Shown here: positions 1-64,000 of the stretch, one piece after another | Numbering within the stretch: position 1 is the first letter of the stretch | Layout of the letters: every line of letters begins with the position of its first letter | Assembly: GCA_029289095.1 (NCBI GenBank) | Contig: JARFUG010000010.1 | Span: 1 to 64,000, forward strand | Direction of reading: 5' to 3' | Source: Desulfuromonadales bacterium | Lineage (GTDB): Bacteria; Desulfobacterota; Desulfuromonadia; Desulfuromonadales; JACZKF01 | DNA length: 64,000 nt | Program-made: the position numbers and the translations under genes | Notes under the pieces: model-generated | The model's input: the letters and a program-made list of their open reading frames with translations, nothing else | The model's database searches: none | What the model was told of the DNA's origin: nothing

Positions 1-14
1 CACAAGGATCGCCC

Positions 15-587
15 CTACTTTTGCGCCCAGCCGCCGTTGCGCTCGAGGTACCACCCGGAGGCGGCGCGCTGGCGCCAGGTTTCGGCGAAAATCTGCTGGA
101 CCTCTCCGGCGCGGTCGGGGAAGCCGTTGGCGCGGGCGATCTCGCGGTAGAGGCGGGAGCGGTCTTCGTTTTCAGCGTTGACGAGGCGGGTCACCTCGCC
201 GCGAGCGCGCAGGTCAAGCCCTTCGGTGCTGCGCACCTTGAGGAAGCCGTCGGCGCCGACTCCGACATTCCCCGAGTCGAGGTAGGGGAAGAGGGAGCCG
301 GAGCGCTCGCGCATCGACTCGCGGATGGCGCGGATCTCGGGGGTGGTGATGTCGATGTCCTGCGCGGCGTAGGCGACGGAGGGGCCGAGGATCTGCAGGA
401 AGGAGGAACCGGGGTTGGCCGGAGCCCGCAGAGGCGCCCCTTCACGTCCGCGCTCGCCCCAGACCTCGTCGACGATGCGGTCGGCGGCGCCGCGCACCTG
501 CTCGGCGGGGAAGTAGATGTTGATGGTGACGCAGGCGGCGGCGAAAAGGACGAGAAGCAGAGGGGAGAGACGCAGGATCTTTCGCAT
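15..587 (-). CDS. DUF1318 / YdbL-like envelope lipoprotein
   Basis: A 190-residue protein with an N-terminal hydrophobic segment and a lipobox (FAAAC, Cys at about residue 19), so it is probably a lipoprotein. The C-terminal half (about 75-190) looks like the DUF1318/YdbL family, ending in the typical basic-Trp tail (NGGWAQK). Directly after the lipid Cys comes VTINIYFPAEQV, resembling the strand of E. coli YnbE (ITINMNV). It is downstream of the YdbH-like gene on the same strand, 281 nt away across a repeat. In E. coli ydbH-ynbE-ydbL form an intermembrane phospholipid transport system; here one protein may serve both small-partner roles (inference). Family fairly sure; function by analogy. 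Confidence 0.8.
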   Translation of the reverse strand: MRKILRLSPLLLVLFAAACVTINIYFPAEQVRGAADRIVDEVWGERGREGAPLRAPANPGSSFLQILGPSVAYAAQDIDITTPEIRAIRESMRERSGSLFPYLDSGNVGVGADGFLKVRSTEGLDLRARGEVTRLVNAENEDRSRLYREIARANGFPDRAGEVQQIFAETWRQRAASGWYLERNGGWAQK

Positions 588-868
588 GGCAAGGCACTCC
601 GATGACAGGTTGAGGATGGACAGAGCTGATTCTACTCTTTGACATGTTTAAAAATCAATTCGGTTGCGCACTTAACGCCAGCTAATGCCGGTATGTACTG
701 CTAAAGATGGTTGAATCTTGAACCAGGGAAAAGCACATTGGCCGCAGATGAACGCTGATGAGCGCAGATGCAAAGCAAAAACCGGAAAATACATGGACTT
801 GGTTTGATCTGAGCAAATCTGCGTGAATCTGTGGCCAAAATTTTGCCCATTGCCGGAGAGCCGGAAAA
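588..868. repeat. Intergenic gap with CAGATGAACGC-type inverted repeat
   Basis: This 281-nt gap holds no convincing gene. Two arms, about 738-770 and 806-838, are imperfect reverse complements beginning TTGGCC(G/A)CAGAT, with roughly 11-nt internal periodicity of CAGAT/GCTGAT units. Related short copies occur near 5250-5340 and 15098-15130. This type of interspersed repeat is common in deltaproteobacterial intergenic regions. A transcript from either strand could fold into a long hairpin between ydbH-like and ydbL-like. Confidence 0.65.
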
Positions 869-3800
869 TCAATTTCTTCCCGCACCCCCTGTGCGGTCGA
901 TGCGCTGCAGGCGGTTGATCATCTCTTTGAAGGAGATGGCATGCTCGGGGGCGATGATGTTGATCTTCGGCGGGAGGAGGCCGCCGTCGACCAGATAGCG
1001 TTCGTCGCCGTCGCGGGCCGTTCCGGTGAGGACGAAGACGTCGTTGCGCAGGGTGCAGTGCAGCCCGATCTTGCGATAGCGGTAGAAGTCGATGAAGCGG
1101 TAGATCCCGCGGGAGAGGACCCCCGCGAGCCCCCCCTGGCTGATGGTGGTGATGTTGCGCACCGCGGCGACGCTGATGTTGCGCTGACCACGGGTGCGCG
1201 TCTCGAAGGAGGCCTCGAAGTGGGAGGGGACGGCGCCGAAGAGGCGCAGCTCGTGGATGTAGCCGTCAGCGATGCCGTTGACCTCTCCGAACTCGAAGGC
1301 GGCGGTCACGAGGCGCAGGTCGACCCCGGTGAAGTCGACGTCGAGGCTCGAGGTCATGTAGGAGGTGAAGAGAGATTCGAGCCGCAGGTTTCGCACCCGG
1401 AAACGGCCGCCGAAGGCGTCGATCTTCATCTCCCCGTCGGTGGTCAGCGTCCCGCCTCGGTACTCGATGCGCCCGAGATCGGCCGAGAGACCGCCGGCAA
1501 GCTCGACCGTCCCGAGCTCCCGCGTCAGTTCCCCGAGATCGACGTTGCGCACCAGAAGAACGGCGGAGAAACCGGGAGCACCTTCGGAGAGCTCGGCCTT
1601 GGCGCCTGCGATCTCCACCTCCCCCCCCGCGATGGCGAAGACGAGGGGATCGACGAAGTCGAAGCGCCCGGGGGCGCTCCTGACTCTCAGCTGCTGTGCG
1701 CGCAGCTCGGCCGCCCCGTAGGCCAGCCGGGCCAGGGAGAGATTCCCGTAGCGCTCCTCGCCGGCGCCGGCATCACTGCCGAGGTCGAAGGGGAGAACCC
1801 CCGACAGACCGGAGAGATGAAAGCGGGCCGCCTCCATCCGCAGGTCGAGCCCGCGCGGCTCGGCGCTCCCCTGCAGGCGCCACCCCTCTTCGTCCCGCCG
1901 GAAGCGCGCCTCGAGGCCGAGCCCTCCGGCGAGCGCGGTCTGCCTCACGACCGGAAAGCTCTCCCCGAGCACCTCCAGACGTTCGCGCCCCCTGCGCAGG
2001 TCGGGCAGGCTCACCGTGGCGGCGAGATCGATCCGCACGGGATCGAGCGTCCCGCGCAGCTCGGCCTCTCCGACCTCGGGGAGAGTCGCCGAAAGGCGCT
2101 GCGCCTCGAGGCGCTGCGACTCGGGGTCGTAGCGCCCCTGCAGCCGAAGCTGCGCCGGGAGGGAGGAGAGATCGGCATAGAAGGCGCCGTGCAGCACCTC
2201 TCCCCCGTCGGCCTCGAGGTGAAGATCGAGGCTCACCGGGGCGCCGAATCTCCCCTCGGCGGCCCCCCGGCCGCGCACCGCCGCCCCGGATATCCCGGAG
2301 TGGCCGTCCGGCGAGATGTATTCGATCCCCTCGGCGGAAAAGCGATCGAGGGCGATGCGAAAGCGCTCTCCCTCCACCTCGGCCCGCCCCGACGCGGACA
2401 GAACGGCCGAGGGGATCTCCTCCCCGCTCACCCGCGCCGACAAGTCCCCGCCACGGAGGATCGTTTTCTCCCCCTGCCGTGCGAAGCGCCCTTTGATGCG
2501 GACCTCTTCAAGGAGCGCCGGAGGCAGGGGAACGCGGGCGGCCGTCGCCTCGATCTGCGCGTCCCAGCCGTCGTGCTCCGGCCGCAGGTGAGCGGTCCCG
2601 GCGATCCTCTCGGCCCCCTCCGGAATCCCGGAGCGCATCTCCGCCGGAAGCAGGGGGAGGATTTCCCGGGCATCGACCGGATGGAGCTGCACCGTCATCC
2701 CCTGCAGATCCCCCGCGGCGCGAACGACCGTGCGCCCGCGCAGGCGGAAGGTCGCCTCCCCGGAGTACGCCTCCCCTTCGCTCCGGAAGAGTAGTTCGGC
2801 AGCGAGATCCGAGATGTCGGGGAGGTCGCTCTGCATGCGTGGGGCGGGAGTTCCGGCCAGGGCGGCTTTTACACGCAGCCCCCCTTCCGAGGCGCTGAAC
2901 TCTCCCTCTCCCTCGATCCCCCCCGAGACCTTCGGCCAATCCCCCCCGGCCAGCGCCTCCAGCAGGGCGGCGGGGTCGGCGGAGCGGATGGTGAAACTCC
3001 CCTGCGCTTCCCCATCCGCAAGGCGTCCGGAAAGGCGAAGGGGCGCCTGGTCGGCCAGGAGCATCTCCCCCTCTCCTTCCCAGAGATCCCCTGCCCCTTC
3101 GCCCTGCAGGCGAAGATCGCGCGCGAAGAGGTCGAAATCGCCTGCGCCCCCCGTGAAGCTTCGCGCCGTCACCGCGACCCTGAGCCGCTCGTCCATCCAG
3201 GCAAAGGAGAAGCGAACCCCTTCCAGGACGAAGCGCCCCTCCGGCGGCAGGGGGGAATCGATCTCCAGGACCGCCAGGATGCGGCCGAGTTGGACCTCGT
3301 CGAAGCGTTCGATGGCGATCCCCCCCTCGGCGCCGGCCCCTTCTGCGGGGAGCGTCACGACCAGGGGAGAGGTAAGGAGTTCGTCCCCCTCGAGCTTCGC
3401 CGAATCGAGAGTGACGGACGGCGCTCTCCCCCACGACAGCCGACCGTGGGTCGCCAGGGGGAGCCCAGGCGCCGCGCCGACGCGGGCGCTGAGAAAGAAG
3501 GGGGTTTCCTCATCGAGACGCCCCTGCAGATGGAGCTCATCAACAGACCAGGTGCGCCCCGCCGCGTGCAGCGTAAGACGCCCCCCGACGATCTCCACGC
3601 GCTCGACCGTCACGGGGGGACGCTCGGGCAAACCTCCCCCCTCTTCTTCGCTTTCGGTAAGAACGATGTCGGGCGCCGTCACGCGAAGAGCGGCGAGGCG
3701 CCGGGAAAAAAGATCGGAGAGCAGGAAGTCGGCCTCCAGGCGTTCGGCGTTCAGACGCAGGGAGGGAAGATCGAGGGTGATGTCGGAGATTTCGAGACGG

Positions 3801-3985
3801 TCCCGGCCGAGAAAGATCCGCCCGAGGCGCACCTCTCCCTCCATCTGCTCGCCAAGGTAGCGCTCCAGGTGCGGACGCACCACCGTGTTCAGGCCCGTGT
3901 CGGAAAGGAGATAGACCAGGATCCCCAGAAAGAGCAGGGGCGGAAGGAGAAAAGCGATGACGATGATCAGGCGCCTGCGTGTCAT
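869..3985 (-). CDS. YdbH-like AsmA-family envelope protein
   Basis: A 1038-residue protein with one N-terminal membrane anchor (about residues 6-28, Arg-rich just before it) and a long periplasmic body rich in short beta strands, as expected for AsmA/TamB-type lipid-transfer bridges. The C-terminal 250 residues (from about ELTRELGTVELAGG) match the style of the YdbH domain. Known: E. coli YdbH acts redundantly with TamB and YhdP in moving phospholipids to the outer membrane. The DUF1318/YdbL-like lipoprotein next door supports this. Base composition is very GC-rich, which produces long shadow ORFs on both strands. The exact subfamily is inferred; TamB-like is the main alternative. Confidence 0.75.
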   Translation of the reverse strand: MTRRRLIIVIAFLLPPLLFLGILVYLLSDTGLNTVVRPHLERYLGEQMEGEVRLGRIFLGRDRLEISDITLDLPSLRLNAERLEADFLLSDLFSRRLAALRVTAPDIVLTESEEEGGGLPERPPVTVERVEIVGGRLTLHAAGRTWSVDELHLQGRLDEETPFFLSARVGAAPGLPLATHGRLSWGRAPSVTLDSAKLEGDELLTSPLVVTLPAEGAGAEGGIAIERFDEVQLGRILAVLEIDSPLPPEGRFVLEGVRFSFAWMDERLRVAVTARSFTGGAGDFDLFARDLRLQGEGAGDLWEGEGEMLLADQAPLRLSGRLADGEAQGSFTIRSADPAALLEALAGGDWPKVSGGIEGEGEFSASEGGLRVKAALAGTPAPRMQSDLPDISDLAAELLFRSEGEAYSGEATFRLRGRTVVRAAGDLQGMTVQLHPVDAREILPLLPAEMRSGIPEGAERIAGTAHLRPEHDGWDAQIEATAARVPLPPALLEEVRIKGRFARQGEKTILRGGDLSARVSGEEIPSAVLSASGRAEVEGERFRIALDRFSAEGIEYISPDGHSGISGAAVRGRGAAEGRFGAPVSLDLHLEADGGEVLHGAFYADLSSLPAQLRLQGRYDPESQRLEAQRLSATLPEVGEAELRGTLDPVRIDLAATVSLPDLRRGRERLEVLGESFPVVRQTALAGGLGLEARFRRDEEGWRLQGSAEPRGLDLRMEAARFHLSGLSGVLPFDLGSDAGAGEERYGNLSLARLAYGAAELRAQQLRVRSAPGRFDFVDPLVFAIAGGEVEIAGAKAELSEGAPGFSAVLLVRNVDLGELTRELGTVELAGGLSADLGRIEYRGGTLTTDGEMKIDAFGGRFRVRNLRLESLFTSYMTSSLDVDFTGVDLRLVTAAFEFGEVNGIADGYIHELRLFGAVPSHFEASFETRTRGQRNISVAAVRNITTISQGGLAGVLSRGIYRFIDFYRYRKIGLHCTLRNDVFVLTGTARDGDERYLVDGGLLPPKINIIAPEHAISFKEMINRLQRIDRTGGAGRN

Positions 3986-4076
3986 GGCGAGCCGAAAAAT
4001 AGAGAGATGCAGAACGGGGAAAGTATAGTCTCAGAAAGGGGCAAAAAGATAGCTGCACCGGCCTGAAGGTGCGCGC

Positions 4077-4163
4077 CCCCCCTCCTGGATCAGGAGGGGG
4101 TCGGTGGGTGGTCTGGGTTGAAAGACCTTACCACCCCCTGCCCCTCCTAAAATAGGAGGGGAG
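4077..4163. repeat. CCCCTCCT palindromic intergenic repeat, copy 1
   Basis: Two hairpins (CCCTCCTG-GATC-AGGAGGG and CCCCTCCT-AAAAT-AGGAGGGG at 4142-4162) flank a GGTGGGTGGT...ACCACCCCC pair, so the element folds on itself. The same architecture recurs at 16181-16264 inside the T2SS operon. It sits between the YdbH-like gene and the acyltransferase, both on the minus strand. Confidence 0.75.
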
Positions 4164-4168
4164 TCATT

Positions 4169-5065
4169 TCACCTGCCTGACAGAAGCTTGCTCAGCAGCT
4201 CGTCCTTTTCGCGCCAGATTCCCTGAAGCCATTCCTTGTGGCGATTGCGCAGGCGGGTGTCACCGGCGTAGTCCCCTTCTTTGAGCTCAGGGTCGATCTC
4301 CAGCAGGCGGGCGCGCACGATCACCGGGCCGGTGCGTCCCACGAGGGCTTCGATGAGGCCCGGGCGTCCCTTGGGGTAGGCGATCGTCACATCGAGGATG
4401 CCGCCGAGGCGATCCCCCAGCGTCGTCAGGACGACGGCCGTCCCGCCGGGACGCGGCGAGAGGAGATGGCGGAAGGGGGAGCCCTGGTTGCGGTGCTTTT
4501 CGGCCGAGAAGCGCGTCCCCTCGGGGTAGACGATGAGGGTGGTCGGCATCTGCCTCGCCTTCTCGCAGGCGGTGCGGGCCGTCTGCAGGTCGCGCCCCCG
4601 CAACTCGGGCCGCCTCTCCACGTCCTGACGGCTATGGCGCTCGACGAAGGGGAAGTCGAGCCCCCACATCGCCTGGCCGAAGAGGGGAAGGCGGCGAAGC
4701 TCCTTTTTGGCGAAGAAGACCGGAAAAGGGAGGCGCTCGACGAAAAGGCGGATGAGCACCAGGATGTCGACCCACGACTGGTGGTTGCAGATGAGCAGGT
4801 ACCACCCCTTCGAGCCGTCGACTTCCGCCGGGATCTCGACGTCCCACTCGCGAGGAGAGAAAACATCGACGATGGCATTCATCGCAACGGCCCAGCGCAC
4901 CGCCAGACGCCGCATGAGAAGGGTGCAGACGTTTCGCCAGCCGGCCGAGGGGATCGCCGCCTTGACGGGGATCAGCAGCAGGAGCGGCAGAAACCAGAAG
5001 AGCGTGTTCACCGCCAGCAGAAAAAGGACGAGAGCCGCTTTTATGCCGAAGAGGAGGCTCGACAT
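4169..5065 (-). CDS. PlsC-type acyltransferase (YihG-like)
   Basis: 1-Acyl-glycerol-3-phosphate-acyltransferase-fold protein of 298 residues. N-terminal hydrophobic segments (about 5-35) anchor it in the inner membrane. The catalytic HX4D motif is NHQSWVD (His95, Asp100) and the substrate motif is YPEGTRF (EGTR 182-185). Length and layout resemble E. coli YihG/YihA-type acyltransferases. A longer reading frame to 5092 exists with a GTG start, but AAAGGAG lies 5 nt before the ATG at 5065, so that start was chosen. The acyl acceptor is unknown; phospholipid remodelling is the default expectation. Confidence 0.85.
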   Translation of the reverse strand: MSSLLFGIKAALVLFLLAVNTLFWFLPLLLLIPVKAAIPSAGWRNVCTLLMRRLAVRWAVAMNAIVDVFSPREWDVEIPAEVDGSKGWYLLICNHQSWVDILVLIRLFVERLPFPVFFAKKELRRLPLFGQAMWGLDFPFVERHSRQDVERRPELRGRDLQTARTACEKARQMPTTLIVYPEGTRFSAEKHRNQGSPFRHLLSPRPGGTAVVLTTLGDRLGGILDVTIAYPKGRPGLIEALVGRTGPVIVRARLLEIDPELKEGDYAGDTRLRNRHKEWLQGIWREKDELLSKLLSGR

Positions 5066-5114
5066 CGAAGCTCCTTTCATGAAGTTACTCACTGTACCAG
5101 TCTATCAAAGGCGT

Positions 5115-5475
5115 TCTCACGCGACGACGCGACGACGCGACGAAAACCTTGAAACCTGAAGCCGTCTCTCGCCCGCTACCTTTCAGTCGCTCGAGACGCA
5201 GAGGCCGCAGAGAAACCTTGTTCAAAATCCTCAATGGTACACGGATAAAATCTGATGCTCCGCATACGCAGATTTTCACAGATTTATAAATCAAATTTTG
5301 ATCAGAGCCTTTTCCGCGAAAATCCGCGTTCCATTCGGCCTTTGCCTTTGACTTCTCCGTGTGCTCTGCGCCTCGAGTGAGCGAAGCGAACGGGGCGTGC
5401 GATTGAATTTGGCTTTTTTTTCGATTTCGATTTCGATTTTGATTTCTCGTCGCGTCGTTGCGCCGTCGCGTGAGA
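5115..5475. repeat. Nested inverted-repeat block between acyltransferase and polA
   Basis: The outer arms 5115-5143 and 5447-5475 are 29-nt reverse complements with two mismatches (CTCACGCGACGACGCGACG type). Inside, a CTCGAGACGCAGAGG-type arm (about 5181-5216) faces a CTCTGCGCCTCGAG arm (about 5355-5378), and CAGATTTTCACAGATTT-type units fill the centre. A TTTCGA hexamer is repeated at 5421-5447. No credible gene is present. The order of arms makes the whole 360 bp one nested palindrome. Confidence 0.75.
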
Positions 5476-5488
5476 CCGGTTTTGATGT

Positions 5489-8164
5489 TCAGTGCGCCTC
5501 GCGCCAGTTCTTTCCCGTGCCCACATCGACCGCCAGCGGGACGCTCAGGGGAACGGCGCCTTCCATCTCCTGGCGCACGATGGGGGCGAGGGTCTCGACT
5601 TCGTCTTCGGGGACGTCGAAGACGAGTTCGTCGTGCACCTGCAGGACCATCTTGGCCCGCAGCCCCTCCTTCTGAAGGCGGCGGTGCAGGTTCACCATCG
5701 CCACCTTGATGATGTCGGCGGCGGAGCCCTGGATGGGGTAGTTGACGGCGTTTCGCTCGGCATAGGAGCGCACGGCCGGGTTCTTGCTCAGGATCTCGGG
5801 GATGGCGCAGCGCCGTCCGAGAAGGGTGGTGACGTACGCCTTCTCCCGCGCCTCGGCCAGGCGGCTCTCCATGAACGCCTTGATCCCCGCGTAGCGGTCG
5901 AAATAGCGATCGATGAACTCCTGGGCCTCGCGGCGGCCGATCCCCAGTTCCTTGGCGAGGCCGAAGGCGCTCATGCCGTAGAGGACGCCGAAGTTGATCG
6001 TCTTGGCCTGGCGGCGCATGTCGGAGGTGACCATCTCGGGGAAGACGCCGAAGATCTCGCTCGCCGTGCGCCGGTGGATGTCCTCGCCCCGGGCGAAGCT
6101 CTCCTTGAGGGCCGGCTCGTCGGCCATGTGGGCCAGGATGCGAAGCTCGACCTGCGAGTAGTCGGCCGACAGCAGGATGTTTCCCTCGGCGGGGACGAAG
6201 GCTTCGCGGATGCGGCTCCCCTCTTCGGTGCGGATCGGGATGTTCTGAAGGTTGGGGTCGCTCGAGGAGAGGCGCCCCGTGGCGGTCACCGTCTGGTTGA
6301 AGGAGGTGTGCAGGCGCCCCGTCTCCGGATGGACGAGCCTGGGCAGGTTGTCGGTGTAGGTGCTGGTGAGCTTGGCCAGGGAGCGGTAGTCGAGGATGCG
6401 GGCGCAGACCTCGTTCTCCTCGGCGAGTTTGGTGAGGACCTCGACGTCCGTCGACCACCCGGTCTTGGTGCGCCGGCCCCGGGCGAGCTTGAGGCGCTCG
6501 AAGAGGACTTCGCCGAGTTGCTTCGGGGAGCCGATGTTGAAGGGTCCGCCGCACATTTGGTGGATCTGCGCCTCGAGCCCGGCAAGCTTGACCTTCAGCT
6601 CACGGCTGAGATCGTGCAGAAAATCGGGGTCGATGCGCACGCCGGTCCACTCCATGTCGGTGAGGACCTCCATGAGGGGCATCTCCACTTCGGCAAAGAG
6701 GCGCCCCTGCTGCGCCTCGGCCAAACGAGGAGAGAGGCGCTCGGCGAGGCGCAGCGTGACGTCGGCGTCCTCGGCGGCGTAGACGGCCGCCTTCTCGCAC
6801 TCCACCTCTGAGAAGCAGATCTGCTTTTTTCCGCTGCCGGTCATTTCAGCGTAGGTGATCATCTTGTGCCCGAGGATCTCGGCCGCAAGGGTGTCGAGGG
6901 AGTGGCTTTTGGCCGCAGGGTTCGCCAGATAGGAGGCGATCATGGTGTCGAAGGCGACCCCCGCCACGCGGATCCCCGCCCGGCGCAGCACCAGCAGATC
7001 GTACTTGAGGTTTTGCCCGATCTTCTTAAGGGACGGATCTTCGAGAAGAGGGCGCAGTTTCTCCAGTACGGTTTGTCGCTCGAGCTGATCGGGTACGCCG
7101 AGGTAGCGGTGCCCGAGCGGGACGTACCACCCCTCCCCCTCCCTGACGGAGAAGGAGAGTCCGACGAGTTCGGCGCGCATCGGATCGAGGTCCGTCGTCT
7201 CGGTGTCGAGGCTGAAGCGCCGGGCCTCCAGCAGATCATGCACCATTGCCTCGAAATCACTGTCGGTGAGAAGGCAGTGATACCCCTCGCCCGTCGTGCG
7301 CACGCTCGCGGAGAATTCCTGCACCAGTTTGTGGAACTCCATATCCTTGAAGATCGCCCCCAGGGCGGCGAGATCGGGCTCCGACAGGGTGAAGTCGTCG
7401 TAATCGATTTGCAGGGGGACGTCTTCGCGCAGCTTGACGAGCTCACGCGAGAGCAGGGCCTGATCGGCGAAAGCGCGCAGGTTCTCCTGGCGCTTGGCCC
7501 CTTTGACCCTGTCGATATTGGCCAGAAGGTTCTCCAGGGAGCCGAACTCGGCGATGAGCTCCCGAGCCGTTTTCTCACCGATTCCCGGCACGCCGGGGAT
7601 GTTGTCCGAGGTGTCGCCGGCGAGCCCCAGGACGTCCGCCACGATTTCGGGGGGGCCGCCGAAGCGCTCGACCACCTCGGCGGGGCCGAAGAACTGATCC
7701 TTCATCGTGTCGTAGAGACGCACCCGCTCCCCGACGATCTGCATCAGATCCTTATCCCCCGTCACCACGGTGACGTCCAGACCCTGCGCCGCAAAGCGGC
7801 GAACCAGAGTGGCGATGATATCGTCGGCCTCGAACCCCTGAAGCTCCAGAGCAGGGAGACGAAAACCCCGCACGATTTCTTTGATGACGGGGATTTGCGG
7901 CGCCAGATCGTCGGGCATCGCCGCGCGGTTCGCCTTGTACTCGGGGTAGATCTCCTTGCGGAAGGTCGGCCCCTTGGCGTCGAAAACGACGGCGAGGTGA
8001 TCGGGCTTCTCTTCACGCATCACCTTCAGCAGCATGTTGGTGAAGCCGTAGACGGCGTTGGTGGCGAATCCTTTGCTGTTGGAGAGGTGGCGGATGGCGA
8101 AATAGGCGCGGTAGATGTAGCTCGAACCGTCGATGAGGTACAGGCGTTGGGGCTGATCGGTCAT
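5489..8164 (-). CDS. polA: DNA polymerase I
   Basis: An 891-residue, complete three-domain PolA. The 5'-3' exonuclease occupies about 1-290 (LYLIDGSSYIYRAYF, GLAGDTSDNIPGVPGIGEKTA). The 3'-5' proofreading domain is about 310-500 and keeps its metal pair (Asp320 and Glu322 in SLDTET). The polymerase domain follows with motif A (DYSQVELRILAH), motif B (RRQAKTINFGVLYG) and motif C (VHDELV). It fills gaps in repair and replaces Okazaki primers. It stands alone on the minus strand, separated from neighbours by repeat-rich gaps on both sides. Confidence 0.98.
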   Translation of the reverse strand: MTDQPQRLYLIDGSSYIYRAYFAIRHLSNSKGFATNAVYGFTNMLLKVMREEKPDHLAVVFDAKGPTFRKEIYPEYKANRAAMPDDLAPQIPVIKEIVRGFRLPALELQGFEADDIIATLVRRFAAQGLDVTVVTGDKDLMQIVGERVRLYDTMKDQFFGPAEVVERFGGPPEIVADVLGLAGDTSDNIPGVPGIGEKTARELIAEFGSLENLLANIDRVKGAKRQENLRAFADQALLSRELVKLREDVPLQIDYDDFTLSEPDLAALGAIFKDMEFHKLVQEFSASVRTTGEGYHCLLTDSDFEAMVHDLLEARRFSLDTETTDLDPMRAELVGLSFSVREGEGWYVPLGHRYLGVPDQLERQTVLEKLRPLLEDPSLKKIGQNLKYDLLVLRRAGIRVAGVAFDTMIASYLANPAAKSHSLDTLAAEILGHKMITYAEMTGSGKKQICFSEVECEKAAVYAAEDADVTLRLAERLSPRLAEAQQGRLFAEVEMPLMEVLTDMEWTGVRIDPDFLHDLSRELKVKLAGLEAQIHQMCGGPFNIGSPKQLGEVLFERLKLARGRRTKTGWSTDVEVLTKLAEENEVCARILDYRSLAKLTSTYTDNLPRLVHPETGRLHTSFNQTVTATGRLSSSDPNLQNIPIRTEEGSRIREAFVPAEGNILLSADYSQVELRILAHMADEPALKESFARGEDIHRRTASEIFGVFPEMVTSDMRRQAKTINFGVLYGMSAFGLAKELGIGRREAQEFIDRYFDRYAGIKAFMESRLAEAREKAYVTTLLGRRCAIPEILSKNPAVRSYAERNAVNYPIQGSAADIIKVAMVNLHRRLQKEGLRAKMVLQVHDELVFDVPEDEVETLAPIVRQEMEGAVPLSVPLAVDVGTGKNWREAH

Positions 8165-8480
8165 GGAAGAAACGGCCTCGGAGAAGTGCCGTGAGGTGTG
8201 AGGAGTTGGAAGCGAGAAGTCCGGACCGCACCCCCCATCACATCACCCGTTGACGATACGGCGGAAAGTATCCTCAGACATGCTGATCCGCCGTGTGAAG
8301 GAAGCGCCCATTATTCCACAGCGCAGGAGAAACTCCAAGGGGAACCCCCTTAGATACGGGAGGTTATTTTTCATCCTTGGGGGGATTGATCTCCGGCAGG
8401 GTTCTGCTCCATAATGGGGCAGGCTGGACAAGGGAAAAAAACGACCGTACGACAAGGACTTCCCCCGCCTCTTTACTCTT
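8165..8480. other. Intergenic gap with unassigned hairpins
   Basis: This is the gap between divergently transcribed polA and gspC. It contains ACGGCGGA (8258-8265) facing TCCGCCGT (8287-8294), and an AAGGGG-AA-CCCC hairpin near 8340, followed by a GGAGGT...CCTTGGGGGG stretch. No coding signal is convincing: the only ORF (8243-8455, minus) has no recognisable features. A small RNA or leader is possible but unproven. Confidence 0.35.
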
Positions 8481-8509
8481 TTGACAATATTTTCCCATTA
8501 CTGTATAGT
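8481..8509 (+). promoter_or_regulatory. Sigma-70 promoter of the gsp operon
   Basis: TTGACA (8481-8486), a 17-nt spacer and TATAGT (8504-8509) give a near-consensus promoter 42 nt before the gspC start, in an AT-rich pocket. No other strong promoter is visible until after gspN, so it probably drives the whole operon. Confidence 0.8.
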
Positions 8510-8550
8510 TTTTCTTTCTCCTAAAGCTTCATTAACTTTTTGCAGGCCGC

Positions 8551-9474
8551 ATGTCTCCTCTCTTTCTGAAACATTACAAGCTTCTCTACCTGCTGCTTCC
8601 CGTCGCACTCGGTCTCGCCCTGGGACATCTGGCGGCGACCGGTGCTGGAATCGTGCTGACCCCTGCCGCGCCCCAGACGATCGCGATGGTCGATCAGGCG
8701 CCGGCGGCGACCCGAAAGGCCGTCCTGCAGGACTACCAGGGGATTGTCGAGCGCAACATCTTCGACTCCACCGCCAAACCGGTGGTGGCGCTGCAGGAAG
8801 AAGAGCAGGCCCCCGCCGTATCGAGCGCCCCGATGACGCGCAGCGACCTGTCTCTGTTCGGCACCGTCGTGCGGGCCGAAGCGTCGCTGGCGGTGATCCG
8901 CACCAACAGGGATGTGCGCACCTACAAGCTCGGCGCCGAACTCCAGGGAGGCGGGCTGGTCGATACGATCGAGCGCAATACAGTCGTGATCCGCTACAAC
9001 AACGGCAGCACCCAGACGCTGTCGCTGCGCGATGACGAGAAGGCCGCCACGGCGTCCGCCCCCGCTGCCGCCCCGACGACTGCGCGCGGACGCGCCGCCG
9101 CGGCGTCCGCCCCTGCAGCCCAGGCGGTCGGCGGGGAGATCCGCCCCGTCGGTGAGAACCGCTGGGTCATCCCGCAGCAGGTGGCGGCACAAGCTCGCGG
9201 AAACCTCAATGAACTTCTTCGGCAGGCCCGGATGGAACCGAATATCGTCGACGGCCAGACGCAAGGGTTCGTGGTGCGCATGATCCAGCCCCGCTCTTTG
9301 CTGGCCCTGCTCGGCATCCAGCGCGGCGATGTACTGCATGAGATCAACGGCGTCGAGCTCGACAGCCCCGAGAAAGCCCTTCAGATTTTTCAACAACTTC
9401 GCGAAGCGCGCAGCATCTCCATCGGCCTTGAGCGTGGAGGCAGCAATCACACTTTTCAATATGAAATCGAATAG
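8551..9474 (+). CDS. gspC: T2SS inner-membrane protein GspC
   Basis: A 307-residue protein with a short cytoplasmic N-terminus, one transmembrane helix (about 10-30), a homology region carrying the typical IVERNIFDS signature (about 64-72) and a C-terminal PDZ domain (about 225-307, LGIQRGDVLHEINGVELD). GspC links the inner-membrane assembly platform to the secretin GspD. An Ala/Pro-rich linker (about 165-200) joins the parts. It is the first gene of the operon; gspD follows after 12 nt. Confidence 0.93.
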   Translation: MSPLFLKHYKLLYLLLPVALGLALGHLAATGAGIVLTPAAPQTIAMVDQAPAATRKAVLQDYQGIVERNIFDSTAKPVVALQEEEQAPAVSSAPMTRSDLSLFGTVVRAEASLAVIRTNRDVRTYKLGAELQGGGLVDTIERNTVVIRYNNGSTQTLSLRDDEKAATASAPAAAPTTARGRAAAASAPAAQAVGGEIRPVGENRWVIPQQVAAQARGNLNELLRQARMEPNIVDGQTQGFVVRMIQPRSLLALLGIQRGDVLHEINGVELDSPEKALQIFQQLREARSISIGLERGGSNHTFQYEIE

Positions 9475-9486
9475 GAGGACCTTCCC

Positions 9487-11508
9487 GTGTTCCTGAGACA
9501 TGTCCGTGCGCTTGCATTTCTGCTCTGCTTCGCCCTTTTCTTCCCCGGCGCGGTACCGGCACAGCAGCAGGAGAGGGTCTCCCTCGATTTTCGCGACATC
9601 GAGCTTCCCGATCTGATCCAGACGATCAGCGAGCTGACGGGGAGAAACTTCATCTACGACGAGACGGTCCGGGGGCGCGCCACGATCATCTCCCCCGACC
9701 CGATGAGCCTTGAGCAGGCCTATCACCTCTTTCTCACCGTTCTCAACGTCAAGGGGTTCACCGTCGTTCCGGCCGGCCCGGTCAACCGGATCGTTCCGCT
9801 GCGCGACGTCAGGGAGCAGACCCTGCCCCTGGCTGTCAGAGACCGCGAGTTTCCGCCGGAGCAGCACGTCACCCGCGTTGTCCCCCTTCAGAACCTCGAC
9901 GCCTCGGCCGTCGCCGCGACGGTCCTTGCGCCGCTGGTTCCCAAAACGAGCAGCGTCGTCGCCTACCCGCCGTCCAACACTCTGATCATCACCGACACGG
10001 CGGCCAATATCGAGCGCCTGATGCGCATACTGCGCCAGATGGATCACCCCCGGGCTTTCGACCTGCTGGAGGTCATCCCACTGCAGTACGCCGATGCCAC
10101 CGAGGTCGCCCAGATCCTGACGCAGGTTCTGGCCGGCGGCCCCCCCGCCACCCCGGCGCGGCGCGCCCGCGCCGCAGTAGCCGCTGCTCCCGGCGCCGCG
10201 GAAGGAAGCCGGGTCATCCCGTACGCGCGCACCAACCACCTCGTCGTCATGGCGACCGAAGACGACATGATCACCATCCGGCAACTGGTGGCCCGTCTCG
10301 ACCAGCGCACCGCCCAGGTCCACGCCGGGATCTACGTCTACTATCTGGAGAACGCCGACGCCGAAACGCTGGCCACGACCCTCAACCAGATCATCACCGG
10401 CATCCGGGCCCAGGCGGCCCCTCCCGCTCGGCGCCCCGCCGCCGCCCCTGCGGTCGAGCCCCCCGGCGAGAGAGCGCCGGCGCTGGAGACGGTGGCGATC
10501 ACCGCCGACAAGCCGACCAACGCCCTGATCATCAACAGCACCCCGGAAGACTACGAGACGCTGCAGGGGATCATCCGCCAGCTCGACGTGCGCCGTCGCC
10601 AGGTCTTCGTCGAGGCGCTGATCCTCGAGATCTCCATGGACGCCACCAAGCAGCTCGGAGCGTCGCTGCAGGGGGTGATTTCCACCGGCGGCGGCGACGG
10701 AGTCATCTTCGGCGCCACGCAGGGATCGGTCCTCGGCCCGAGCCCGACGACCCTCGCCGCGGCCATCGACGGCATCCGACTCGGGGGGATCTCCAGGCTC
10801 ATCACCGTCACCGGTCCCGACGGCAATCAAATCACCGTCCCCGCCCTCTCGGCCCTCATCGACCTGTCCAAGTCGACGGGAGACGTGAACATCCTCTCGG
10901 CGCCGCGCCTGCTGACCAGCGACAACGAGGAGGCCGAGATCATCGTCGGCCAGAACGTGCCGATCATCACCCAGCGCCTCACCGACGCCGCCGGGGTCGG
11001 ACTGGCCCAGAGCGTCGCCGTAGAGCGCCGCGACGTTGCCCTGACGCTGCGCTTCACTCCCCAGATCACCGAGGGGAACATGGTGCGCCTCAACGTCCTG
11101 CAGGAGATCACCAACATCGCTCCAACCGCCGTCGGCAACGTCGACCAGGTCGGCCCGACGCTGACCAAGCGCCTGATCCGCAACACGGTCCTCGCCGAAG
11201 ACGGCCGGACGGTCGTTCTGGGGGGGCTCATCGACAGCAACGAGACCGAACGGATCACCAAGGTCCCGCTGCTCGGCGATATCCCGGGGCTGCGATGGCT
11301 CTTCAGAAACACGCGTAAAGACGAGCGCAAGACGAATCTCCTCGTCTTCATCACCCCGACGATCATCCGCGATCCCTCCGACCTGAGCCAGGTCACCCGC
11401 CAGAGCCGCGAAAACATGGAACTGTTCAAGGCCGGGCTCTACCAGCCGGTCATCAACCTCGAAGAAGAGCCCGAGCAGATCGAATACCGTCTGCCTGAGA
11501 TCCAATAG
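9487..11508 (+). CDS. gspD: T2SS outer-membrane secretin GspD
   Basis: A 673-residue secretin. It starts at GTG (9487) behind AGGAGG. A signal peptide (about 1-25) precedes N0 (30-97), N1 (130-190), N2 (193-273) and N3 (277-366), then the secretin barrel domain (370-630) with the conserved VPLLGDIPGLRWLF. Two Ala/Pro/Arg-rich inserts interrupt N2 (about 218-242) and N3 (about 308-334). The protein forms the outer-membrane exit channel for folded proteins. No pilotin gene is evident nearby. Confidence 0.97.
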   Translation: MFLRHVRALAFLLCFALFFPGAVPAQQQERVSLDFRDIELPDLIQTISELTGRNFIYDETVRGRATIISPDPMSLEQAYHLFLTVLNVKGFTVVPAGPVNRIVPLRDVREQTLPLAVRDREFPPEQHVTRVVPLQNLDASAVAATVLAPLVPKTSSVVAYPPSNTLIITDTAANIERLMRILRQMDHPRAFDLLEVIPLQYADATEVAQILTQVLAGGPPATPARRARAAVAAAPGAAEGSRVIPYARTNHLVVMATEDDMITIRQLVARLDQRTAQVHAGIYVYYLENADAETLATTLNQIITGIRAQAAPPARRPAAAPAVEPPGERAPALETVAITADKPTNALIINSTPEDYETLQGIIRQLDVRRRQVFVEALILEISMDATKQLGASLQGVISTGGGDGVIFGATQGSVLGPSPTTLAAAIDGIRLGGISRLITVTGPDGNQITVPALSALIDLSKSTGDVNILSAPRLLTSDNEEAEIIVGQNVPIITQRLTDAAGVGLAQSVAVERRDVALTLRFTPQITEGNMVRLNVLQEITNIAPTAVGNVDQVGPTLTKRLIRNTVLAEDGRTVVLGGLIDSNETERITKVPLLGDIPGLRWLFRNTRKDERKTNLLVFITPTIIRDPSDLSQVTRQSRENMELFKAGLYQPVINLEEEPEQIEYRLPEIQ

Positions 11509-11519
11509 CAAGGAACCGT

Positions 11520-13217
11520 ATGACCCGTTGGAAAGTGCTGGGGGAGATCCTCCAGGCCGATTTCAGCGTTCCGGGGGACCGGATCGCCGAAGCGCTCAAG
11601 AATCAGGAAATCTCCGGCAAGCTTTTGGGAGAAATTCTTCTGGGGATGAAGGCGATCACCCCCGAGACCCTCGCTGCCGCCCTGGCCGCGCAGCAGGGGC
11701 TCGACTTCCTCAAGACGATTCCCGACGAGGGAGCCGGCTCCGACCTGCTGGAGCTGATCCCCATCGGCTTCGCCAAGGAGTACCGGGTTTTCCCCATCAA
11801 TCGCAGCGACGGGCGCCTGCGGGTGGCGGTGGCCGACCCTCTCGACACCCGCCCCCTGAACGACCTGGCCGCGCTGACGCGCACCCGTCTCGAGATCGCC
11901 GTCGCAACGCCGGACGAGATCCTGCGCGCCATCAATCGCAGCTATGAGCGCAAGGCCGGAGAGGCCCAGGACTTCGTCGAGGATATCGAGGGAGGCGAGT
12001 CGCAGCTTGCAGGAAACCTGGAGCCCGCAGACCTGCTCGACACTTCGGACGAGGCGCCGATCATCCGCTTCGTCAACAGCCTGATCACCCAGGCCTACAA
12101 GCAGCGTGCGAGCGACATCCACATCGAGCCCTTCGAGACGGAACTGATCATCCGCTACCGCGTCGACGGCATCCTCTACGACGTCCTGTCGCCGCCGCAC
12201 CGGGCGCAGGCGAGCATCACCAGCCGCCTGAAGATCATGTCCAACCTCAACATCGCCGAGAAGCGTCTGCCGCAGGACGGCCGCTTTCGGGTGCGCATCG
12301 CCGGCAAGGACGTCGACGTGCGCGTCTCGACCCTGCCCACCGCCTTCGGTGAGAGGGTCGTCATGCGTCTGCTCGACAAGGCCTCCAACGTCCTTACCCT
12401 CGAAGAGGTCGGGATGGACCCGCAGATGCTGCGGATGGTGAACGGGATGATCACCAAGAGCCACGGCATCTTCCTCGTCACCGGCCCCACCGGCTCGGGG
12501 AAGACGACGACCCTCTACGCGGCGCTCACCCGCCTGAACAGCCGCGAGAAGAACATCATCACCGTCGAGGACCCCATCGAGTACCAACTCGCAGGGGTCG
12601 GTCAGATCCAGGTCAATCCGAAGATCAACCTGACCTTCGCCGCGGGGCTGCGCTCGATTCTTCGCCAGGACCCCGACATCATCATGGTCGGCGAGATCCG
12701 CGACGGGGAGACGGCCGAAATCGCCGTTCAGTCGGCCCTCACCGGCCACATGGTCTTCTCGACCCTGCACACCAACGACGCCGCCGGCGCGCTCACCCGC
12801 CTGGTCGAGATGGGGATCGAGCCGTTTCTGGCCGCCTCCTCCATCGTCGGCATCCTCGCGCAGCGTCTGGTGCGTCGCGTCTGCCCGAGCTGCCGCGAAG
12901 CGTACCGCCCCACCCCCGAGATGCTGCGCGAGATGGGGCTCGGCACGGCGGTCGCCTCTGATGCCGTCTTCTACCGCGGCGCCGGTTGCTCCGAGTGCAT
13001 GGGGATCGGCTACCGGGGCCGAAAGGGGATCTACGAACTTCTCACCGTCGACGAACAGGTGCGCGATCTGCTGCTGCAGAACAAGGACGCCGCCTCCATC
13101 AAGAGCGCCGCAATGAAGAAGGGGATGCGCACCTTGCGCGACGCCGGCCTCGCCATGGCGCTCGCCGGTGAAACCTCCATCGAGGAAGTTCTGCGCGTCA
13201 CGCAGGAGGAGATCTAG
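11520..13217 (+). CDS. gspE: T2SS assembly ATPase GspE
   Basis: A 565-residue secretion ATPase. N1E-type domain (about 1-140), then the RecA-like core with Walker A GPTGSGKT (322-329), Asp box region ITVEDPIEYQ, Walker B IIMVGEIRDGETAE and the His box (STLHTNDA). A tetracysteine zinc site is intact (Cys455, Cys458, Cys490, Cys493). It powers pseudopilus assembly from the cytoplasmic face. It begins 11 nt after gspD and ends 2 nt before gspF. Confidence 0.97.
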   Translation: MTRWKVLGEILQADFSVPGDRIAEALKNQEISGKLLGEILLGMKAITPETLAAALAAQQGLDFLKTIPDEGAGSDLLELIPIGFAKEYRVFPINRSDGRLRVAVADPLDTRPLNDLAALTRTRLEIAVATPDEILRAINRSYERKAGEAQDFVEDIEGGESQLAGNLEPADLLDTSDEAPIIRFVNSLITQAYKQRASDIHIEPFETELIIRYRVDGILYDVLSPPHRAQASITSRLKIMSNLNIAEKRLPQDGRFRVRIAGKDVDVRVSTLPTAFGERVVMRLLDKASNVLTLEEVGMDPQMLRMVNGMITKSHGIFLVTGPTGSGKTTTLYAALTRLNSREKNIITVEDPIEYQLAGVGQIQVNPKINLTFAAGLRSILRQDPDIIMVGEIRDGETAEIAVQSALTGHMVFSTLHTNDAAGALTRLVEMGIEPFLAASSIVGILAQRLVRRVCPSCREAYRPTPEMLREMGLGTAVASDAVFYRGAGCSECMGIGYRGRKGIYELLTVDEQVRDLLLQNKDAASIKSAAMKKGMRTLRDAGLAMALAGETSIEEVLRVTQEEI

Positions 13218-13219
13218 CG

Positions 13220-14443
13220 TTGCCTCTTTTCGAGTACACCGGGTACAACGCCGCCGGGAAGAAGGTCTCCGGAGCGGTCGAAGGCGCCGGACGCCGCGCC
13301 GTTCTGCTCAAACTCAAGGCGGACGGGATCTTCCCCACCAACCTCAGGGAGGAGGCGACAGCCGCTGCCGTCGGCGCCAAGGCACCCATCAAACTGGAGC
13401 TGACCCGGCGCGTTCCCGTCACCGAACTCGCCACCGCCACGCGCCAGCTCGCCACGCTGCTCGGCGCGGGGCTCCCCCTCGACGAGGCGCTCGGCACCAT
13501 CGGAGGGCAGTTGGAGAACGTGCGCCTCGCCCGCGCCTTCAGCGCCGTGCGCGAAGAGGTCGTCCAGGGGCAGGCTCTGCATGAGGCGCTCGGCGCCCAT
13601 CCGCGCATCTTCCCCGTCCTGTTCATCAACATGGTGCAGGTGGGGGAGAACACCGGCACTCTCGATCAGGTCCTGCAGCGCCTCGCCGACTTTCTCGAAG
13701 AACAGGCCAAACTCAAAAGCCGCATCCAGTCGGCCATGGCATACCCCGTCCTCATGTGCCTCATCGGCATCGGCGTCCTCTTCTTCCTCTTCGCCTTCGT
13801 CGTGCCGCAGGTCGTGCGCATGCTCGAGGATCTGGGGCAGGCCCTCCCCACCCCGACGCGCGTGCTGATCGCGACCAGCGAGTTCCTTTCGGCCTGGTGG
13901 TGGGTCTTCCTGCTCCTTATGGCGCTGGGCGCCCTTGGGGTGCAGCGCTGGCGGCGCACCGAGGAGGGTCGCTACAAGCTCGACCGCCTCGCGCTCAAGG
14001 TCCCTTTGTTCGGTCGCCTGAACCTGCTCGTCGCCACGGCGCGCTTCAGTCGTACGCTGGGAACTCTGCTTCGCAGCGGCGTTCCGCTCCTCAAGGCCCT
14101 CGACATCGTCACCAACCTGATGCAGAACAGGGTCCTTCGCAAGGCCCTCGAAGACACCTCCGTCGCCGTGCGCGAAGGCGAGGGTCTGGCGGGGCCGATC
14201 AAGCGCTCGGGGGTCTTCCCCCCCATGGTGGCGCAGATGGCGGCCGTCGGCGAGCGCAGCGGCGATCTCGAAGACATGCTCTTTCGGGTGGCCGACACCT
14301 ACGAACACCAGGTCGACCTCACCCTCAACGGCCTCCTCTCCCTGCTCGAGCCGATCATGATTCTCGTGATGGGAGGGGTCGTCGGTTTCATCGTCCTGTC
14401 GATCCTTCTTCCGATCTTCCAGGCGAGCCAGGGGATGGGGTGA
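13220..14443 (+). CDS. gspF: T2SS inner-membrane platform protein GspF
   Basis: A 407-residue polytopic protein with two GspF/PilC domains (about 70-195 and 275-400) and three predicted membrane helices (about 170-195, 220-245, 375-400). It starts at TTG (13220) with AGGAGG lying in the last codons of gspE, a layout consistent with translational coupling. Known role: platform protein that engages GspE and the pseudopilins. Confidence 0.96.
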   Translation: MPLFEYTGYNAAGKKVSGAVEGAGRRAVLLKLKADGIFPTNLREEATAAAVGAKAPIKLELTRRVPVTELATATRQLATLLGAGLPLDEALGTIGGQLENVRLARAFSAVREEVVQGQALHEALGAHPRIFPVLFINMVQVGENTGTLDQVLQRLADFLEEQAKLKSRIQSAMAYPVLMCLIGIGVLFFLFAFVVPQVVRMLEDLGQALPTPTRVLIATSEFLSAWWWVFLLLMALGALGVQRWRRTEEGRYKLDRLALKVPLFGRLNLLVATARFSRTLGTLLRSGVPLLKALDIVTNLMQNRVLRKALEDTSVAVREGEGLAGPIKRSGVFPPMVAQMAAVGERSGDLEDMLFRVADTYEHQVDLTLNGLLSLLEPIMILVMGGVVGFIVLSILLPIFQASQGMG

Positions 14444-14627
14444 AAAAGCAGTGGCCAGAATCCAGGAGCCAGGAGCCAGGAGAAAATCAAGAGCCAAGAC
14501 TTCATTCAGGCTTCTGACAGGGAATGGATAGAACAACCGTAGTCGGGAGCCGATAGCCAGGGTCAGGAGAAGATCCAAAGCAAATGCTTTTCCTCCTGGC
14601 TACTGATACAACATCAAAGGAGTTGCA
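14444..14627 (+). repeat. gspF-gspG gap with CCAGGAG heptamer repeats
   Basis: The gap contains three perfect tandem copies of CCAGGAG (14462-14482), and an AAGCAAATGCTTTT inverted repeat near 14577-14590. AAAGGAG for gspG lies at its end. No gene. Similar 7-mer tandems (GGAGTTG) are found at 26479-26499 and, in reverse orientation, near 27325-27345. Confidence 0.6.
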
Positions 14628-15077
14628 ATGACCAACCAGAAATCAAACCTTTTGCGCGGCCAGAAAGGCTTCACCCTCATCGAGATCATGGTCGTGGTTG
14701 TGATCCTCGGCATTCTGGCCGGGATTGTCGTTCCGCGTCTTCTCGACCGACCTGAGGAAGCCCGGCGCACACAGGCCGCCGTGCAGATCAAGAGCCTGCA
14801 GGAGGCGCTGGCGCTCTACCGGCTCGACAACGGCTTCTATCCGACGACCGAGCAGGGGCTTCAGGCCCTTGTCAGCAAGCCGCAGGTCGGCCGCATCCCC
14901 AACCGCTACCGCGACGGCGGGTACATCGCGCGGATTCCTCTGGACCCCTGGGGGAACCAGTACGTCTTCCTCTCACCGGGGATCCACGACGAAATCGACA
15001 TCATCTCCTACGGCGCCGACGGCCAACCGGGGGGCGAAGGCAGGGATGCGGATATCAACAGTTGGGAACTCGATTAA
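14628..15077 (+). CDS. gspG: T2SS major pseudopilin GspG
   Basis: A 149-residue class III prepilin: short basic leader, cleavage motif KGFTLIEIMVVV (cut after Gly14, Glu at mature +5) and the GspG C-terminal fold with DPWGNQYVF and the calcium-loop region near the end (SYGADGQPGGEGRDADI). It is the main subunit of the pseudopilus. The start is supported by AAAGGAG 6 nt upstream. The prepilin peptidase (gspO/pilD) is not in this window. Confidence 0.97.
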   Translation: MTNQKSNLLRGQKGFTLIEIMVVVVILGILAGIVVPRLLDRPEEARRTQAAVQIKSLQEALALYRLDNGFYPTTEQGLQALVSKPQVGRIPNRYRDGGYIARIPLDPWGNQYVFLSPGIHDEIDIISYGADGQPGGEGRDADINSWELD

Positions 15078-15301
15078 TTTCTGCCCGAAAACGGCCCTTT
15101 TCCGCAATCTCTGCGTCAATCTGCGGCCTTGCTTGAGCGGCGTACCGTTGTACGCCTCCGGGCAAGTCCCTGATTTCCTCGACTTTGCGAAAAATTGCTC
15201 GTTTTCGGATCAGAAACTTGCCAGTTTTCATCCGGAGATCCCGGATGAAAACTTGATTGCCCCCCCCTTTCGCCGGACGTCCTCACCGGGCGTCCGGCGA
15301 A
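15078..15301 (+). repeat. Hairpin-rich insert between gspG and gspH
   Basis: Successive inverted repeats: GGCGTAC-CGTT-GTACGCC (about 15133-15150), GTTTTCATCCGG facing CCGGATGAAAAC (about 15228-15252), and TTTCGCCGGACG facing CGTCCGGCGAAA (about 15267-15301). A CTGCGTCAATCTGCGGCC piece near 15110 matches the family at 738-838. The last hairpin lies inside the presumed gspH leader peptide. Confidence 0.65.
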
Positions 15302-15786
15302 AGGAAGCGGGCTTCACGCTCATCGAACTCGCCCTGGTCGTACTGCTGATCGGACTCTTTTCGGCTTTTGCCGTTCCGCAACTGCTCGGTTTCGGCGGCA
15401 ACCACCTGGAGAGCAACGCCCGGCGCATCGCCGGAACGGTCAAGTATCTCTTCAACGAGTCGGCGCTCAACGGCCACGAATATCACCTCACCTTCAACCT
15501 CGACGAGGGGACCTTCGGCGCAAGGGTTCTCAGAGAAGACGGCGAACTCATTCCCGTCCCCGGCAGGTGGGGCGGGCAGTCTCTGCGCGGAGACACCCGC
15601 TTTCAGGACATCGTGGTGACGGGACGCGGGCTCTACAGTTCCGGCGAAGCGACCAGCGTCATTCATCCGACGGGATGGCTGGAGGAGACGATCATCCATC
15701 TGCGCCAGGGGGACAAGGTCCTCACCGTCCGGGTCAAACCCTTCACCGGCACCTCCGAGATCTACGATGGGTATCGGGAATTCTAA
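15253..15786 (+). CDS. gspH: T2SS minor pseudopilin GspH
   Basis: A prepilin with the cleavage site EAG|FTLIELALVVLLIG and a GspH-type C-terminal domain. The frame is open far upstream, but the nearest usable start before the cleavage site is TTG at 15253, giving a 20-residue leader and 177 residues in all. No ATG or GTG lies between. The leader codes through a perfect 12-bp hairpin, so the start and its efficiency are uncertain. The 3' end overlaps gspI by 20 nt. Confidence 0.8.
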   Translation: MIAPPFRRTSSPGVRRKEAGFTLIELALVVLLIGLFSAFAVPQLLGFGGNHLESNARRIAGTVKYLFNESALNGHEYHLTFNLDEGTFGARVLREDGELIPVPGRWGGQSLRGDTRFQDIVVTGRGLYSSGEATSVIHPTGWLEETIIHLRQGDKVLTVRVKPFTGTSEIYDGYREF

Positions 15787-16174
15787 AAGCCAGGAACGCG
15801 TCCCGCGTCCCGCATCCCAGAAGGGCTTCACCCTTCTGGAAGTCATGATCGCCATGGCGGTGGTCGCCATCGCTCTTGTCACCCTGATGGGGATGAGCGT
15901 GCGCAGCATCGAGGTGAACGCCCGGTTGCAGAAGACCACGCAGGCGACGCTCCTGGCGCAGCAGCGTATGAGCGAGATCGAAGTCGCCGCCGCCGAAGGC
16001 AATCCCCCCGCCGAGAACGAGGAAGGGGTTTTCGACCCCCCCTTCGACAACTTTCGATGGCGGGTGAACTACGAGGAGACGCCGCTGGACTTCCTGCGGC
16101 TGATCACCGTCACCGTCGTGTGGGGGAACGAGGGGCGAAACGAGATGGTCGATCTGACCTCCTTTGTCTTTTGA
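15767..16174 (+). CDS. gspI: T2SS minor pseudopilin GspI
   Basis: A 135-residue prepilin: basic leader, QKGFTLLEVMIAMAVVAIAL, then a short globular domain with the GspI-like ending (LITVTVVWG). It starts inside the 3' end of gspH (20-nt overlap), suggesting coupled translation. GspI nucleates the pseudopilus tip with GspJ and GspK. Confidence 0.93.
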   Translation: MGIGNSKSQERVPRPASQKGFTLLEVMIAMAVVAIALVTLMGMSVRSIEVNARLQKTTQATLLAQQRMSEIEVAAAEGNPPAENEEGVFDPPFDNFRWRVNYEETPLDFLRLITVTVVWGNEGRNEMVDLTSFVF

Positions 16175-16180
16175 CTTGAG

Positions 16181-16264
16181 CCTCCTCCTTGATTAGGAGG
16201 GGGTTGGGGGTGGTAGAGATGGAAGGTTACCACCCCCCGGCCCCCTCCTGAAACAGTAGGGGGA
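16181..16264 (+). repeat. CCCCTCCT palindromic repeat, copy 2 (inside gsp operon)
   Basis: Same architecture as 4077-4163: CCTCCT-TGATT-AGGAGG hairpin, GGGGGTGGT...ACCACCCCCC pair, then CCCCCTCCTG...AGTAGGGGG. It fills most of the gap between gspI and gspJ, so the operon transcript must carry it. Confidence 0.75.
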
Positions 16265-16300
16265 GAAAATCCATTACGAATTTACGGATTATCCATTCGA

Positions 16301-16948
16301 GTGCGCACCAACCGACAAAAAGGCTTCACCCTCGTCGAGGTGATGGTGGCGGTGACGATCATCGCGCTGCTTCTCACCTCGGTCTACGGCGTCTTCACCT
16401 CCGCCGCCGGCGCCAAGCAGCGTCTGGAGGCCGAGGGGGAGGGGTTCCATCAGGCCCGCGTTCTTTTCGACCGCATGGGCCGGGAGTTGAGGGGGGCCTA
16501 TTTTCAGCAGGGCAAACCGGGCGCGCGCCTTGTCGGCGGCAAGACGCTCGACGACTTTCCCTACCTGGAGCTGACCACGACGGCGGGAACTCCCTACGGA
16601 GGACGACGCGGAGGGATCTCCGTCGTGCGTTACGAGCTGCGCGTCGACCGGGACGCCCCCATCGGCGACGACACCCGCGTCCTGATGCGGGACGAGTATT
16701 CCATGTTCGAACCACCCGCCGCCGATCGCGAAGGCTATCGCCTCGCAACGGGAATCGGGGAGATGGCCGTGCGTTTCTACCGCAACGGCCAGTGGCATGA
16801 GGAATGGCATTCAACCCGGGACGGCGGTCTTCCGCAACTGGTGGAGATCACCCTCACGATGGCGCTCGAGGGGCAGGATGTCCCGTTCCGCTCCTCCTTC
16901 GAGATCCCCCTGGCCACGGGCGGGCTTCCTTCGGCGGGGCTTCCGTGA
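16301..16948 (+). CDS. gspJ: T2SS minor pseudopilin GspJ
   Basis: A 215-residue prepilin starting at GTG with a very short leader and QKGFTLVEVMVAVTIIALLL. The size and the FDRMGRELRGAYF region fit GspJ. There is no clear ribosome-binding site, perhaps because the upstream repeat displaced it. The stop overlaps the gspK start (TGATG). Confidence 0.92.
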   Translation: MRTNRQKGFTLVEVMVAVTIIALLLTSVYGVFTSAAGAKQRLEAEGEGFHQARVLFDRMGRELRGAYFQQGKPGARLVGGKTLDDFPYLELTTTAGTPYGGRRGGISVVRYELRVDRDAPIGDDTRVLMRDEYSMFEPPAADREGYRLATGIGEMAVRFYRNGQWHEEWHSTRDGGLPQLVEITLTMALEGQDVPFRSSFEIPLATGGLPSAGLP

Positions 16949-17922
16949 TGAGCCCGGTGCGCAATGAAAAGGGGATGGCCCTTCTCCTGGTCCTGGTAAT
17001 CGTGGCCCTCCTTTCGGCCCTGCTCATGGAATTCGCCTTCTCCACCCACGTCGACATGCGCCTGACCGAGACCTATCGCGACAGCACCCGGTCATGGTAT
17101 CTTTCCAAGGGCGGGATTCAGGCGGGTCGCATGATCCTGCGGCTCGATGCCAACGCCTACGATCATCCGTCGGAGTTCTGGGGGCTGGGGGTGCCGTCGT
17201 ACCCGGTGGGAGAGAACGGCGTCGTCTCCATCGAGATCGAGGACCTGAGCGGCAGGCTCAACCTCAACGACCTCGTCGCCCCCGGTGGAGTGAACCCCAA
17301 TGTTGCCGTGCGCCAGATCTTTACCCGGCTCTTCGAGGATCTTGACCAGAGCCATCCGCAGGCCTTTCCGGGACGCCCAGCCGACATGGTGGCGGCGCTC
17401 ATCGACTGGATCGATGCGGACGACGATGTCTACAGAGGTCCCGACGGATCGGTCGAAGGCGCAGAGAGCCCGTACTACATGAGCCTCGATCCGCCCTATC
17501 CGGCAAAGAACGCTCTTTTCGACACCCTTGACGAGATCCTCCTGGTGCGCGACTTCACCCCCGAGACCCTTCGCATCCTGGAACCCTTCGTCGCGGTGCA
17601 CCCGCGGCACGGAAGCGCCGTCAACATCAATACGGCGTCGGCCGAGGTCCTGATGGCCCTTCACGACGACGTCGACCAGTCCGTTGCCGAGAGAATCGTG
17701 CAGGCCCGCCAGGAACAGCCCTTCACCACCATCGAGGACCTCCGAGACCTCCTGGGGGCCGAGTCCCCCGCCTACTCGGGGCTGGTGACCGCCGGGGTGC
17801 GGGTGCGCAGCGACTTTTTCCGCATCACCTCCCGCGCCGGCGTCGGCGCAGGAGGCGCCCGCACCGCAACCGCCGTCGTAAACGCCAGCGGCGAGCAAGT
17901 CTATTACCTGAGAGTGGATTAA
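16948..17922 (+). CDS. gspK: T2SS pseudopilus tip protein GspK
   Basis: A 324-residue protein with the cleavage region EKG|MALLLVLVIVALLSALL, lacking the +5 Glu as is normal for GspK, followed by two SAM-like helical regions (NLNDLVAPGG, INTASAEVLMAL). It caps the pseudopilus with GspI and GspJ. The start at 16948 shares one base with the gspJ stop. Confidence 0.95.
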   Translation: MSPVRNEKGMALLLVLVIVALLSALLMEFAFSTHVDMRLTETYRDSTRSWYLSKGGIQAGRMILRLDANAYDHPSEFWGLGVPSYPVGENGVVSIEIEDLSGRLNLNDLVAPGGVNPNVAVRQIFTRLFEDLDQSHPQAFPGRPADMVAALIDWIDADDDVYRGPDGSVEGAESPYYMSLDPPYPAKNALFDTLDEILLVRDFTPETLRILEPFVAVHPRHGSAVNINTASAEVLMALHDDVDQSVAERIVQARQEQPFTTIEDLRDLLGAESPAYSGLVTAGVRVRSDFFRITSRAGVGAGGARTATAVVNASGEQVYYLRVD

Positions 17923-17926
17923 CGAT

Positions 17927-19309
17927 ATGGAAAAACGCTTTATCGGCATCGATTTAAACGGCTCCTGCATTCGCGTCGCCATCATGGAACAGGATCGCGA
18001 GGCGGCCATCGCCGTGGGCAAGCACGCCTTCACCACCCCCGAGGAGATGATCTCGGGGCTGCGCGAGATCATCGGCGATCCCCGCATTTTCGGCGACCGC
18101 GTCGCGCTGGCCGTTCCAGCGGTGGAAGTCTTCGTGCGCCAGTTGAAATTCCCTTTCACCGATGCGCGCAAGATCGAGTCCGCCCTCCCCTTCGAGCTCT
18201 CCTCCCAGCTCCCTGTCACCATCGATGAGCTGACCGTCGATTTTCAGACTCCGCTCCCTGAGAAAGAGGGCGGATGCCGCACCTGCGCCGCGGCGCTTCG
18301 CACCGAATATCTGGAGAAGCTCCTGGCAACTTTCGACGGCGCCGACATCCCCGTCCATATCGTCGACGTGGCCCCTTTCGCCTACGCCAAGGGGGTGCGC
18401 GAGCAGCTTCGCGACGGCCTCCTCGTCGTTCTGGGAGAAGAGGAGACGACCCTGGGGCTGATGAAGGAGGGGCGCCTGACGCAGTACCGCCTGATACCGG
18501 GGACGGGAGATGAGGATGGAATGGCCCGGCTCCTCCTTCGCGAGGCGATGTCCCTGCAGCGCGACAGCGGCTCGCAGAACCTCCCGATGACCCTCATCGG
18601 TCCGGGCGCCTCCCCTACCCTGGAGGAGATACTGCGCAGCAGCGGACGCCGTATCGAGCGCCTGCGTTTTTTTGCCTCGGGGCGCGACATCGAGCCCGAG
18701 TATCTCCCTGCCGTCGCCCTGGCCCTGCGGGCGGCTGCCCCGGCCAAGGAGAGGGAATTCAACTTCCGTCGGGGGAAATATGCCCTCAAAAGCGAGTGGG
18801 CCGGGCTCAAGAAAGAGCTCATCGCCGCCTCGATCGTCCTGCTGCTTACGATCGCGACGCTGGGGGGCGCCGCCGGGCTCAACTACGCCCACAAATCGAA
18901 GCAGCTCCAGGCGCTCGATCAGCAGATGGTCTCCGCCTTCCGGGAGACGTTCCCCGGGGCGCAGCCGATGGTCGACATCCCCCTTCAGATGCGCAGCCGG
19001 ATCAACGAGCTGAGAACCCAGGCGCGGCAGATCGGAAGCGGTCCGCAGGGGTCGGCCATCTCGGTGCTCAACGAGATTTCACAGCGCATGCCCCGCGACG
19101 TCACCGTCGATGTTCGGGACATGGCCTTCAGCGCCGACATGGTGCGCATTGAAGGGGTCACGACCTCCTTTGACGCCATCAACCAGATCGCCCGCAGTCT
19201 GCAGGAGTCGCCGCTCTTTGCAGAGGCCCAGATCGCCGACGCCAAGGCGAGCATCGACGGAAACCGGGTCGATTTCCGCCTCAACATCACCTTCCAGCGC
19301 AGAGGATAG
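17927..19309 (+). CDS. gspL: T2SS inner-membrane protein GspL
   Basis: A 460-residue protein with an actin-like (PilM-type) cytoplasmic domain (about 1-275, FIGIDLNGSCIRVAIM), one transmembrane helix (about 298-319) and a periplasmic ferredoxin-like domain (about 370-460). It recruits GspE to the membrane and pairs with GspM. Four nt separate it from gspK. Confidence 0.92.
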   Translation: MEKRFIGIDLNGSCIRVAIMEQDREAAIAVGKHAFTTPEEMISGLREIIGDPRIFGDRVALAVPAVEVFVRQLKFPFTDARKIESALPFELSSQLPVTIDELTVDFQTPLPEKEGGCRTCAAALRTEYLEKLLATFDGADIPVHIVDVAPFAYAKGVREQLRDGLLVVLGEEETTLGLMKEGRLTQYRLIPGTGDEDGMARLLLREAMSLQRDSGSQNLPMTLIGPGASPTLEEILRSSGRRIERLRFFASGRDIEPEYLPAVALALRAAAPAKEREFNFRRGKYALKSEWAGLKKELIAASIVLLLTIATLGGAAGLNYAHKSKQLQALDQQMVSAFRETFPGAQPMVDIPLQMRSRINELRTQARQIGSGPQGSAISVLNEISQRMPRDVTVDVRDMAFSADMVRIEGVTTSFDAINQIARSLQESPLFAEAQIADAKASIDGNRVDFRLNITFQRRG

Positions 19310-19312
19310 ATT

Positions 19313-19846
19313 ATGCGTTTCTGGTCACAACTCAGCTCGCGGGACCGCCTCGCCCTGATCATCGGGGCCGTCGTCGTTTCGCTCACCGCCCTGATATTCG
19401 GCGTCATCGTCCCCTACCAGGAGTCGATGGACCGCCTCGACAGCCGCATCTCGCTGCGCCAGCAGCAGATCCGGGAGATCCAGGTCCTGCAGCAGGAATA
19501 CCGGGCTCTTCAGCGCCAGATCGCCGAAGCGGAGAATCGCCTGGCCCGCAGCCGCAACTTCTCCCTCTTTTCCTTCGTCGAAGGGACGACGGCTCAGGTC
19601 GCCACCAAGGAGAACCTCATCTACATGCGCCCCCAGCCGACGGTCACGCAGGACGGCTACCGAGAGGAGTCGGTGGAGATCAGGCTCGACAGGCTCCAGC
19701 TCGATCAACTGGTGCGCTTTCTCTACGCCGTCGATTCGGCCGAGGGATATCTGCAGGTCAAGAACCTGCGGGTTCGCACCCGCTTCGATGACCGCACCCT
19801 GCTCGACGCGACCATGGCCATCTCCTACCTGGGAAGGAGCTCATGA
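19313..19846 (+). CDS. gspM: T2SS inner-membrane protein GspM
   Basis: A 177-residue protein: short cytoplasmic N-terminus, one transmembrane helix (about 13-34), a coiled-coil (about 40-80, rich in Gln/Arg/Leu) and a periplasmic ferredoxin-like domain. It stabilises GspL. It overlaps gspN by 4 nt (ATGA). Confidence 0.9.
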   Translation: MRFWSQLSSRDRLALIIGAVVVSLTALIFGVIVPYQESMDRLDSRISLRQQQIREIQVLQQEYRALQRQIAEAENRLARSRNFSLFSFVEGTTAQVATKENLIYMRPQPTVTQDGYREESVEIRLDRLQLDQLVRFLYAVDSAEGYLQVKNLRVRTRFDDRTLLDATMAISYLGRSS

Positions 19847-20739
19847 AGTTCTTACCGAAGTTTCGCAGAATCGGCTTTCGGCCGACATCACCCCGCCAGA
19901 TGATGAGACCGGTGAAGTTCATCCTGGTCTCGGTCGGGCTGCTCCTGATCTCGTTTGCCTTTGCCTTTTATCTTTTCTTCCCCACCGGGGCGCTGCAAAA
20001 CCGTATCGAGCAGGAGTTCAACGCCCAGATGGGAGGAGAACTCCGGATGGGGAAACTCTCGCTGCTCTTCCCCGCTGGTCTTCAGGCCGACCGGATCATC
20101 ATCACCGGGCTCCCCGCACGTGAACGCATAGACGTCGCCTCGTTCTCCATAACCCCCGTCTGGCGCACCCTCGCCGGAACGAACCCCGGTGTGAAATTCT
20201 CCTCGCGGTTCCAGGGGGGGGTCGTCGAGGGGAACGCTACGAAGAGCGGCGCCGTGGAGGCCCGCGCCAGTCGCGTCACCTTTGACGAATCGCTGATGCC
20301 CGGCTCCGCCCTTCGCGTCACCGGAATCGTGGAGCGGGGCGAATACGCCGGCAAGACGCCGCTGCAACCCGATACCGAAACCCGCTTAAACCTCGTCCTG
20401 CAACAGGTCCTTCTGACCGGGATGGAGGGGCTCGGCGTCTCAGGGGGCGCCACTTCGCTGGGAACAATCACCCTGCACGTCACCGGCAGGGGGAACGCGC
20501 TGCGCATCGAGACCCTTTCGGCTGAAGGGGGCGCCCTCCAGGCCTCCGGGAGCGGTTCGTTCGTTCTCGCTCACCCGACCGAACGCAGCCGGATCAATCT
20601 CACCCTGAACCTTCGCCCCGGCGCCGACCTCGACCCGAACCTGCGCGATCTGCTCTCGCTGTTCGCCCAGCCGACGGGCGACGGCAACTTCCGCATGCGC
20701 ATCACCGGCACCCTTGCCGCTCCGATAATGGCCCTGTAA
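19843..20739 (+). CDS. gspN: T2SS accessory protein GspN
   Basis: A 298-residue protein with one N-terminal transmembrane helix (about 24-45) and a periplasmic beta-rich body with AsmA-like features, matching the GspN family found at the end of deltaproteobacterial gsp operons. Its exact role is unclear. The last clear gene of the T2SS operon. Confidence 0.87.
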   Translation: MKFLPKFRRIGFRPTSPRQMMRPVKFILVSVGLLLISFAFAFYLFFPTGALQNRIEQEFNAQMGGELRMGKLSLLFPAGLQADRIIITGLPARERIDVASFSITPVWRTLAGTNPGVKFSSRFQGGVVEGNATKSGAVEARASRVTFDESLMPGSALRVTGIVERGEYAGKTPLQPDTETRLNLVLQQVLLTGMEGLGVSGGATSLGTITLHVTGRGNALRIETLSAEGGALQASGSGSFVLAHPTERSRINLTLNLRPGADLDPNLRDLLSLFAQPTGDGNFRMRITGTLAAPIMAL

Positions 20740-20874
20740 TGCCCGCCGCCGCCCGCGGCGGCGTCGCTTTGAAATAATCAGCGAGAATCTTCAGCCGGTT
20801 CCCTCTTCCTTGGGGAGAGGGAACTAAACCCCGCTGGCGCTGAAGATTGGAGCTCATCAGGCTGGAATGCAATC
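20740..20874 (+). other. Structured gap: GC hairpin plus two-tier stem
   Basis: A GCCGCC...GGCGGC hairpin (about 20741-20763) follows gspN and may be a terminator with a weak T run. Next, an outer stem AATCTTCAGC (20786-20795) / GCTGAAGATT (20839-20848) encloses an inner stem GTTCCCTCT (20798-20806) / AGAGGGAAC (20816-20824). It ends 26 nt before the DUF3187 gene. Confidence 0.55.
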
Positions 20875-21852
20875 ATGCAGCTTTTCCTGTTATTTTGCCT
20901 ATTCTTCGCCCTGGCGCTGCAACCCGGCCATGCCGCCGCATTCGAACCCGTCCCCTTCGCCACGCGCAACCTGAACCCCCTGGTGCAGATCCACGGACTC
21001 CCCATTCCCAAAGGGGGGCGGGTGACGGCGCCGGGGGAGACCGCCCTGCTGCTCAATTACAACCTCGCCAGCCACTTCGCCCGCAAGCGGCGCGGCGAAG
21101 AGCTGATCTTCCTCGACGGCGAGACCCACCGCCTCGAGCTTCACCTGCGCCGGGGTCTGCGACCGGGTCTGGAGGTCGGCGTCGAAATCCCGTGGATCAG
21201 ACACAGCGGCGGCTTTCTCGACAACTTCATCGACGGATGGCACGACCTGACGGGGCTCCCCGGCGGCGGACGCGGCAGAGTCCCGCGCAACCAGATCCTC
21301 TTCGCCTACCGGCACGAGGACGAAGTCGTCCGCTTCCTCGATGAAAGCGCCGCAGGGCTCGGCGACGTTCGCCTCACGGCAGGCTGGCTTTTGCCCTGGG
21401 GCGAGGATTCCGACTCGATGGCGCTGCGCGCGGGGCTCAAACTCCCTACGGGAGACAGCGATCGCCTGACCGGCAGCGGCGCCGCAGCGTTCTCTCTCGC
21501 CCTGGACGGACGCAGGGACAGCGGTGCATGGAGTTGGTTCGGTTCGGGCGGCACTCTGCTTATGGCGCGGGGCGACATCCTGCCCGAGCGCCAGAGAAGG
21601 CTCGTGGGATTCGGTTCGCTCGGGACGGCATGGAAGCCTCTGGAGCGCCTCGCCCTGAAGATCCAGCTCGACGGGCACACCTCCTTTTACGACAGCTCTC
21701 TCACCCCCTTGGGGCCATCTCTTCAGCTCGTCCTCGGCGGAACGGTGGCGTTTTCCGAACATACGACCCTCGAACTGGCCATCGTCGAGGATCTTGTCGT
21801 CTACTCCGCCCCCGACGTCGTCTTTCACCTCGCCCTTCACACCCGTTTCTGA
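20875..21852 (+). CDS. DUF3187 outer-membrane barrel protein
   Basis: A 325-residue protein with a signal peptide (about 1-22, ending HAAA), the start of the mature domain reading NLNPLVQIHGLP, alternating beta strands throughout and a C-terminal Phe, as in outer-membrane barrels. I assign it to DUF3187 from this layout and the N-terminal signature. It sits directly after the T2SS operon, so it may share transcription and could be envelope-linked, but no function is established. Confidence 0.75.
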   Translation: MQLFLLFCLFFALALQPGHAAAFEPVPFATRNLNPLVQIHGLPIPKGGRVTAPGETALLLNYNLASHFARKRRGEELIFLDGETHRLELHLRRGLRPGLEVGVEIPWIRHSGGFLDNFIDGWHDLTGLPGGGRGRVPRNQILFAYRHEDEVVRFLDESAAGLGDVRLTAGWLLPWGEDSDSMALRAGLKLPTGDSDRLTGSGAAAFSLALDGRRDSGAWSWFGSGGTLLMARGDILPERQRRLVGFGSLGTAWKPLERLALKIQLDGHTSFYDSSLTPLGPSLQLVLGGTVAFSEHTTLELAIVEDLVVYSAPDVVFHLALHTRF

Positions 21853-21881
21853 TTTCCGCCTTCCTTCTTTCGTCCGGCATG

Positions 21882-21910
21882 TTGACAATCCGCATCCAGA
21901 TGATTAATTT
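21882..21910 (+). promoter_or_regulatory. Sigma-70 promoter of lon
   Basis: TTGACA (21882-21887), a 17-nt spacer and TAATTT (21905-21910), 33 nt before the lon ATG. No CIRCE element or sigma-32 type -10 is obvious. Confidence 0.65.
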
Positions 21911-21942
21911 TCCACCGATACGGACCCGAAGGAGATTTCTAC

Positions 21943-24378
21943 ATGAGCGAAACTTCTGAAAATATCGCAGACGCGGAGAGCGTCTCCGGAACGGCATCGG
22001 AGGAGGAGCAGGCCGAGGGCCTCGTTGTCGCCTCGGAAATCCTCCCCCCCTCTCTCCCCATTCTTCCTCTGCGTCCCCGACCTGCCTTTCCCGGCATTCT
22101 CATCCCGATGTCGGTCAGCGGACACGAACGGGTCGCGGCGATTCGGCGCGCCATGGAAACGCCCTCGCAGGCCCTCGGCATGGTCATGGTCCGGGATCTG
22201 GAAGCCGACGACGGTCCGGAGAACCTCCACAGAATTGGGGTGGTCGGGAAGATCCTGAAGATCGCCCACATGGATGAGGAGAACGCCAATTTCCTCATCA
22301 ACTGTCTCGAGCGGTTCACCATCGATCACCTGATCCACACCGACCGTGGGCTTTACGCCGACGTGCGTTACCACTATGCACCGGAGCTCTCGGTCAATCC
22401 CGAGCTCAAGGCCTACTCGATGGCGATCATTTCCGCCCTGAAGGAACTGGTGCAGATCAATCCGCTCTATTCCGAGGAGATCAAGCTCTTTCTCACGCGC
22501 TCGAGCATGGACGACCCTGGACGTCTGGCCGATTTTGCCGCCAATCTCACCAGCGCCGACGGGCAGGAGCTGCAGCAGATTCTGCAGACTTTCGAAGTAC
22601 GAAAGCGCATCGATCGCGTCCTGGTGCTGCTGAAAAAAGAGTTGGAAGTCTCGCGCCTGCAGACGCGCATCAGCAAGCAGATCGAGGAGAAGATCAGCGC
22701 CCAGCAGCGCGAGTTCTTCCTTAAGGAGCAGCTCAAGGCGATCAAGAAGGAACTGGGGCTGGAAAAAGAAGGGAAGACGGCGGAGATCGAGCGCTTTGAG
22801 GAGCGTCTGCAATCGCTCAAGCTCAACGAAGCGGCGCAGCGGGCGGTGGAGGAAGAGCTCGACAAGTTCCGCATGATCGAGCCGAGCTCTCCCGAGTACA
22901 CCGTCACCCGCAACTATCTCGACTGGCTGACGATTCTCCCCTGGGGGAAGAACAGCAGGGACACCTTCAACATCGATCGCGCCCGGCGCGTCCTCGACCG
23001 CGACCACTACGGTCTCGAGGACGTCAAGGAGCGCATCCTCGAATTCATCGCCGTGGGCAAGATGAAGGGAGACATCTCCGGCTCCATCCTCTGCCTCGTC
23101 GGCCCCCCCGGCGTCGGCAAGACCTCCATCGGGCACAGCATTGCGACAGCGATCGGGCGGCGCTTCTACCGTTTCTCCCTGGGAGGGATGCGCGACGAGG
23201 CGGAGATCAAGGGGCATCGGCGCACCTACATCGGGGCGATGCCCGGCAAGTTCATCCAGGCGATGAAGGGGGCCGGCACGGCAAACCCCGTCCTGATGCT
23301 CGACGAAATCGACAAGATCGGCGCCAGCTTCCACGGCGACCCTGCCTCGGCGCTGCTGGAGGTCCTTGATCCGGAGCAAAACGGCTCCTTTCGCGACCAC
23401 TACCTCGACGTCCCCTTCGATCTCTCTCACGTCCTGTTCGTCGCCACGGCGAACCAGCTCGATACGATCCCCGCGCCGCTACTCGACCGCATGGAGGTCA
23501 TCCGCCTCTCGGGGTACATTCTCGATGAAAAGGTGGAGATCGCCCGGCGCTATCTCATCCCCAAGGCGCTGGAGGCTCACGGGCTCAAGAAGGGGCAGGT
23601 CACGATCCGCCGCGACGCCCTGCGCACTCTCATCGACGGCTATGCGCGGGAGGCCGGTGTGCGAGGGCTGGAGAACCGCATCAAGAAGATCATGCGCAAG
23701 GCGGCGATGGAGTTCGCCAGGGGGCGCACCGACGGCATCACCATCGGGAAAAAAGATCTGGAGAAATTCCTCGGCAAGCCCCTTTTCCAGGAGGAGGAGG
23801 TCTTCGAAGGGGTTCCCGGGGTCGTGACAGGTCTCGCATGGACGAGCATGGGAGGGGCGACGCTGCAGATCGAGGCGACCGCCATGCCGAGCAAAAGCAA
23901 GGGGTTCAAGCAGACGGGGCAACTCGGCAACGTCATGATCGAGAGCTCGGACATCGCCTACTCGTACGTCATGGCGCACCTGGAGCGCTACGGCGCCCCG
24001 GCCGACTACTTCGACACCCGCTTCGTCCACCTCCACGTCCCCGCCGGCGCCACCCCCAAGGACGGCCCGTCGGCGGGAATCACCATGGCAACGGCGCTTC
24101 TGTCCATGCTCACCGAAAGGCCCGTCCTCAAGAAGCTGGGGATGACGGGGGAGCTCACCCTCACCGGCCGCGTCCTGCCCATCGGCGGGGTGAAGGAAAA
24201 GACGATCGCCGCCCGCCGCGCCGGGTTGCAGACCCTCCTCTTCCCCGAAGGAAACCGCAAGGATTACGAAGAGCTCCCCGACTACCTCAAGGAGGGGCTC
24301 GCCGTACACTTCGTGCGCGACTATGACGAAGTGTACCGGGTGGCGTTCGAAGCCGATGAACATACTGAGCGAACCTGA
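21943..24378 (+). CDS. lon: ATP-dependent protease Lon
   Basis: An 811-residue LonA-type protease. A 35-residue acidic extension precedes the substrate-binding N domain (LPILPLRPRPAFPGILIPM). The AAA+ module has Walker A GPPGVGKT, sensor and arginine-finger regions. The protease domain has the Ser-Lys dyad (Ser710 in KDGPSAG, Lys753 in GGVKEKTIAA). It degrades misfolded and regulatory proteins in the cytoplasm. AAGGAG precedes the ATG. The 3' end overlaps the HIT gene by 23 nt. Confidence 0.98.
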   Translation: MSETSENIADAESVSGTASEEEQAEGLVVASEILPPSLPILPLRPRPAFPGILIPMSVSGHERVAAIRRAMETPSQALGMVMVRDLEADDGPENLHRIGVVGKILKIAHMDEENANFLINCLERFTIDHLIHTDRGLYADVRYHYAPELSVNPELKAYSMAIISALKELVQINPLYSEEIKLFLTRSSMDDPGRLADFAANLTSADGQELQQILQTFEVRKRIDRVLVLLKKELEVSRLQTRISKQIEEKISAQQREFFLKEQLKAIKKELGLEKEGKTAEIERFEERLQSLKLNEAAQRAVEEELDKFRMIEPSSPEYTVTRNYLDWLTILPWGKNSRDTFNIDRARRVLDRDHYGLEDVKERILEFIAVGKMKGDISGSILCLVGPPGVGKTSIGHSIATAIGRRFYRFSLGGMRDEAEIKGHRRTYIGAMPGKFIQAMKGAGTANPVLMLDEIDKIGASFHGDPASALLEVLDPEQNGSFRDHYLDVPFDLSHVLFVATANQLDTIPAPLLDRMEVIRLSGYILDEKVEIARRYLIPKALEAHGLKKGQVTIRRDALRTLIDGYAREAGVRGLENRIKKIMRKAAMEFARGRTDGITIGKKDLEKFLGKPLFQEEEVFEGVPGVVTGLAWTSMGGATLQIEATAMPSKSKGFKQTGQLGNVMIESSDIAYSYVMAHLERYGAPADYFDTRFVHLHVPAGATPKDGPSAGITMATALLSMLTERPVLKKLGMTGELTLTGRVLPIGGVKEKTIAARRAGLQTLLFPEGNRKDYEELPDYLKEGLAVHFVRDYDEVYRVAFEADEHTERT

Positions 24379-24805
24379 AGCCGCCTGCACATTCTGCCGC
24401 ATCACCGCCGGGGAGCTCCCGGCGGCGATCGTCTTCGAGGACGAGAACTCCCTGGCCTTTCTCGACCGTCGCCCACTGTTCGCCGGGCACTGCCTGCTGA
24501 TCCCAAGAGCCCATCACCCCACCCTGCCCGACCTGCCCCCCGAGCTTGTCGCCGCTCTGTTCGCCAATGTCTGCCTCCTCGCCCGGGCCGTCGAGGAGGC
24601 GATGGGGGCCGAGGGCTCCTTCATCGGCATCAACAACCGCGTCAGCCAGAGCGTCCCCCACCTGCATGTGCACATCGTCCCTCGCCGCCGCGGCGACGGC
24701 CTCAAAGGATTTTTCTGGCCGCGCCGCCCCTACGCCGACGAGGCGCAGATGCTCATGACCCGCGACAAGATCTGCGCCTCCCTTGCGGCTCTTCTCCAGG
24801 AATGA
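24356..24805 (+). CDS. HIT family nucleotide hydrolase
   Basis: A 149-residue HIT protein with the histidine triad HLHVHIVPR near residue 100, a Cys pair CTFC near the N-terminus and the typical HCLLIPRAHHPTLPDL strand. It probably hydrolyses nucleoside phosphoramidates or dinucleotide polyphosphates. The reading frame is open from 24323, but the ATG at 24356 gives the usual HIT N-terminus and overlaps the lon 3' end. Confidence 0.9.
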   Translation: MNILSEPEAACTFCRITAGELPAAIVFEDENSLAFLDRRPLFAGHCLLIPRAHHPTLPDLPPELVAALFANVCLLARAVEEAMGAEGSFIGINNRVSQSVPHLHVHIVPRRRGDGLKGFFWPRRPYADEAQMLMTRDKICASLAALLQE

Positions 24806-24817
24806 AGGACTCTGCGG

Positions 24818-24846
24818 TTGACATCACTGCGCCGAGCGATTAGATT
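24818..24846 (+). promoter_or_regulatory. Promoter upstream of small ORF 25013
   Basis: TTGACA (24818-24823), a 17-nt spacer and TAGATT (24841-24846). It would give a leader of about 160 nt holding the inverted repeat at about 24885-24965. Confidence 0.6.
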
Positions 24847-24884
24847 TCTCCCCAACCAAAATTGATGCACTCAAAAAACCTTTC

Positions 24885-24967
24885 ACCACCGAGGCGCCAA
24901 GCACACCAAGAAAAGCTCTGCAAGGATCATGGGCTCTCTTTGTGTCTTGGCGTCTGGGTGGTAGATT
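24885..24967 (+). repeat. CCACCGAGGCGCCAAG inverted repeat
   Basis: CACCACCGAGGCGCCAAGCAC (start about 24885) pairs imperfectly with GTGTCTTGGCGTCTGGGTGGT (end about 24963). This resembles the well-known CACCACCGAAGGCACCAAG interspersed repeats. In a transcript from the promoter at 24818 it would form a hairpin in the 5' leader. Confidence 0.65.
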
Positions 24968-25012
24968 TTGAATTTTTGAGAAACCCTATCCAACGAAGAA
25001 GGGAAATGCCAA

Positions 25013-25237
25013 ATGACCACTGAAGAACTCAAGTCCGCCGTCCTGGCCCTCTCCGCCGAGGAGAAGAAGGCCTTCATCCTCGAAACCCTTCCCGATCTGG
25101 CTCGCGAGGGGATGCAGGACCCCGCCTTTCTCATGCAGCTCTTCCCCGTCTTCACCGGACTGCTCAAGGAAAGCGGCGTCGACATTCAGCAGCTTCTGCA
25201 GTTCGCCGCGATGATGGGGGGCAATAACCGGGCATGA
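25013..25237 (+). CDS. Small helical protein, unknown function
   Basis: A 74-residue, mostly alpha-helical acidic protein: a first helix rich in Glu/Lys/Ala (LSAEEKKAFILETLPDLA) and a second hydrophobic helix region ending MMGGNN. It has a GAAGG ribosome-binding site and its own promoter at 24818. No signal peptide, Cys or membrane helix. I do not recognise the family. Confidence 0.65.
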   Translation: MTTEELKSAVLALSAEEKKAFILETLPDLAREGMQDPAFLMQLFPVFTGLLKESGVDIQQLLQFAAMMGGNNRA

Positions 25238-25271
25238 GAGCAAACCTGTCGATGGCTCATGTTTTTCCCCA

Positions 25272-25300
25272 TTGACGCCTGTCACCGGAAACTGCTAGTT
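25272..25300 (+). promoter_or_regulatory. Promoter of the trpS leader
   Basis: TTGACG (25272-25277), a 17-nt spacer and CTAGTT (25295-25300). Transcription would begin near 25307, only a few nt before the leader-peptide ATG at 25310, so that peptide would be nearly leaderless; the internal ATG at 25337 is the alternative. Confidence 0.55.
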
Positions 25301-25309
25301 TATTTCCCC

Positions 25310-25390
25310 ATGAGCCGCTATCCTGAAAAAACCGAAATGATTCGCCTCTGGTGGCGCTGGACCCTGAACACGAGGTCCGCGCGCTCCTGA
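25310..25390 (+). CDS. trpS leader peptide with Trp codons
   Basis: A 26-codon ORF containing L-W-W-R-W, i.e. three Trp codons within four positions (25349-25360), followed by Arg/Ser codons and TGA at 25388-25390. An internal in-frame ATG (25337) gives a 17-residue version, MIRLWWRWTLNTRSARS. Trp is the rarest residue, and the ORF lies between a promoter and a terminator directly ahead of tryptophanyl-tRNA synthetase. This is the layout of a ribosome-mediated attenuator leader. Confidence 0.75.
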   Translation: MSRYPEKTEMIRLWWRWTLNTRSARS

Positions 25391-25402
25391 TTGCCCGATT
25401 GC

Positions 25403-25475
25403 GCCGCGGCCCGCACGGTCCGCGGCAGACGAACGAAGAGAAGCCGCGGCCCCTTGTGACCGCGGCTTTTTTCCT
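25403..25475 (+). promoter_or_regulatory. trpS attenuator: alternative hairpins and terminator
   Basis: Hairpin A pairs GCCGCGGCC with GGTCCGCGGC (about 25403-25426). The terminator hairpin pairs AGCCGCGG with CCGCGGCT (about 25442-25469) and is followed by a T run. The CCGCGGC arm of hairpin A can also pair with the GCCGCGG arm of the terminator, giving mutually exclusive folds. The trpS ribosome-binding site (AAGGAG) is downstream of the terminator, so read-through controls trpS. Confidence 0.75.
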
Positions 25476-25507
25476 TTTCTGACGATACCAAGAAGGAGCA
25501 TTTTTCC

Positions 25508-26473
25508 ATGCGCGTCCTCTCGGGCATTCAGCCCTCCGGCTCCCTGCACCTGGGGAACTATTTCGGCATGATGAAGAAGATGATCGACTACCAGGAGAAC
25601 GAAGATCTGTTCTGCTTCATCGCCAACTACCATGCCATGACCTCGCTGAGCGACGGCAAGGCGCTCGCCCGCGGGACCATCGAAGCGGCGGCCAACTTCC
25701 TGGCGCTCGGAATGGACCCGGAAAAGAGCACCTTCTGGGTGCAGTCGGATCTGCCCGAGGTTCAGGAACTCTCGTGGATCCTCTCCAACTTCACCCCCAT
25801 GGGGCTGCTCGAGCGCTGCCACAGCTACAAGGACAAGACCGCCCGCGGGATCGCTCCCAACCACGGCCTCTTCGCCTATCCGGTGCTGATGACAGCCGAC
25901 ATCCTCATCTTTCAGAGCGACCGAGTCCCGGTTGGCAAAGACCAGAAGCAGCATCTGGAGGTGGCGCGAGATATCGCCATCAAATTCAACAACGTGTACG
26001 GAGACGTCTTCACCGTCCCCGAACCGGAGATCGACGAGGAAGTCGCCACCGTCCCCGGCCTCGACGGGCAGAAGATGAGCAAGAGCTACGGCAACACCAT
26101 CGATCTGTTCACCGAAGAGAAAGCGCTTCGCAAACAGGTGATGCGCATCGTCACCGATCCCACGCCGGTGGAGGAGCCCAAAGATCCCGACAAGTGCAAC
26201 GTCTTCCAGATCTACCGCCTTTTTCTGGACAAGGAACGGACGGAGGCGCTGCGCCGACGCTACCTGGCCGGAGGAATGGGATACGGGGAAGTGAAGGAGG
26301 AGCTCTTTGTCAAGATCCGGGATTATTTCGCCCCTTACGCCGAACGGCGAAGAGAACTCCTTGCCGACCCTGAAGGGCTGCGCCGCATGCTGGCCCAGGG
26401 CGCGGAAAAGGCCCGGCATGCCGCCCGTAAAGTGATGCGCAAGGTCAGGAAAAAAACGGGGTTGGAGTACTAG
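25508..26473 (+). CDS. trpS: Tryptophanyl-tRNA synthetase
   Basis: A 321-residue class Ic synthetase that charges tRNA-Trp. The HIGH-like motif is SLHLGNYFG (12-20), the KMSKS motif is intact (189-193) and the GQDQK-like site reads VGKDQKQHL. Length is normal for the bacterial enzyme. The ATG follows AAGGAG. Expression appears to be governed by the Trp-codon leader and terminator just upstream. Confidence 0.97.
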   Translation: MRVLSGIQPSGSLHLGNYFGMMKKMIDYQENEDLFCFIANYHAMTSLSDGKALARGTIEAAANFLALGMDPEKSTFWVQSDLPEVQELSWILSNFTPMGLLERCHSYKDKTARGIAPNHGLFAYPVLMTADILIFQSDRVPVGKDQKQHLEVARDIAIKFNNVYGDVFTVPEPEIDEEVATVPGLDGQKMSKSYGNTIDLFTEEKALRKQVMRIVTDPTPVEEPKDPDKCNVFQIYRLFLDKERTEALRRRYLAGGMGYGEVKEELFVKIRDYFAPYAERRRELLADPEGLRRMLAQGAEKARHAARKVMRKVRKKTGLEY

Positions 26474-26478
26474 AAAGC

Positions 26479-26499
26479 GGGAGTTGGGAGTTGGGAGTT
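26479..26499 (+). repeat. GGAGTTG heptamer tandem repeat
   Basis: Three perfect copies of GGAGTTG directly after trpS. The same unit appears in reverse complement near 27325-27345, downstream of the DUF2400 gene. Confidence 0.7.
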
Positions 26500-26565
26500 G
26501 GCTGTTGCCTCCCCCCCTTTCCCTGTCATACTTGGTGTTAGGGGCATATAACGGGAGGAGAGAGG

Positions 26566-26745
26566 ATGGACGTCTATCGTATCTGGTACTGCCGGTGCAC
26601 CGGGAAACCGCTCGAACTCAGCTACGAAGATCCGACTGAAGAAGAGTCCAGGGGAGAGCCTGTGTGTCAGGCGTGCGGCGCCTCCCCTTCCTCGGACCCA
26701 CGCAAGACGATCTCCTACCGGGACGTGGAGAACTGGAACGACTGA
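26566..26745 (+). CDS. Small zinc-ribbon protein
   Basis: A 59-residue protein with two Cys pairs, WYCRC (residues 9-11) and VCQACG (about 35-38), spaced like a small zinc ribbon. An acidic loop lies between them. GGGAGGAG precedes the ATG. It converges on the 55-residue gene at 26749-26916 with only 3 nt between stops. I do not recognise the family; metal binding is inferred from the Cys spacing. Confidence 0.7.
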   Translation: MDVYRIWYCRCTGKPLELSYEDPTEEESRGEPVCQACGASPSSDPRKTISYRDVENWND

Positions 26746-26748
26746 GCG

Positions 26749-26916
26749 TCACTCCTCCCGGATGAAAACTACGAAGGCCATGGCGGGGCGACGGCTCGCC
26801 TCGCGCATGGCGAACTGGATTCCCTCCAGACGCCAGCCGCGGGCGGTCCAGTCGTTCAGAATCTCTTCCAGACTTTCATCGGTGACGGTGCTCGTTTCAA
26901 CAACTTTATAGTGCAT
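26749..26916 (-). CDS. Small DUF4177-like protein
   Basis: A 55-residue protein starting MHYKVVETSTV and continuing LEEILNDWTARGWRLEGI, then a hydrophobic strand MAFVVFIREE. The YKVVE...L..L...GW.L pattern is that of DUF4177-type small beta-alpha-beta proteins. GGGGAG lies before the ATG. Convergent with the zinc-ribbon gene. Confidence 0.75.
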   Translation of the reverse strand: MHYKVVETSTVTDESLEEILNDWTARGWRLEGIQFAMREASRRPAMAFVVFIREE

Positions 26917-27011
26917 TTCACTCCCCTTTCGATCATAATCCCGTAATCTTTACCACAGTCTCGCAGAGGTCGGAGTCGGGCAACCGCAGGTCCTGAATTG
27001 AGGAGCATCTC

Positions 27012-27281
27012 ATGCCGATTTCCGGAAGTCCCAAGAAGATGGCCCAGGACATCGCAGACGGCTTCATGAGCCTGTCGCCCCCTCTGCTGCGCCCCTACTC
27101 CCCCGCCGATCTGAAAACCATCCTTGCGAATCTCTCGGTAGTGGCACGCGATCTGCGCCAGGAACAGATCCCGGCGGAAGACGTCATGGCGACCAAAGCC
27201 AAAAACATGAAGCTCATCCGCATCAATCAGGCCGAAACGGTCATCCGCGCCTGGTGCAAAAAAAAGCGCATCAATCTGTGA
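27012..27281 (+). CDS. Small conserved-type protein, unknown
   Basis: An 89-residue, helical, basic protein (ends WCKKKRINL). GAGGAG is well placed before the ATG. No signal peptide, membrane helix or recognised motif. Its frame and ribosome-binding site support a real gene; function unknown. Confidence 0.65.
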   Translation: MPISGSPKKMAQDIADGFMSLSPPLLRPYSPADLKTILANLSVVARDLRQEQIPAEDVMATKAKNMKLIRINQAETVIRAWCKKKRINL

Positions 27282-27339
27282 GAAAGGAGGGCTTCAGGCA
27301 CTCCGCCGGCCTCTTGCTCTTGCTCCCAACTCCCAACTA

Positions 27340-28182
27340 CTAACTCCTGCACCTCCCCCGCACCGCACACTCCTTGCACCACGCTCCCTTCTTCCCCGTA
27401 CACCCTTCGCTGATCCCCAGGTGCGACAAGGCGAAATCGTAGCGCACCGGGTCTTTCGGATCGAGTCGTCGCAGGCTTTCGGTCGCCTCCAGGGCCATTT
27501 TCCACCCAGGGCTTTTTCTCTGCACGAGCCCCAGCAGCACGGAGATGCGAGCGGTATGGGTGTCGAGAGGGAGAACAAGACGCGCCGGAGATACACCTTG
27601 CCATAAGCCGAGATCGATGCCGTCGTCGGGACGACAGACCCATCGCAGGAACATGCACAGGCGCTTGCAGGCACTCCCCCCGGACGGACTCGGCAGAAGA
27701 TACGCAAAGCCGTCGGGCCTTCGACGCGGACCGAACAGGGGGGACAGGTCGGTCTGTAGAAGACGGGAGGAGAAGGCGCTCAGCGCCAGACCGATATCCG
27801 GCTCACCGGGATCGTCTCCCTGAAGAAAGAAGTCCTCGAGGCTTCCGGCCGTTTCGATGGCGCACCGTATCGCCCAGCACAGCGCGCTGATATCCTCGCC
27901 GGTGTTGAAGCGGTGCCTGAACCCGGCAAGGCGGCGCACGTCACGGCGCGGATCGAACCTGCGAATGAAGAGCGCAGGCCCCTCGGGCATGCGGCGAAGC
28001 AGATCTTCAAGACTCTGCTGGATCGACGCCACACGGCCGTACGCAAGGACGGCACAGAGCACGGCGGCCGCTTCCCGGTCGGCCGGATCGCGATACCGGC
28101 GAGGAAATGACAGGGGATCGTTGGCAAGGAAGGCCGCTCCGCGCTCCTGCAGAACTTTGTCAAGGATCACTTTGAGTTTCAT
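27340..28182 (-). CDS. TIGR02757 / DUF2400 family protein
   Basis: A 280-residue protein of the TIGR02757 (DUF2400) family. The C-terminal cysteine cluster C-x7-C-x2-C-x5-C (CTGKKGAWCKECAVRGRC) resembles the [4Fe-4S] cluster loop of endonuclease III-type glycosylases, and LDTHTARISVLLGL fits the helix-hairpin-helix region. A DNA repair role is suspected but unproven. It is monocistronic on the minus strand. Confidence 0.8.
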   Translation of the reverse strand: MKLKVILDKVLQERGAAFLANDPLSFPRRYRDPADREAAAVLCAVLAYGRVASIQQSLEDLLRRMPEGPALFIRRFDPRRDVRRLAGFRHRFNTGEDISALCWAIRCAIETAGSLEDFFLQGDDPGEPDIGLALSAFSSRLLQTDLSPLFGPRRRPDGFAYLLPSPSGGSACKRLCMFLRWVCRPDDGIDLGLWQGVSPARLVLPLDTHTARISVLLGLVQRKSPGWKMALEATESLRRLDPKDPVRYDFALSHLGISEGCTGKKGAWCKECAVRGRCRS

Positions 28183-28665
28183 GTGGGAAAGCTAGCACAT
28201 CAGAAGTGCCGGAGGCCACCGGAAAAGCAGAGGAATTTCGAGGATGAAATCCCACATAGGGAATGAATTACCCCATCAGATAAAACAAAATTTTATTGTT
28301 CCCCTCGTGTTTTTTTATCATTGCGTAAACGCAATGGAATTCGGTCAAGATGGCCAAATTTCATACAGCGAAACAACGGGTTTGACAAATAATTTATATT
28401 GACACCCACATAGAACAGCATATTATATGGCGAAAATATTTGACCATGATAAGGCAATTATTACCAATTTAATACCTATTCCCAGACTGGCCATGTGACA
28501 ATAATTGAAAACTGCAATTGACAAGACTCCCCACGACACCTGAGGAGGTGACGAGCGCAGGGACCATGAATCGCGTGCAACCGCAATGCGGAGTATGTTG
28601 CGTTTTTTTGCGTGCGCATGAGCGCACTTATTGGTGAGAGAGCCCAAAGTCAAAGGAGTAAGATC
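28183..28665 (+). promoter_or_regulatory. Long AT-rich control region of the acetate symporter operon
   Basis: This 483-nt region is far more AT-rich than its surroundings. It holds TTGACA (28399-28404), a 16-nt spacer and TATTAT (28421-28426), with a second TTGACA 17 nt upstream (28382). A perfect palindrome CATTGCG-TAAA-CGCAATG (28319-28336) lies upstream and GTGCGC-ATGA-GCGCAC (28612-28627) lies just before the ribosome-binding site. The leader is about 235 nt and contains a strong GAGGAGGTGA (28542-28551) followed by a 23-codon ORF (28566-28637). Confidence 0.6.
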
Positions 28666-28932
28666 ATGGGACACGGACCAGCAGTCAAACTCGGGAAGGA
28701 CAACGCCTCTGCGTACAAGACCCGCATCGGCATCAGCATGTTCTTCGTCTACACCCTGGCGTACATCGGTTACGTGGGGATCAACGCCGTCAAGCCGACC
28801 TGGATGGGGGTCACTTTCGGCGGTCTGAATGTGGCGACGCTCTACGGCATTGGCCTGATCGTCTTCGCCTTCGTTCTGGCGCTTGTCTACAATCACTTCT
28901 GCACTGCCGCCGAGAAGCGGCTGAACAAGTAA
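28666..28932 (+). CDS. DUF485 membrane protein
   Basis: An 88-residue protein with two transmembrane helices (about 22-44 and 57-79), of the DUF485 (YjcH) family that is routinely paired with ActP-type acetate symporters. AAAGGAG precedes this ATG; the frame also opens upstream at 28612 but that part overlaps a palindrome and lacks a site. The symporter follows after 10 nt. Confidence 0.9.
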   Translation: MGHGPAVKLGKDNASAYKTRIGISMFFVYTLAYIGYVGINAVKPTWMGVTFGGLNVATLYGIGLIVFAFVLALVYNHFCTAAEKRLNK

Positions 28933-28942
28933 GGGGGATACC

Positions 28943-30892
28943 ATGATATACGCACAATCGCCCCTGGCTATCGCACTGTTTTGTATTTTCGTCGCAGCGG
29001 TTCTCGGCGGCTCGTTCTACCTCGGACGCCGCACCACCTCGTCGGCCGGATACTATGCCGCCGGCGGCAACGTCCACTGGTTCACCAACGGCATCGCCTT
29101 TGCCGGCGACTACCTCTCGGCCGCTTCTTTCCTGGGGATCTGCGGCATGATCGCAACCGCCGGCTACGACGGATGGATGTACGCCGTCGGGTATCTGGCA
29201 GGCTGGATGGTCGCCCTCTTCCTGGTGGCCGAACCGATGAAGCGCCTCGGCAAGTACACCTTCACCGACGCCCTCGATTCCAAGTTCAACTCCAAGAGCA
29301 TTCAGTTGATGGCCGCCATCAGCACCCTCGTCATCTCGATCTTCTACCTGATCCCGCAGATGGTCGGCGCAGGCACCCTGGTCACTCCCCTGCTCGGGCT
29401 CCCCCATGCGGCCGGAGTCATCATCGTCGGGGTGGTCGTCACCCTCATCGTCGCCACGGCGGGGATGGCCTCCACGACGATGGTCCAGTTCCTCAAGGGC
29501 GGAATGCTCCTGATCTTCTCCACCGTTCTCGTTGCCATGGTCCTCATGCGCGGCCTGAGCACCTCCCCCGATCACGACGGCAAGCGTCCCTACCACGACT
29601 TCCAGACGATCCAGGCCAGCATCGCCGCCGATGGCGCCTTGCAGCTCTCCGATCCGAGCTACACCTTCGCCCCCGACTGGCGCAACTCCGCGCTGGGCGA
29701 AGCCGGCTTCATCCGCCTCGCCCGCAACGGCGAGGAGAGGATCTGGCACATGACCCAGGACGCTCAGGGGGGACTGATCCTCGAGGAGACCCTCTATACC
29801 GCCACCCTCCCCAACGGAACCCGCCTCTATAACGGCGCTCCTGCGGAAGAAGGGAAGTTTTTCCCCGTCGGCCACATGAAGGAGCTCAACCTGAACGGCG
29901 AGTCGGTGATCCAGACCGGCCCCGTCGGCCCCCTGGCCTACCTGCGCACGCTGCAGGACAGCACCATGGTGCTGTGGGGAACCCGGATGGTGCGTGACGG
30001 CGACGCCATGCTGACCATCTACTACCAGAAGCCCACCCCGGGAAGCCTCGTCCTGCGCCCGGGACTGCGGCTCAAGGTGGAAAACGCCACGGCGACCGAG
30101 AAGTTCAATTTCATCTCCCTGATGCTTGCCCTGTTCTGCGGTACGGCGGCCCTGCCCCACATCCTGATCCGCTACTACACGGTTCCGAGCCAGGCGGCCG
30201 CCCGCAAATCGACGCTGGTCGCCATCGCAGCCATCGGCTTCTTCTATATCCTGACCCTCTTCATGGGTCTGGGGGCGATGACCAACGGCGTCATCAACAT
30301 CATGGACAACAACATGTCTGCGCCGCTGCTGGCACTTTCTTTCGGCGTCATACTCTTCGCCATCATCTCCTCCATCGCCTTCGCCACCGTACTCGGCACG
30401 GTCAGCGGCCTCATCGTCGCCGCCTCGGGCGCCGTCGCCCATGACCTGATGGACAACTTCTTCGGCATGCGCATGTCGGACAAGGGGAAGGTTCTGGCAG
30501 GAAAACTCGCCGCCGTCAGCGTCGGCCTGATCGCCATCTACCTCGGCATCGTCTTCGAAGGAATGAACGTCTCGTTCCTCGTCGGGTGGGCTTTCGCCCT
30601 GGCCGCCTCGGCCAACCTGCCGGCGATCATCATGCTCCTGTTCTGGAAGAAGACAACAGCCCAGGGGGTCGCAGCCTCGATCCTCGTCGGCCTCACCTCG
30701 GCCATGGGCCTGATCCTTCTTTCGCCGGACATGTTCGTGCGCTACGGCCTCCTTCCGGAGCAGGCTCCGATCGCTTTCAACAGCCCCGCCCTGATCTCGA
30801 TCCCGCTCTCCTTCATCGCCCTGGTTGTCGTCTCCCTGATGACCAAGCGCGTCGAAGTTCCCGAAGCCGAGGCCGAAGCCGCCGAAGCTTGA
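28943..30892 (+). CDS. Sodium:solute symporter, ActP-like acetate permease
   Basis: A 649-residue SSS-family carrier. The N-terminal core (TMs within 5-205) has the SSS signature GRRTTSSAGYYAAGG and AFAGDYLSAASFLG. After about residue 205 comes a hydrophilic insertion of about 180 residues (205-386), then the remaining helices (from FISLMLALFCGTAALPHIL to 640). With DUF485 upstream, cation/acetate uptake is the likely role; Geobacter relatives use such permeases for acetate. The insertion, between membrane segments, is probably extracytoplasmic. It ends with an acidic Glu/Ala tail. Confidence 0.88.
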   Translation: MIYAQSPLAIALFCIFVAAVLGGSFYLGRRTTSSAGYYAAGGNVHWFTNGIAFAGDYLSAASFLGICGMIATAGYDGWMYAVGYLAGWMVALFLVAEPMKRLGKYTFTDALDSKFNSKSIQLMAAISTLVISIFYLIPQMVGAGTLVTPLLGLPHAAGVIIVGVVVTLIVATAGMASTTMVQFLKGGMLLIFSTVLVAMVLMRGLSTSPDHDGKRPYHDFQTIQASIAADGALQLSDPSYTFAPDWRNSALGEAGFIRLARNGEERIWHMTQDAQGGLILEETLYTATLPNGTRLYNGAPAEEGKFFPVGHMKELNLNGESVIQTGPVGPLAYLRTLQDSTMVLWGTRMVRDGDAMLTIYYQKPTPGSLVLRPGLRLKVENATATEKFNFISLMLALFCGTAALPHILIRYYTVPSQAAARKSTLVAIAAIGFFYILTLFMGLGAMTNGVINIMDNNMSAPLLALSFGVILFAIISSIAFATVLGTVSGLIVAASGAVAHDLMDNFFGMRMSDKGKVLAGKLAAVSVGLIAIYLGIVFEGMNVSFLVGWAFALAASANLPAIIMLLFWKKTTAQGVAASILVGLTSAMGLILLSPDMFVRYGLLPEQAPIAFNSPALISIPLSFIALVVVSLMTKRVEVPEAEAEAAEA

Positions 30893-30921
30893 GGTTGCAG
30901 CACTTTCGTCATCTCTGCCAT

Positions 30922-30955
30922 AATGGGGGCCGCCTGCGGGCGGCCCCCATTTTTT
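30922..30955 (+). terminator. Terminator after the symporter
   Basis: AATGGGGGCCGCC-TGC-GGGCGGCCCCCATT followed by a T run: a strong intrinsic terminator ending the DUF485-symporter operon. Confidence 0.85.
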
Positions 30956-31001
30956 ACGGCGACTGCCCCCACTTTCATGCGCCTGCTCAAGGATTCAGAA
31001 T

Positions 31002-31646
31002 ATGAACCGCTTCCGCTTCACCTTTCTGGCCATCTGTCTTCTGCTGGTCTGGCTCGGCTGGACCGACATCTCGTTCCTGCTCAACAACCGCTCTCCGCAG
31101 ACCGTCTCCATCCAAAGCCTCGAGTTCGAAGGTCCTCCCCAGGCGTGGCTTCACATCACCGGGGGGCACATCGACCTGACGCGCGCCATCTCGACATCCG
31201 GAACGATCGAACTCGACGGCCTGCTCATTCCCCTGCAGTCCGAGCCAGGCGGTCCGTTCCAGGTCTTGCTCGAAACACGCGACCCGCGACTGCTCGAGCT
31301 TTTTCACACCTACCATTTCGGATTCAGCTCCGCCTTCGACCAGGCCCTCTTCCTGCGGGAGAACGAACAGCTTTTCCGTGCCCGCAAGGACGTCACGGCC
31401 ATGCACCTCACCGGACGGGTCACTACGGGGAACCGGAACAAACTGATGCAGATCGCGGAAGCCGTCCAGATGGATATCCCGCATGACGTCCTTTTCTTCA
31501 GCGAAGGGATGGAGCCCCCACGCTACCGCGGCTTCTTTTTTGCCGTCATCGGGGTTCTCGGGTTGGTGCGTCTTGCGACCCGCTGGAGCGCAAGGAAACC
31601 GGAACCCGCGGGGCAGAGCGACCTGACCCTGCCTCCAAAGGGCTGA
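31002..31646 (+). CDS. Membrane protein of unknown function
   Basis: A 214-residue protein with one N-terminal membrane helix (about 6-28), an extracytoplasmic domain (about 30-170) and a second helix (about 178-196), ending in a short basic tail. Four nt separate it from the lysR gene, so the two are probably co-transcribed. I do not recognise the family. Confidence 0.7.
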   Translation: MNRFRFTFLAICLLLVWLGWTDISFLLNNRSPQTVSIQSLEFEGPPQAWLHITGGHIDLTRAISTSGTIELDGLLIPLQSEPGGPFQVLLETRDPRLLELFHTYHFGFSSAFDQALFLRENEQLFRARKDVTAMHLTGRVTTGNRNKLMQIAEAVQMDIPHDVLFFSEGMEPPRYRGFFFAVIGVLGLVRLATRWSARKPEPAGQSDLTLPPKG

Positions 31647-31650
31647 CCAA

Positions 31651-32595
31651 GTGGATTTTCGCCGACTTGAAGTGTTCTGCCGCGTCGTGGAGTTGAAGAG
31701 TTTCTCACGGGCCGCCGACGCCGTCTTTCTTTCCCAGCCGACCGTCAGCGAACACATCCGCTCTCTCGAAGAATGGGTCGGTGAAAAACTTCTCGATCGT
31801 CTCGGCCGCGAGGTTCTCCCTACCCCGGCCGGGGCGATCCTCTTCGATTATGCGCGCCGCATCATCGCACTGCGTGACGAGGCCCAGCAGAGCATCGAGA
31901 AGTTTCGCGGCAACCTCGCAGGGAATCTCGTTCTGGGGGCAAGCACTATCCCCGGGGCGTATCTCCTTCCCGGCTTCATCGAGACCTTTCACCTTCGCTA
32001 TCCCTCGGCGCGCATCACCCTGCGCATCGCGGGGAGCGGCCGCGTCGTCCAGGACATTATCGAAGGGACGTGCGAACTCGGTCTCGTAGGCGCCCCCGCA
32101 AAGGAAACCACCCTTGAGTTGCGTGAAATCGCCGGCGACGAACTTCTTCTGGCGATCTGGCCCGAACACAGGTGGGCCGGCCGCAGCGGCGTCCGCCTGG
32201 AAGAGCTCTGCTCTGAACCTTTTATTCTTCGCGAACAGGGGTCCGGCACGCGGTTGGCCCTGGAGAAGGCCCTTCAGTCCTCCGGCTTCGATCCCGCCCG
32301 GCTTTGCGTGGTGGCGACGATGGGGAGCAATGAGGCAGTGCGGCAGTGCGTCAGAGGGCGGCTCGGGATTTCATTCATCTCCTCCCTGGCCATGGCTGAA
32401 GATCTGCACCGGGGCGCCCTCGCCACCGTCGCCGTCGAGGGCCTCGGCATACGCCGCCCCTTCTACCTGGTTCACCGACGAAACCGTCAGCTCACTCCCC
32501 TTGCCCTGGCCTTTCTCGAGCTTCTCGGCTCAAGTTCCTCCCCTTTGCCCGCCGGGGATAAAAAAAACGCTGCGGAAGATCCGCAGCGTCTGTAA
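31651..32595 (+). CDS. LysR family transcriptional regulator
   Basis: A 314-residue LysR regulator starting at GTG. The N-terminal winged helix (1-60) reads FSRAADAVFLSQPTVSEHI, and the substrate domain follows (about 90-300). The sequence resembles the LysR group annotated as selenium-metabolism-associated, but no selenium gene lies nearby, so that label is tentative. Its 3' end contains a terminator that serves the opposite strand. Confidence 0.85.
   Translation: MDFRRLEVFCRVVELKSFSRAADAVFLSQPTVSEHIRSLEEWVGEKLLDRLGREVLPTPAGAILFDYARRIIALRDEAQQSIEKFRGNLAGNLVLGASTIPGAYLLPGFIETFHLRYPSARITLRIAGSGRVVQDIIEGTCELGLVGAPAKETTLELREIAGDELLLAIWPEHRWAGRSGVRLEELCSEPFILREQGSGTRLALEKALQSSGFDPARLCVVATMGSNEAVRQCVRGRLGISFISSLAMAEDLHRGALATVAVEGLGIRRPFYLVHRRNRQLTPLALAFLELLGSSSSPLPAGDKKNAAEDPQRL
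32560..32589 (-). terminator. Terminator for the nqr-side operon, inside lysR
   Basis: On the minus strand, CGCTGCGG-ATCTT-CCGCAGCG is followed by eight T residues. It lies within the last codons of the convergent lysR gene and would end transcripts coming from the glutaredoxin/nqr side. Confidence 0.8.
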
Positions 32596-32634
32596 GGTTC
32601 TGTGGCCCGAGAGGGCATCTGATCGGGAGGGGAG

Positions 32635-32979
32635 TCAACGCCTTCTCTCGAGCGCCCTGTCATACGCCTCCCGGGAAAACCCCCGCACCACCTGGTCTCC
32701 GATAACCGCCACCGGAACGCCGCCGTTGGGGGCGATGGAACGCCACCGGCGGGCGGCGTCGGAGTCTTTCTCTACGTCGTATTCGGTAAAAGGAACCCCC
32801 TTGGTTCGCAGATAGGCCACCGCCTGCCTGCAGGCCGTACACCAGCTTGTCGTATAGATTTCGACCGCCGGAGAGGATCTGGCCTGGGTCGAAGGCGGCT
32901 GAACTGCGCCGGCGGCGACAAGAAAGAAGATCCCCGCCAGAAGCAGAAGGCAGATCCCTCGTTCGCGTCTATGTTTCAT
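32635..32979 (-). CDS. Exported glutaredoxin-like protein
   Basis: A 114-residue protein with an N-terminal hydrophobic signal/anchor (about 11-30) followed by a glutaredoxin domain. The redox site is SWCTACRQ (CxxC) and the TVPxI-like cis-Pro loop reads GGVPVAVIGD. The ATG at 32979 is preceded by AAGGAG; a longer frame starts at 33000. It probably acts outside the cytoplasm on thiols. It is the last gene before the terminator at 32560. Confidence 0.85.
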   Translation of the reverse strand: MKHRRERGICLLLLAGIFFLVAAGAVQPPSTQARSSPAVEIYTTSWCTACRQAVAYLRTKGVPFTEYDVEKDSDAARRWRSIAPNGGVPVAVIGDQVVRGFSREAYDRALERRR

Positions 32980-33052
32980 TATCCGCTCCTTCCGTTGCAC
33001 TCTCTTCTTCTTACCCTGTTCTTCGTGCGGATGTCAAATTTTCGCGCCCCCC

Positions 33053-33700
33053 TCATTCCTCGCCGGACCAGCGGCGGCGCAGCATACGCCCCCCCACAAG
33101 AAGAGCTGCAAGGACGATGAGAGGCCAGATCGACTCGAGCCGGATGTAGTCTTCAAGATCTTGCGCCTGCACGGCTCCATGGACCAGAACGGCATAGAGA
33201 TACCCTTTTGCCGCGAAACCGGCAGCGGCCGCCAGGCCGAACACCTTCGGCGGTATGCTAAGCAGACCGCTTCCGTAATTGATGACGGAGTGGGGAAAAC
33301 CCGGTAGAACACGCATGGCGCACAGGGCCAGAAAATCGCTGTTGCGCTTGAGCAGCTTGAATGTCCGGCGCTTCTCTACCTTATTCCGCCAGTCTTCCCC
33401 CATACGCCGCGCCAAGGCGTATCCAAGCAGAGCCCCCATGACTCCGCCGGCCACGACGATGGGGGTGGAGACGATCGGGGAATAGAAGACGGGAACGACG
33501 ATCAGGAACGCCGACCCAGGGAGCGCCAGGGCGTAGAAGACGGCCTGCAGCGCGATCAGAAGCGGAATGCTCCACCACCTCCCGGTGACCGGTTCGATCT
33601 GTGTATGGATCTCCTCCCAGTCGAGCACTCCCGTCCGGCCGAGGATGAAGGCGACCGCGAGAAGAATCGCGAGGACAAGAGGTCCGCGGGCCGTCCTCAC
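33053..33700 (-). CDS. TVP38/TMEM64 (DedA-like, VTT domain) membrane protein
   Basis: A 215-residue polytopic protein with the VTT-domain core: a reentrant segment around LALPGSAFLIVVPVFYSP and the GxLLGYALARRMG motif, then RVLPGFPHSVINYGSGLL. Proteins of this superfamily act in lipid flipping or ion/pH homeostasis. It begins 4 nt after nqrM, so it belongs to the nqr transcript. Confidence 0.87.
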   Translation of the reverse strand: MRTARGPLVLAILLAVAFILGRTGVLDWEEIHTQIEPVTGRWWSIPLLIALQAVFYALALPGSAFLIVVPVFYSPIVSTPIVVAGGVMGALLGYALARRMGEDWRNKVEKRRTFKLLKRNSDFLALCAMRVLPGFPHSVINYGSGLLSIPPKVFGLAAAAGFAAKGYLYAVLVHGAVQAQDLEDYIRLESIWPLIVLAALLVGGRMLRRRWSGEE

Positions 33701-33704
33701 CGCC

Positions 33705-33902
33705 CTACTTCCTGCAGCGGTCGCCGGCCGGACCGGAACCCTCGACGCAGAACTCGCTGCGCTCCTTCCCTTCGGAGGCGCAGCGGCACTCGACGGGATG
33801 GCCGCAGTTTCGTCTCAGGGGGGGACGGCGAAAGAAGAGGCCGACGGCCAGCGCACTGAAGGCCAGAAGAAAGACGATCAGCGCGGCAACAAAGGTGATC
33901 AT
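33705..33902 (-). CDS. nqrM: Na+-NQR maturation protein NqrM
   Basis: A 65-residue protein: one membrane helix (about 3-24), then a Cys-rich tail (CGHPVECRC... C... C). Size, topology and position right after nqrF match NqrM (formerly DUF539), which is needed to build the iron centre between NqrD and NqrE. The ATG at 33902 follows the nqrF stop by one base. Confidence 0.85.
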   Translation of the reverse strand: MITFVAALIVFLLAFSALAVGLFFRRPPLRRNCGHPVECRCASEGKERSEFCVEGSGPAGDRCRK

Positions 33903-33903
33903 T

Positions 33904-35130
33904 TCAGGCGCCGAAATCGTCATAGAAGATGCTTTCGGGCTCGACGCCGAGATTCTCGAGCATGTCGCGCGCGGCGATCAGAAGCATGGGGGGGCCGCAC
34001 AGGTAATACTCGCATTCTTCGGGGGCGGGATGCTTTTCCAGGTACTCCCTGTAGAGGACCTGGTGGATGAAACCGGTCGAACCTTTCCAGTCGTCCTCGG
34101 GGAGCGGCTCGGAGAGCGCAACATGCCAGGAAAAATTGTCGTGCTCCGCCTCCAGCTTCTTGAAATCCTCGTCATAGAAGAGCTCCTTCAGGCTGCGCGC
34201 CCCGTACCAGTAGGAGATCCTGCGCCGCGTCTTCACCCGCAGCAGTTGATCGAAAATAATGGAACGCAGCGGCGCCATGCCCGCGCCGCCGCCGATGAAG
34301 ATCATCTCCGCTCCGGTGTCGCGGGCGTAGAAATCGCCGTATGGACCCGATATGGTGACCGGATCGCCGGGCTTGAGGCCGAAGATGTACGACGACATCT
34401 TGCCGGGCGGGACTTCCGGATGATGGGGCGGAGGAGTGGCGATGCGCACGTTGAGCTTGATCACCCCCTTCTCGCCCGGGTGATTGGCCATCGAGTAGGC
34501 GCGCTGGACCGGCTCCTTCACCACCGAGCGGTACTGCCAGATGTTGAAGCGGTCCCAGTCGGCGCGGAACCTCTCGTCGATGTCGAAATCGCGATAGCTC
34601 AGTTCGTGAGGGGAGGCCTCGATCTGGATGTAGCCCCCGGCGCGAAAATCGACCGATTCGCCGGGCGGGAGCTCGAGCACCAGCTCCTTGATGAAGCTCG
34701 CCACGTTGCCGTTGGAGCGCACGGTGCACTGCCATTTTCGGATCTCGAAGATCTCGGCGGGGAGCTCGATGCTCAGGTCCTCCTTGACCCCGACCTGGCA
34801 GGACAGGCGCTGCCCTTCCCTTGCCTCCCGACGGTTGATGTGCCCGGTCTCGGTGGGGAGGATCACCCCGCCCCCCTCTGTGATCGTCACCCGGCACTGT
34901 CCGCACGTTCCCCCGCCGCCGCACGCCGAGGGTAGATAGATGCCGTTGGCGCCCAGCGTCTGAAGGAGTTTTCCGCCGGGGCGGACCGTGATCGCCTTTT
35001 CCGGATCGTCGTTGATGGTGATCGTCACCTTGCCGCGCGGCACGAGAAAATAACGCGCCGTCACGATAAGGGCGACCAGCAGCAGGATAATGGCGGTGAA
35101 AAGCGATACGCCCAGGATGATTTCGAGCAT
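33904..35130 (-). CDS. nqrF: Na+-NQR subunit F, NADH oxidising
   Basis: A 408-residue subunit. N-terminal membrane helix (about 5-27), a plant-type [2Fe-2S] domain with Cys70, Cys76, Cys79 and Cys111, then FAD (RAYSMANHP) and NADH-binding ([20 protein letters not shown]) domains. It takes electrons from NADH into the Na+ pump. It is separated from nqrE by an unusual 180-nt gap with a palindromic repeat. Confidence 0.96.
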
Positions 35131-35189
35131 AAGCGATGATCTTTCGCAAAAGCCGTCGGTTCGGAGAAGCTGTTCCTATTTTTTTCTCA

Positions 35190-35309
35190 GGCTGATCAAA
35201 AATGCCCAGATGCAAGGAGCCTGAAATCCTTCGGAATAAGGCGTACCTGGAAGGTACGTCGTTGACGAAGGATGAAGGCAACGCCGCAGATGGGCGTTTT
35301 TCATCAGCC
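35190..35309. repeat. 120-bp palindromic repeat between nqrE and nqrF
   Basis: The ends GGCTGATCAAAAATGCCCAG and the reverse complement of CAGATGGGCGTTTTTCATCAGCC are imperfect inverted repeats (about 24 nt), with an inner GCGTACC-TGGAA-GGTACGT stem. It resembles a long interspersed palindrome common in Geobacter/Pelobacter genomes. It occupies most of the 180-nt gap, ending 2 nt before the nqrE stop codon. Confidence 0.8.
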
Positions 35310-35310
35310 G

Positions 35311-35919
35311 CTAAAGCTGGATCCCCGAGAAGGCCATGAACGCCATCGACATGAGCCCCACGACGATGAAGGTCATCCCCAGCCCCCTCAGTCCCTCGGG
35401 GATGTTGCTGTACTTGAGGCGGGTGCGGATGCCGGCAAGAGCGGTGATGGCGATGGCCCATCCCGTGCCGCTGCCGAGGCCGAAGACGATGCTCTCACCG
35501 AGGCCGTACTCGCGCTCGACCATGAAGAGGGAGCCCCCGAGGATCATGCAGTTCACCGTGATCAGCGGCAAAAAGACGCCGAGGGCCGCATAGAGACGCG
35601 GCACATGCTTGTCGAGAACCATCTCGAGGATCTGCACCATGGCGGCGATGACGCCGATGTAGGAGATCAGCCCGAGAAAGGTCAGATCGACGTTGAGCCC
35701 CGCCCAGGCAAGTCCCCCCTCGCGCAGCAGGTAGCGGAAGATGAGGTTGTTGATCGGCACGGTGATCGTCTGCACGACGATGACCGCGATCCCGAGCCCC
35801 AGGGCGGTGTCGACCTTTTTCGAGACGGCCAGAAAGGTGCACATCCCGAGGAAGAAGGCGAGGGCCATGTTCTCGACGAAGACGGCTCGGACGAAAATGC
35901 TCAGATAGTATTCGAGCAT
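35311..35919 (-). CDS. nqrE: Na+-NQR subunit E
   Basis: A 202-residue, six-helix membrane subunit ([20 protein letters not shown]). NqrE and NqrD form an inverted-topology pair that holds an iron centre through Cys residues; the Cys in [12 protein letters not shown] and VNCMILGG are present. It starts 1 nt after nqrD ends. Confidence 0.96.
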
Positions 35920-35920
35920 C

Positions 35921-36544
35921 TCATTCCTCCACCTCGATCTGGTCCCTCTTCCAGACGCGCAGCGCCCAGATCAGCAGGCCGATGATGAAAAAGGCGCTCG
36001 GCGGCAAAAGCATCAGACCGTTGGTCTCGTACCACCCGCCAGCCTGCGTCAGCGGCAGGACCGACGTCCCGAAGACGGTCCCCGACCCGAAGAGTTCACG
36101 CAGCGTTGCCACCAGCAGCAGCACCAGGCTGTAGCCGAGACCGTTTCCGATGCCGTCGAGAAAGCTCCTCCCCACCGAATTCTTCATGGCGTAGGCTTCG
36201 GCGCGTCCGAGGACGATGCAGTTGGTGATGATCAGCCCGACAAAGACCGAAAGCTGCCGGCTGATCGTCGGAGAGACTGCCTGAATGACCTGGTCGACGA
36301 CGATCACCAATGAGGCGATGATCGTCATCTGCACGATGAGGCGGATGCTCTCCGGAATGTAGAGGCGGATCAGGGCCACCGATCCGCCGGCGAAGGCCGC
36401 CACGAAAATCACCGCCAGCGACATGACGAAGGCCGACTCCAGGCGGGTCGTCACCGCGAGGGCGCTGCAGATGCCGAGGATCTGCAGCGCGATGGGGTTG
36501 TTGTTGAAGACCGGTCCGAAAAGGGTCGAGCGGATGTCAGTCAT
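35921..36544 (-). CDS. nqrD: Na+-NQR subunit D
   Basis: A 207-residue six-helix membrane subunit, paired with NqrE. The conserved Cys positions appear in [13 protein letters not shown] and [13 protein letters not shown]. It overlaps nqrC by 8 nt. Confidence 0.96.
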
Positions 36545-37316
36545 CGAAGCCCTCCGTACGAAGCCTCTGGAGGAAGGGACCGAAGGCGTCCTCCCCGAGC
36601 CAGTAGTGCAGAAGATTGGTCACCCCCCGGGCGGTCACCGTCGCCCCCGAGATCCCGTCGACCTGAAAACGGGCGTAGGGGCTGGCTGCATCGACCCGTC
36701 CCCGGATCACCTCGATGCGCGGCTGCCCTTCGGGATCGAAGGCCTCTTTCCCGGGCCACTGTGCGAGCCACTGGCGATTGTCGATCTCGCCGCCGAGTCC
36801 CGGGGTTTCGGCGTGCTCGTAAAAACCGAAGCCTGCAATGGTGGTCAGATCGGCTGCGAGAGAGATGTAGCCGTAGAGGGTCGACCACAGACCCCGGCCG
36901 TGCACCGGCAGCACCACCTGGACCACCTCCCCTTCTTGACGGATGAAGTAGACCGGAGCAATGCGGGTGCGGGTGCGGATCCCGGCCAGATCGACCTGCG
37001 CAGGGATGGGGCGGGCCAGCGCCGGGTCGGCGGCGGCCCTGCGGGGATCGAATGTTGCCGGGTCGAAGGCGTCGCTGTACTCCCCCGTGTCGAGGTCGAC
37101 CAGCCTGGGGTCGACCACCTCGTGCCAGAGTTCGACCACGTCCACCCCCGGCGCCAGAAGGCCGGTGACCGACAGGACATTGCGATAGTGGATCGTGAGC
37201 ACCTCGCGCTCCTGGATGGCGCGCAGCCCGATGGCGGACCCCGAAACGAGCAGGGAACAGACGAAACAGACGAGAAACGCCACGAGGAATGTCCTCCTCG
37301 TCGATTCACCGGCCAT
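36537..37316 (-). CDS. nqrC: Na+-NQR subunit C, flavoprotein
   Basis: A 259-residue subunit with one N-terminal helix (about 8-30) and a periplasmic FMN domain. The flavinylation motif SGAT is present with Thr226 as the covalent FMN site ([12 protein letters not shown]). The ApbE flavin transferase that would attach FMN is not in the window. Overlaps nqrB by 11 nt. Confidence 0.96.
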
Positions 37317-38472
37317 AACGGAGCCTCCTGCGCCGGATCTGCGCCTTGAGAACGAACCGGTCGATCACCGGGGCCAGAACGTTGCCGAAGAGGATGGCGA
37401 GCATCGTCCCTTCGGGAAACGCGGGGTTGATCACCCGCACCAGGATGATCATGGCGCCGACGAGAATGCCGTAACACCACTTGCCCGTGTGGGTCAGGGC
37501 CGAGGAGACCGGGTCGGTCGCCATGAAGACGAGACCGAAGGCAAGGCTTCCCAGGACCAGGTGCCAGTGCGGGGGAACGGAAAAGAGAAGGTTGGCGGCG
37601 CTGCCGGCGTAGTAGAGCAGACTCGAGAGAGAGAGGGCGCCGAGAAGAACCGCGGCCATGGTGCGCCAGGAGGCGATCCCCGTGAAGAGCAGAAGCGCCG
37701 CCCCGACGAGACAGGCAAGTGCGGACGTCTCGCCCGGCGCGCCGGGGATCGTCCCGAGAAAGGCCTGCGCCCAGGTAAAGGACTCCTGCACGTTTTCGAG
37801 CCCACCCGTGGCCGCAAGGGCCAGAGGCGTCGCGCTGGTGATGCCGTCCGCCGGCACATACGAATCGCCTGCGGTGAATCCCCCCGGATAGGCGAAAAAG
37901 AGGAAGGCGTAGGCGACGAGGGCAGGGTTCATGAAGTTGCGCCCCGTGCCGCCGAAGATCTCCTTGGCGATGATGATGCCGAAACTCGCCCCCAGCGCCG
38001 CCTGCCACAGTGGGATGGCGGGGGGGAGAATCAGCGCCAGGAGCAGTGTCGTCACCCCCCACCCCTCGTTCATCTCGAGTCCGCGCACTGCGGCGAAGAG
38101 CGCTTCCCAGAAAAAAGCCGCGGCGCCGATAACGAGGAGAAGAGGGATGAAGTGGATGGCGCCCAGAAGAAAGTTGGCACCCGTACTTGCCGGATCGTGC
38201 ACCGCGCCCAGAGAGCGGAAGAGTTCGCCGCGCCAGGAGAAGAGTTCTTCGAGCCCCGCCTCCCGCATCGCCAGATGAATCTGGTACCCCGTGTTCCACA
38301 TCCCGAAGATGACGCAGGGCAGCAGGGCCGCGATCACGACCAGGAAGATCCGCTTGAGGTGGAGCGCATCGCGCACATGCGGAGCGCCGGCGCTGACTCC
38401 GGGCGCAGGGCGCCAGTATCCTCTCAGGGCGCGTTTTATGGGAGCCAGCCGGTCCCGTTTCGGCGCGGCCAT
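37306..38472 (-). CDS. nqrB: Na+-NQR subunit B, flavoprotein
   Basis: A 388-residue polytopic subunit carrying a covalent FMN and riboflavin. The flavin-attachment region reads DGITSATPLALA, with SAT where most family members have GAT; Thr215 is still in place. The ATG at 38472 overlaps the nqrA stop (TGATGG); the frame is open farther upstream but inside nqrA. Core proton/sodium-path subunit of the pump. Confidence 0.95.
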   Translation of the reverse strand: MAAPKRDRLAPIKRALRGYWRPAPGVSAGAPHVRDALHLKRIFLVVIAALLPCVIFGMWNTGYQIHLAMREAGLEELFSWRGELFRSLGAVHDPASTGANFLLGAIHFIPLLLVIGAAAFFWEALFAAVRGLEMNEGWGVTTLLLALILPPAIPLWQAALGASFGIIIAKEIFGGTGRNFMNPALVAYAFLFFAYPGGFTAGDSYVPADGITSATPLALAATGGLENVQESFTWAQAFLGTIPGAPGETSALACLVGAALLLFTGIASWRTMAAVLLGALSLSSLLYYAGSAANLLFSVPPHWHLVLGSLAFGLVFMATDPVSSALTHTGKWCYGILVGAMIILVRVINPAFPEGTMLAILFGNVLAPVIDRFVLKAQIRRRRLRYGR

Positions 38473-39818
38473 CAACCCTCCTTCTCGATTTCGTCCAGAA
38501 CGGCCCGCAGCATCGGGGCGAAGTCGTTTTTGCCGGGGCAGACGAAGCTGCACAGCGCCAGGTCCTCCTCGGCAAGTTCCAGGCACCCCAGAGCGCGCGC
38601 CTCCTCGGTGTCTCCCGATGCGATCGCCCGCAGCAGGTAGGTCGCCGGGAGATCGTGGGGGAGGACCTGTTCATAGGCGCCGATGGAATAGATCGCCCTT
38701 CTCTCCCCTCCCATGGCGGTGGTGAAGGGGCGCGGACGGCGCCGGTCGAGGGCCCCCGCAAAGAGGTTGCGCACCGAAAAGGCGCCGAATCCCGGCCGCA
38801 GCCACCCGAGGAAGGGGGCTCGCTCCTCTCCTTCGGGCAGAGCACATGCCTGCAGGTGATAGCGTCCGAGAAAGGCCGTCTCCCCCGCCGCCGTATGACC
38901 GCTGAGGAGCGAACCCGACACGATGCGCTGTGCTCCCTCCTTCAAATCGTCCCGGAGCAGATCGCCCAGGTGAGCGCCGAGCCGGGTGCGGACGAGGCGC
39001 GGATGGCGCACCCCCGGTCCGGCCACCGCCACCACCCGTTCGTTGAGAAGTTCTCCGGCGCCGAAGAGGTGTCCGGCGGCGATGACGTCCTGGTAGCCGA
39101 TGTGCCAGACGCTGCGCTCTTCATGGGAAGGAAGGAGGAAATGGATGTGCGTCCCCGCGAGCCCTGCCGGATGCGGTCCGGCAAAAGCGACCGGCTCGGC
39201 GCGTCCCCCGAGGGGGATCTGCGCGCCCGGCGCCTGGCACACAAAGACGGGGCCGTCGGTCAGACGCCCCAGGACCCGCAGGCCGTTGACGAATTCACGA
39301 GGGCGCTCGGCAATGACGCGCGCCGGATCGGCGGCCAGTGGATCGGTGTCCATGGCGGTGACGAAGAGGGCGGCGGGGGTCTCGGCCGGGTCGGGGACGA
39401 TCTCGTAAGGCCGGCGCCGCAGGGCGGTCCACAACCCCGAGGCGAGCAGATTCTCCGTCACATCGGCCCTGGCCAGACGATCCATCTCCCCATCGGAAAA
39501 GCGGGCGAAACTCTCGGCATCGTCTCCTTCCAGGGCGATCTCCACCGAAAGGAGGACCCGTTTGGGACCGCGGTGGATGGCGCTCACCCGACCGCTCGCC
39601 GGCGAGGTGAAGCGCACCTGCGGAAAACGTCTGTCGCTGAACAGGAGTTGCCCTGCGCGCACCCGCTCTCCCTCGGTGACGGCCATGCTCGGTTTGAGCC
39701 CCGGATAGTCGCCCCCGAGAAGCGCCACGCGTCTGACGAAGAGCCCCGGCTGAATGATCTGCTCGGGCGCCCCTGCGATGGGAAGATCGAGCCCGCGTCG
39801 AATGCGGATGGTTTTCAT
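38472..39818 (-). CDS. nqrA: Na+-NQR subunit A
   Basis: A 448-residue soluble subunit (starts MKTIRIRRGLDLPIAG, a typical NqrA N-terminus; barrel-sandwich region SPASGRVSAIHRG). It is associated with ubiquinone binding in other bacteria. The first structural nqr gene, 4 nt after the ferritin-like gene. Confidence 0.96.
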   Translation of the reverse strand: MKTIRIRRGLDLPIAGAPEQIIQPGLFVRRVALLGGDYPGLKPSMAVTEGERVRAGQLLFSDRRFPQVRFTSPASGRVSAIHRGPKRVLLSVEIALEGDDAESFARFSDGEMDRLARADVTENLLASGLWTALRRRPYEIVPDPAETPAALFVTAMDTDPLAADPARVIAERPREFVNGLRVLGRLTDGPVFVCQAPGAQIPLGGRAEPVAFAGPHPAGLAGTHIHFLLPSHEERSVWHIGYQDVIAAGHLFGAGELLNERVVAVAGPGVRHPRLVRTRLGAHLGDLLRDDLKEGAQRIVSGSLLSGHTAAGETAFLGRYHLQACALPEGEERAPFLGWLRPGFGAFSVRNLFAGALDRRRPRPFTTAMGGERRAIYSIGAYEQVLPHDLPATYLLRAIASGDTEEARALGCLELAEEDLALCSFVCPGKNDFAPMLRAVLDEIEKEG

Positions 39819-39822
39819 TGCA

Positions 39823-40278
39823 TCAAATGTCCTTCAGTCCCAGCGCGCTGCGAACCAGCACGTTCTTTTCTCTCGTCTCCTGTCCCAGAAGCGAGCTGAA
39901 GATCTCCTTCACCTCGTCCGACGGACTCCGATCGACCATCTCCTCGTAAAGTTCGATCAGTTTGGCGTCGAGTTCCACGGCGAGATCGAGAACATCGTCG
40001 AAATCCATGTCGGCGGTCGCGTCGACCAGACGCAGCGCTTTGAAGATATCCTCGTCGTGCGTGTACTTGAACCACCCGGAGAGGACCCGTTCGGACGAAT
40101 CGCACCGGAATTCGTTGATCCTGCGCTCGAGGGCCTTTTCGTGACGAACCATGTAGTCGAGGAGCATCTGCACCCGCTGGTCACTCGCATGCTCCATGAG
40201 CTGCTGAAACAGCGCGCCGGCCTCCCGATGAAACTTCACGACGTGATCCAGAACATCCCTGGTCTGCTCATATCGCAT
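39823..40278 (-). CDS. Ferritin/rubrerythrin-like four-helix protein
   Basis: A 151-residue helical protein: helices near 8-30, 35-58, 80-118 and 122-145. His and Glu residues occur on facing helices (FHREAG, RHEKALE, ELDAKLIELYEEM, GQETREKN), as in ferritin-like bundles, but I cannot place a full di-iron ligand set. It lies 4 nt before nqrA and is surely co-transcribed. Identity as ferritin-like is tentative. Confidence 0.6.
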   Translation of the reverse strand: MRYEQTRDVLDHVVKFHREAGALFQQLMEHASDQRVQMLLDYMVRHEKALERRINEFRCDSSERVLSGWFKYTHDEDIFKALRLVDATADMDFDDVLDLAVELDAKLIELYEEMVDRSPSDEVKEIFSSLLGQETREKNVLVRSALGLKDI

Positions 40279-40348
40279 TTTGTTTCCCTCCGTGAAAGAC
40301 AGAGCATTCCTGCTGATCAGCTACGCCCGCGGCGCACGGACCTTGACC

Positions 40349-41068
40349 TCACGGCGTGAGGCCGAGAGCACCCGCCAGCCCCTGCAGGGCCGTCCGGCAG
40401 TCTCCGGTGTAGTACGAGCCGTGCATGAGGGCCAGCCCCTTCGGATCGAGCCCCGCCAGGCGCTCCAGGGTGGGAGGAGCCAGGGGAGTCGCCGGAAAGG
40501 CTCCGTGCAGGGGTCCGCCCTCGAAGCGTCTGTGGGTTTCGCGGGCGCGTTCGAGGAGATCTCCGTCAAAGACCGCTTCCACATTGCCCTGATGCAGGAA
40601 GAGATCTGAGCAGAGGAGGATTTTCCCGGTCTCCTCGAAAAGAAGCGATGCGTCCCATCCGTGAGGGACCTGCGGGGTTTCGAGCAGACGGAAGCGGCGC
40701 CGTCCCGTCGTCAGGACCTCGCCGTCGGCCAGAACCCTCGGGCGCCGGTCGGCATGATCGCTGATGTTGATCGCCGCAGCGATGACGCCGCATACCGGAA
40801 GCGCCCCGGGGGCGGTCTCGAGCCACTCGTTAAGAGCCCCGCACTCGTCGGCCTCGAAGTGGCTGAAGCCGATCCAGCGCAGCCTTGCCGGGTCCATGAC
40901 CTCGGCCACCCCCTTTCGCACCAGGGGAAAGAAGCTGCGCAGACCGGCATGATAGAGGAGCGGCTCTTCATCGAGGAAGAGAAAGTGGTTGAACTGCAGA
41001 TCAGCCTTCCCGAAATAGAGGGAGAGCCTGAAGAGGTCGGGAGCGATCTCGTGCACAACGGTCTTCAT
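40349..41068 (-). CDS. Metallo-beta-lactamase-fold protein, oxygen-binding di-iron type
   Basis: A 239-residue domain like the N-terminal di-iron domain of flavodiiron proteins, with no flavodoxin domain. The metal motif is SHFEADECG (His70, Glu72, Asp74); later ligands appear in VPHGWDAS (His), LCSDLF (Asp) and LMHGSYY (His). Position 75 is Glu where flavodiiron enzymes usually have His. The start at 41068 follows AGGAG. It heads the gene run leading into nqrA and could sense or reduce O2/NO or serve as a redox partner. Confidence 0.8.
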   Translation of the reverse strand: MKTVVHEIAPDLFRLSLYFGKADLQFNHFLFLDEEPLLYHAGLRSFFPLVRKGVAEVMDPARLRWIGFSHFEADECGALNEWLETAPGALPVCGVIAAAINISDHADRRPRVLADGEVLTTGRRRFRLLETPQVPHGWDASLLFEETGKILLCSDLFLHQGNVEAVFDGDLLERARETHRRFEGGPLHGAFPATPLAPPTLERLAGLDPKGLALMHGSYYTGDCRTALQGLAGALGLTP

Positions 41069-41217
41069 GGATCTCCTGGTCACCGGGGAATGCGCTCGAA
41101 TTAAAATAGCATCAATGAGCTCTCAGTCAACTTCGGGGAGCGCATTTCCTCTTTTGCACACTTCCGGCGCCGCAATCGGAGGAGCGCACCGGGAATAAGG
41201 AAAAAAACGAGGAAGCC

Positions 41218-41260
41218 TTGGCCCCATCGGATGAATCTGATAGATTTGACAGGTTGTCAA
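41218..41260 (+). promoter_or_regulatory. RND operon promoter with TTGACA-GGT-TGTCAA operator
   Basis: TTGGCC (41218-41223), a 17-nt spacer and TAGATT (41241-41246) form a plausible promoter. The palindrome TTGACAGGTTGTCAA (41246-41260) covers the expected start site, so a dimeric repressor (TetR/MarR type) bound there would block transcription. No such regulator gene is adjacent. Confidence 0.55.
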
Positions 41261-41278
41261 TTTGATTACGGAGGCGAA

Positions 41279-42349
41279 ATGCGCAGATTCATTCTCTCTC
41301 TGTCCGCCCTTTTGCTCCTGTCGGGGTGCGGCGACAGGGACAACGGCCCTCAACAGACCGGGCCGCCGCCTCGAACGGTGGAAGTGGCCGAGGTGCAGGT
41401 CCAACCCATGTCCGAGTCGGTCAATCTTGTCGGATCGATCGCCGCGGCCGAAAGCACTGAAATCCGCCCGGAGATATCCGGCAGGATCGAAGAGATCCGG
41501 TTTCAGGAGGGAGACCGGGTCCGGCAGGGCCAGGTCCTGTTCCGCCTCGACGACCGGGAGCTTCGCGCCCAGCTCCTCGAGGCACGCACGAGGGTCAACC
41601 TAGCACGACAGGAGCTCACCCGCGGCAGGGATCTCATGGCCGAGCGCTTCATCTCCCGCGCGGAGCTCGACCGCCTTCAGGCCGATTTCGAGCGCGCCGA
41701 AGCCGAATTCACCCGGTTGAACGTGCGGGTGGAGATGACGCAGATCCGCGCCCCCTTCTCCGGGGTCGTCGGTGCGCGCAACGTATCGCCGGGGAGCGTC
41801 GTCACCACCGACACGGTCCTGACCCGCATCGACGATCTAAGTCGTCTCAAGATCGAGTTCATGGTCCCCGAGCGTTTTTTGCCGCAAGTCGAGATCGGCG
41901 CCCTTGTCCGGCTCCCTGAGCGGGAACTGGCCGATTCGTCCATCCCGCACGGCACCGTCTATTTCATCAGCCCCCATCTCGACCGCCAGCGCCGCGCCGC
42001 GGAGGTGAAGGCTCTCGTCGAAGACCCCTCGCCGCGCCTGCGCCCGGGGATGTTCGCCGATGTCGAACTCGTCCTTCGCACGGTGGACGAGGCCCTCACC
42101 GTCCCGGAGGGAGCTATCCTCTCGCGCGCCGACGGCCATTTCCTCGTTGCCGTGCGCAACAACGAAGGGAGCTCCGTGGCAGCCTTCGTTCCCGTCGAAC
42201 TCGGGATCCGCCAACGCGGGGTGGTGCAGGTCATCCCCAGAAACGACGAGCCGTTCCCCGGTCAGATGATCGTATCGGCCGGCGTCGGCGCCCTTCCCCT
42301 TTTCCCAGGCGCTCCCCTTCTGCCGCAATCCGCAGGGCAAAGAGACTAG
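41279..42349 (+). CDS. RND efflux periplasmic adaptor lipoprotein
   Basis: A 356-residue AcrA/MexA-type adaptor with lipobox LLSGC (Cys about 18), a lipoyl half-motif (IRFQEGDRVRQGQVLFRLDD), an alpha hairpin (about 85-135), the second lipoyl half (IRAPFSGVVGARNVSPGS) and beta-barrel domains. It bridges the RND pump to an outer-membrane channel, which is not encoded here. The ATG at 41279 follows ACGGAGG. The pump gene follows after 6 nt. Confidence 0.93.
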   Translation: MRRFILSLSALLLLSGCGDRDNGPQQTGPPPRTVEVAEVQVQPMSESVNLVGSIAAAESTEIRPEISGRIEEIRFQEGDRVRQGQVLFRLDDRELRAQLLEARTRVNLARQELTRGRDLMAERFISRAELDRLQADFERAEAEFTRLNVRVEMTQIRAPFSGVVGARNVSPGSVVTTDTVLTRIDDLSRLKIEFMVPERFLPQVEIGALVRLPERELADSSIPHGTVYFISPHLDRQRRAAEVKALVEDPSPRLRPGMFADVELVLRTVDEALTVPEGAILSRADGHFLVAVRNNEGSSVAAFVPVELGIRQRGVVQVIPRNDEPFPGQMIVSAGVGALPLFPGAPLLPQSAGQRD

Positions 42350-42355
42350 AAGAGC

Positions 42356-45300
42356 ATGGTCCTTTCAGAGTTTTCGATACGCCGCCCCATCGTCTGCACC
42401 GTCATCAGCCTCCTGATCGTCCTGGTGGGCCTTCTGGCCTTCAATCTGCTGCCGGTGCGCGAGTATCCCGACGTCGACCCTCCCGTCGTCTCGGTCACCA
42501 CCGTCTACCCCGGCGCTTCGGCCGAGGTCGTCGAGCTTCGGGTGACCGAGCCCCTCGAGGAGCAGATCTCGACCATCGACGGCATCCGGGTTCTCAAGTC
42601 GGTTTCCCGCGAGCAGGTCTCGCAGATCACCATCGAGTTCGAACTGGTGCGCAACATCGACGAGGCGGCCAACGACGTGCGCGACCGGGTGGGCCGGGCC
42701 CGAGGCCGCCTTCCGACGGAGGTGCAGGAGCCCTCGGTCTCCAAGACCGAGGCCGATAGCCGACCTTTCCTCTGGATCTCCATCAACTCGGATCGCCACA
42801 GCCGCACCGAGCTCACCGAGCTCGCCGACCGCTACGGCAAGCGCCTGCTCCAGACCCTTCCCGGAGTCGCCAACGTCATCATTGGCGGCGAGCGCCGCCA
42901 CGCCATGAGAATCTGGCTCAACCCGACCCTTTTGGCCGCCCACGAGCTGACCGCCGGCGATGTCGAGCGCGCCCTGCGCGAGCAGAATGTCGAGATCCCG
43001 GGGGGGCGCATCGAATCGCAGACCCGTGAGTTCACCGTGCGGGTGCAGGGGGACCTGGCCACCGAGGAGGAGTTCAACAACCTCGTCCTTTTCGCCGATG
43101 CCGGACGCCAGGTTCGCCTGGCCGACGTGGGGCGAGCCGAACTCGGCTCCGAAGACTACCGCACCCTCACCTTCTTCAACGGCCGCCCGACGGTGGGACT
43201 GGGGATCGTGCGCCAGTCTCAATCGAACCTCCTCGATGTCGCCGAGCGCGTGAAGGAGAGGATCCCCGAGATCCGCGCCCAACTCCCCGAGGGGGTCGAG
43301 GTCAACGCCGCCTACGACGCCTCCCTCTTCGTTCAGCGCTCCATCAACGAGGTGATCCTGACCATCTTCTTCGCCTTTTCCCTCGTCATCCTCGTTGTCT
43401 TCGCCTTCCTGCGCAACCTGCGCGCCACTCTCATTCCGCTCATCGCGGTGCCGGTCTCGCTCATCGGTTCCTTCGCCGTCATGCATGCCCTCGGCTTCTC
43501 GATCAATATCCTGACCCTGCTCGCCCTCGTTCTGGCGGTGGGTCTCGTCATCGACGACGCCATCGTCATGCTCGAAAACATCTACCGGCGCCTGGAGGGG
43601 GGGGAGGAGCTGATCGCCGCCGCCTATTCGGGGAGCCGTCAAGTCGCTTTCGCCATCATTGCCACGACCCTCTCGCTCATCGCCGTCTTTCTCCCCGTCG
43701 CCTTCCAGCGCGGGGCGACCGGGCGCCTCTTCTACGAATTCGGCATCACGCTCGCCATCGCCGTCTCAGTTTCGAGCTTCGTCGCGCTCACCCTTACGCC
43801 GATGCTCTGCTCGCGCTTCCTGAAGAACCCGAAGGAGAAGAAGCATTCCCGGCTCTACTTCGCCATGGAGGACGCTCTCGACTGGCTCAATGCGCGCTAC
43901 AGCGCCGCCCTCACGGTCGTTCTGGCGCACCGTGCAAAAGCGATCGTCTTCGCTCTGGTTTTCACCGTCGCCGGCATGAGCCTCTACCCCTTCCTGCAGC
44001 GCGAGCTCGTCCCCGAGGAGGACCGGGGGATCTTCATCTCTCTGTTCAAGGGTCCCCTCGGATCGACCCCCCAGTACACCCGCTCCTATGTCGAGGAGAT
44101 GGAGCGCATCGTCCTCGCCATCCCCGAGGTGGAGCGAAACTTCAGCATTTCGGCCGTCGGATTCGGCACCCCCGGCGTGGGGAATGAAGGACTGATGTTC
44201 ACGGGCCTCGTCCCCTGGGAGGAGCGCGGCCGCAAGACCCAGCAGATCATCGGGGAGCTCTTCGGCGCCTATGGCCAGCAGGTCACCGGCGGCATGGCGT
44301 TCCCGGTGCCGGTGCGCCCGCTGGGGCGGGGACTCGGCGGAAGCATCGAATTCGTCCTGCGGGGGACCGATTTCGGCGACCTGCAGCAGGCCGGAGACCA
44401 GATGGTTGCGGCCATGCGCGAGAGCGGCATGTTCGCTCAGCCGAGGGTCGAGCCTGCACCCAACAAGCCGCAGCTCGACGTGACGGTCGACCGCGCCAGG
44501 GCCGCCGACCTCGGAGTGCCGATCGCCTCGGTCGCCACCACGCTGGAAACCCTCTTCGGGGGGCGCGAGGTGACCCAGTTCCGACGGGGCAACGACCAGT
44601 ACGAGGTCATCGTCCAGGTCGAGGACGCCGAGCGGGCCACCCCCGCCGATCTCGGACGCATCTACGTGCGAGCCGGCAACGGCGGACTCGTCCCCTTGAG
44701 CAGCCTGGTGCAGCTCGAGGAGACGGTCATCCCCGAGAACTATCCGCACTTCGACCGCTTCCGGTCCGTCTCGATCGTCGCCCAGATGGCCGCAGGGCGC
44801 ACCCTCGGCGACGGCGTCGATTTCATGGAGGAGACCGCCGCCCGGGTTCTGCCGACAGGGATCGGCTACGCCTGGGACGGCGAAGCGCGAGATTTTATCG
44901 AAGGAGTCGGCGCCACCTTCTTCCTCTTCCTCCTGGCGCTCCTTTTCACCTTCCTCGTTCTGTCGGCGCAGTTCGAGTCGTTCGTCCACCCCGTCACCAT
45001 CTTTTCCGGGGTCGCCATGGCGATTTCCGCCGGGCTCATCGTCCTGTTCAGCAGTCGATTCCTCGGGATGCCGATCACGGACAACCTCTTCTCACGCTTC
45101 GGTCTGATCATGCTCATCGGCCTGGTGGCCAAGAACGGCATCCTCATCGTCGAGTTCGCCAACCAGCTTCAGGTCCAGGGGAAGAACGCCATGGAAGCCG
45201 CCTATGAGGCGGCAAAGCTGCGCTTCCGGCCGATCCTGATGACCGCCATCTCCACGATCTTCGGCGTCATGCCCCTGGCGCTCGCCATCGGCGCCGGCGC

Positions 45301-45508
45301 CGAGACCCGCAACGCCCTCGGCATCGTCGTCGTCGGAGGGTTGAGCATCGCCACCTTCTTCAGCCTCTTTGTCGTACCCGCCGTCTACGTCAGTCTCGAT
45401 GCCGTCATGATGCGATGGACGGGACACTCGAGCGCCTACGGCCTGATCCGCGCCGCCAGAATCCGCGAGCGGATGGAGCAGCGCCACGGCCAGTTGCCGG
45501 GGGAATGA
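42356..45508 (+). CDS. RND multidrug efflux pump, AcrB/HAE1 type
   Basis: A 1050-residue inner-membrane pump with 12 TMs and two large periplasmic loops. The proton-relay acids are present (GLVIDDAIVMLEN) and the Lys of TM10 appears in GLVAKNGILIVEFANQ. It exports drugs, dyes or lipophilic toxins using the proton gradient. Substrate cannot be told from sequence. A strong terminator follows. Confidence 0.96.
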   Translation: MVLSEFSIRRPIVCTVISLLIVLVGLLAFNLLPVREYPDVDPPVVSVTTVYPGASAEVVELRVTEPLEEQISTIDGIRVLKSVSREQVSQITIEFELVRNIDEAANDVRDRVGRARGRLPTEVQEPSVSKTEADSRPFLWISINSDRHSRTELTELADRYGKRLLQTLPGVANVIIGGERRHAMRIWLNPTLLAAHELTAGDVERALREQNVEIPGGRIESQTREFTVRVQGDLATEEEFNNLVLFADAGRQVRLADVGRAELGSEDYRTLTFFNGRPTVGLGIVRQSQSNLLDVAERVKERIPEIRAQLPEGVEVNAAYDASLFVQRSINEVILTIFFAFSLVILVVFAFLRNLRATLIPLIAVPVSLIGSFAVMHALGFSINILTLLALVLAVGLVIDDAIVMLENIYRRLEGGEELIAAAYSGSRQVAFAIIATTLSLIAVFLPVAFQRGATGRLFYEFGITLAIAVSVSSFVALTLTPMLCSRFLKNPKEKKHSRLYFAMEDALDWLNARYSAALTVVLAHRAKAIVFALVFTVAGMSLYPFLQRELVPEEDRGIFISLFKGPLGSTPQYTRSYVEEMERIVLAIPEVERNFSISAVGFGTPGVGNEGLMFTGLVPWEERGRKTQQIIGELFGAYGQQVTGGMAFPVPVRPLGRGLGGSIEFVLRGTDFGDLQQAGDQMVAAMRESGMFAQPRVEPAPNKPQLDVTVDRARAADLGVPIASVATTLETLFGGREVTQFRRGNDQYEVIVQVEDAERATPADLGRIYVRAGNGGLVPLSSLVQLEETVIPENYPHFDRFRSVSIVAQMAAGRTLGDGVDFMEETAARVLPTGIGYAWDGEARDFIEGVGATFFLFLLALLFTFLVLSAQFESFVHPVTIFSGVAMAISAGLIVLFSSRFLGMPITDNLFSRFGLIMLIGLVAKNGILIVEFANQLQVQGKNAMEAAYEAAKLRFRPILMTAISTIFGVMPLALAIGAGAETRNALGIVVVGGLSIATFFSLFVVPAVYVSLDAVMMRWTGHSSAYGLIRAARIRERMEQRHGQLPGE

Positions 45509-45520
45509 ACGACTCTTTCT

Positions 45521-45572
45521 CCCCTCCACGAAAAAAGCCGCCCGGGAAAGGGCGGCTTTTTTCGTGGAGGGG
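45521..45572. terminator. Bidirectional terminator (RND pump / DUF169)
   Basis: A 23-bp perfect stem, CCCCTCCACGAAAAAAGCCG continuing CCC, loop GGGAAA, and its complement. A and T runs on either side make it active in both directions for the convergent genes. Confidence 0.85.
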
Positions 45573-45582
45573 AGTCGCCCGC

Positions 45583-46392
45583 TCAACCGGCGACGAGGCT
45601 CTTCCAGTTTCCCCGGGTGAGAAAACTTTCGTCGGCTTCGGCTTCCATCTGCAAAAAGAGGGAGAACGGCATACTGACAGTCAGGAGGTTCTCTCCCAGG
45701 CTGCTCTTGAGGACCTTCCTGGCCGTGATGTCGAACATCCCGATGACCGCCTTCGGATTCTCGGCGTCCACCTGCCTGTAGGTGAGTATCCCCAATGACT
45801 GACACCCCGCGGCGAAAGGAGCGATCGCGTTTTCTATCCCCGGCCGGTGATAGTTGCACAGCACCACGAGGGCCGAGAGCTGATCCGGGTTGCAGAAGAA
45901 GGTCACGCTGACGGGCGTCTCGCTCGCATTGAGCCTGCTCAGGGGCTTGAAGACGGTGATGCGGGGGATATCCATGAAGCCGAGTTCCCGGATGAAGTCC
46001 TCGACCAGTTCGGGACTTTTCACGTAGCGCTCGCCGTCGAGATATTCCTCGACGAAATGGGCGGGCGCCTTCCCCTGCATGTGAGCGGCCACCCCTTCGC
46101 CCTTCGGATATCCCCTGTTTCCATTTGAAAGAAAGCGTGCAAAACAGTCGACCCCGCCTGGAAAGTTCTCGTACTGGTTGCCGTATCCCAGCCCGACGCC
46201 CCCACCGGGACACCCGAAGGTCTCGTGATCGACGGCGCAGATCTTCCCTTTTGCGCTCGCCGCCAGAAGCGACATGACACAGCCGCGCCGGTCCTTGCTG
46301 AACTGGATCTTCTCCTCAGGCATCGTTTCGGTCCACAAGGTGACGACCGGTTCGCTCTGCAACCCCAGATAAGAACTGATCTTGCTTTCCAT
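45583..46392 (-). CDS. DUF169 domain protein
   Basis: A 269-residue cytoplasmic protein of the DUF169 family (FVEEYLDGERYVKSPELV and an FGCPGGGVGLGY stretch are typical). It has several Cys (CVMSLLAA, ICAVD, GCPGG) but no clear metal motif. Function unknown; some relatives are found in metal/redox contexts in anaerobes. Monocistronic. Confidence 0.8.
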   Translation of the reverse strand: MESKISSYLGLQSEPVVTLWTETMPEEKIQFSKDRRGCVMSLLAASAKGKICAVDHETFGCPGGGVGLGYGNQYENFPGGVDCFARFLSNGNRGYPKGEGVAAHMQGKAPAHFVEEYLDGERYVKSPELVEDFIRELGFMDIPRITVFKPLSRLNASETPVSVTFFCNPDQLSALVVLCNYHRPGIENAIAPFAAGCQSLGILTYRQVDAENPKAVIGMFDITARKVLKSSLGENLLTVSMPFSLFLQMEAEADESFLTRGNWKSLVAG

Positions 46393-46485
46393 AAGTCTCC
46401 TCCGCGATTCTGGTTGGATGACGCGACCGCATTCGACGGTAGGCTAATCGCAGTCGGCTGTCAACCTTCTTCCGGACGCCCCGGT

Positions 46486-46514
46486 TTGACTTCTCCCCCC
46501 CCTGCACCTAAACT
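46486..46514 (+). promoter_or_regulatory. Promoter of the stress-type gene
   Basis: TTGACT (46486-46491), a 17-nt spacer and TAAACT (46509-46514), about 49 nt before the ATG at 46563. Confidence 0.5.
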
Positions 46515-46562
46515 TTTTGTATATGTGTCTTAATCCCTGTCTTTAACGAAAGGAGAAGACCC

Positions 46563-47132
46563 ATGGCGAAAAGTGCGAAAACTGTCGTAGGCCTTATCGA
46601 CGATTTCGAGGGGGCGCGAGAAACGATAGACGACCTCATCGGTGACGGTTTTTCCCGCGATTCGATCGGGATCATCGCGAAAGAAGAGAAATCGAGGACT
46701 GCCCAGGGACGCGAGAGGATCAGCGACGAACAGATCAAAGGGGTGAAAGTCGGAGTGGAAGCCGGGGCCGGCGTCGGCGCTCTTGCAGGGCTGCTCATCG
46801 GCGCCGGGGCCTTTACCGTCACCGGTCTCGGCGCGGTCGTCGCCGCGGGCCCCATCGCTGCAGCCCTCGCGGGAGCGGGACTCGGCGCGGTGACCGGCGG
46901 GGTCTACGGCGCCATCCGCAACCTGGGTGTCCCGGAAAACGAAGCGAAGTTCTATGCGGAAGGGGTGCAGCGCGGCGGCGTCCTGGTCACCGTCGAAACC
47001 GACGAAGCCGGCGCGGAGCGCGCTGCGGACATCCTTAAAAGCCACGGAGCCGTCGACATCGACCAGCGTAGCGAAAAGTGGAAAGGCTCCGGACGGGAGG
47101 AGGCCGAGCCCCGTGAGCGCCCGCCCATGTAG
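46563..47132 (+). CDS. General-stress-type protein with glycine zipper
   Basis: A 189-residue protein. The N-terminus (1-60, TVVGLIDDFEGARETIDDL) resembles the general stress protein 17M/YflT-like domain. The centre (about 62-118) is a Gly/Ala-rich membrane-like hairpin (GVGALAGLLIGAGAF). The C-terminus is a small ferredoxin-like strand-helix domain ending in a charged tail. AAAGGAG precedes the ATG. Probably a stress or envelope protein; function not known. Confidence 0.75.
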   Translation: MAKSAKTVVGLIDDFEGARETIDDLIGDGFSRDSIGIIAKEEKSRTAQGRERISDEQIKGVKVGVEAGAGVGALAGLLIGAGAFTVTGLGAVVAAGPIAAALAGAGLGAVTGGVYGAIRNLGVPENEAKFYAEGVQRGGVLVTVETDEAGAERAADILKSHGAVDIDQRSEKWKGSGREEAEPRERPPM

Positions 47133-47137
47133 GAGCG

Positions 47138-47572
47138 CTACCCGCGAGTTTTCTCCCAGGAGCGTATCGGCCCGGGAACGATGCGGAAGAGTGGATGAGC
47201 CTGCGGCGCCTCTGACCGCGGGAGCCGGGATAGGGTCTGCGGGCTGCGCACGGCAAGCTTCGCCTGCAGGTGACCCAGCTCAAAGAGGAGCTGCCCCTCG
47301 GTCTCTTCGAGAACGCAGTCGATGCCGGGGTGCGCGATCCGCGCCCTGTCGAAACCGTATCCGCGGGCATCCGCCTCGTCGGCAATCGCGGTCAGAAAGG
47401 CGCCGATGGCTCCGAGCGGATCAGGGCAGGCGCGAAAACGCTGGAGTTGCGGATGATGCCGGTAACCTCTGGTCGCTCCGCACAGCACCCGCTGGGCAAG
47501 GAGCGCTTCGCGCCACAGGGCCGTCAATCCCCTGGCGTCGAGGTACCGGGGGTGGAGCGTCCAGAGCCTCAC
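47138..47572 (-). CDS. Pyrimidine-dimer DNA glycosylase-like protein
   Basis: A 144-residue protein starting at GTG (MRLWTLHPRYLDARGLTALW) and containing RVLCGATRGYRHHPQLQRF, which fits the Pyr_excise (endonuclease V-like) family. Proteins of this type nick UV-damaged DNA. The GTG overlaps the mscS-like stop by 4 nt (GTGA), so translation is coupled. A longer frame to 47809 is only the shadow of the mscS-like gene. Confidence 0.75.
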   Translation of the reverse strand: MRLWTLHPRYLDARGLTALWREALLAQRVLCGATRGYRHHPQLQRFRACPDPLGAIGAFLTAIADEADARGYGFDRARIAHPGIDCVLEETEGQLLFELGHLQAKLAVRSPQTLSRLPRSEAPQAHPLFRIVPGPIRSWEKTRG

Positions 47573-48417
47573 GGGGGGGACTCTGTTTTTTTCCTGTACT
47601 CGGCCCACGACGCGAGGAACCGGCGCAGGATCGCCTGCTCGAGTCGGCTCTGGCGCCGCACGGGAGCCGGAATGCGCAAAAGGAGCTGAATCCGGTTCGG
47701 CTCCGGCATCTCCACCGTGACGCGCGGCTCCACGGAAATCGGCTCGAGCCCCTGCTGCGACGCGAGCCTGCTCATGTGTACCCGTGCCTCTTCCAGGAAA
47801 AGAGCGCATTCGGCATCCGCCGCCTCCAGCAGCAATCTTTCCGCCTGCGTCCAGTCATTATCGAGATTCCAGGGAATCGTGACGACGTGAACCAGATAAT
47901 CCCCCATGTACGAATGGTTCACCAGGGGCATGTTGAGCAGCATGCTGTTGGGGATGGTGACGGAGCGCCCCGTGTACTGGTGGGATCCCTTGCCGGGGCC
48001 GACTTCGCGCAGCGTGGCGGCGAATATGTTGATGTCGACGACATCGCCGCGCACGCCGCCGATCTCGATGAGGTCTCCGAGCGAGAAGGCTTTGGAGCCG
48101 GCCCGCAGGACCGCCCCGCTGAAGCACAGGATCAGTTCCTTGGTGGCGATGACGAGAGCGGCCGCGATGGCCACCAGGGAAACGGCCAGGGTAAAGAGTT
48201 CGTTGGCCCAGATGAAGACGAGGCCGACGAGAAGGACCATGAGGATCGCATTTCGGCTGTTCACGATCCAGCGGCGCCGCGCCTCGGGGGTCAATTCCTC
48301 GCGGTGGAGAACCTTTCGCAGCACCAGCATCCGAAGGCCGATCACGGCGGCGAGAAAGACCAGAGAGATGAGAGAGTTGGCCAGGATCGTCCCGACCGAT
48401 CTTTCGAAAAATTCCAT
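47569..48417 (-). CDS. MscS-family mechanosensitive channel
   Basis: A 282-residue protein with about four TM helices (about 10-28, 55-75, 77-98 and the pore helix region IATKELILCFSGAVLRAG), then the MscS beta domain (FSLGDLIEIGGVRGDVVDI) and a vestibule-type C-terminus. The upstream frame to 48495 lacks family features. It releases solutes on hypo-osmotic shock. No strong ribosome-binding site is visible before the chosen ATG. Confidence 0.87.
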   Translation of the reverse strand: MEFFERSVGTILANSLISLVFLAAVIGLRMLVLRKVLHREELTPEARRRWIVNSRNAILMVLLVGLVFIWANELFTLAVSLVAIAAALVIATKELILCFSGAVLRAGSKAFSLGDLIEIGGVRGDVVDINIFAATLREVGPGKGSHQYTGRSVTIPNSMLLNMPLVNHSYMGDYLVHVVTIPWNLDNDWTQAERLLLEAADAECALFLEEARVHMSRLASQQGLEPISVEPRVTVEMPEPNRIQLLLRIPAPVRRQSRLEQAILRRFLASWAEYRKKTESPP

Positions 48418-48581
48418 CGTGCGCAAAATCCGGGGAAAAGATCCTGCCGGGGGTGAGCCCCGGCCGGAAAGGGAGAACGAGCCGTACTGCGGCATTAAAG
48501 CACGAGACGGGGAGCGATTCGAGATATTTTAACACTTCCCTGCTCGCGCCGCACCGCCTCTCCTCAAGGAGCGATCGCAGC

Positions 48582-50300
48582 ATGCCCGTCCAGAACGCCG
48601 ACATCGCCGAAATTTTCCTCAGAACAGCCGATCTGCTCGAAATCCAGGGGGCCAACCCCTTCAGGGTGCGGGCCTACCGCAGCGCCGCCCGCACCGTTTC
48701 CGAGCATCCGCACAGCCTTTCGGCGCTGCTGCTGGAAGGAAAGAGGCTCCCCAAGCTTCCGGGGATCGGGAAGGACCTGGCGGGGAAGATCGAGGAAATC
48801 GTCGAAACCGGAGCCTGCAGCGCCCTCTCCGAACTCCAGAGGGAGATGCCCGGGGAACTTCCGGAACTCCTTAAACTTGCCGGGCTGGGCCCGAAGAAGG
48901 CGGCGGCTCTCCACCGCGAACTCGGGGTGCAGTCGCTGAGCGATCTCGAAGCTGCCGCCGAGGCCCACCGGATCCGCGCTCTTAAAGGATTCGGGCCGAA
49001 GAGCGAAGAGAAGCTGCTGCGCGCGATCCGTCGCCGCCTCGGCGGAGAGCGGCGCTTCGGGCTGCGCGATGCCGAGCAGGTCGCACAATCGCTGATCGGG
49101 TGGCTGAAGGGGACCCCAGGAATCGGAGAGGTGGTGGCGGCGGGAAGCTACCGGAGGCGTCTGCAGACGGTGGGGGATCTCGACATCCTGGTGACGTGCG
49201 AAAGGGGCGAAGAGGCGATGAAGCGCTTCGTCGAATACGATCAGGTGCGGGAGATCGTCGCCCGTGGGGAGACGAAATCGACGGTGCGGCTTCGCTCTGG
49301 CCTGCAGGTCGACCTGCGGGTCGTGCCGGAGCAGAGCTACGGAGCGGCGCTGCACTACTTCACCGGCTCCAAGGCGCACAACATCGCGCTGCGCCAGATG
49401 GCCGTGAAAAAAGGACTCAAGCTCAACGAGTACGGCGTTTTTCGGGACGGCGAGCGCGTGGGAGGCGTCAGCGAGCAGGAAGTCTTCGCCCTGGCGGGTC
49501 TCCCCTATATCGAACCGGAGCTGCGGGAGAACCGGGGAGAGATCGAGGCGGCGCTACAGGGGATGCTCCCCAGCCTGATCGAGCAAGGGGACATTCTCGG
49601 CGACCTGCACGCCCACACCCGGGCGACCGACGGCCGCGCCACCCTCGAGCAGATGGCCGAGGGGGCTCGCAAACGGGGGTACCGCTACCTGGCCATCACC
49701 GAACACAGCCGCAGCCTCGCCATGGCCCGCGGGCTCGACCCCGAGCGGCTGCGCCGTCAAATGGAGGAGATCGACCGGCTCAACGAAAAGCTTGGGGATT
49801 TCCGGATCTTCAAGAGCATCGAGGTCGATATCCTCGAAGACGGCTCCCTCGATCTTCCCGACGACGTCCTCGGCGAGCTCGATTTCACCGTCGGCGCCGT
49901 CCATTCCCGGTTCAACCTGTCGCGCCAGGCCCAGACCGAGCGCATCCTGCGGGCCATGGACAACCGCTTCCTCAACATCCTGGCCCATCCCACCGGGCGG
50001 CTCATCGGCCGGCGCGAACCGTACGAGATCGACATGGAGAAGGTGGTGCGCGGGGCGCTGGAGCGCGGCTGCCATCTCGAGATCAACGCCCAGCCCGACC
50101 GCCTCGACCTCGACGATGTCCACTGCCGCATGGCCAGGGAGATGGGGGTCAAGCTCGCCCTCTCCACCGACGCTCACGCCCCGGCCGAATTCGACTTCAT
50201 GCGCTTCGCCGTCGGTCAGGCCCGTCGCGGCTGGCTGGCCAGGGACGATGTTCTCAACACGCGCTCCGCAGCCGATCTGCTGAAACTTCTCAAGAGATAG
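48582..50300 (+). CDS. polX: DNA polymerase X with PHP domain
   Basis: A 572-residue family X polymerase. Helix-hairpin-helix elements (LPGIGKDLAGKI, LAGLGPKKAAAL, KGFGPKSEEKL) precede the palm with the catalytic Asp pair GDLDILV (Asp199, Asp201) and third Asp244. The C-terminal PHP phosphoesterase/exonuclease domain starts at DLHAHTRATDG (His343, His345) and ends with STDAHAP. It works in gap-filling base-excision repair. The ATG at 48582 follows AAGGAG. Confidence 0.95.
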   Translation: MPVQNADIAEIFLRTADLLEIQGANPFRVRAYRSAARTVSEHPHSLSALLLEGKRLPKLPGIGKDLAGKIEEIVETGACSALSELQREMPGELPELLKLAGLGPKKAAALHRELGVQSLSDLEAAAEAHRIRALKGFGPKSEEKLLRAIRRRLGGERRFGLRDAEQVAQSLIGWLKGTPGIGEVVAAGSYRRRLQTVGDLDILVTCERGEEAMKRFVEYDQVREIVARGETKSTVRLRSGLQVDLRVVPEQSYGAALHYFTGSKAHNIALRQMAVKKGLKLNEYGVFRDGERVGGVSEQEVFALAGLPYIEPELRENRGEIEAALQGMLPSLIEQGDILGDLHAHTRATDGRATLEQMAEGARKRGYRYLAITEHSRSLAMARGLDPERLRRQMEEIDRLNEKLGDFRIFKSIEVDILEDGSLDLPDDVLGELDFTVGAVHSRFNLSRQAQTERILRAMDNRFLNILAHPTGRLIGRREPYEIDMEKVVRGALERGCHLEINAQPDRLDLDDVHCRMAREMGVKLALSTDAHAPAEFDFMRFAVGQARRGWLARDDVLNTRSAADLLKLLKR

Positions 50301-50317
50301 GAGTTCCTGGCAGCCGC

Positions 50318-51532
50318 TCAGAACAAAGCCGCCCGGTCTCCCCGTTTCAGCCAGAGCCAGTCGGCGGCGAGCAGCGCGCCGAATGCGGCGCAGACCGGAA
50401 CAAGAACGAGGAGCCAGCCGACAAGGGGGATGAGGAGAAGGAGTTTGATCGCCACCATAATGGCCAGCCCCAGAAGGGCGAGCCTTCCCCGGCTCCACTC
50501 GGCGTAGCGCCGCACCTCCAGCCAGCGCACGAGAACGGCGGCGCTCAGCGGGGCGGCGAAGACCAGAGAGAAAAAATAGAGGAAGAGGAGAAAGAGCCCC
50601 AGGGGAAAACCGATCAGGGTGATCATGAGCAGAAGAGCCAGGGGGGGAGTGGCGAGGAAATAGAGGAATCCGATCCCCGTTTTCGGCCAGAAGGAGCCCG
50701 CCAGGCGGGTCCCCGCCAGGCGGGTGAAACCGGGAGCCAGAAACGTCAGCAGGAGAACGGTCACCGCTCCGGAGAAAAAGGACAGGGCCACCCAGACAGT
50801 CAGAATCCATCGGCCCGCCTCCCGGGCGCTGTACCGGGGCGCCTCGGCGCGCAGGTCCTCGCGGAAAACGGCGCGGGCATTGGTGGCGAGCGCCGGGCCG
50901 AAATCGATCTCCCCCTCGGGGCGCCAGTATCCCACATCGGCGTCGAAGCGCACGGCCGGACCGAGGTCGACGTTTTCCCCGACGAAAACGGCTGGTCCTG
51001 CGAAACGCCCATCGAGTTCCAGGTCGCGTCCCCGCAGTTGCGCCGTCCCCGCAACCTCGCCGCTGAACGCGATCCGTCCTCCCGTCGCCCGCAAATCTCC
51101 TTCGACGATGCCGTCGATGACAACCTCTCCCCCTGCCGCCAGCAGGCTTCCCCTCACCCGGACCCCGGGGCCGACGACCACCCGCCCTCCCGCCACGACC
51201 AGGTCGCCGTCAACCGCACCGTTGACCGTGACGCTCCCTCCGGCGCCGCGCACGTTCCCCCCGACCGGCGCATTGACGACCACCTCGCCCCCCGCGGCCA
51301 GAAGATCGCGCCCCACCGGAGCGTTGACCAGAACGCTCCCCCCCGCCAGAACGCCGTCGGCCTGCAGCCTCTCGTTGATGACGACCCTGCCGGCGAAAAG
51401 ATAGGCGTTTTCCGAAACGGGCGAAGTCACGAAGATCTCCTGCCCTGCTCCGATCGACGCTTCGGCGGAGAAGAAGGGGAGGAAGAGTCCCGTAGCCAGA
51501 AGGAGAATCGGAATACTTTGGAAACGCCGCAT
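50318..51532 (-). CDS. Exported bactofilin-like beta-helix membrane protein
   Basis: A 404-residue protein with a signal peptide (about 1-25, ending SAEA), then about 140 residues of short repeats of the type VLVNAPVGRDLLAAGGEVVV (a right-handed beta-helix like bactofilin/polymer-forming proteins) and, from about 240, four membrane helices. Canonical bactofilins are cytoplasmic and lack TMs, so this is an extracytoplasmic, membrane-tethered variant. ATG at 51532 or 51541 are both possible; GAGGAG fits 51532 better by spacing. Confidence 0.75.
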   Translation of the reverse strand: MRRFQSIPILLLATGLFLPFFSAEASIGAGQEIFVTSPVSENAYLFAGRVVINERLQADGVLAGGSVLVNAPVGRDLLAAGGEVVVNAPVGGNVRGAGGSVTVNGAVDGDLVVAGGRVVVGPGVRVRGSLLAAGGEVVIDGIVEGDLRATGGRIAFSGEVAGTAQLRGRDLELDGRFAGPAVFVGENVDLGPAVRFDADVGYWRPEGEIDFGPALATNARAVFREDLRAEAPRYSAREAGRWILTVWVALSFFSGAVTVLLLTFLAPGFTRLAGTRLAGSFWPKTGIGFLYFLATPPLALLLMITLIGFPLGLFLLFLYFFSLVFAAPLSAAVLVRWLEVRRYAEWSRGRLALLGLAIMVAIKLLLLIPLVGWLLVLVPVCAAFGALLAADWLWLKRGDRAALF

Positions 51533-51768
51533 GGCAGGCATCGCTCCTCGACTGCCGGTACAGCTCGCGAACACTCTACGGGAAGCAAAGAGAACTATAC
51601 CCCAGTGCGCCTCGTGCGCCAGCGCCCCCGGCATCCTGAACGACAGGCTCCCTTCCCTGCAGATAAAGATTTCCATTTCCCCGGGGATATGGCAGGCTTC
51701 GCCGAAGACAGGGAGAAGCCCATGTGCGGTTCTCCGAATTTTCTCAGGCATCACTCTGGGGCGCAGCG
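51533..51768. other. Divergent intergenic region
   Basis: The 236-nt gap between the divergent beta-helix protein and the permease. No repeat or clear promoter stands out beyond weak -10-like AT pockets (near 51590 and 51775). Reading frames here are upstream extensions of the two genes. Confidence 0.4.
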
Positions 51769-52980
51769 ATGGATGCAGTCATACTGTTTGTATTTCTCGG
51801 TGTCTATCTGGGAATGGTCCTGGGAAGAATCCCGGGGCTGGCTCTGGACCGCACGGGGGTGGCACTGCTGGGCGCCATCGCGCTGCTGGCGCTGGGGAAG
51901 GTGGAGCTTGAGGAGGCCTGGACGGCCATCGACGTGCCGACGATCGCCCTTCTCTTCGGGCTGATGGTCATTTCGGCGCAGTTTCGGATGGGAGGGTTCT
52001 ACACCGCCGTAACCCGCCGACTGGCCGGCGCCGAAGTCGCGCCGCCGGTGCTGCTGGCGCTTCTGGTCGCCGCCGCCGGTCTTCTGTCGGCGCTGCTGGC
52101 CAACGACATCGTCTGCCTTGCCATGGCGCCGGTTCTGGCCGAGGGGTGCGCCCGCCGTGGTCTCGATCCGAAGCCTTTCCTGCTGGCGCTGGCCTGTGCG
52201 GCCAATGTCGGCTCGGCGGCCACCCTCATCGGCAATCCGCAGAACATGCTCATCGGTCAGGCCCTCGACCTTTCCTTTGCCGGCTACCTACCGGCCGGCG
52301 GGGTTCCGGCGATACTGGGACTTGCAGCGACGTGGTGGGTGATCCGCCGGTTGACCGGCGACCGGTGGAAGCGGGAGGTCGTCATCGAGCCGGTGCACGC
52401 TCCCCCTCTGGATTCGTGGCAGAGCGGCAAGGGGATCGTCCTGCTGTCGCTGCTGGTCGCCGCCTTTCTCTTCACCCCCTGGCTCCGGGAAATCCTGGCA
52501 CTTGGCGCCGCCGGAGTGCTGCTGATGAGCCGGCGCATGCATACCCGCCACATGCTGGGGCTGGTCGACTGGCAGTTGCTCGTCCTCTTCATCGGGCTCT
52601 TCGTGGTCAACCATGCCCTGGCCGCCTCGGGAATGCTCGCGGCGGCGATGAGCGCCCTGAGCGGCGTCGGCATAGAGCTGGCGAACCCGGCCTGGCTTTT
52701 TGCCGTCACCATCCCCCTGTCCAATCTCGTCTCCAACGTGCCGGCGGTCATGCTCCTTCTGCCGGCGGCCGAGCATCCGCTGGCCGGACCGGTCCTCGCC
52801 CTGGCGAGCACGCTGGCCGGCAATCTCTTCATCGTCGGCAGCATCGCCAACATCATCGTCGTCGATCAGGCCGCGCGCCTCGGGATCGTCATCACCTGGC
52901 GCGAGCACGCCCGCATCGGCGTGCCGGTGACGGTCCTCACCCTTGCCATCGCGGCCGGCTGGCTCCTGCTTCTCGCCTGA
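51769..52980 (+). CDS. Ion permease, SLC13/ArsB superfamily
   Basis: A 403-residue polytopic carrier with about ten TMs. The two signature regions are present: ANVGSAATLIGNPQNMLIG (about 140-160) and SNLVSNVPAVMLL (about 320-335), the paired Asn/Ser/Pro reentrant loops of the ion-transporter superfamily (CitMHS/ArsB/YbiR). Substrate is not clear. The ATG at 51769 gives the expected N-terminal helix; the frame opens 15 codons upstream. Confidence 0.88.
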   Translation: MDAVILFVFLGVYLGMVLGRIPGLALDRTGVALLGAIALLALGKVELEEAWTAIDVPTIALLFGLMVISAQFRMGGFYTAVTRRLAGAEVAPPVLLALLVAAAGLLSALLANDIVCLAMAPVLAEGCARRGLDPKPFLLALACAANVGSAATLIGNPQNMLIGQALDLSFAGYLPAGGVPAILGLAATWWVIRRLTGDRWKREVVIEPVHAPPLDSWQSGKGIVLLSLLVAAFLFTPWLREILALGAAGVLLMSRRMHTRHMLGLVDWQLLVLFIGLFVVNHALAASGMLAAAMSALSGVGIELANPAWLFAVTIPLSNLVSNVPAVMLLLPAAEHPLAGPVLALASTLAGNLFIVGSIANIIVVDQAARLGIVITWREHARIGVPVTVLTLAIAAGWLLLLA

Positions 52981-53000
52981 AGAGGCCGCGCAAATGAAAA

Positions 53001-53033
53001 CGAAGAAGCCGCCCCGAAAGGGCGGCTTCTTCG
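53001..53033. terminator. Hairpin terminator after the permease
   Basis: CGAAGAAGCCGCCC - CGAAA - GGGCGGCTTCTTCG, a 14-bp perfect stem between convergent genes. T runs are short, so efficiency is uncertain. Confidence 0.65.
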
Positions 53034-53076
53034 TTGATGGCGCCTGGCGTCGGAGAGTCTCGGCGCCCGGTGTGCG

Positions 53077-53811
53077 TCAGAGCGATCCGAAGACCCGTCT
53101 GAGCAACTCCGTCGTCCGTTTTGCCGGATTCCGGCGGATGGCCGCCTCCTCCTGTGCCAGGTAGTGGAAAATCCCCGCCATCCCCTGCTCGACCACATAT
53201 CCGGTCAGATCGGTTCTGATCTCCGGAGCATAGGGGATCGCGGTGACTTGCGCGACGACCTGATTGTAGGCGCGCACCGCCCCGACTTCGTTCAGACTCT
53301 GGTCGACGACAGGGCGCATGGCGGCGGCCAGGGCTGGGGTCATCTTGCGCTCGAAGTAGCGCGTTGCGGCGTCATCAGGCCCCCTGAATATGGCATGCAC
53401 ATCCTGAATCGTCATCTCACGGATCGCCTGCCAGAAAAGCTCTTTGGCCTTGGGCGTGGCGGCCTCTGCGGCCCGGTTGAGGCGCAGTTCGAGATCGTTG
53501 AACAGCGCGGCCATTCCGACCCTTGCCGCCATATCCCGGGCGGCCGCGAGTCTGGGTGGAAGGGGAATGCGGATGGCCGGGTCGGCGTTGAAGCCGTCCT
53601 GGCGTCCGAGCTGCGCCGTCACCCGATCGGTCCCGACCCGCAGCGTCTCTCTCAGACCGGCGTCGATCTCCTGAAGCGACAGAGCGCCGTCATCGCGAGG
53701 CCCGTTGCCGATCTGATCGAGAACCCGCTGCCAGTCAGTTCCAGCGCACCCTCCAAGAAAAATCATCAGGGCGAGGAAAATACAGAAGCATGTCGTACGT
53801 CGGTGATTCAT
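53077..53811 (-). CDS. DUF4197 lipoprotein
   Basis: A 244-residue protein with lipobox FLGGC (Cys about 22) and the DUF4197 body (LSLQEIDAGLRETLRVGT, FWQAIREMTIQDVHAIFRG, ATRYFERKM). Probably periplasmic. Function unknown. The following 75-residue gene upstream on the same strand is 15 nt away, so they may be co-transcribed. Confidence 0.87.
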   Translation of the reverse strand: MNHRRTTCFCIFLALMIFLGGCAGTDWQRVLDQIGNGPRDDGALSLQEIDAGLRETLRVGTDRVTAQLGRQDGFNADPAIRIPLPPRLAAARDMAARVGMAALFNDLELRLNRAAEAATPKAKELFWQAIREMTIQDVHAIFRGPDDAATRYFERKMTPALAAAMRPVVDQSLNEVGAVRAYNQVVAQVTAIPYAPEIRTDLTGYVVEQGMAGIFHYLAQEEAAIRRNPAKRTTELLRRVFGSL

Positions 53812-53826
53812 AACCCGATCCGAAAA

Positions 53827-54054
53827 TCAGAACAGAGCAATTCCCCGGAAGGCGGAGACGAGGCAAAACCCGCCGAAGGCCAGCGGAAGGCCGATGTAGA
53901 AGACCCCGTGAACGATCGTGCCCCCCTTATCGCCCAGCACCGCCTGCAGCCGCTCATGCTTTTTCAGTTTCGCCGGATTCGTCACTCTGAGAGCGAGGGT
54001 GAACAAGGCGAACCCCAACGCCAGAGCGCCTATGAGAGTTGTCGGAATATCCAT
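53827..54054 (-). CDS. Small two-helix membrane protein
   Basis: A 75-residue protein with two hydrophobic helices (about 5-22 and 50-72) and a short basic loop (NPAKLKKHERL). The layout is like small Imm17-type or related membrane proteins, but this is not a firm assignment. It precedes the DUF4197 gene on the same strand. Confidence 0.6.
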   Translation of the reverse strand: MDIPTTLIGALALGFALFTLALRVTNPAKLKKHERLQAVLGDKGGTIVHGVFYIGLPLAFGGFCLVSAFRGIALF

Positions 54055-54336
54055 TTTGCAAACAACCTTTTCTGCAAGAAGACATCGGCGTTGTCGCTGC
54101 GGCAGCACGCCGAAAGGAAATGCGATTCCCGGTGCACACGCACCGGCCCTGAATCAGCTATTTCTAGCAGAACCCCGAACTGCGATCCACAAGAATCGGG
54201 ACATGGGGTCCAGCAAACAGAAACTTCGTCTACTTGCGATCGGCGAGAGCGACGGGGCCTGAACGGGAGCTGTGGCGAATTGATGCTCCTTCCCGCCACG
54301 TGGCGCCGATGATGAACCGGTCCGCGCTGTCCCGGT
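54055..54336. other. Intergenic region without clear features
   Basis: A 282-nt gap between the small membrane gene and the FHA gene. It contains a GAACCGG...CCGGTTC hairpin (about 54312-54338) at the 3' end of the FHA gene and no recognisable gene. Confidence 0.4.
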
Positions 54337-55056
54337 TCACTCTTTCGCCCTCATGTGGAAGCGCATCTTCACGCCTCCGATTTCGATCTCATCGCCTTCT
54401 TCGAGCAGAACTCCCTCGTTCACCTTTTGGCCGTTGATGATGATCGTTCTGCTGCTGTCGGGCGGAATCAGGGTGTAAAGGTCACGGTCCCGCGCGACGA
54501 AACCTCCGATTTTCGATCCCTGCAGCCCATCCAGCTTCACCCCCGCCCCCTCATGCTTGCCGATCAGGGTGAGGCGATCGGTCAGCTCGAATTCGCACTG
54601 CCCGGCTTCGCCTTCGAACACGGTGAACACACCGATCGTCTCCCTGCGCAGAGTTGATGTCCCCCCGGCGGCGGCTTTGACGAGGCGCTCCCGATGAGCC
54701 CTGGTATCGAGAATCATCGTCTGATCGAGCCCCGAACCGGTCGGATCGGGTGCGGCTCCGGCCTCTCCATCACCCAGGAAGAATACGAGGGTATGCTTTC
54801 CGATGGTCACGGCATCGTTGTCGTTGAGAACCACTCGGGTGATGCGTCGGTCGTTGATGAAGGTCCCGTTTGTGCTTTTCAGGTCCTCGATGCAGTAGCC
54901 TGCCGGGCTCTTTTCGACTCGCGCGTGGAAGTTCGATACCGCAAGGTTGTCGATCTGGATGTCGTTCCCGGCGTTGCGGCCGATGCTGAGGCTGTCCTTG
55001 TCTATGTCGACGACCTTGAGGACCGAATTGTTGAATTTAACGTGTATCTTGGCCAT
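54337..55056 (-). CDS. Twin FHA-domain protein
   Basis: A 239-residue protein with an N-terminal FHA domain (1-95) that has the full phosphothreonine-binding set: Gly26-Arg27, Ser41, His44 (SNFHA) and STNGTF (61-66). The second FHA fold (about 145-239) is degenerate: it has IGKHEG instead of GR and lacks SxxH. The ATG overlaps the phosphatase gene by 20 nt. It probably reads out phosphorylation by the linked kinase. Confidence 0.9.
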   Translation of the reverse strand: MAKIHVKFNNSVLKVVDIDKDSLSIGRNAGNDIQIDNLAVSNFHARVEKSPAGYCIEDLKSTNGTFINDRRITRVVLNDNDAVTIGKHTLVFFLGDGEAGAAPDPTGSGLDQTMILDTRAHRERLVKAAAGGTSTLRRETIGVFTVFEGEAGQCEFELTDRLTLIGKHEGAGVKLDGLQGSKIGGFVARDRDLYTLIPPDSSRTIIINGQKVNEGVLLEEGDEIEIGGVKMRFHMRAKE

Positions 55057-55870
55057 GAATGTGCTCCTTCCCTGCGATGGAAAACGCTCCCTTCAATTTT
55101 GAACGCCAGTCTGCGGGATCACAGCAGACCAGGATCACGGTAATATTGTCGTGTCCACCGCTTTGGTTCGCCAGGTTGATCAGGCTTCTGACCGCTATCT
55201 TTGCAGGATAGCTCGAGAGGACGGCGTGGATGACCGGATCGGGAACCATGTCCGTCAAACCGTCGGTGCAAAGAAGAAGCCGGTCGCCCTGGCGCAGTTC
55301 GATCTCGGTGAGGCTCACCTCGACCTGCGCAGAGACTCCGAGCGCTCGGGTCACGATGTTTTTCCGACTGTACTGCTGGGCTCCTTCCGGGGTGAGCACT
55401 CCCGTGCTCACCAGTTCGGCGGCAAGGGTATGGTCCTGTGTCACCGGCGTCAGGGACTCGCGCAGGAGGTAGACGCGACTGTCGCCCACATGGGCGATGC
55501 AGGCCCGGCTGCCGGCGCACCAGACGGCAGCGACCGTCGTCCCCATCCCTCTCCGGGATGGATCGTTCTCCCCCTCGCGCAGGATCAACAGGTTGGCGGC
55601 GCGAAGCGCGGAAGCGAGGACGTTGGCCATCGCCGAGCGGTTCGGATCGCTGTCGTCGCAAAGCGGCGCCGAGCCGCTCAATGTGCTTCGGACATGTTTC
55701 TCGATCGCCTCGACCGCCATTCGGCTGGCGACATCCCCCGCCGGCCGTCCGCCGATACCGTCGGCGACGACAAAAAGTGAAAGATCCCGGACGATGCCGA
55801 AAGAGTCCTCGTTGCGCTCCCGGGTGATCCCCCGGTCGGTCTGACCGAACGCCTGCAGCACCATGCTCAC
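55037..55870 (-). CDS. PP2C-type Ser/Thr protein phosphatase
   Basis: A 277-residue PP2C (PPM) phosphatase with the metal motifs in order: RNEDSFGI, ADGIGGRPAGD, GMGTT, HVGDSRVYLL, LLCTDGLTDM and GGHDNITVI. It reverses Ser/Thr phosphorylation. It starts at GTG overlapping the kinase stop (GTGA) with AAGGAG 5 nt upstream, so kinase and phosphatase are translationally coupled. Confidence 0.95.
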   Translation of the reverse strand: MSMVLQAFGQTDRGITRERNEDSFGIVRDLSLFVVADGIGGRPAGDVASRMAVEAIEKHVRSTLSGSAPLCDDSDPNRSAMANVLASALRAANLLILREGENDPSRRGMGTTVAAVWCAGSRACIAHVGDSRVYLLRESLTPVTQDHTLAAELVSTGVLTPEGAQQYSRKNIVTRALGVSAQVEVSLTEIELRQGDRLLLCTDGLTDMVPDPVIHAVLSSYPAKIAVRSLINLANQSGGHDNITVILVCCDPADWRSKLKGAFSIAGKEHIHGQDTR

Positions 55871-58377
55871 CCGATCTCCTTCAGGCAGAGCCGCAGCTTC
55901 TCTGCTGCGACGGCGGCCGACCGGAAACGGCGGGCGGGGGACTTGGCCAAAAGCCTGTCGACGATTTCCACACAGCAGGGTGGAACTGCGGGGGCGACTT
56001 CGACCAGGGAACGATATGCGCCCTTGTCGATGCTGTACATGAGGGCGGCCAGGTTTTCCCCCTGAAAAGGCCTGGCGCCGCTGAGCAGTTCGTACAGGAC
56101 GACTCCCAGAGAAAAGAGATCGGAGCGCCCGTCGACCTTCTTTCCCGAGACCTGCTCGGGCGACATGTAGTAGGGCGTTCCGAGCAGAGTGCCGGTCTGG
56201 GTATGGGAGCTGTTCAGGATCCGGGCGATGCCGAAATCGGTCATCTTGACGGCGCCGCTCCCCAGAAGCATGATGTTGGCCGGCTTGACGTCGCGGTGAA
56301 CGACATCGTGTGCGTGGGCGTACTCGAGGGCGTCGGCGATTTGCGCCGCAATCTCGAGCACTCTTCGCACGGGCAGCAGGTTGTCTTCACGGCAATGCGC
56401 GCACAGATCGGCGCCGTCCAGATATTCCATGGCGAAATAGGCCATGTCATGCTCTTCGCCCGCGTCGAAGATCGTGACGATATTCGGATGGTTCAGCCGC
56501 CCCGCCGCTTCGGCCTCCCGGAAGAAACGGCTCTTGACCTCCTCCAGGTGCTCCGCCTCGATCGAATCGTAGGGGAGCGTCTTGATCGCCACCTTGCGGT
56601 TGATGGTCGGATCGTTGCCCAGGTAGACGGTCCCCATCGCTCCCTGACCGATCTCCCGGACGATTTCGTAGCGCCCGAGGGTCGGCCGGGCGGCGCCGTC
56701 CAGCTTGCCTTTTCGGCCCCCTGCGCCCGACCCGAGAGCAATGGTCCGCTCCGCGCTCGCGAGGCTCTCCATCCTCTGTCTGGCATCGCGAAACTTCCCC
56801 CCGCGAAGAAGGTGGGCATAAACGGCCTCCGCCTTGTTGAACATCCGTTTGCGTTCGAAATCGAGACCCAGGTTGTACAGGAGCTCGCGGACGGACGGAT
56901 CGGCGACGGGGCATTTCTTGAATTTCTCCAGGGCCAGATCGAGCATCCCCTGCCCCTGCAGGGCAACGCCCAGCATCTTGAGGTCCTCGAAGTTTCCCGG
57001 ATGGACGAAAGTGAGGCGTCGCAGGTGCACCGAGGCCAGACCGAGCACGATCAGCAGGGCCGGCGCGGCCGTCTTGAGCCAGAATCCCTTGGTGACGAGA
57101 AGGGCGGCGGCGACCCCGAACCAGATCGCCAGGAGACTCCCCATCATCAGCAGGCCGGGGAGCGGCCGGATACGGGGGATGACGAGAGCCAGGAAGAGCG
57201 CGATCTGGAGAAGAAAGAGAAGTTCGACGTAGAAAGTCCACCCCGGCCGGGAGAGGTGCCTGGGCGCAAGAAGGCTGGCAAGAGCATGGGCGGCGATCTC
57301 CACGCCGGCGAGTTCCTCGCCCAGGGAGGCGCCGTGTCTCGGCGCGGCTTCCGGGGCCGTTACACCAATCAGCACGGCCTTGTTGCGGAAGCTCTCCGGC
57401 GATACCCGGCCCTGCGCAACGCGGCTGAAGGGATAGACGCTGAACGCCTCGCCGGTTCGATCGAAAGCGATCGGCAGCCGGAATCCACGGTCGACGGGGA
57501 TCTGCACAGGCCCCACGCCGATGCGATGGATGCCGTCCTCCCCCTCATGCAGTCGCCAGTCTGCCGGCGGGGCATCGTACAAGGCCGCCGCCATCTGCAG
57601 AGTGAAGGAGGGATAAAGACGCTCGCCAAGACGCATCATGAGAGTGTCGAAGCGGACGCGACCGTCGGGATCGGGGAAGTAGTTGATATGACCGAGGCAG
57701 GCGACGCGTTCTGTCAGTTCGGCCAGGGGCAGAAGAGCTCCCGAGGCGGTCGTGACCGTATCCCGGCCGCCCTCCAGGGGATTGGCCAGAGATCGAAGGG
57801 CGCGCTCCCAAGAAAAGGGGCTCAGGCTCCACGCCAGAGAGCTTTGCCGCAACAACAAAGAGGGGTCGAAGGCGTCGGCATCCTCTTGTGCGAAGGTGAA
57901 CAGGAGAGGGAGCACAGGTCTGGGGGCATGTCGCAAGGCCGTCGCGAGTTTCGAATCGCCGTCGCTACGCGCCTCGGCCTGATCAAGGATGTCGGTGAGA
58001 AGAAACGCATCGGCCAAGGGCAGATGGTCGATTTCCCGGCGCAAATTTCGGATTTCCTGCAACCCGGGATTCTGCTCCCGATCGGCGAACAGGGGAAACA
58101 ACCCGACTGCCCAGGCGCCGGAGGCGCTCAGATGCTCGACCATGTCGGCCATAACGGCGCGGGGCCAGGGCCAGTCCCCCAAGGCTGCGAGGCTCTCGGA
58201 ATCTATGGCCACAACCGCCAGCGGCGCCGGCTCTCCCCCCTGATGAAACCGCTGCATCTGATCGAAGAGCCGCCCCTCGAGAACCCGCACGGGCGCCGCT
58301 TCCCACAGCGATCCGACCAGAACCCCGAGGGTCAGAGCCAGACATACAAAGGAATTGGACAGGAAAAGTCTTTTCAC
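55867..58377 (-). CDS. CHASE2-domain Ser/Thr protein kinase
   Basis: An 836-residue transmembrane kinase. After an N-terminal helix (about 8-25) a CHASE2 sensor domain (about 30-360) faces outside; three helices (about 370-450) follow; a TPR-like stretch (about 465-535) leads to the Hanks-type kinase (568-836) with GQGAMGTVYLG, Lys599, HRD Asp696 and DFG Asp714. It probably senses an extracellular or envelope signal and phosphorylates partners read by the FHA protein. First gene of the kinase-phosphatase-FHA operon. Confidence 0.95.
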   Translation of the reverse strand: MKRLFLSNSFVCLALTLGVLVGSLWEAAPVRVLEGRLFDQMQRFHQGGEPAPLAVVAIDSESLAALGDWPWPRAVMADMVEHLSASGAWAVGLFPLFADREQNPGLQEIRNLRREIDHLPLADAFLLTDILDQAEARSDGDSKLATALRHAPRPVLPLLFTFAQEDADAFDPSLLLRQSSLAWSLSPFSWERALRSLANPLEGGRDTVTTASGALLPLAELTERVACLGHINYFPDPDGRVRFDTLMMRLGERLYPSFTLQMAAALYDAPPADWRLHEGEDGIHRIGVGPVQIPVDRGFRLPIAFDRTGEAFSVYPFSRVAQGRVSPESFRNKAVLIGVTAPEAAPRHGASLGEELAGVEIAAHALASLLAPRHLSRPGWTFYVELLFLLQIALFLALVIPRIRPLPGLLMMGSLLAIWFGVAAALLVTKGFWLKTAAPALLIVLGLASVHLRRLTFVHPGNFEDLKMLGVALQGQGMLDLALEKFKKCPVADPSVRELLYNLGLDFERKRMFNKAEAVYAHLLRGGKFRDARQRMESLASAERTIALGSGAGGRKGKLDGAARPTLGRYEIVREIGQGAMGTVYLGNDPTINRKVAIKTLPYDSIEAEHLEEVKSRFFREAEAAGRLNHPNIVTIFDAGEEHDMAYFAMEYLDGADLCAHCREDNLLPVRRVLEIAAQIADALEYAHAHDVVHRDVKPANIMLLGSGAVKMTDFGIARILNSSHTQTGTLLGTPYYMSPEQVSGKKVDGRSDLFSLGVVLYELLSGARPFQGENLAALMYSIDKGAYRSLVEVAPAVPPCCVEIVDRLLAKSPARRFRSAAVAAEKLRLCLKEIG

Positions 58378-58488
58378 CGGCGATCATGGGGAAACTTGCG
58401 CAGAAACACTCATCCAGCCGCGACGGCGGGATCGCTCATATCCTTATCTATTGCAAAATAGAGTCCAATGAAAAGGAATTCTGGAAAA

Positions 58489-58525
58489 TAAAAAACCGTT
58501 CGCCCGGAGATCCGGCTACGAACGG
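58489..58525 (-). terminator. Terminator of the alcohol dehydrogenase
   Basis: On the minus strand CCGTTCG-TAG-CCGGATCTCCGG-G-CGAACGG runs into TTTTTT. It lies downstream of the dehydrogenase and upstream of the kinase start. Confidence 0.8.
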
Positions 58526-58582
58526 CTTTTCAGTTCCTGTCCCTGCGGCGCTTGCCCGCAAATGTATTTATCGTCGCACAGC

Positions 58583-59737
58583 TTAGAGCGACTCCTCGTA
58601 GATGACCTCGAGATCCCTCAAAGTAGCCCGCCGCGGGTTGGTCACCATGCACGGATCCCGAAGCGCTTTTCTGCTCAGTTGCCGCACGTCAGAGCGGGTC
58701 ACGCCGACATCCTTGAGCACCCGGTCCATTCCAGCGGCCTGCTTGATTCTTCGAACCTCCTCCAGCAGCACCTTCGTTCTCTCCCTGGAGGTCATTCCGC
58801 GCAGATCGAGCCCCATTGCCTCTGCGATTCGCTCAAACCGCTCGGGAGAGGCGGGGAGATTGAAGGCGATCACGTGGTCCAGCAAAATGGCGTTGCATTC
58901 CCCATGGGGAGCATCCCGCAGGCCGCCGACGCTGTGCGCCATGGCATGGACCGCGCCCAGAATGGCATTGGAGAAGGCCAGCCCGGCGTAGAGGCTTCCC
59001 TGCATCACCTTGGAGCGCAGTTCGACATCATGGGGATTCTTGATGGAGGCGACGAGATTTCCGAAGATCAGCCGGATGGCCTCCAGGGCATGCAGATCTG
59101 TCATGGGAGAGCTGGCATTGGAGACATAGGCTTCGATGCCATGCGTGAGCGCATCCAGTCCGGTGCAGGCGGTCAGGAAAGGGTCGAGGGTCGTCAGGGT
59201 AAGCGGATCGATGAGGGAAAGGTCCGGCACCACAGACTTGCTGATGATGGCGAACTTGATCTTCTCGAGCGGATTGGAAATGATGGCGAACTGGGAGACG
59301 TCGGCCGAGGTCCCACCGGTGGTCGGAATGCAGATCAGAGGCGGCATGGGCGCCTCGACCTTGTCCACCCCCTCAAATTCCAGAATGTGCTGATGGTTGG
59401 AGCTGACGATACCGATCCCCTTGGCGCAGTCCATCGGACTTCCGCCCCCGACCGCGACAATCGCATTGCACCTGTTGGCCTTGAAAACCTCGGCGCCGGC
59501 CATGACTTCGTCGGCCCTGGGATTTGGCGAAACATCGGTGTAGAGCGCATGGTCGAGACCTGCCTCGACAATGCTCTCGATGACGTCCCGAGTCCACCCC
59601 GCAGCCACCACACCGGGATCGGAGACGACCAGCACCCGTTTACCGCCGAGGTTTTTGGCATAACGGCCGGCCAGTTGGCGAGCGCCGACGCCGAAAACGT
59701 ATTCGGGCGCAACGAATTTCCGAAGTTCGTGCTTCAT
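58583..59737 (-). CDS. Iron-containing alcohol dehydrogenase
   Basis: A 384-residue group III alcohol dehydrogenase. NAD-binding GGGSPMDCAKGI, metal ligands Asp in GGTSADVSQFAI and His in GAVHAMAHSVGG and HGECNAILL; also ALTHGIEAYVS. It interconverts short alcohols (ethanol, butanol or 1,3-propanediol) and aldehydes. The ATG at 59737 follows TGAGGAAG; the longer frame upstream runs through a terminator. Substrate unproven. Confidence 0.93.
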   Translation of the reverse strand: MKHELRKFVAPEYVFGVGARQLAGRYAKNLGGKRVLVVSDPGVVAAGWTRDVIESIVEAGLDHALYTDVSPNPRADEVMAGAEVFKANRCNAIVAVGGGSPMDCAKGIGIVSSNHQHILEFEGVDKVEAPMPPLICIPTTGGTSADVSQFAIISNPLEKIKFAIISKSVVPDLSLIDPLTLTTLDPFLTACTGLDALTHGIEAYVSNASSPMTDLHALEAIRLIFGNLVASIKNPHDVELRSKVMQGSLYAGLAFSNAILGAVHAMAHSVGGLRDAPHGECNAILLDHVIAFNLPASPERFERIAEAMGLDLRGMTSRERTKVLLEEVRRIKQAAGMDRVLKDVGVTRSDVRQLSRKALRDPCMVTNPRRATLRDLEVIYEESL

Positions 59738-59857
59738 CTTCCTCACTTTCGAGTAGATTACACACTCATTATACCCCCGTCTTCCTGGAGGAGGCAAAGC
59801 CCGTTCCGAATCAGAAAAGTTTGCGAGAAGAAGGAAAACAACCGTTCTCACGGTCAA

Positions 59858-59900
59858 CATAACGCAAGAAAGCCGCCCCCGGCAGGGGCGGCTTTCTTGC
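59858..59900. terminator. Duplicated GCAAGAAAGCCGCCCC hairpin, copy 1
   Basis: A 43-bp segment identical to 60950-60992. It is a 16-bp inverted repeat (GCAAGAAAGCCGCCCC facing GGGGCGGCTTTCTTGC, loop CGGCA) preceded by CATAAC. The sequence GAGATGACGAG follows it here and, with two extra bases before it, at the second copy. Confidence 0.85.
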
Positions 59901-59925
59901 CGAGATGACGAGGCATTCACCGGCT

Positions 59926-60165
59926 AAGAGCCGCATGCTTTTGGCGATCTCGCCGCGTGCGGCATCCCGAACGAGAAGATTGGATGTGATTGGAAGTGAC
60001 GATGTAATTCAGAATGCAGAGCCCATAGCGCTTCTTGGCCTCGAGCAGCCAATCGAGCCAGCACCTGCGATCAACAGCAAACTTGAGAAGAAACTCCTGC
60101 TTATGACAGCGATGCGTAATGTGCCAGACGTGTCCCGGCAGAAAATATCGATTTGCACGCGGCAT
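59926..60165 (-). pseudogene. REP-associated tyrosine (Y1) transposase remnant
   Basis: The start MPRANRYFLPGHVWHITHRC is a typical Y1/IS200-like RAYT N-terminus (HUH-type catalytic His). At the second conserved block, TSNHIHLLV, one extra A (about 59979-59990) shifts the frame; restored, it reads NHI(H)LLVRDAARGEIAKSMRLLAG. After that, homology stops near 59926 and the duplicated terminator segment begins at 59912. So the gene is both frameshifted and cut off at its 3' end. Confidence 0.8.
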
Positions 60166-60254
60166 TTCCCCCTCCCGTTCAATTTCATGGGCAAAATGGT
60201 GCTTCCAAGGGCAATCCTGAGGCCTAATTTTCGATGTTGTCGTATGATTCTAGG

Positions 60255-60285
60255 GACTTATCTTGGTCCGACCCCCAGAGCTTTG
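60255..60285. repeat. RAYT-linked GGTCCGACCCC element
   Basis: GGACTTATCTTGGTCCGACC followed by CCC lies upstream of the transposase remnant. GGTCCGACCCC is found in reverse complement at about 63427-63437 (GGGGTCGGACC). This pattern is common next to Y1 transposases in deltaproteobacteria. Confidence 0.6.
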
Positions 60286-60365
60286 GCTTTGGCTCATCTG
60301 GCCGGGGCTGGTGTTCAATGAACTCTCTTGGTATCTTTAATAAGTCCATCCAAAGGGAGGCATTC

Positions 60366-60833
60366 ATGGCCATGGTGCGGGAATTCAAAGAGTTCATATC
60401 GCGCGGAAACGTCGTTGACATGGCGGTCGGCATCATCATCGGCGCTGCCTTCGGCGCCATCAGCAGGTCCCTGGTCGACGACGTTCTTATGCCACCCATC
60501 GGCCTGCTCCTGGGCGGTGTGGATTTCAGCAATTTATTCGTCCTCCTGCAGCAGGGGGCGCCTGGCGGTCCCTACGCCTCTCTTGCCGCAGCAAGGGAAG
60601 CCGGCGCGGTGGTGATCGCCTATGGCCCTTTCGTGCAGACCATCATCAACTTTCTGATCGTCGCCTTTGCCGTTTTTCTGTTGATCAAATCGGTAAATCG
60701 ACTGAAGCGGAAAAAGGAAGCCGAGCAGGAGATCGTTCCCGCAGCACCCACGACCCAGGAATGCCCGTTCTGCTTCATGACCATTCCGGGCAAGGCACGA
60801 AGGTGCCCTCAATGCACCTCCGATTTGACTTGA
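60366..60833 (+). CDS. mscL: Large-conductance mechanosensitive channel with zinc-ribbon tail
   Basis: A 155-residue Msc[21 protein letters not shown] (TM1 start), [20 protein letters not shown], and TM2 ([20 protein letters not shown]). After the amphipathic KxxKKKE helix the usual short C-terminus is extended by a zinc ribbon ([19 protein letters not shown], two CxxC pairs). The ATG at 60366 follows GGGAGG. It opens under membrane tension to release solutes. Confidence 0.93.
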
Positions 60834-60949
60834 ATGAGAAAATGGAAAGACATTATTCAGGAACTTGCCGGGTTCGAACCCAAGAGCTACCTTCTCCCAA
60901 CCAGGAGGCGCACGGGGGGGATGAGCCTGAGGGCCGCACCTTCACTGGC

Positions 60950-60992
60950 CATAACGCAAGAAAGCCGCCCCCGGCAGGGGCGGCTTTCTTGC
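60950..60992. terminator. Duplicated GCAAGAAAGCCGCCCC hairpin, copy 2
   Basis: Identical to 59858-59900. It lies between convergent mscL and the multicopper oxidase gene, where it can serve as terminator for either strand. Confidence 0.85.
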
Positions 60993-61014
60993 TGAGAGAT
61001 GACGAGCTTTTCAC

Positions 61015-63072
61015 CTACATACCGGGAGTGACCGCCGGTATCGGCCCGACATAATACGGGCGCATCATTTCGTTGTCCTCGTGCTCCAGGATGTGGCAGT
61101 GCCAGACGTAGAGCCCCGGCAGGTCGAAAGTCGCCTGAATGCGCGTGATCTCACCCGGATACGCGATGACGGTGTCCTTCCACCCCGTCTCCCAAGGCTC
61201 CGGCGGAAGCGGATCCCCCAGGACGAAATCATCCGGACTGGGGGGATCGCCAACTTTTCCGCCGAGGAGGTATGCCATCTGAGCCTCGTGAAACTCTTCG
61301 ACATCGAAGGGTTGGCGGTCGAGCACCTGGAACATGACCAGGTGCAGGTGGATGGGATGCGCGTCCTCGGTGAGGTTGAGAAGGCGCCAGATCTCCGTGT
61401 CCCCCACCATGGGGTTTTCAGTTATGGGATCCATCCACTCCAGCTCTCCGTCGGCGACCGTCCCGAGCACGGCGGCAATCGGGATGTCCGCATCGTGATC
61501 CATCATCTCGCCAAGGATCAGGTCGCGCACCGTATCGGCCGGCCCCGGTGGCGGGATGGGCGGCAGGGCCGAGGGAATTTCACCAAAATTTCCTTCGGCG
61601 GTCAGGGGAACGACGACGAACTTCATCACCTGCCCCGTCGTCTCCGGATCGGCCGGGTCGAAATCGACTCCCGGAATCCCGCCGCCGAAAGGCTCGTCGG
61701 GGGCGAAGTTGAGGAGGACGATTTCCTCTCCCGGCAGGAGCCCGGAAAAGTCGACGATGACGTCGGCCCGCTCCGCAGGCGCCATAAGGAGTTGATCGAG
61801 GATGACCGGAGCGTCCGGAAGCAGTCCCCCTTCGCTGCCGATCTGGTGAAATTCCAGATCCTGGTCGAAGGCAAGGATCAGGAAGCGCGAGTTGCTGCCG
61901 TTGAGAAAACGCAGACGGTAGAGGCGCGGCTCCACCTCCAGGTAGGGCCATGTCTTTCCGTTGACCATCATCGTGTTCCCGAAGAACTCCGGATTCCAGA
62001 TGGGCGGAATGTTCGTTTCCGGAATGAACGGCCCCTCATACCCGTCGAAGAATGCGCGGCTCCCCGGATAAAAGAGAGAGCCGTCCTCGTTGAAGGATCG
62101 ATCCTGAATCGCCAGGGGGATTTCATAATACTTCGTCCCCGGGGGGTCGCCGAGACGGGGAGCCGGGCCGGGAAGGTTCAGGGCGGCTTCGATTTCGTCG
62201 CGAATGATCCAGAAGCCGGCCAGTCCCGCATAGACGTTAAGACGGGTGATCCCCAGGGCGTGGTCGTGGTACCACAGGGTGGAGGCGCGCTGGTCGTTCG
62301 GGTACTCGAACCAGGCGGCGCCGGGGGGCGCCGGGATGACCGAACCGTAGTGCGTCCCTTCCGTGGCGTACTCCTTCGGGATGTTCCTGGCATTCGGCAG
62401 GTACCAGGCCTCCGGATAGCCGTCGCTGATCGAGGGGACGTGGGCGCCGTGAACGTGAGTGACGATCGGCACGGGCCCCGTGTAGGCAGACGGGGTTTGC
62501 GCAAACGTCGGACGCATGTCGCGCCCGGCTGCCCCGCCGGGGGGATTGGCCCAGTGAAGAGTGGGATCGACCGGCAACAGATGGGGGAGATATCTCCTCT
62601 GGGCATCCATCAACTGGTTCACCCACAGAACCCTGACCACCTCGTCTTTGCTCACTTCTACGGTGAACGCGGGGGAGTGGAAGGATAGATTGGCCCGCGG
62701 TCCCTGGACGGGGTCGCTGAACGAACCGTATGCCCAGACGGTGGTCTCCGGAAAAGAACTCGGCAGGATCTGCTGCGTGGTCTGCCTGGCGGCAATCTGG
62801 TACATCGTGAAAGGCGGATTCTTTCCGGTCTGTCCCACTGGCGGCATCACCGGCGGGATGACCAGCGGGTCCTGATATTTGGGAATGGTCTCAGGGTCCA
62901 GGGGCTGCAGATTCAGGGCGGCCGACACGTCAGCCCGGTTCGCAGCCTCCACCGTTGGAACCCCCGTCTCCGATGCCTGCCCTCCCATGTGCTGCGAATC
63001 GCCGCAGCCCCAGAGAAATGCCGCCACGAGGACGGCGCCTGCATAGAAAACCCTCCTTTGGCCTCTTTTCAT
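61015..63072 (-). CDS. Multicopper oxidase lipoprotein
   Basis: A 685-residue cupredoxin-type oxidase with lipobox LWGC (Cys23). Copper motifs are all present: HVHGAH (206-211), WYHDHALG (267-274), HPIHLHL (572-578) and HCHILEHEDNEM (658-669, type 1 Cys659 with Met669). It resembles CotA/bilirubin-oxidase-type or OmpB-like enzymes and probably oxidises metals (Mn, Fe) or phenolics at the cell surface. A promoter lies at 63124-63151. Confidence 0.93.
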   Translation of the reverse strand: MKRGQRRVFYAGAVLVAAFLWGCGDSQHMGGQASETGVPTVEAANRADVSAALNLQPLDPETIPKYQDPLVIPPVMPPVGQTGKNPPFTMYQIAARQTTQQILPSSFPETTVWAYGSFSDPVQGPRANLSFHSPAFTVEVSKDEVVRVLWVNQLMDAQRRYLPHLLPVDPTLHWANPPGGAAGRDMRPTFAQTPSAYTGPVPIVTHVHGAHVPSISDGYPEAWYLPNARNIPKEYATEGTHYGSVIPAPPGAAWFEYPNDQRASTLWYHDHALGITRLNVYAGLAGFWIIRDEIEAALNLPGPAPRLGDPPGTKYYEIPLAIQDRSFNEDGSLFYPGSRAFFDGYEGPFIPETNIPPIWNPEFFGNTMMVNGKTWPYLEVEPRLYRLRFLNGSNSRFLILAFDQDLEFHQIGSEGGLLPDAPVILDQLLMAPAERADVIVDFSGLLPGEEIVLLNFAPDEPFGGGIPGVDFDPADPETTGQVMKFVVVPLTAEGNFGEIPSALPPIPPPGPADTVRDLILGEMMDHDADIPIAAVLGTVADGELEWMDPITENPMVGDTEIWRLLNLTEDAHPIHLHLVMFQVLDRQPFDVEEFHEAQMAYLLGGKVGDPPSPDDFVLGDPLPPEPWETGWKDTVIAYPGEITRIQATFDLPGLYVWHCHILEHEDNEMMRPYYVGPIPAVTPGM

Positions 63073-63123
63073 ACTCCTCTCCTTTCCGCCTATGGGCGCA
63101 GAGTGCGAGCCACCTGAAAGGCC

Positions 63124-63151
63124 AAATTAAATGAAATTTTTCCAATGTCAA
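63124..63151 (-). promoter_or_regulatory. Promoter of the multicopper oxidase gene
   Basis: On the minus strand TTGACA (63151-63146), a 16-nt spacer and TAATTT (63129-63124), about 50 nt before the start codon, in an AT-rich stretch. Confidence 0.6.
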
Positions 63152-63623
63152 ATTCATTGGACTGACTTGGGGAGAGATCGCGCGCCGATGTATTTGTGGG
63201 TGATGAGGAGAACCGCTTGGTCTGGCGGTTTCAGCCTGATCTTGCCTTTAGGAATCGGCCTCCGGCAGCCTTCTCATCGGTCGAATCCGGGAGAGAATCA
63301 GGTCAATGGCAGCTTGCACAGACGGAGCCGTCGACAGCGGGGAGGGGGGCCAGGATTCCAAATTGCTCACTTCCTCTTTGACAACCGCCAGCCTCTCCCG
63401 GAGATTCCCCCGGCCCCCCGGCCCCGGCCCCCCGGGGTCGGACCTGGCCAATCTCTTGATTCAAAAGTGAATTATCCACCTTTGCGCCCTAAAAAAGCGC
63501 TTAGAATGGGGTTTTCGGGGGCAAAATGACGTACCTGGTCTCGGTCTCCCGGAGCATGCACATCTGAATCCTGAACCTCGATCACCATGACCTCGCAACG
63601 CCCGTCTTCGGCAATCGGTAGAC
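63152..63623. other. Intergenic region with GC-rich tract and RAYT-type repeat
   Basis: No confident gene. It holds a CCCCCGGCCCCCCGGCCCCG tract (about 63407-63426), a GGGGTCGGACC element (about 63427) and a minus-strand ORF (63248-63451, 67 codons) whose product (RERLAVVKEEVSNLES...) I cannot place; it may be a decayed gene. Confidence 0.4.
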
Positions 63624-64000
63624 TTAGAACCGGTAAATAAGATTTGCCCCCAGAAATCTGATGTAGGATTTGTCCCCCGTATCCGCGAAGTTGATCCTGC
63701 CTTTGGGAGAGTACTCCGCCTCGACCTTCCACCTGCTGCTCACCCGGGCGCCAAGCCCCAATGAGAGCCCGACCCCCGTGTCGGAAACGGAATCGTTCCA
63801 GAATGGTCGAACTATGGAGAACCGCACATGTTCCACTCCGAGCTTGACGACGGGATACACGACGCGGCTGCCCCGGTATGCGAGCCAGAGGCTTGCGGTC
63901 CGTATCCTCCAGTCTCCGTTCAAGCCGTATTCGTCTGCATCTCCGTCCCGTACTGTGAATGTCCCCTCCCCCTCAACCGCCAGCGAGCCGAGATTGAAGT
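63624..64000 (-). CDS. Outer-membrane beta-barrel protein, C-terminal part
   Basis: An open frame from the window edge to the stop at 63624 (about 125 residues visible). Alternating hydrophobic strands (RTASLWLAYRGSRVVYPVVKLG, SLGLGARVSSRWKVEAEYS) end in GANLIYRF with a C-terminal Phe, as in OmpX/OmpA-like barrels. The N-terminus lies beyond the window. It may be secreted through the Sec/BAM pathway; function unknown. Confidence 0.75.
   Translation of the reverse strand, partial: FNLGSLAVEGEGTFTVRDGDADEYGLNGDWRIRTASLWLAYRGSRVVYPVVKLGVEHVRFSIVRPFWNDSVSDTGVGLSLGLGARVSSRWKVEAEYSPKGRINFADTGDKSYIRFLGANLIYRF

Follow-up and report, generated by a model that had tools for sequence, protein, structure and literature searches.

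The minus strand of a 64,000-nucleotide stretch from a Desulfuromonadales bacterium (the window) encodes a 190-residue lipoprotein with an ATG start (positions 15-587), in which a YnbE-type lipidated strand and helix, a linker and a DUF1318/YdbL domain follow one another in one chain. This lipoprotein is probably a YnbE-type outer-membrane anchor fused to a YdbL-type chaperone domain, encoded beside a YdbH-type lipid bridge and working with it. Many bacteria appear to join in this way, in one outer-membrane protein, the two YdbH helpers that are separate in E. coli, and one lineage appears to have split them again. The intermembrane bridge encoded by ydbH-ynbE-ydbL in E. coli was reportedly described by Kumar, Davis and Ruiz in 2024. 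To our knowledge, the route of phospholipids to the outer membrane, still under active study, has been examined almost only in such three-gene systems.

Anatomy of the lipoprotein

Residues 1-18 (positions 534-587; all features are on the minus strand) form the lipoprotein signal peptide, which ends in a lipobox (LFAAAC19) before a Cys that is invariant in 51 sequences. Residues 19-27 (507-533) have the motif C-VTINIYF-P, the lipidated Cys followed by an extended strand (V20 to F26) that is a putative docking strand. Among the 51 relatives, with identity down to 37%, residues C19, T21, N23, I24, Y25, F26, P27 and A28 are invariant; since eight residues are kept in this way, the motif is not a product of chance. 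In the AlphaFold2 model of the monomer, the strand is extended and unpaired and is followed by a helix (residues 28-50, 438-506). Residues 51-80, in the linker region, are modelled with low confidence (pLDDT 58-76).

The C-terminal domain, residues 97-190 (18-299), matches Pfam DUF1318 (PF07027) with a score of 61.2 bits (cut-off 27), and its fold matches that of the E. coli YdbL crystal structure 28oj (Foldseek probability 1.00, TM by target 0.81, E 9.4e-3). Instead of having a signal peptide of its own, as a separately secreted YdbL would, the domain sits behind the lipobox module. The PDB name of 28oj is probable chaperone-like protein. Both the lipobox protein with a mature N-terminus VTINIYF and its YdbL-like C-terminus, as given in the original prediction, are therefore confirmed.

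The N-terminal module has the layout of YnbE, in which a lipobox is followed by a strand and a helix, both in the sequence and in the model, and its gene adjoins a YdbH-like gene just as ynbE adjoins ydbH. The alignment shows one difference: in YnbE a spacer separates the Cys from the strand, whereas in the fused protein the strand starts right after the lipidated Cys. The Pfam YnbE model, PF13617, does not match the lipoprotein and has no match over its cut-off in the genome. Because PF13617 also misses the evident YnbE of another genome (G007), this silence is not taken as absence of ynbE. Profile-profile comparison of the module with YnbE by hhalign gives a weak match (probability 5%, P 0.0077), the strand permutation test against YnbE gives 7/1000, and a YnbE strand profile scores the fused N-termini higher than other lipoproteins. 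By these weak signals, the strand-to-YnbE match that the original prediction had named as a check, and direct homology of the strand to YnbE, are no more than suggested. In canonical pairs, the YnbE strand is similar to the last strand of the partner YdbH, with 0 of 500 permutations scoring as high. The idea that the lipoprotein strand is a pseudo-repeat of the last YdbH strand, significant for these canonical pairs, was rejected for the fused pairs (447 of 500 permutations).

The YdbH-like neighbour

Directly upstream of the lipoprotein gene, positions 869-3985 (minus strand) encode a YdbH-like AsmA-type protein of 1038 residues, also with an ATG start. The AlphaFold2 model (mean pLDDT 88.5) has an N-terminal helix, residues 3-27, which is likely an inner-membrane anchor, followed by a long groove of repeated beta structure. 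Neither YnbE nor YdbH is assigned to these two genes by Pfam or NCBIfam labels, and the Pfam YdbH model, PF11739, has no match to the protein at E up to 10. Single E. coli sequences were an unfair choice of AsmA controls, AsmA outscoring YdbH, and they were therefore replaced with alignments. With these control sets, which are partly shortened, hhalign gives probabilities of 99.7% and 99.0% for two canonical YdbH sets, 98.4% for AsmA-like and 96.7% for TamB. Since the AsmA-like and TamB profiles match as well, the protein is best described as AsmA-type, with YdbH as its closest but not its exclusive relative; the genome also has a separate TamB. The original prediction of a YdbH-like gene beside the lipoprotein is thus borne out. 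A fold search of the PDB with the model finds generic beta matches, the top one, a weak match, being the lipid-binding ApoB100, and at the sequence level nothing useful comes from the PDB with YnbE, YdbH or the YdbH-like profile as query.

Fused, separate and split forms

A separate ynbE and the fused lipoprotein exclude each other. A phylum survey of 99 DUF1318 loci, in which ynbE neighbours were called by a purpose-built YnbE profile, finds such a neighbour for 26 of 27 short YdbL genes, for none of the 61 long DUF1318 genes with a lipobox and for none of the 11 members of a third class. Three loci (L142, L153 and L158), placed at first in the third class, are counted as fused in this survey and labelled third in the tree. 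The same division is seen among the 30 loci surveyed in the order, where YnbE is present in 4/4 short and 0/25 motif-bearing fused loci and the one remaining long locus has neither the motif nor YnbE, and among the 30 loci of the class of genome G484, where YnbE is present in 10 of 12 short loci (the other two being one split form and one locus at a contig edge) and in none of 18 fused loci. The YdbH-like gene is upstream in 57 of the 61 fused phylum loci and in 77 of 80 named loci. Where the lipoprotein has no such neighbour, a full-length YdbH-like gene lies elsewhere (G011) or a fragment lies at a contig edge (G001); no full-length YdbH-like protein is found in 12 genomes without the fused protein.

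The original prediction had also held that there is no separate ynbE. In the window, the best match of the YnbE profile lies within a long ORF and is not convincing (E 0.046), but the gene downstream of the lipoprotein is out of sight because the start of the window coincides with an end of its contig (C78), and the Pfam model that is silent genome-wide also misses the YnbE of G007. The claim stands for the window itself and for the fused loci of the phylum (ynbE in 0 of 61) and of the relatives (0 of 25, L030-L054), which have more flanking sequence on both sides.

A split form occurs in 13 of the 80 named loci, mostly from Betaproteobacteria by title (L237, L238, L239, L242, L244, L245, L249, L252, L254, L255, L258, L264 and L267). 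Here a short lipoprotein consists of the N-terminal module alone, and the next gene codes for a YdbL with its own signal peptide; this downstream YdbL is intact in 13/13 loci. The split form shares with the fused one the CVTINIYFP strand and helix, the upstream YdbH-like gene and the YdbL domain, and differs in having two small genes and a YdbL with a signal peptide of its own. Since the split rows are nested within the fused rows of the tree (98*, 99*, 95*), the split form is probably a later fission.

Interpretation and related systems

Because ynbE and the fusion are mutually exclusive, the chain is split in nature, the joint has a vestige of a signal peptide, the YdbL fold is matched and a YdbH-like gene is the neighbour, there is support for the view that one chain plays two roles, that of YnbE, as a lipidated strand, and that of YdbL; judging from these sequences, the joined anchor and YdbL very probably serve a YdbH-type bridge. 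The vestige, residues 66-75 (363-392, ILGPSVAYAA), consists of a helix breaker and an AYA motif. At this signal-peptide-like end of the linker, 114 of 121 fused proteins have AxA, compared with 153 of 1519 control linker windows (10%); the linker around it is of low confidence and otherwise variable. Pro or Gly is found at -7 to -4 in 84% of the fused AxA sites and 54% of the control AxA sites, a hydrophobic block lies at -11 to -8, and the YdbL of the split lineage starts at the matching point. These features would also fit a precursor that is cleaved at AxA, by signal peptidase I or some other protease, into a soluble YdbL and a short YnbE-like lipopeptide, the same bridge parts as in E. coli. 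Such processing seems doubtful, as the hydrophobic stretch is weak (just 23 of 114 have an 8-residue segment with a mean hydropathy of 2.0 or more) and AxA may be a relic of ancestry or have a structural role. It is unlikely, too, that the fused protein is a polyprotein cut at a conserved internal signal-peptidase-like site into a lipidated docking strand and a soluble YdbL, with this built-in site as the reason why the fusion split into two genes in Betaproteobacteria.

The weak similarity to YnbE, the silence of its Pfam model and the lack of resemblance between the fused strand and its own YdbH C-terminus would agree with an N-terminus that just tethers the YdbL domain, with no descent from YnbE and with a different outer-membrane partner for the YdbH-like protein. 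With a mere tether, however, one would expect neither eight invariant residues starting at the Cys, nor exclusion of ynbE, nor, in 13 loci, a free-standing short lipoprotein in the place that ynbE takes in the operon, which makes this reading improbable. The pair could also handle, for example, outer-membrane proteins or lipoproteins, with the AsmA-like protein as a scaffold, rather than transport phospholipid: AsmA-type proteins, TamB among them, have several proposed roles in passages of PMC12045153, and TamB and AsmA-like profiles match strongly. This seems quite improbable, since the closest profile is YdbH, the partner domain is YdbL and the top fold match of the beta structure, weak and generic as it is, is lipid-binding.

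As a fused anchor and YdbL, the pair would make a two-gene lipid bridge whose sorting, docking, chaperoning and transport we infer as follows. The lipoprotein would be exported and lipidated on Cys19. As a rule, lipoproteins without Asp at +2 are sorted to the outer membrane, and the Val at this position suggests the same destination. The VTINIYF strand would dock on the YdbH-like groove at its C-terminal end, by beta-strand augmentation, and helix 28-50, lying at the membrane, would help to close the bridge on the outer-membrane side. Held in the same chain by the flexible linker, the YdbL domain may prevent self-association of the strand or guide its docking, and the groove would pass phospholipid between the membranes.

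A widespread two-gene form would mean that the anchor and YdbL act at the same place and in the same ratio, and would offer a simpler system for reconstruction; the fusion would explain the apparent lack of ynbE in many lineages, and the split lineage supplies matched natural constructs. No description of a fused YnbE-YdbL was found in the YnbE, YdbL and YdbH literature, judged by titles and abstract openings, and the one paper in which DUF1318 occurs is unrelated by its title.

The intermembrane bridge ydbH-ynbE-ydbL of E. coli is described in passages of PMC12045153 and PMC12977461, the former proposing that YnbE and the YdbH C-terminus pair by strand augmentation. The locus in the window shares with it the order of bridge, lipidated strand and YdbL, a bridge protein closest to YdbH by profile and the YdbL fold. 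In contrast to its three genes, this locus has two, with anchor and YdbL in one chain, and no match to PF13617 or PF11739. TamA-TamB and TamL-TamB are also made of an AsmA-type bridge and an outer-membrane partner, for which strand augmentation is likewise proposed in PMC12045153. Their partner is a beta-barrel, while here it would be a small lipidated strand.

Anatomy of the lipoprotein and its neighbours

The 190-aa lipobox protein is encoded on the minus strand at 15-587, 281 bases downstream of the gene for the 1038-aa YdbH-like protein (869-3985, minus strand). Window base 1 is the first base of contig C78, and the region downstream of the lipoprotein gene is outside view. Cys19 is followed by VTINIYFP. 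In the AlphaFold2 model (alignment of 51 sequences; mean pLDDT 88.1) residues 19-27 are extended and 28-50 helical, and a linker of low confidence leads to a compact domain that starts at residue 83. The C-terminus is YdbL-like, as the original prediction had it: residues 97-190 match DUF1318, and the model's top PDB match is the E. coli YdbL crystal structure 28oj (Foldseek, TM by target 0.81, E 9.4e-3). YdbL modulates YnbE, and the PDB name of its structure, ‘probable chaperone-like protein’, agrees with this role. The two genes are separated by a long intergenic region (588-868) with GCAGATGAACGCTGATGAGCGCAGATG at 744-770, single copy within the window, which looks like the remnant of a dispersed repeat.

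The YdbH-like protein, modelled with a helix at its N-terminus and long beta structure, is not matched by the Pfam YdbH model. In profile comparison its nearest relative is the canonical YdbH of the short-YdbL type (99.7%), followed by the E. coli-like set (99.0%), AsmA-like proteins (98.4%) and TamB (96.7%), the last two sets being from the same order and the TamB sequences shortened by stretch length. By its neighbours and nearest profile it would be a YdbH-type protein, as proposed, outside Pfam membership. TamB and an AsmA-like protein are also present in the window’s genome (G000:C138:26592-27611 and G000:C6:24148-26007), and redundancy with the YdbH-type bridge is therefore likely. The YdbH-like gene's upstream neighbour, at 4169-5092 (minus strand), encodes a PlsC-type acyltransferase (PF01553), a possible link with phospholipid synthesis.

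Two mutually exclusive architectures

Homologues of the lipoprotein in relatives share 51-71% identity, and a search of 58 genomes gave matches in 27, counting the window’s own and one DUF1318-only match. The fused protein occurs in 25 of 26 stretches around the relatives’ genes, 23 of the 25 with the YdbH-like gene in the stretch. In two genomes the lipoprotein is alone at its locus: G011 carries its full-length YdbH-like gene on a different contig, and G001 has a YdbH-like fragment at a contig edge. In 12 genomes that lack the fused protein no full-length YdbH-like gene is present; one of them, G002, has a weak DUF1318 match. Among the best 80 of 565 relatives from a scan of named genomes, with labels that include Desulfuromonadales, Nitrospirota, Thermodesulfobacteria-type, Beta- and Gammaproteobacteria and others, the predicted neighbour recurs, with a YdbH-like gene at most 700 bases upstream in 77 of the 80 loci. 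Contigs titled Chloroflexi (L200) and Klebsiella pneumoniae (L248) also carry the fused protein and are probably misbinned or mislabelled MAG contigs.

The three-gene form is found in the window’s own order: in G007 a YdbH-like gene is accompanied by genes for a small lipoprotein containing HITIDVNVRV and for a YdbL of 130 aa. A phylum survey gave 104 DUF1318 matches in 395 genomes; with 5 already covered left out, the 99 stretches classed comprise 61 long lipobox proteins of the window’s type, 27 short YdbLs and 11 lipoproteins of a third type. A YnbE profile derived from 18 sequences matches 26 of the 27 short-YdbL loci, a count partly circular for 16 survey loci whose YnbE fed the profile; the exception, L083, begins at a contig edge. 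The same profile matches 0/61 fused and 0/11 third-type loci, zeros that the circularity does not affect. The exclusion recurs in the window’s order (30 loci) and in the class to which genome G484 belongs (30 loci). The fused form and separate ynbE with short YdbL are thus mutually exclusive architectures, and the gene-neighbourhood survey agrees with the original prediction. One genome, G565, is an exception to one DUF1318 gene per genome, with a long and a short gene (C81 and C39), which could reflect contamination.

The third type (C-TLAxVxVxxxSERTALENQ(I/V)LGSYN; L164, L171, L172, L175, L177-L179, L181, L183-L185) has no separate ynbE at its 11 loci. At 8 of them the gene immediately upstream encodes an AsmA-type protein of 1215-1498 aa, whose closest profiles are AsmA-like (99.3%) and the window’s YdbH-like one (98.8%). 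In a divergent subtype of the fused form (CAIITVNVYFPEKAVKEAYKSLDEMLL or CAVITVNIYFPARDVEKAYENLEDQLM; L154, L157, L159, L161, L162, L166, L168, L180) the accompanying YdbH-like genes have quite different C-termini.

The split form and the joint

In 13 of the best 80 of 565 relatives the lipoprotein frame ends after 42-56 mature residues (CVTINIYFPAAAAEKAADKIIDEVWQ...), and in all 13 the next gene encodes a stand-alone YdbL that has its own signal peptide. Their titles are Methylophilaceae, Methylobacillus, Methylotenera, Sulfuricella, Rhodocyclaceae, Leeia and unplaced beta- and proteobacteria. By itself, this form establishes the N-terminal module and YdbL as parts that can be separated. In a DUF1318-domain tree (149 rows out of 192; only 136 columns for that many rows; unrooted as a whole), ten split rows form one clade (branch value 98). 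It sits, together with fused gammaproteobacterial rows, in a wider clade (99) that in turn falls within a larger fused clade (95); the short YdbL rows form one side of a branch (99). Since the split rows nest inside fused clades, fission of a fused gene would be the simplest reading of their origin.

The joint was analysed in 137 distinct fused proteins, of which 121 have a recognisable domain start and 16 were dropped for want of an anchor. An AxA motif lies within 12 residues before the domain start in 114 of the 121; among control windows from the rest of the linker, 153 of 1519 have one. Hydrophobic residues occupy positions -11 to -8 (fractions 0.53-0.69), and Pro or Gly occurs at -7 to -4 in 84% of joint sites compared with 54% of 500 control AxA sites. 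The order of hydrophobic residues, Pro/Gly and AxA is that in which a signal peptide ends; its hydrophobic part is weak, mean hydropathy over 8 residues reaching 2.0 in 23 of 114. Because of this enrichment and layout, the joint resembles what was once a YdbL signal peptide, and its persistence may indicate that cleavage still takes place.

Comparison with the YdbH-YnbE-YdbL system

YnbE is described as YdbH’s outer-membrane lipoprotein partner (PMC12977461, PMC11784454), with strand augmentation proposed at the YdbH C-terminus (PMC12045153). Direct evidence for the predicted resemblance of the fused N-terminus to YnbE is modest: hhalign gives the module a probability of 5% against YnbE. The strand’s similarity to YnbE is equalled in 7/1000 permutations, and fused N-termini rank above the set’s other lipoproteins, true YnbE aside (108 vs 76, Mann-Whitney P 1e-19, rows non-independent). 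An expected likeness between the fused strand and the final strand of the YdbH beside it failed, with 447/500 permutations as high. The YnbE case therefore leans on gene position, exclusion of ynbE, lipidation, a strand-helix shape and the split form more than on sequence identity.

The anatomy and evolution of the fused lipoprotein are well supported, and docking, chaperoning and transport would be functions of its system. From position, ynbE exclusion, the split form and the YdbL fold, it is concluded that the window lipoprotein has both helpers, YnbE-type and YdbL, in one chain, as originally predicted. Fused strands do not resemble the last strand of their own YdbH, whereas canonical YnbE strands do, with 0/500 permutations as high in 17 Desulfobacterota-type pairs (L088-L113) and 7/500 in seven E. 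coli-like pairs (including L187), as if canonical YnbE repeated the end of the YdbH bridge.
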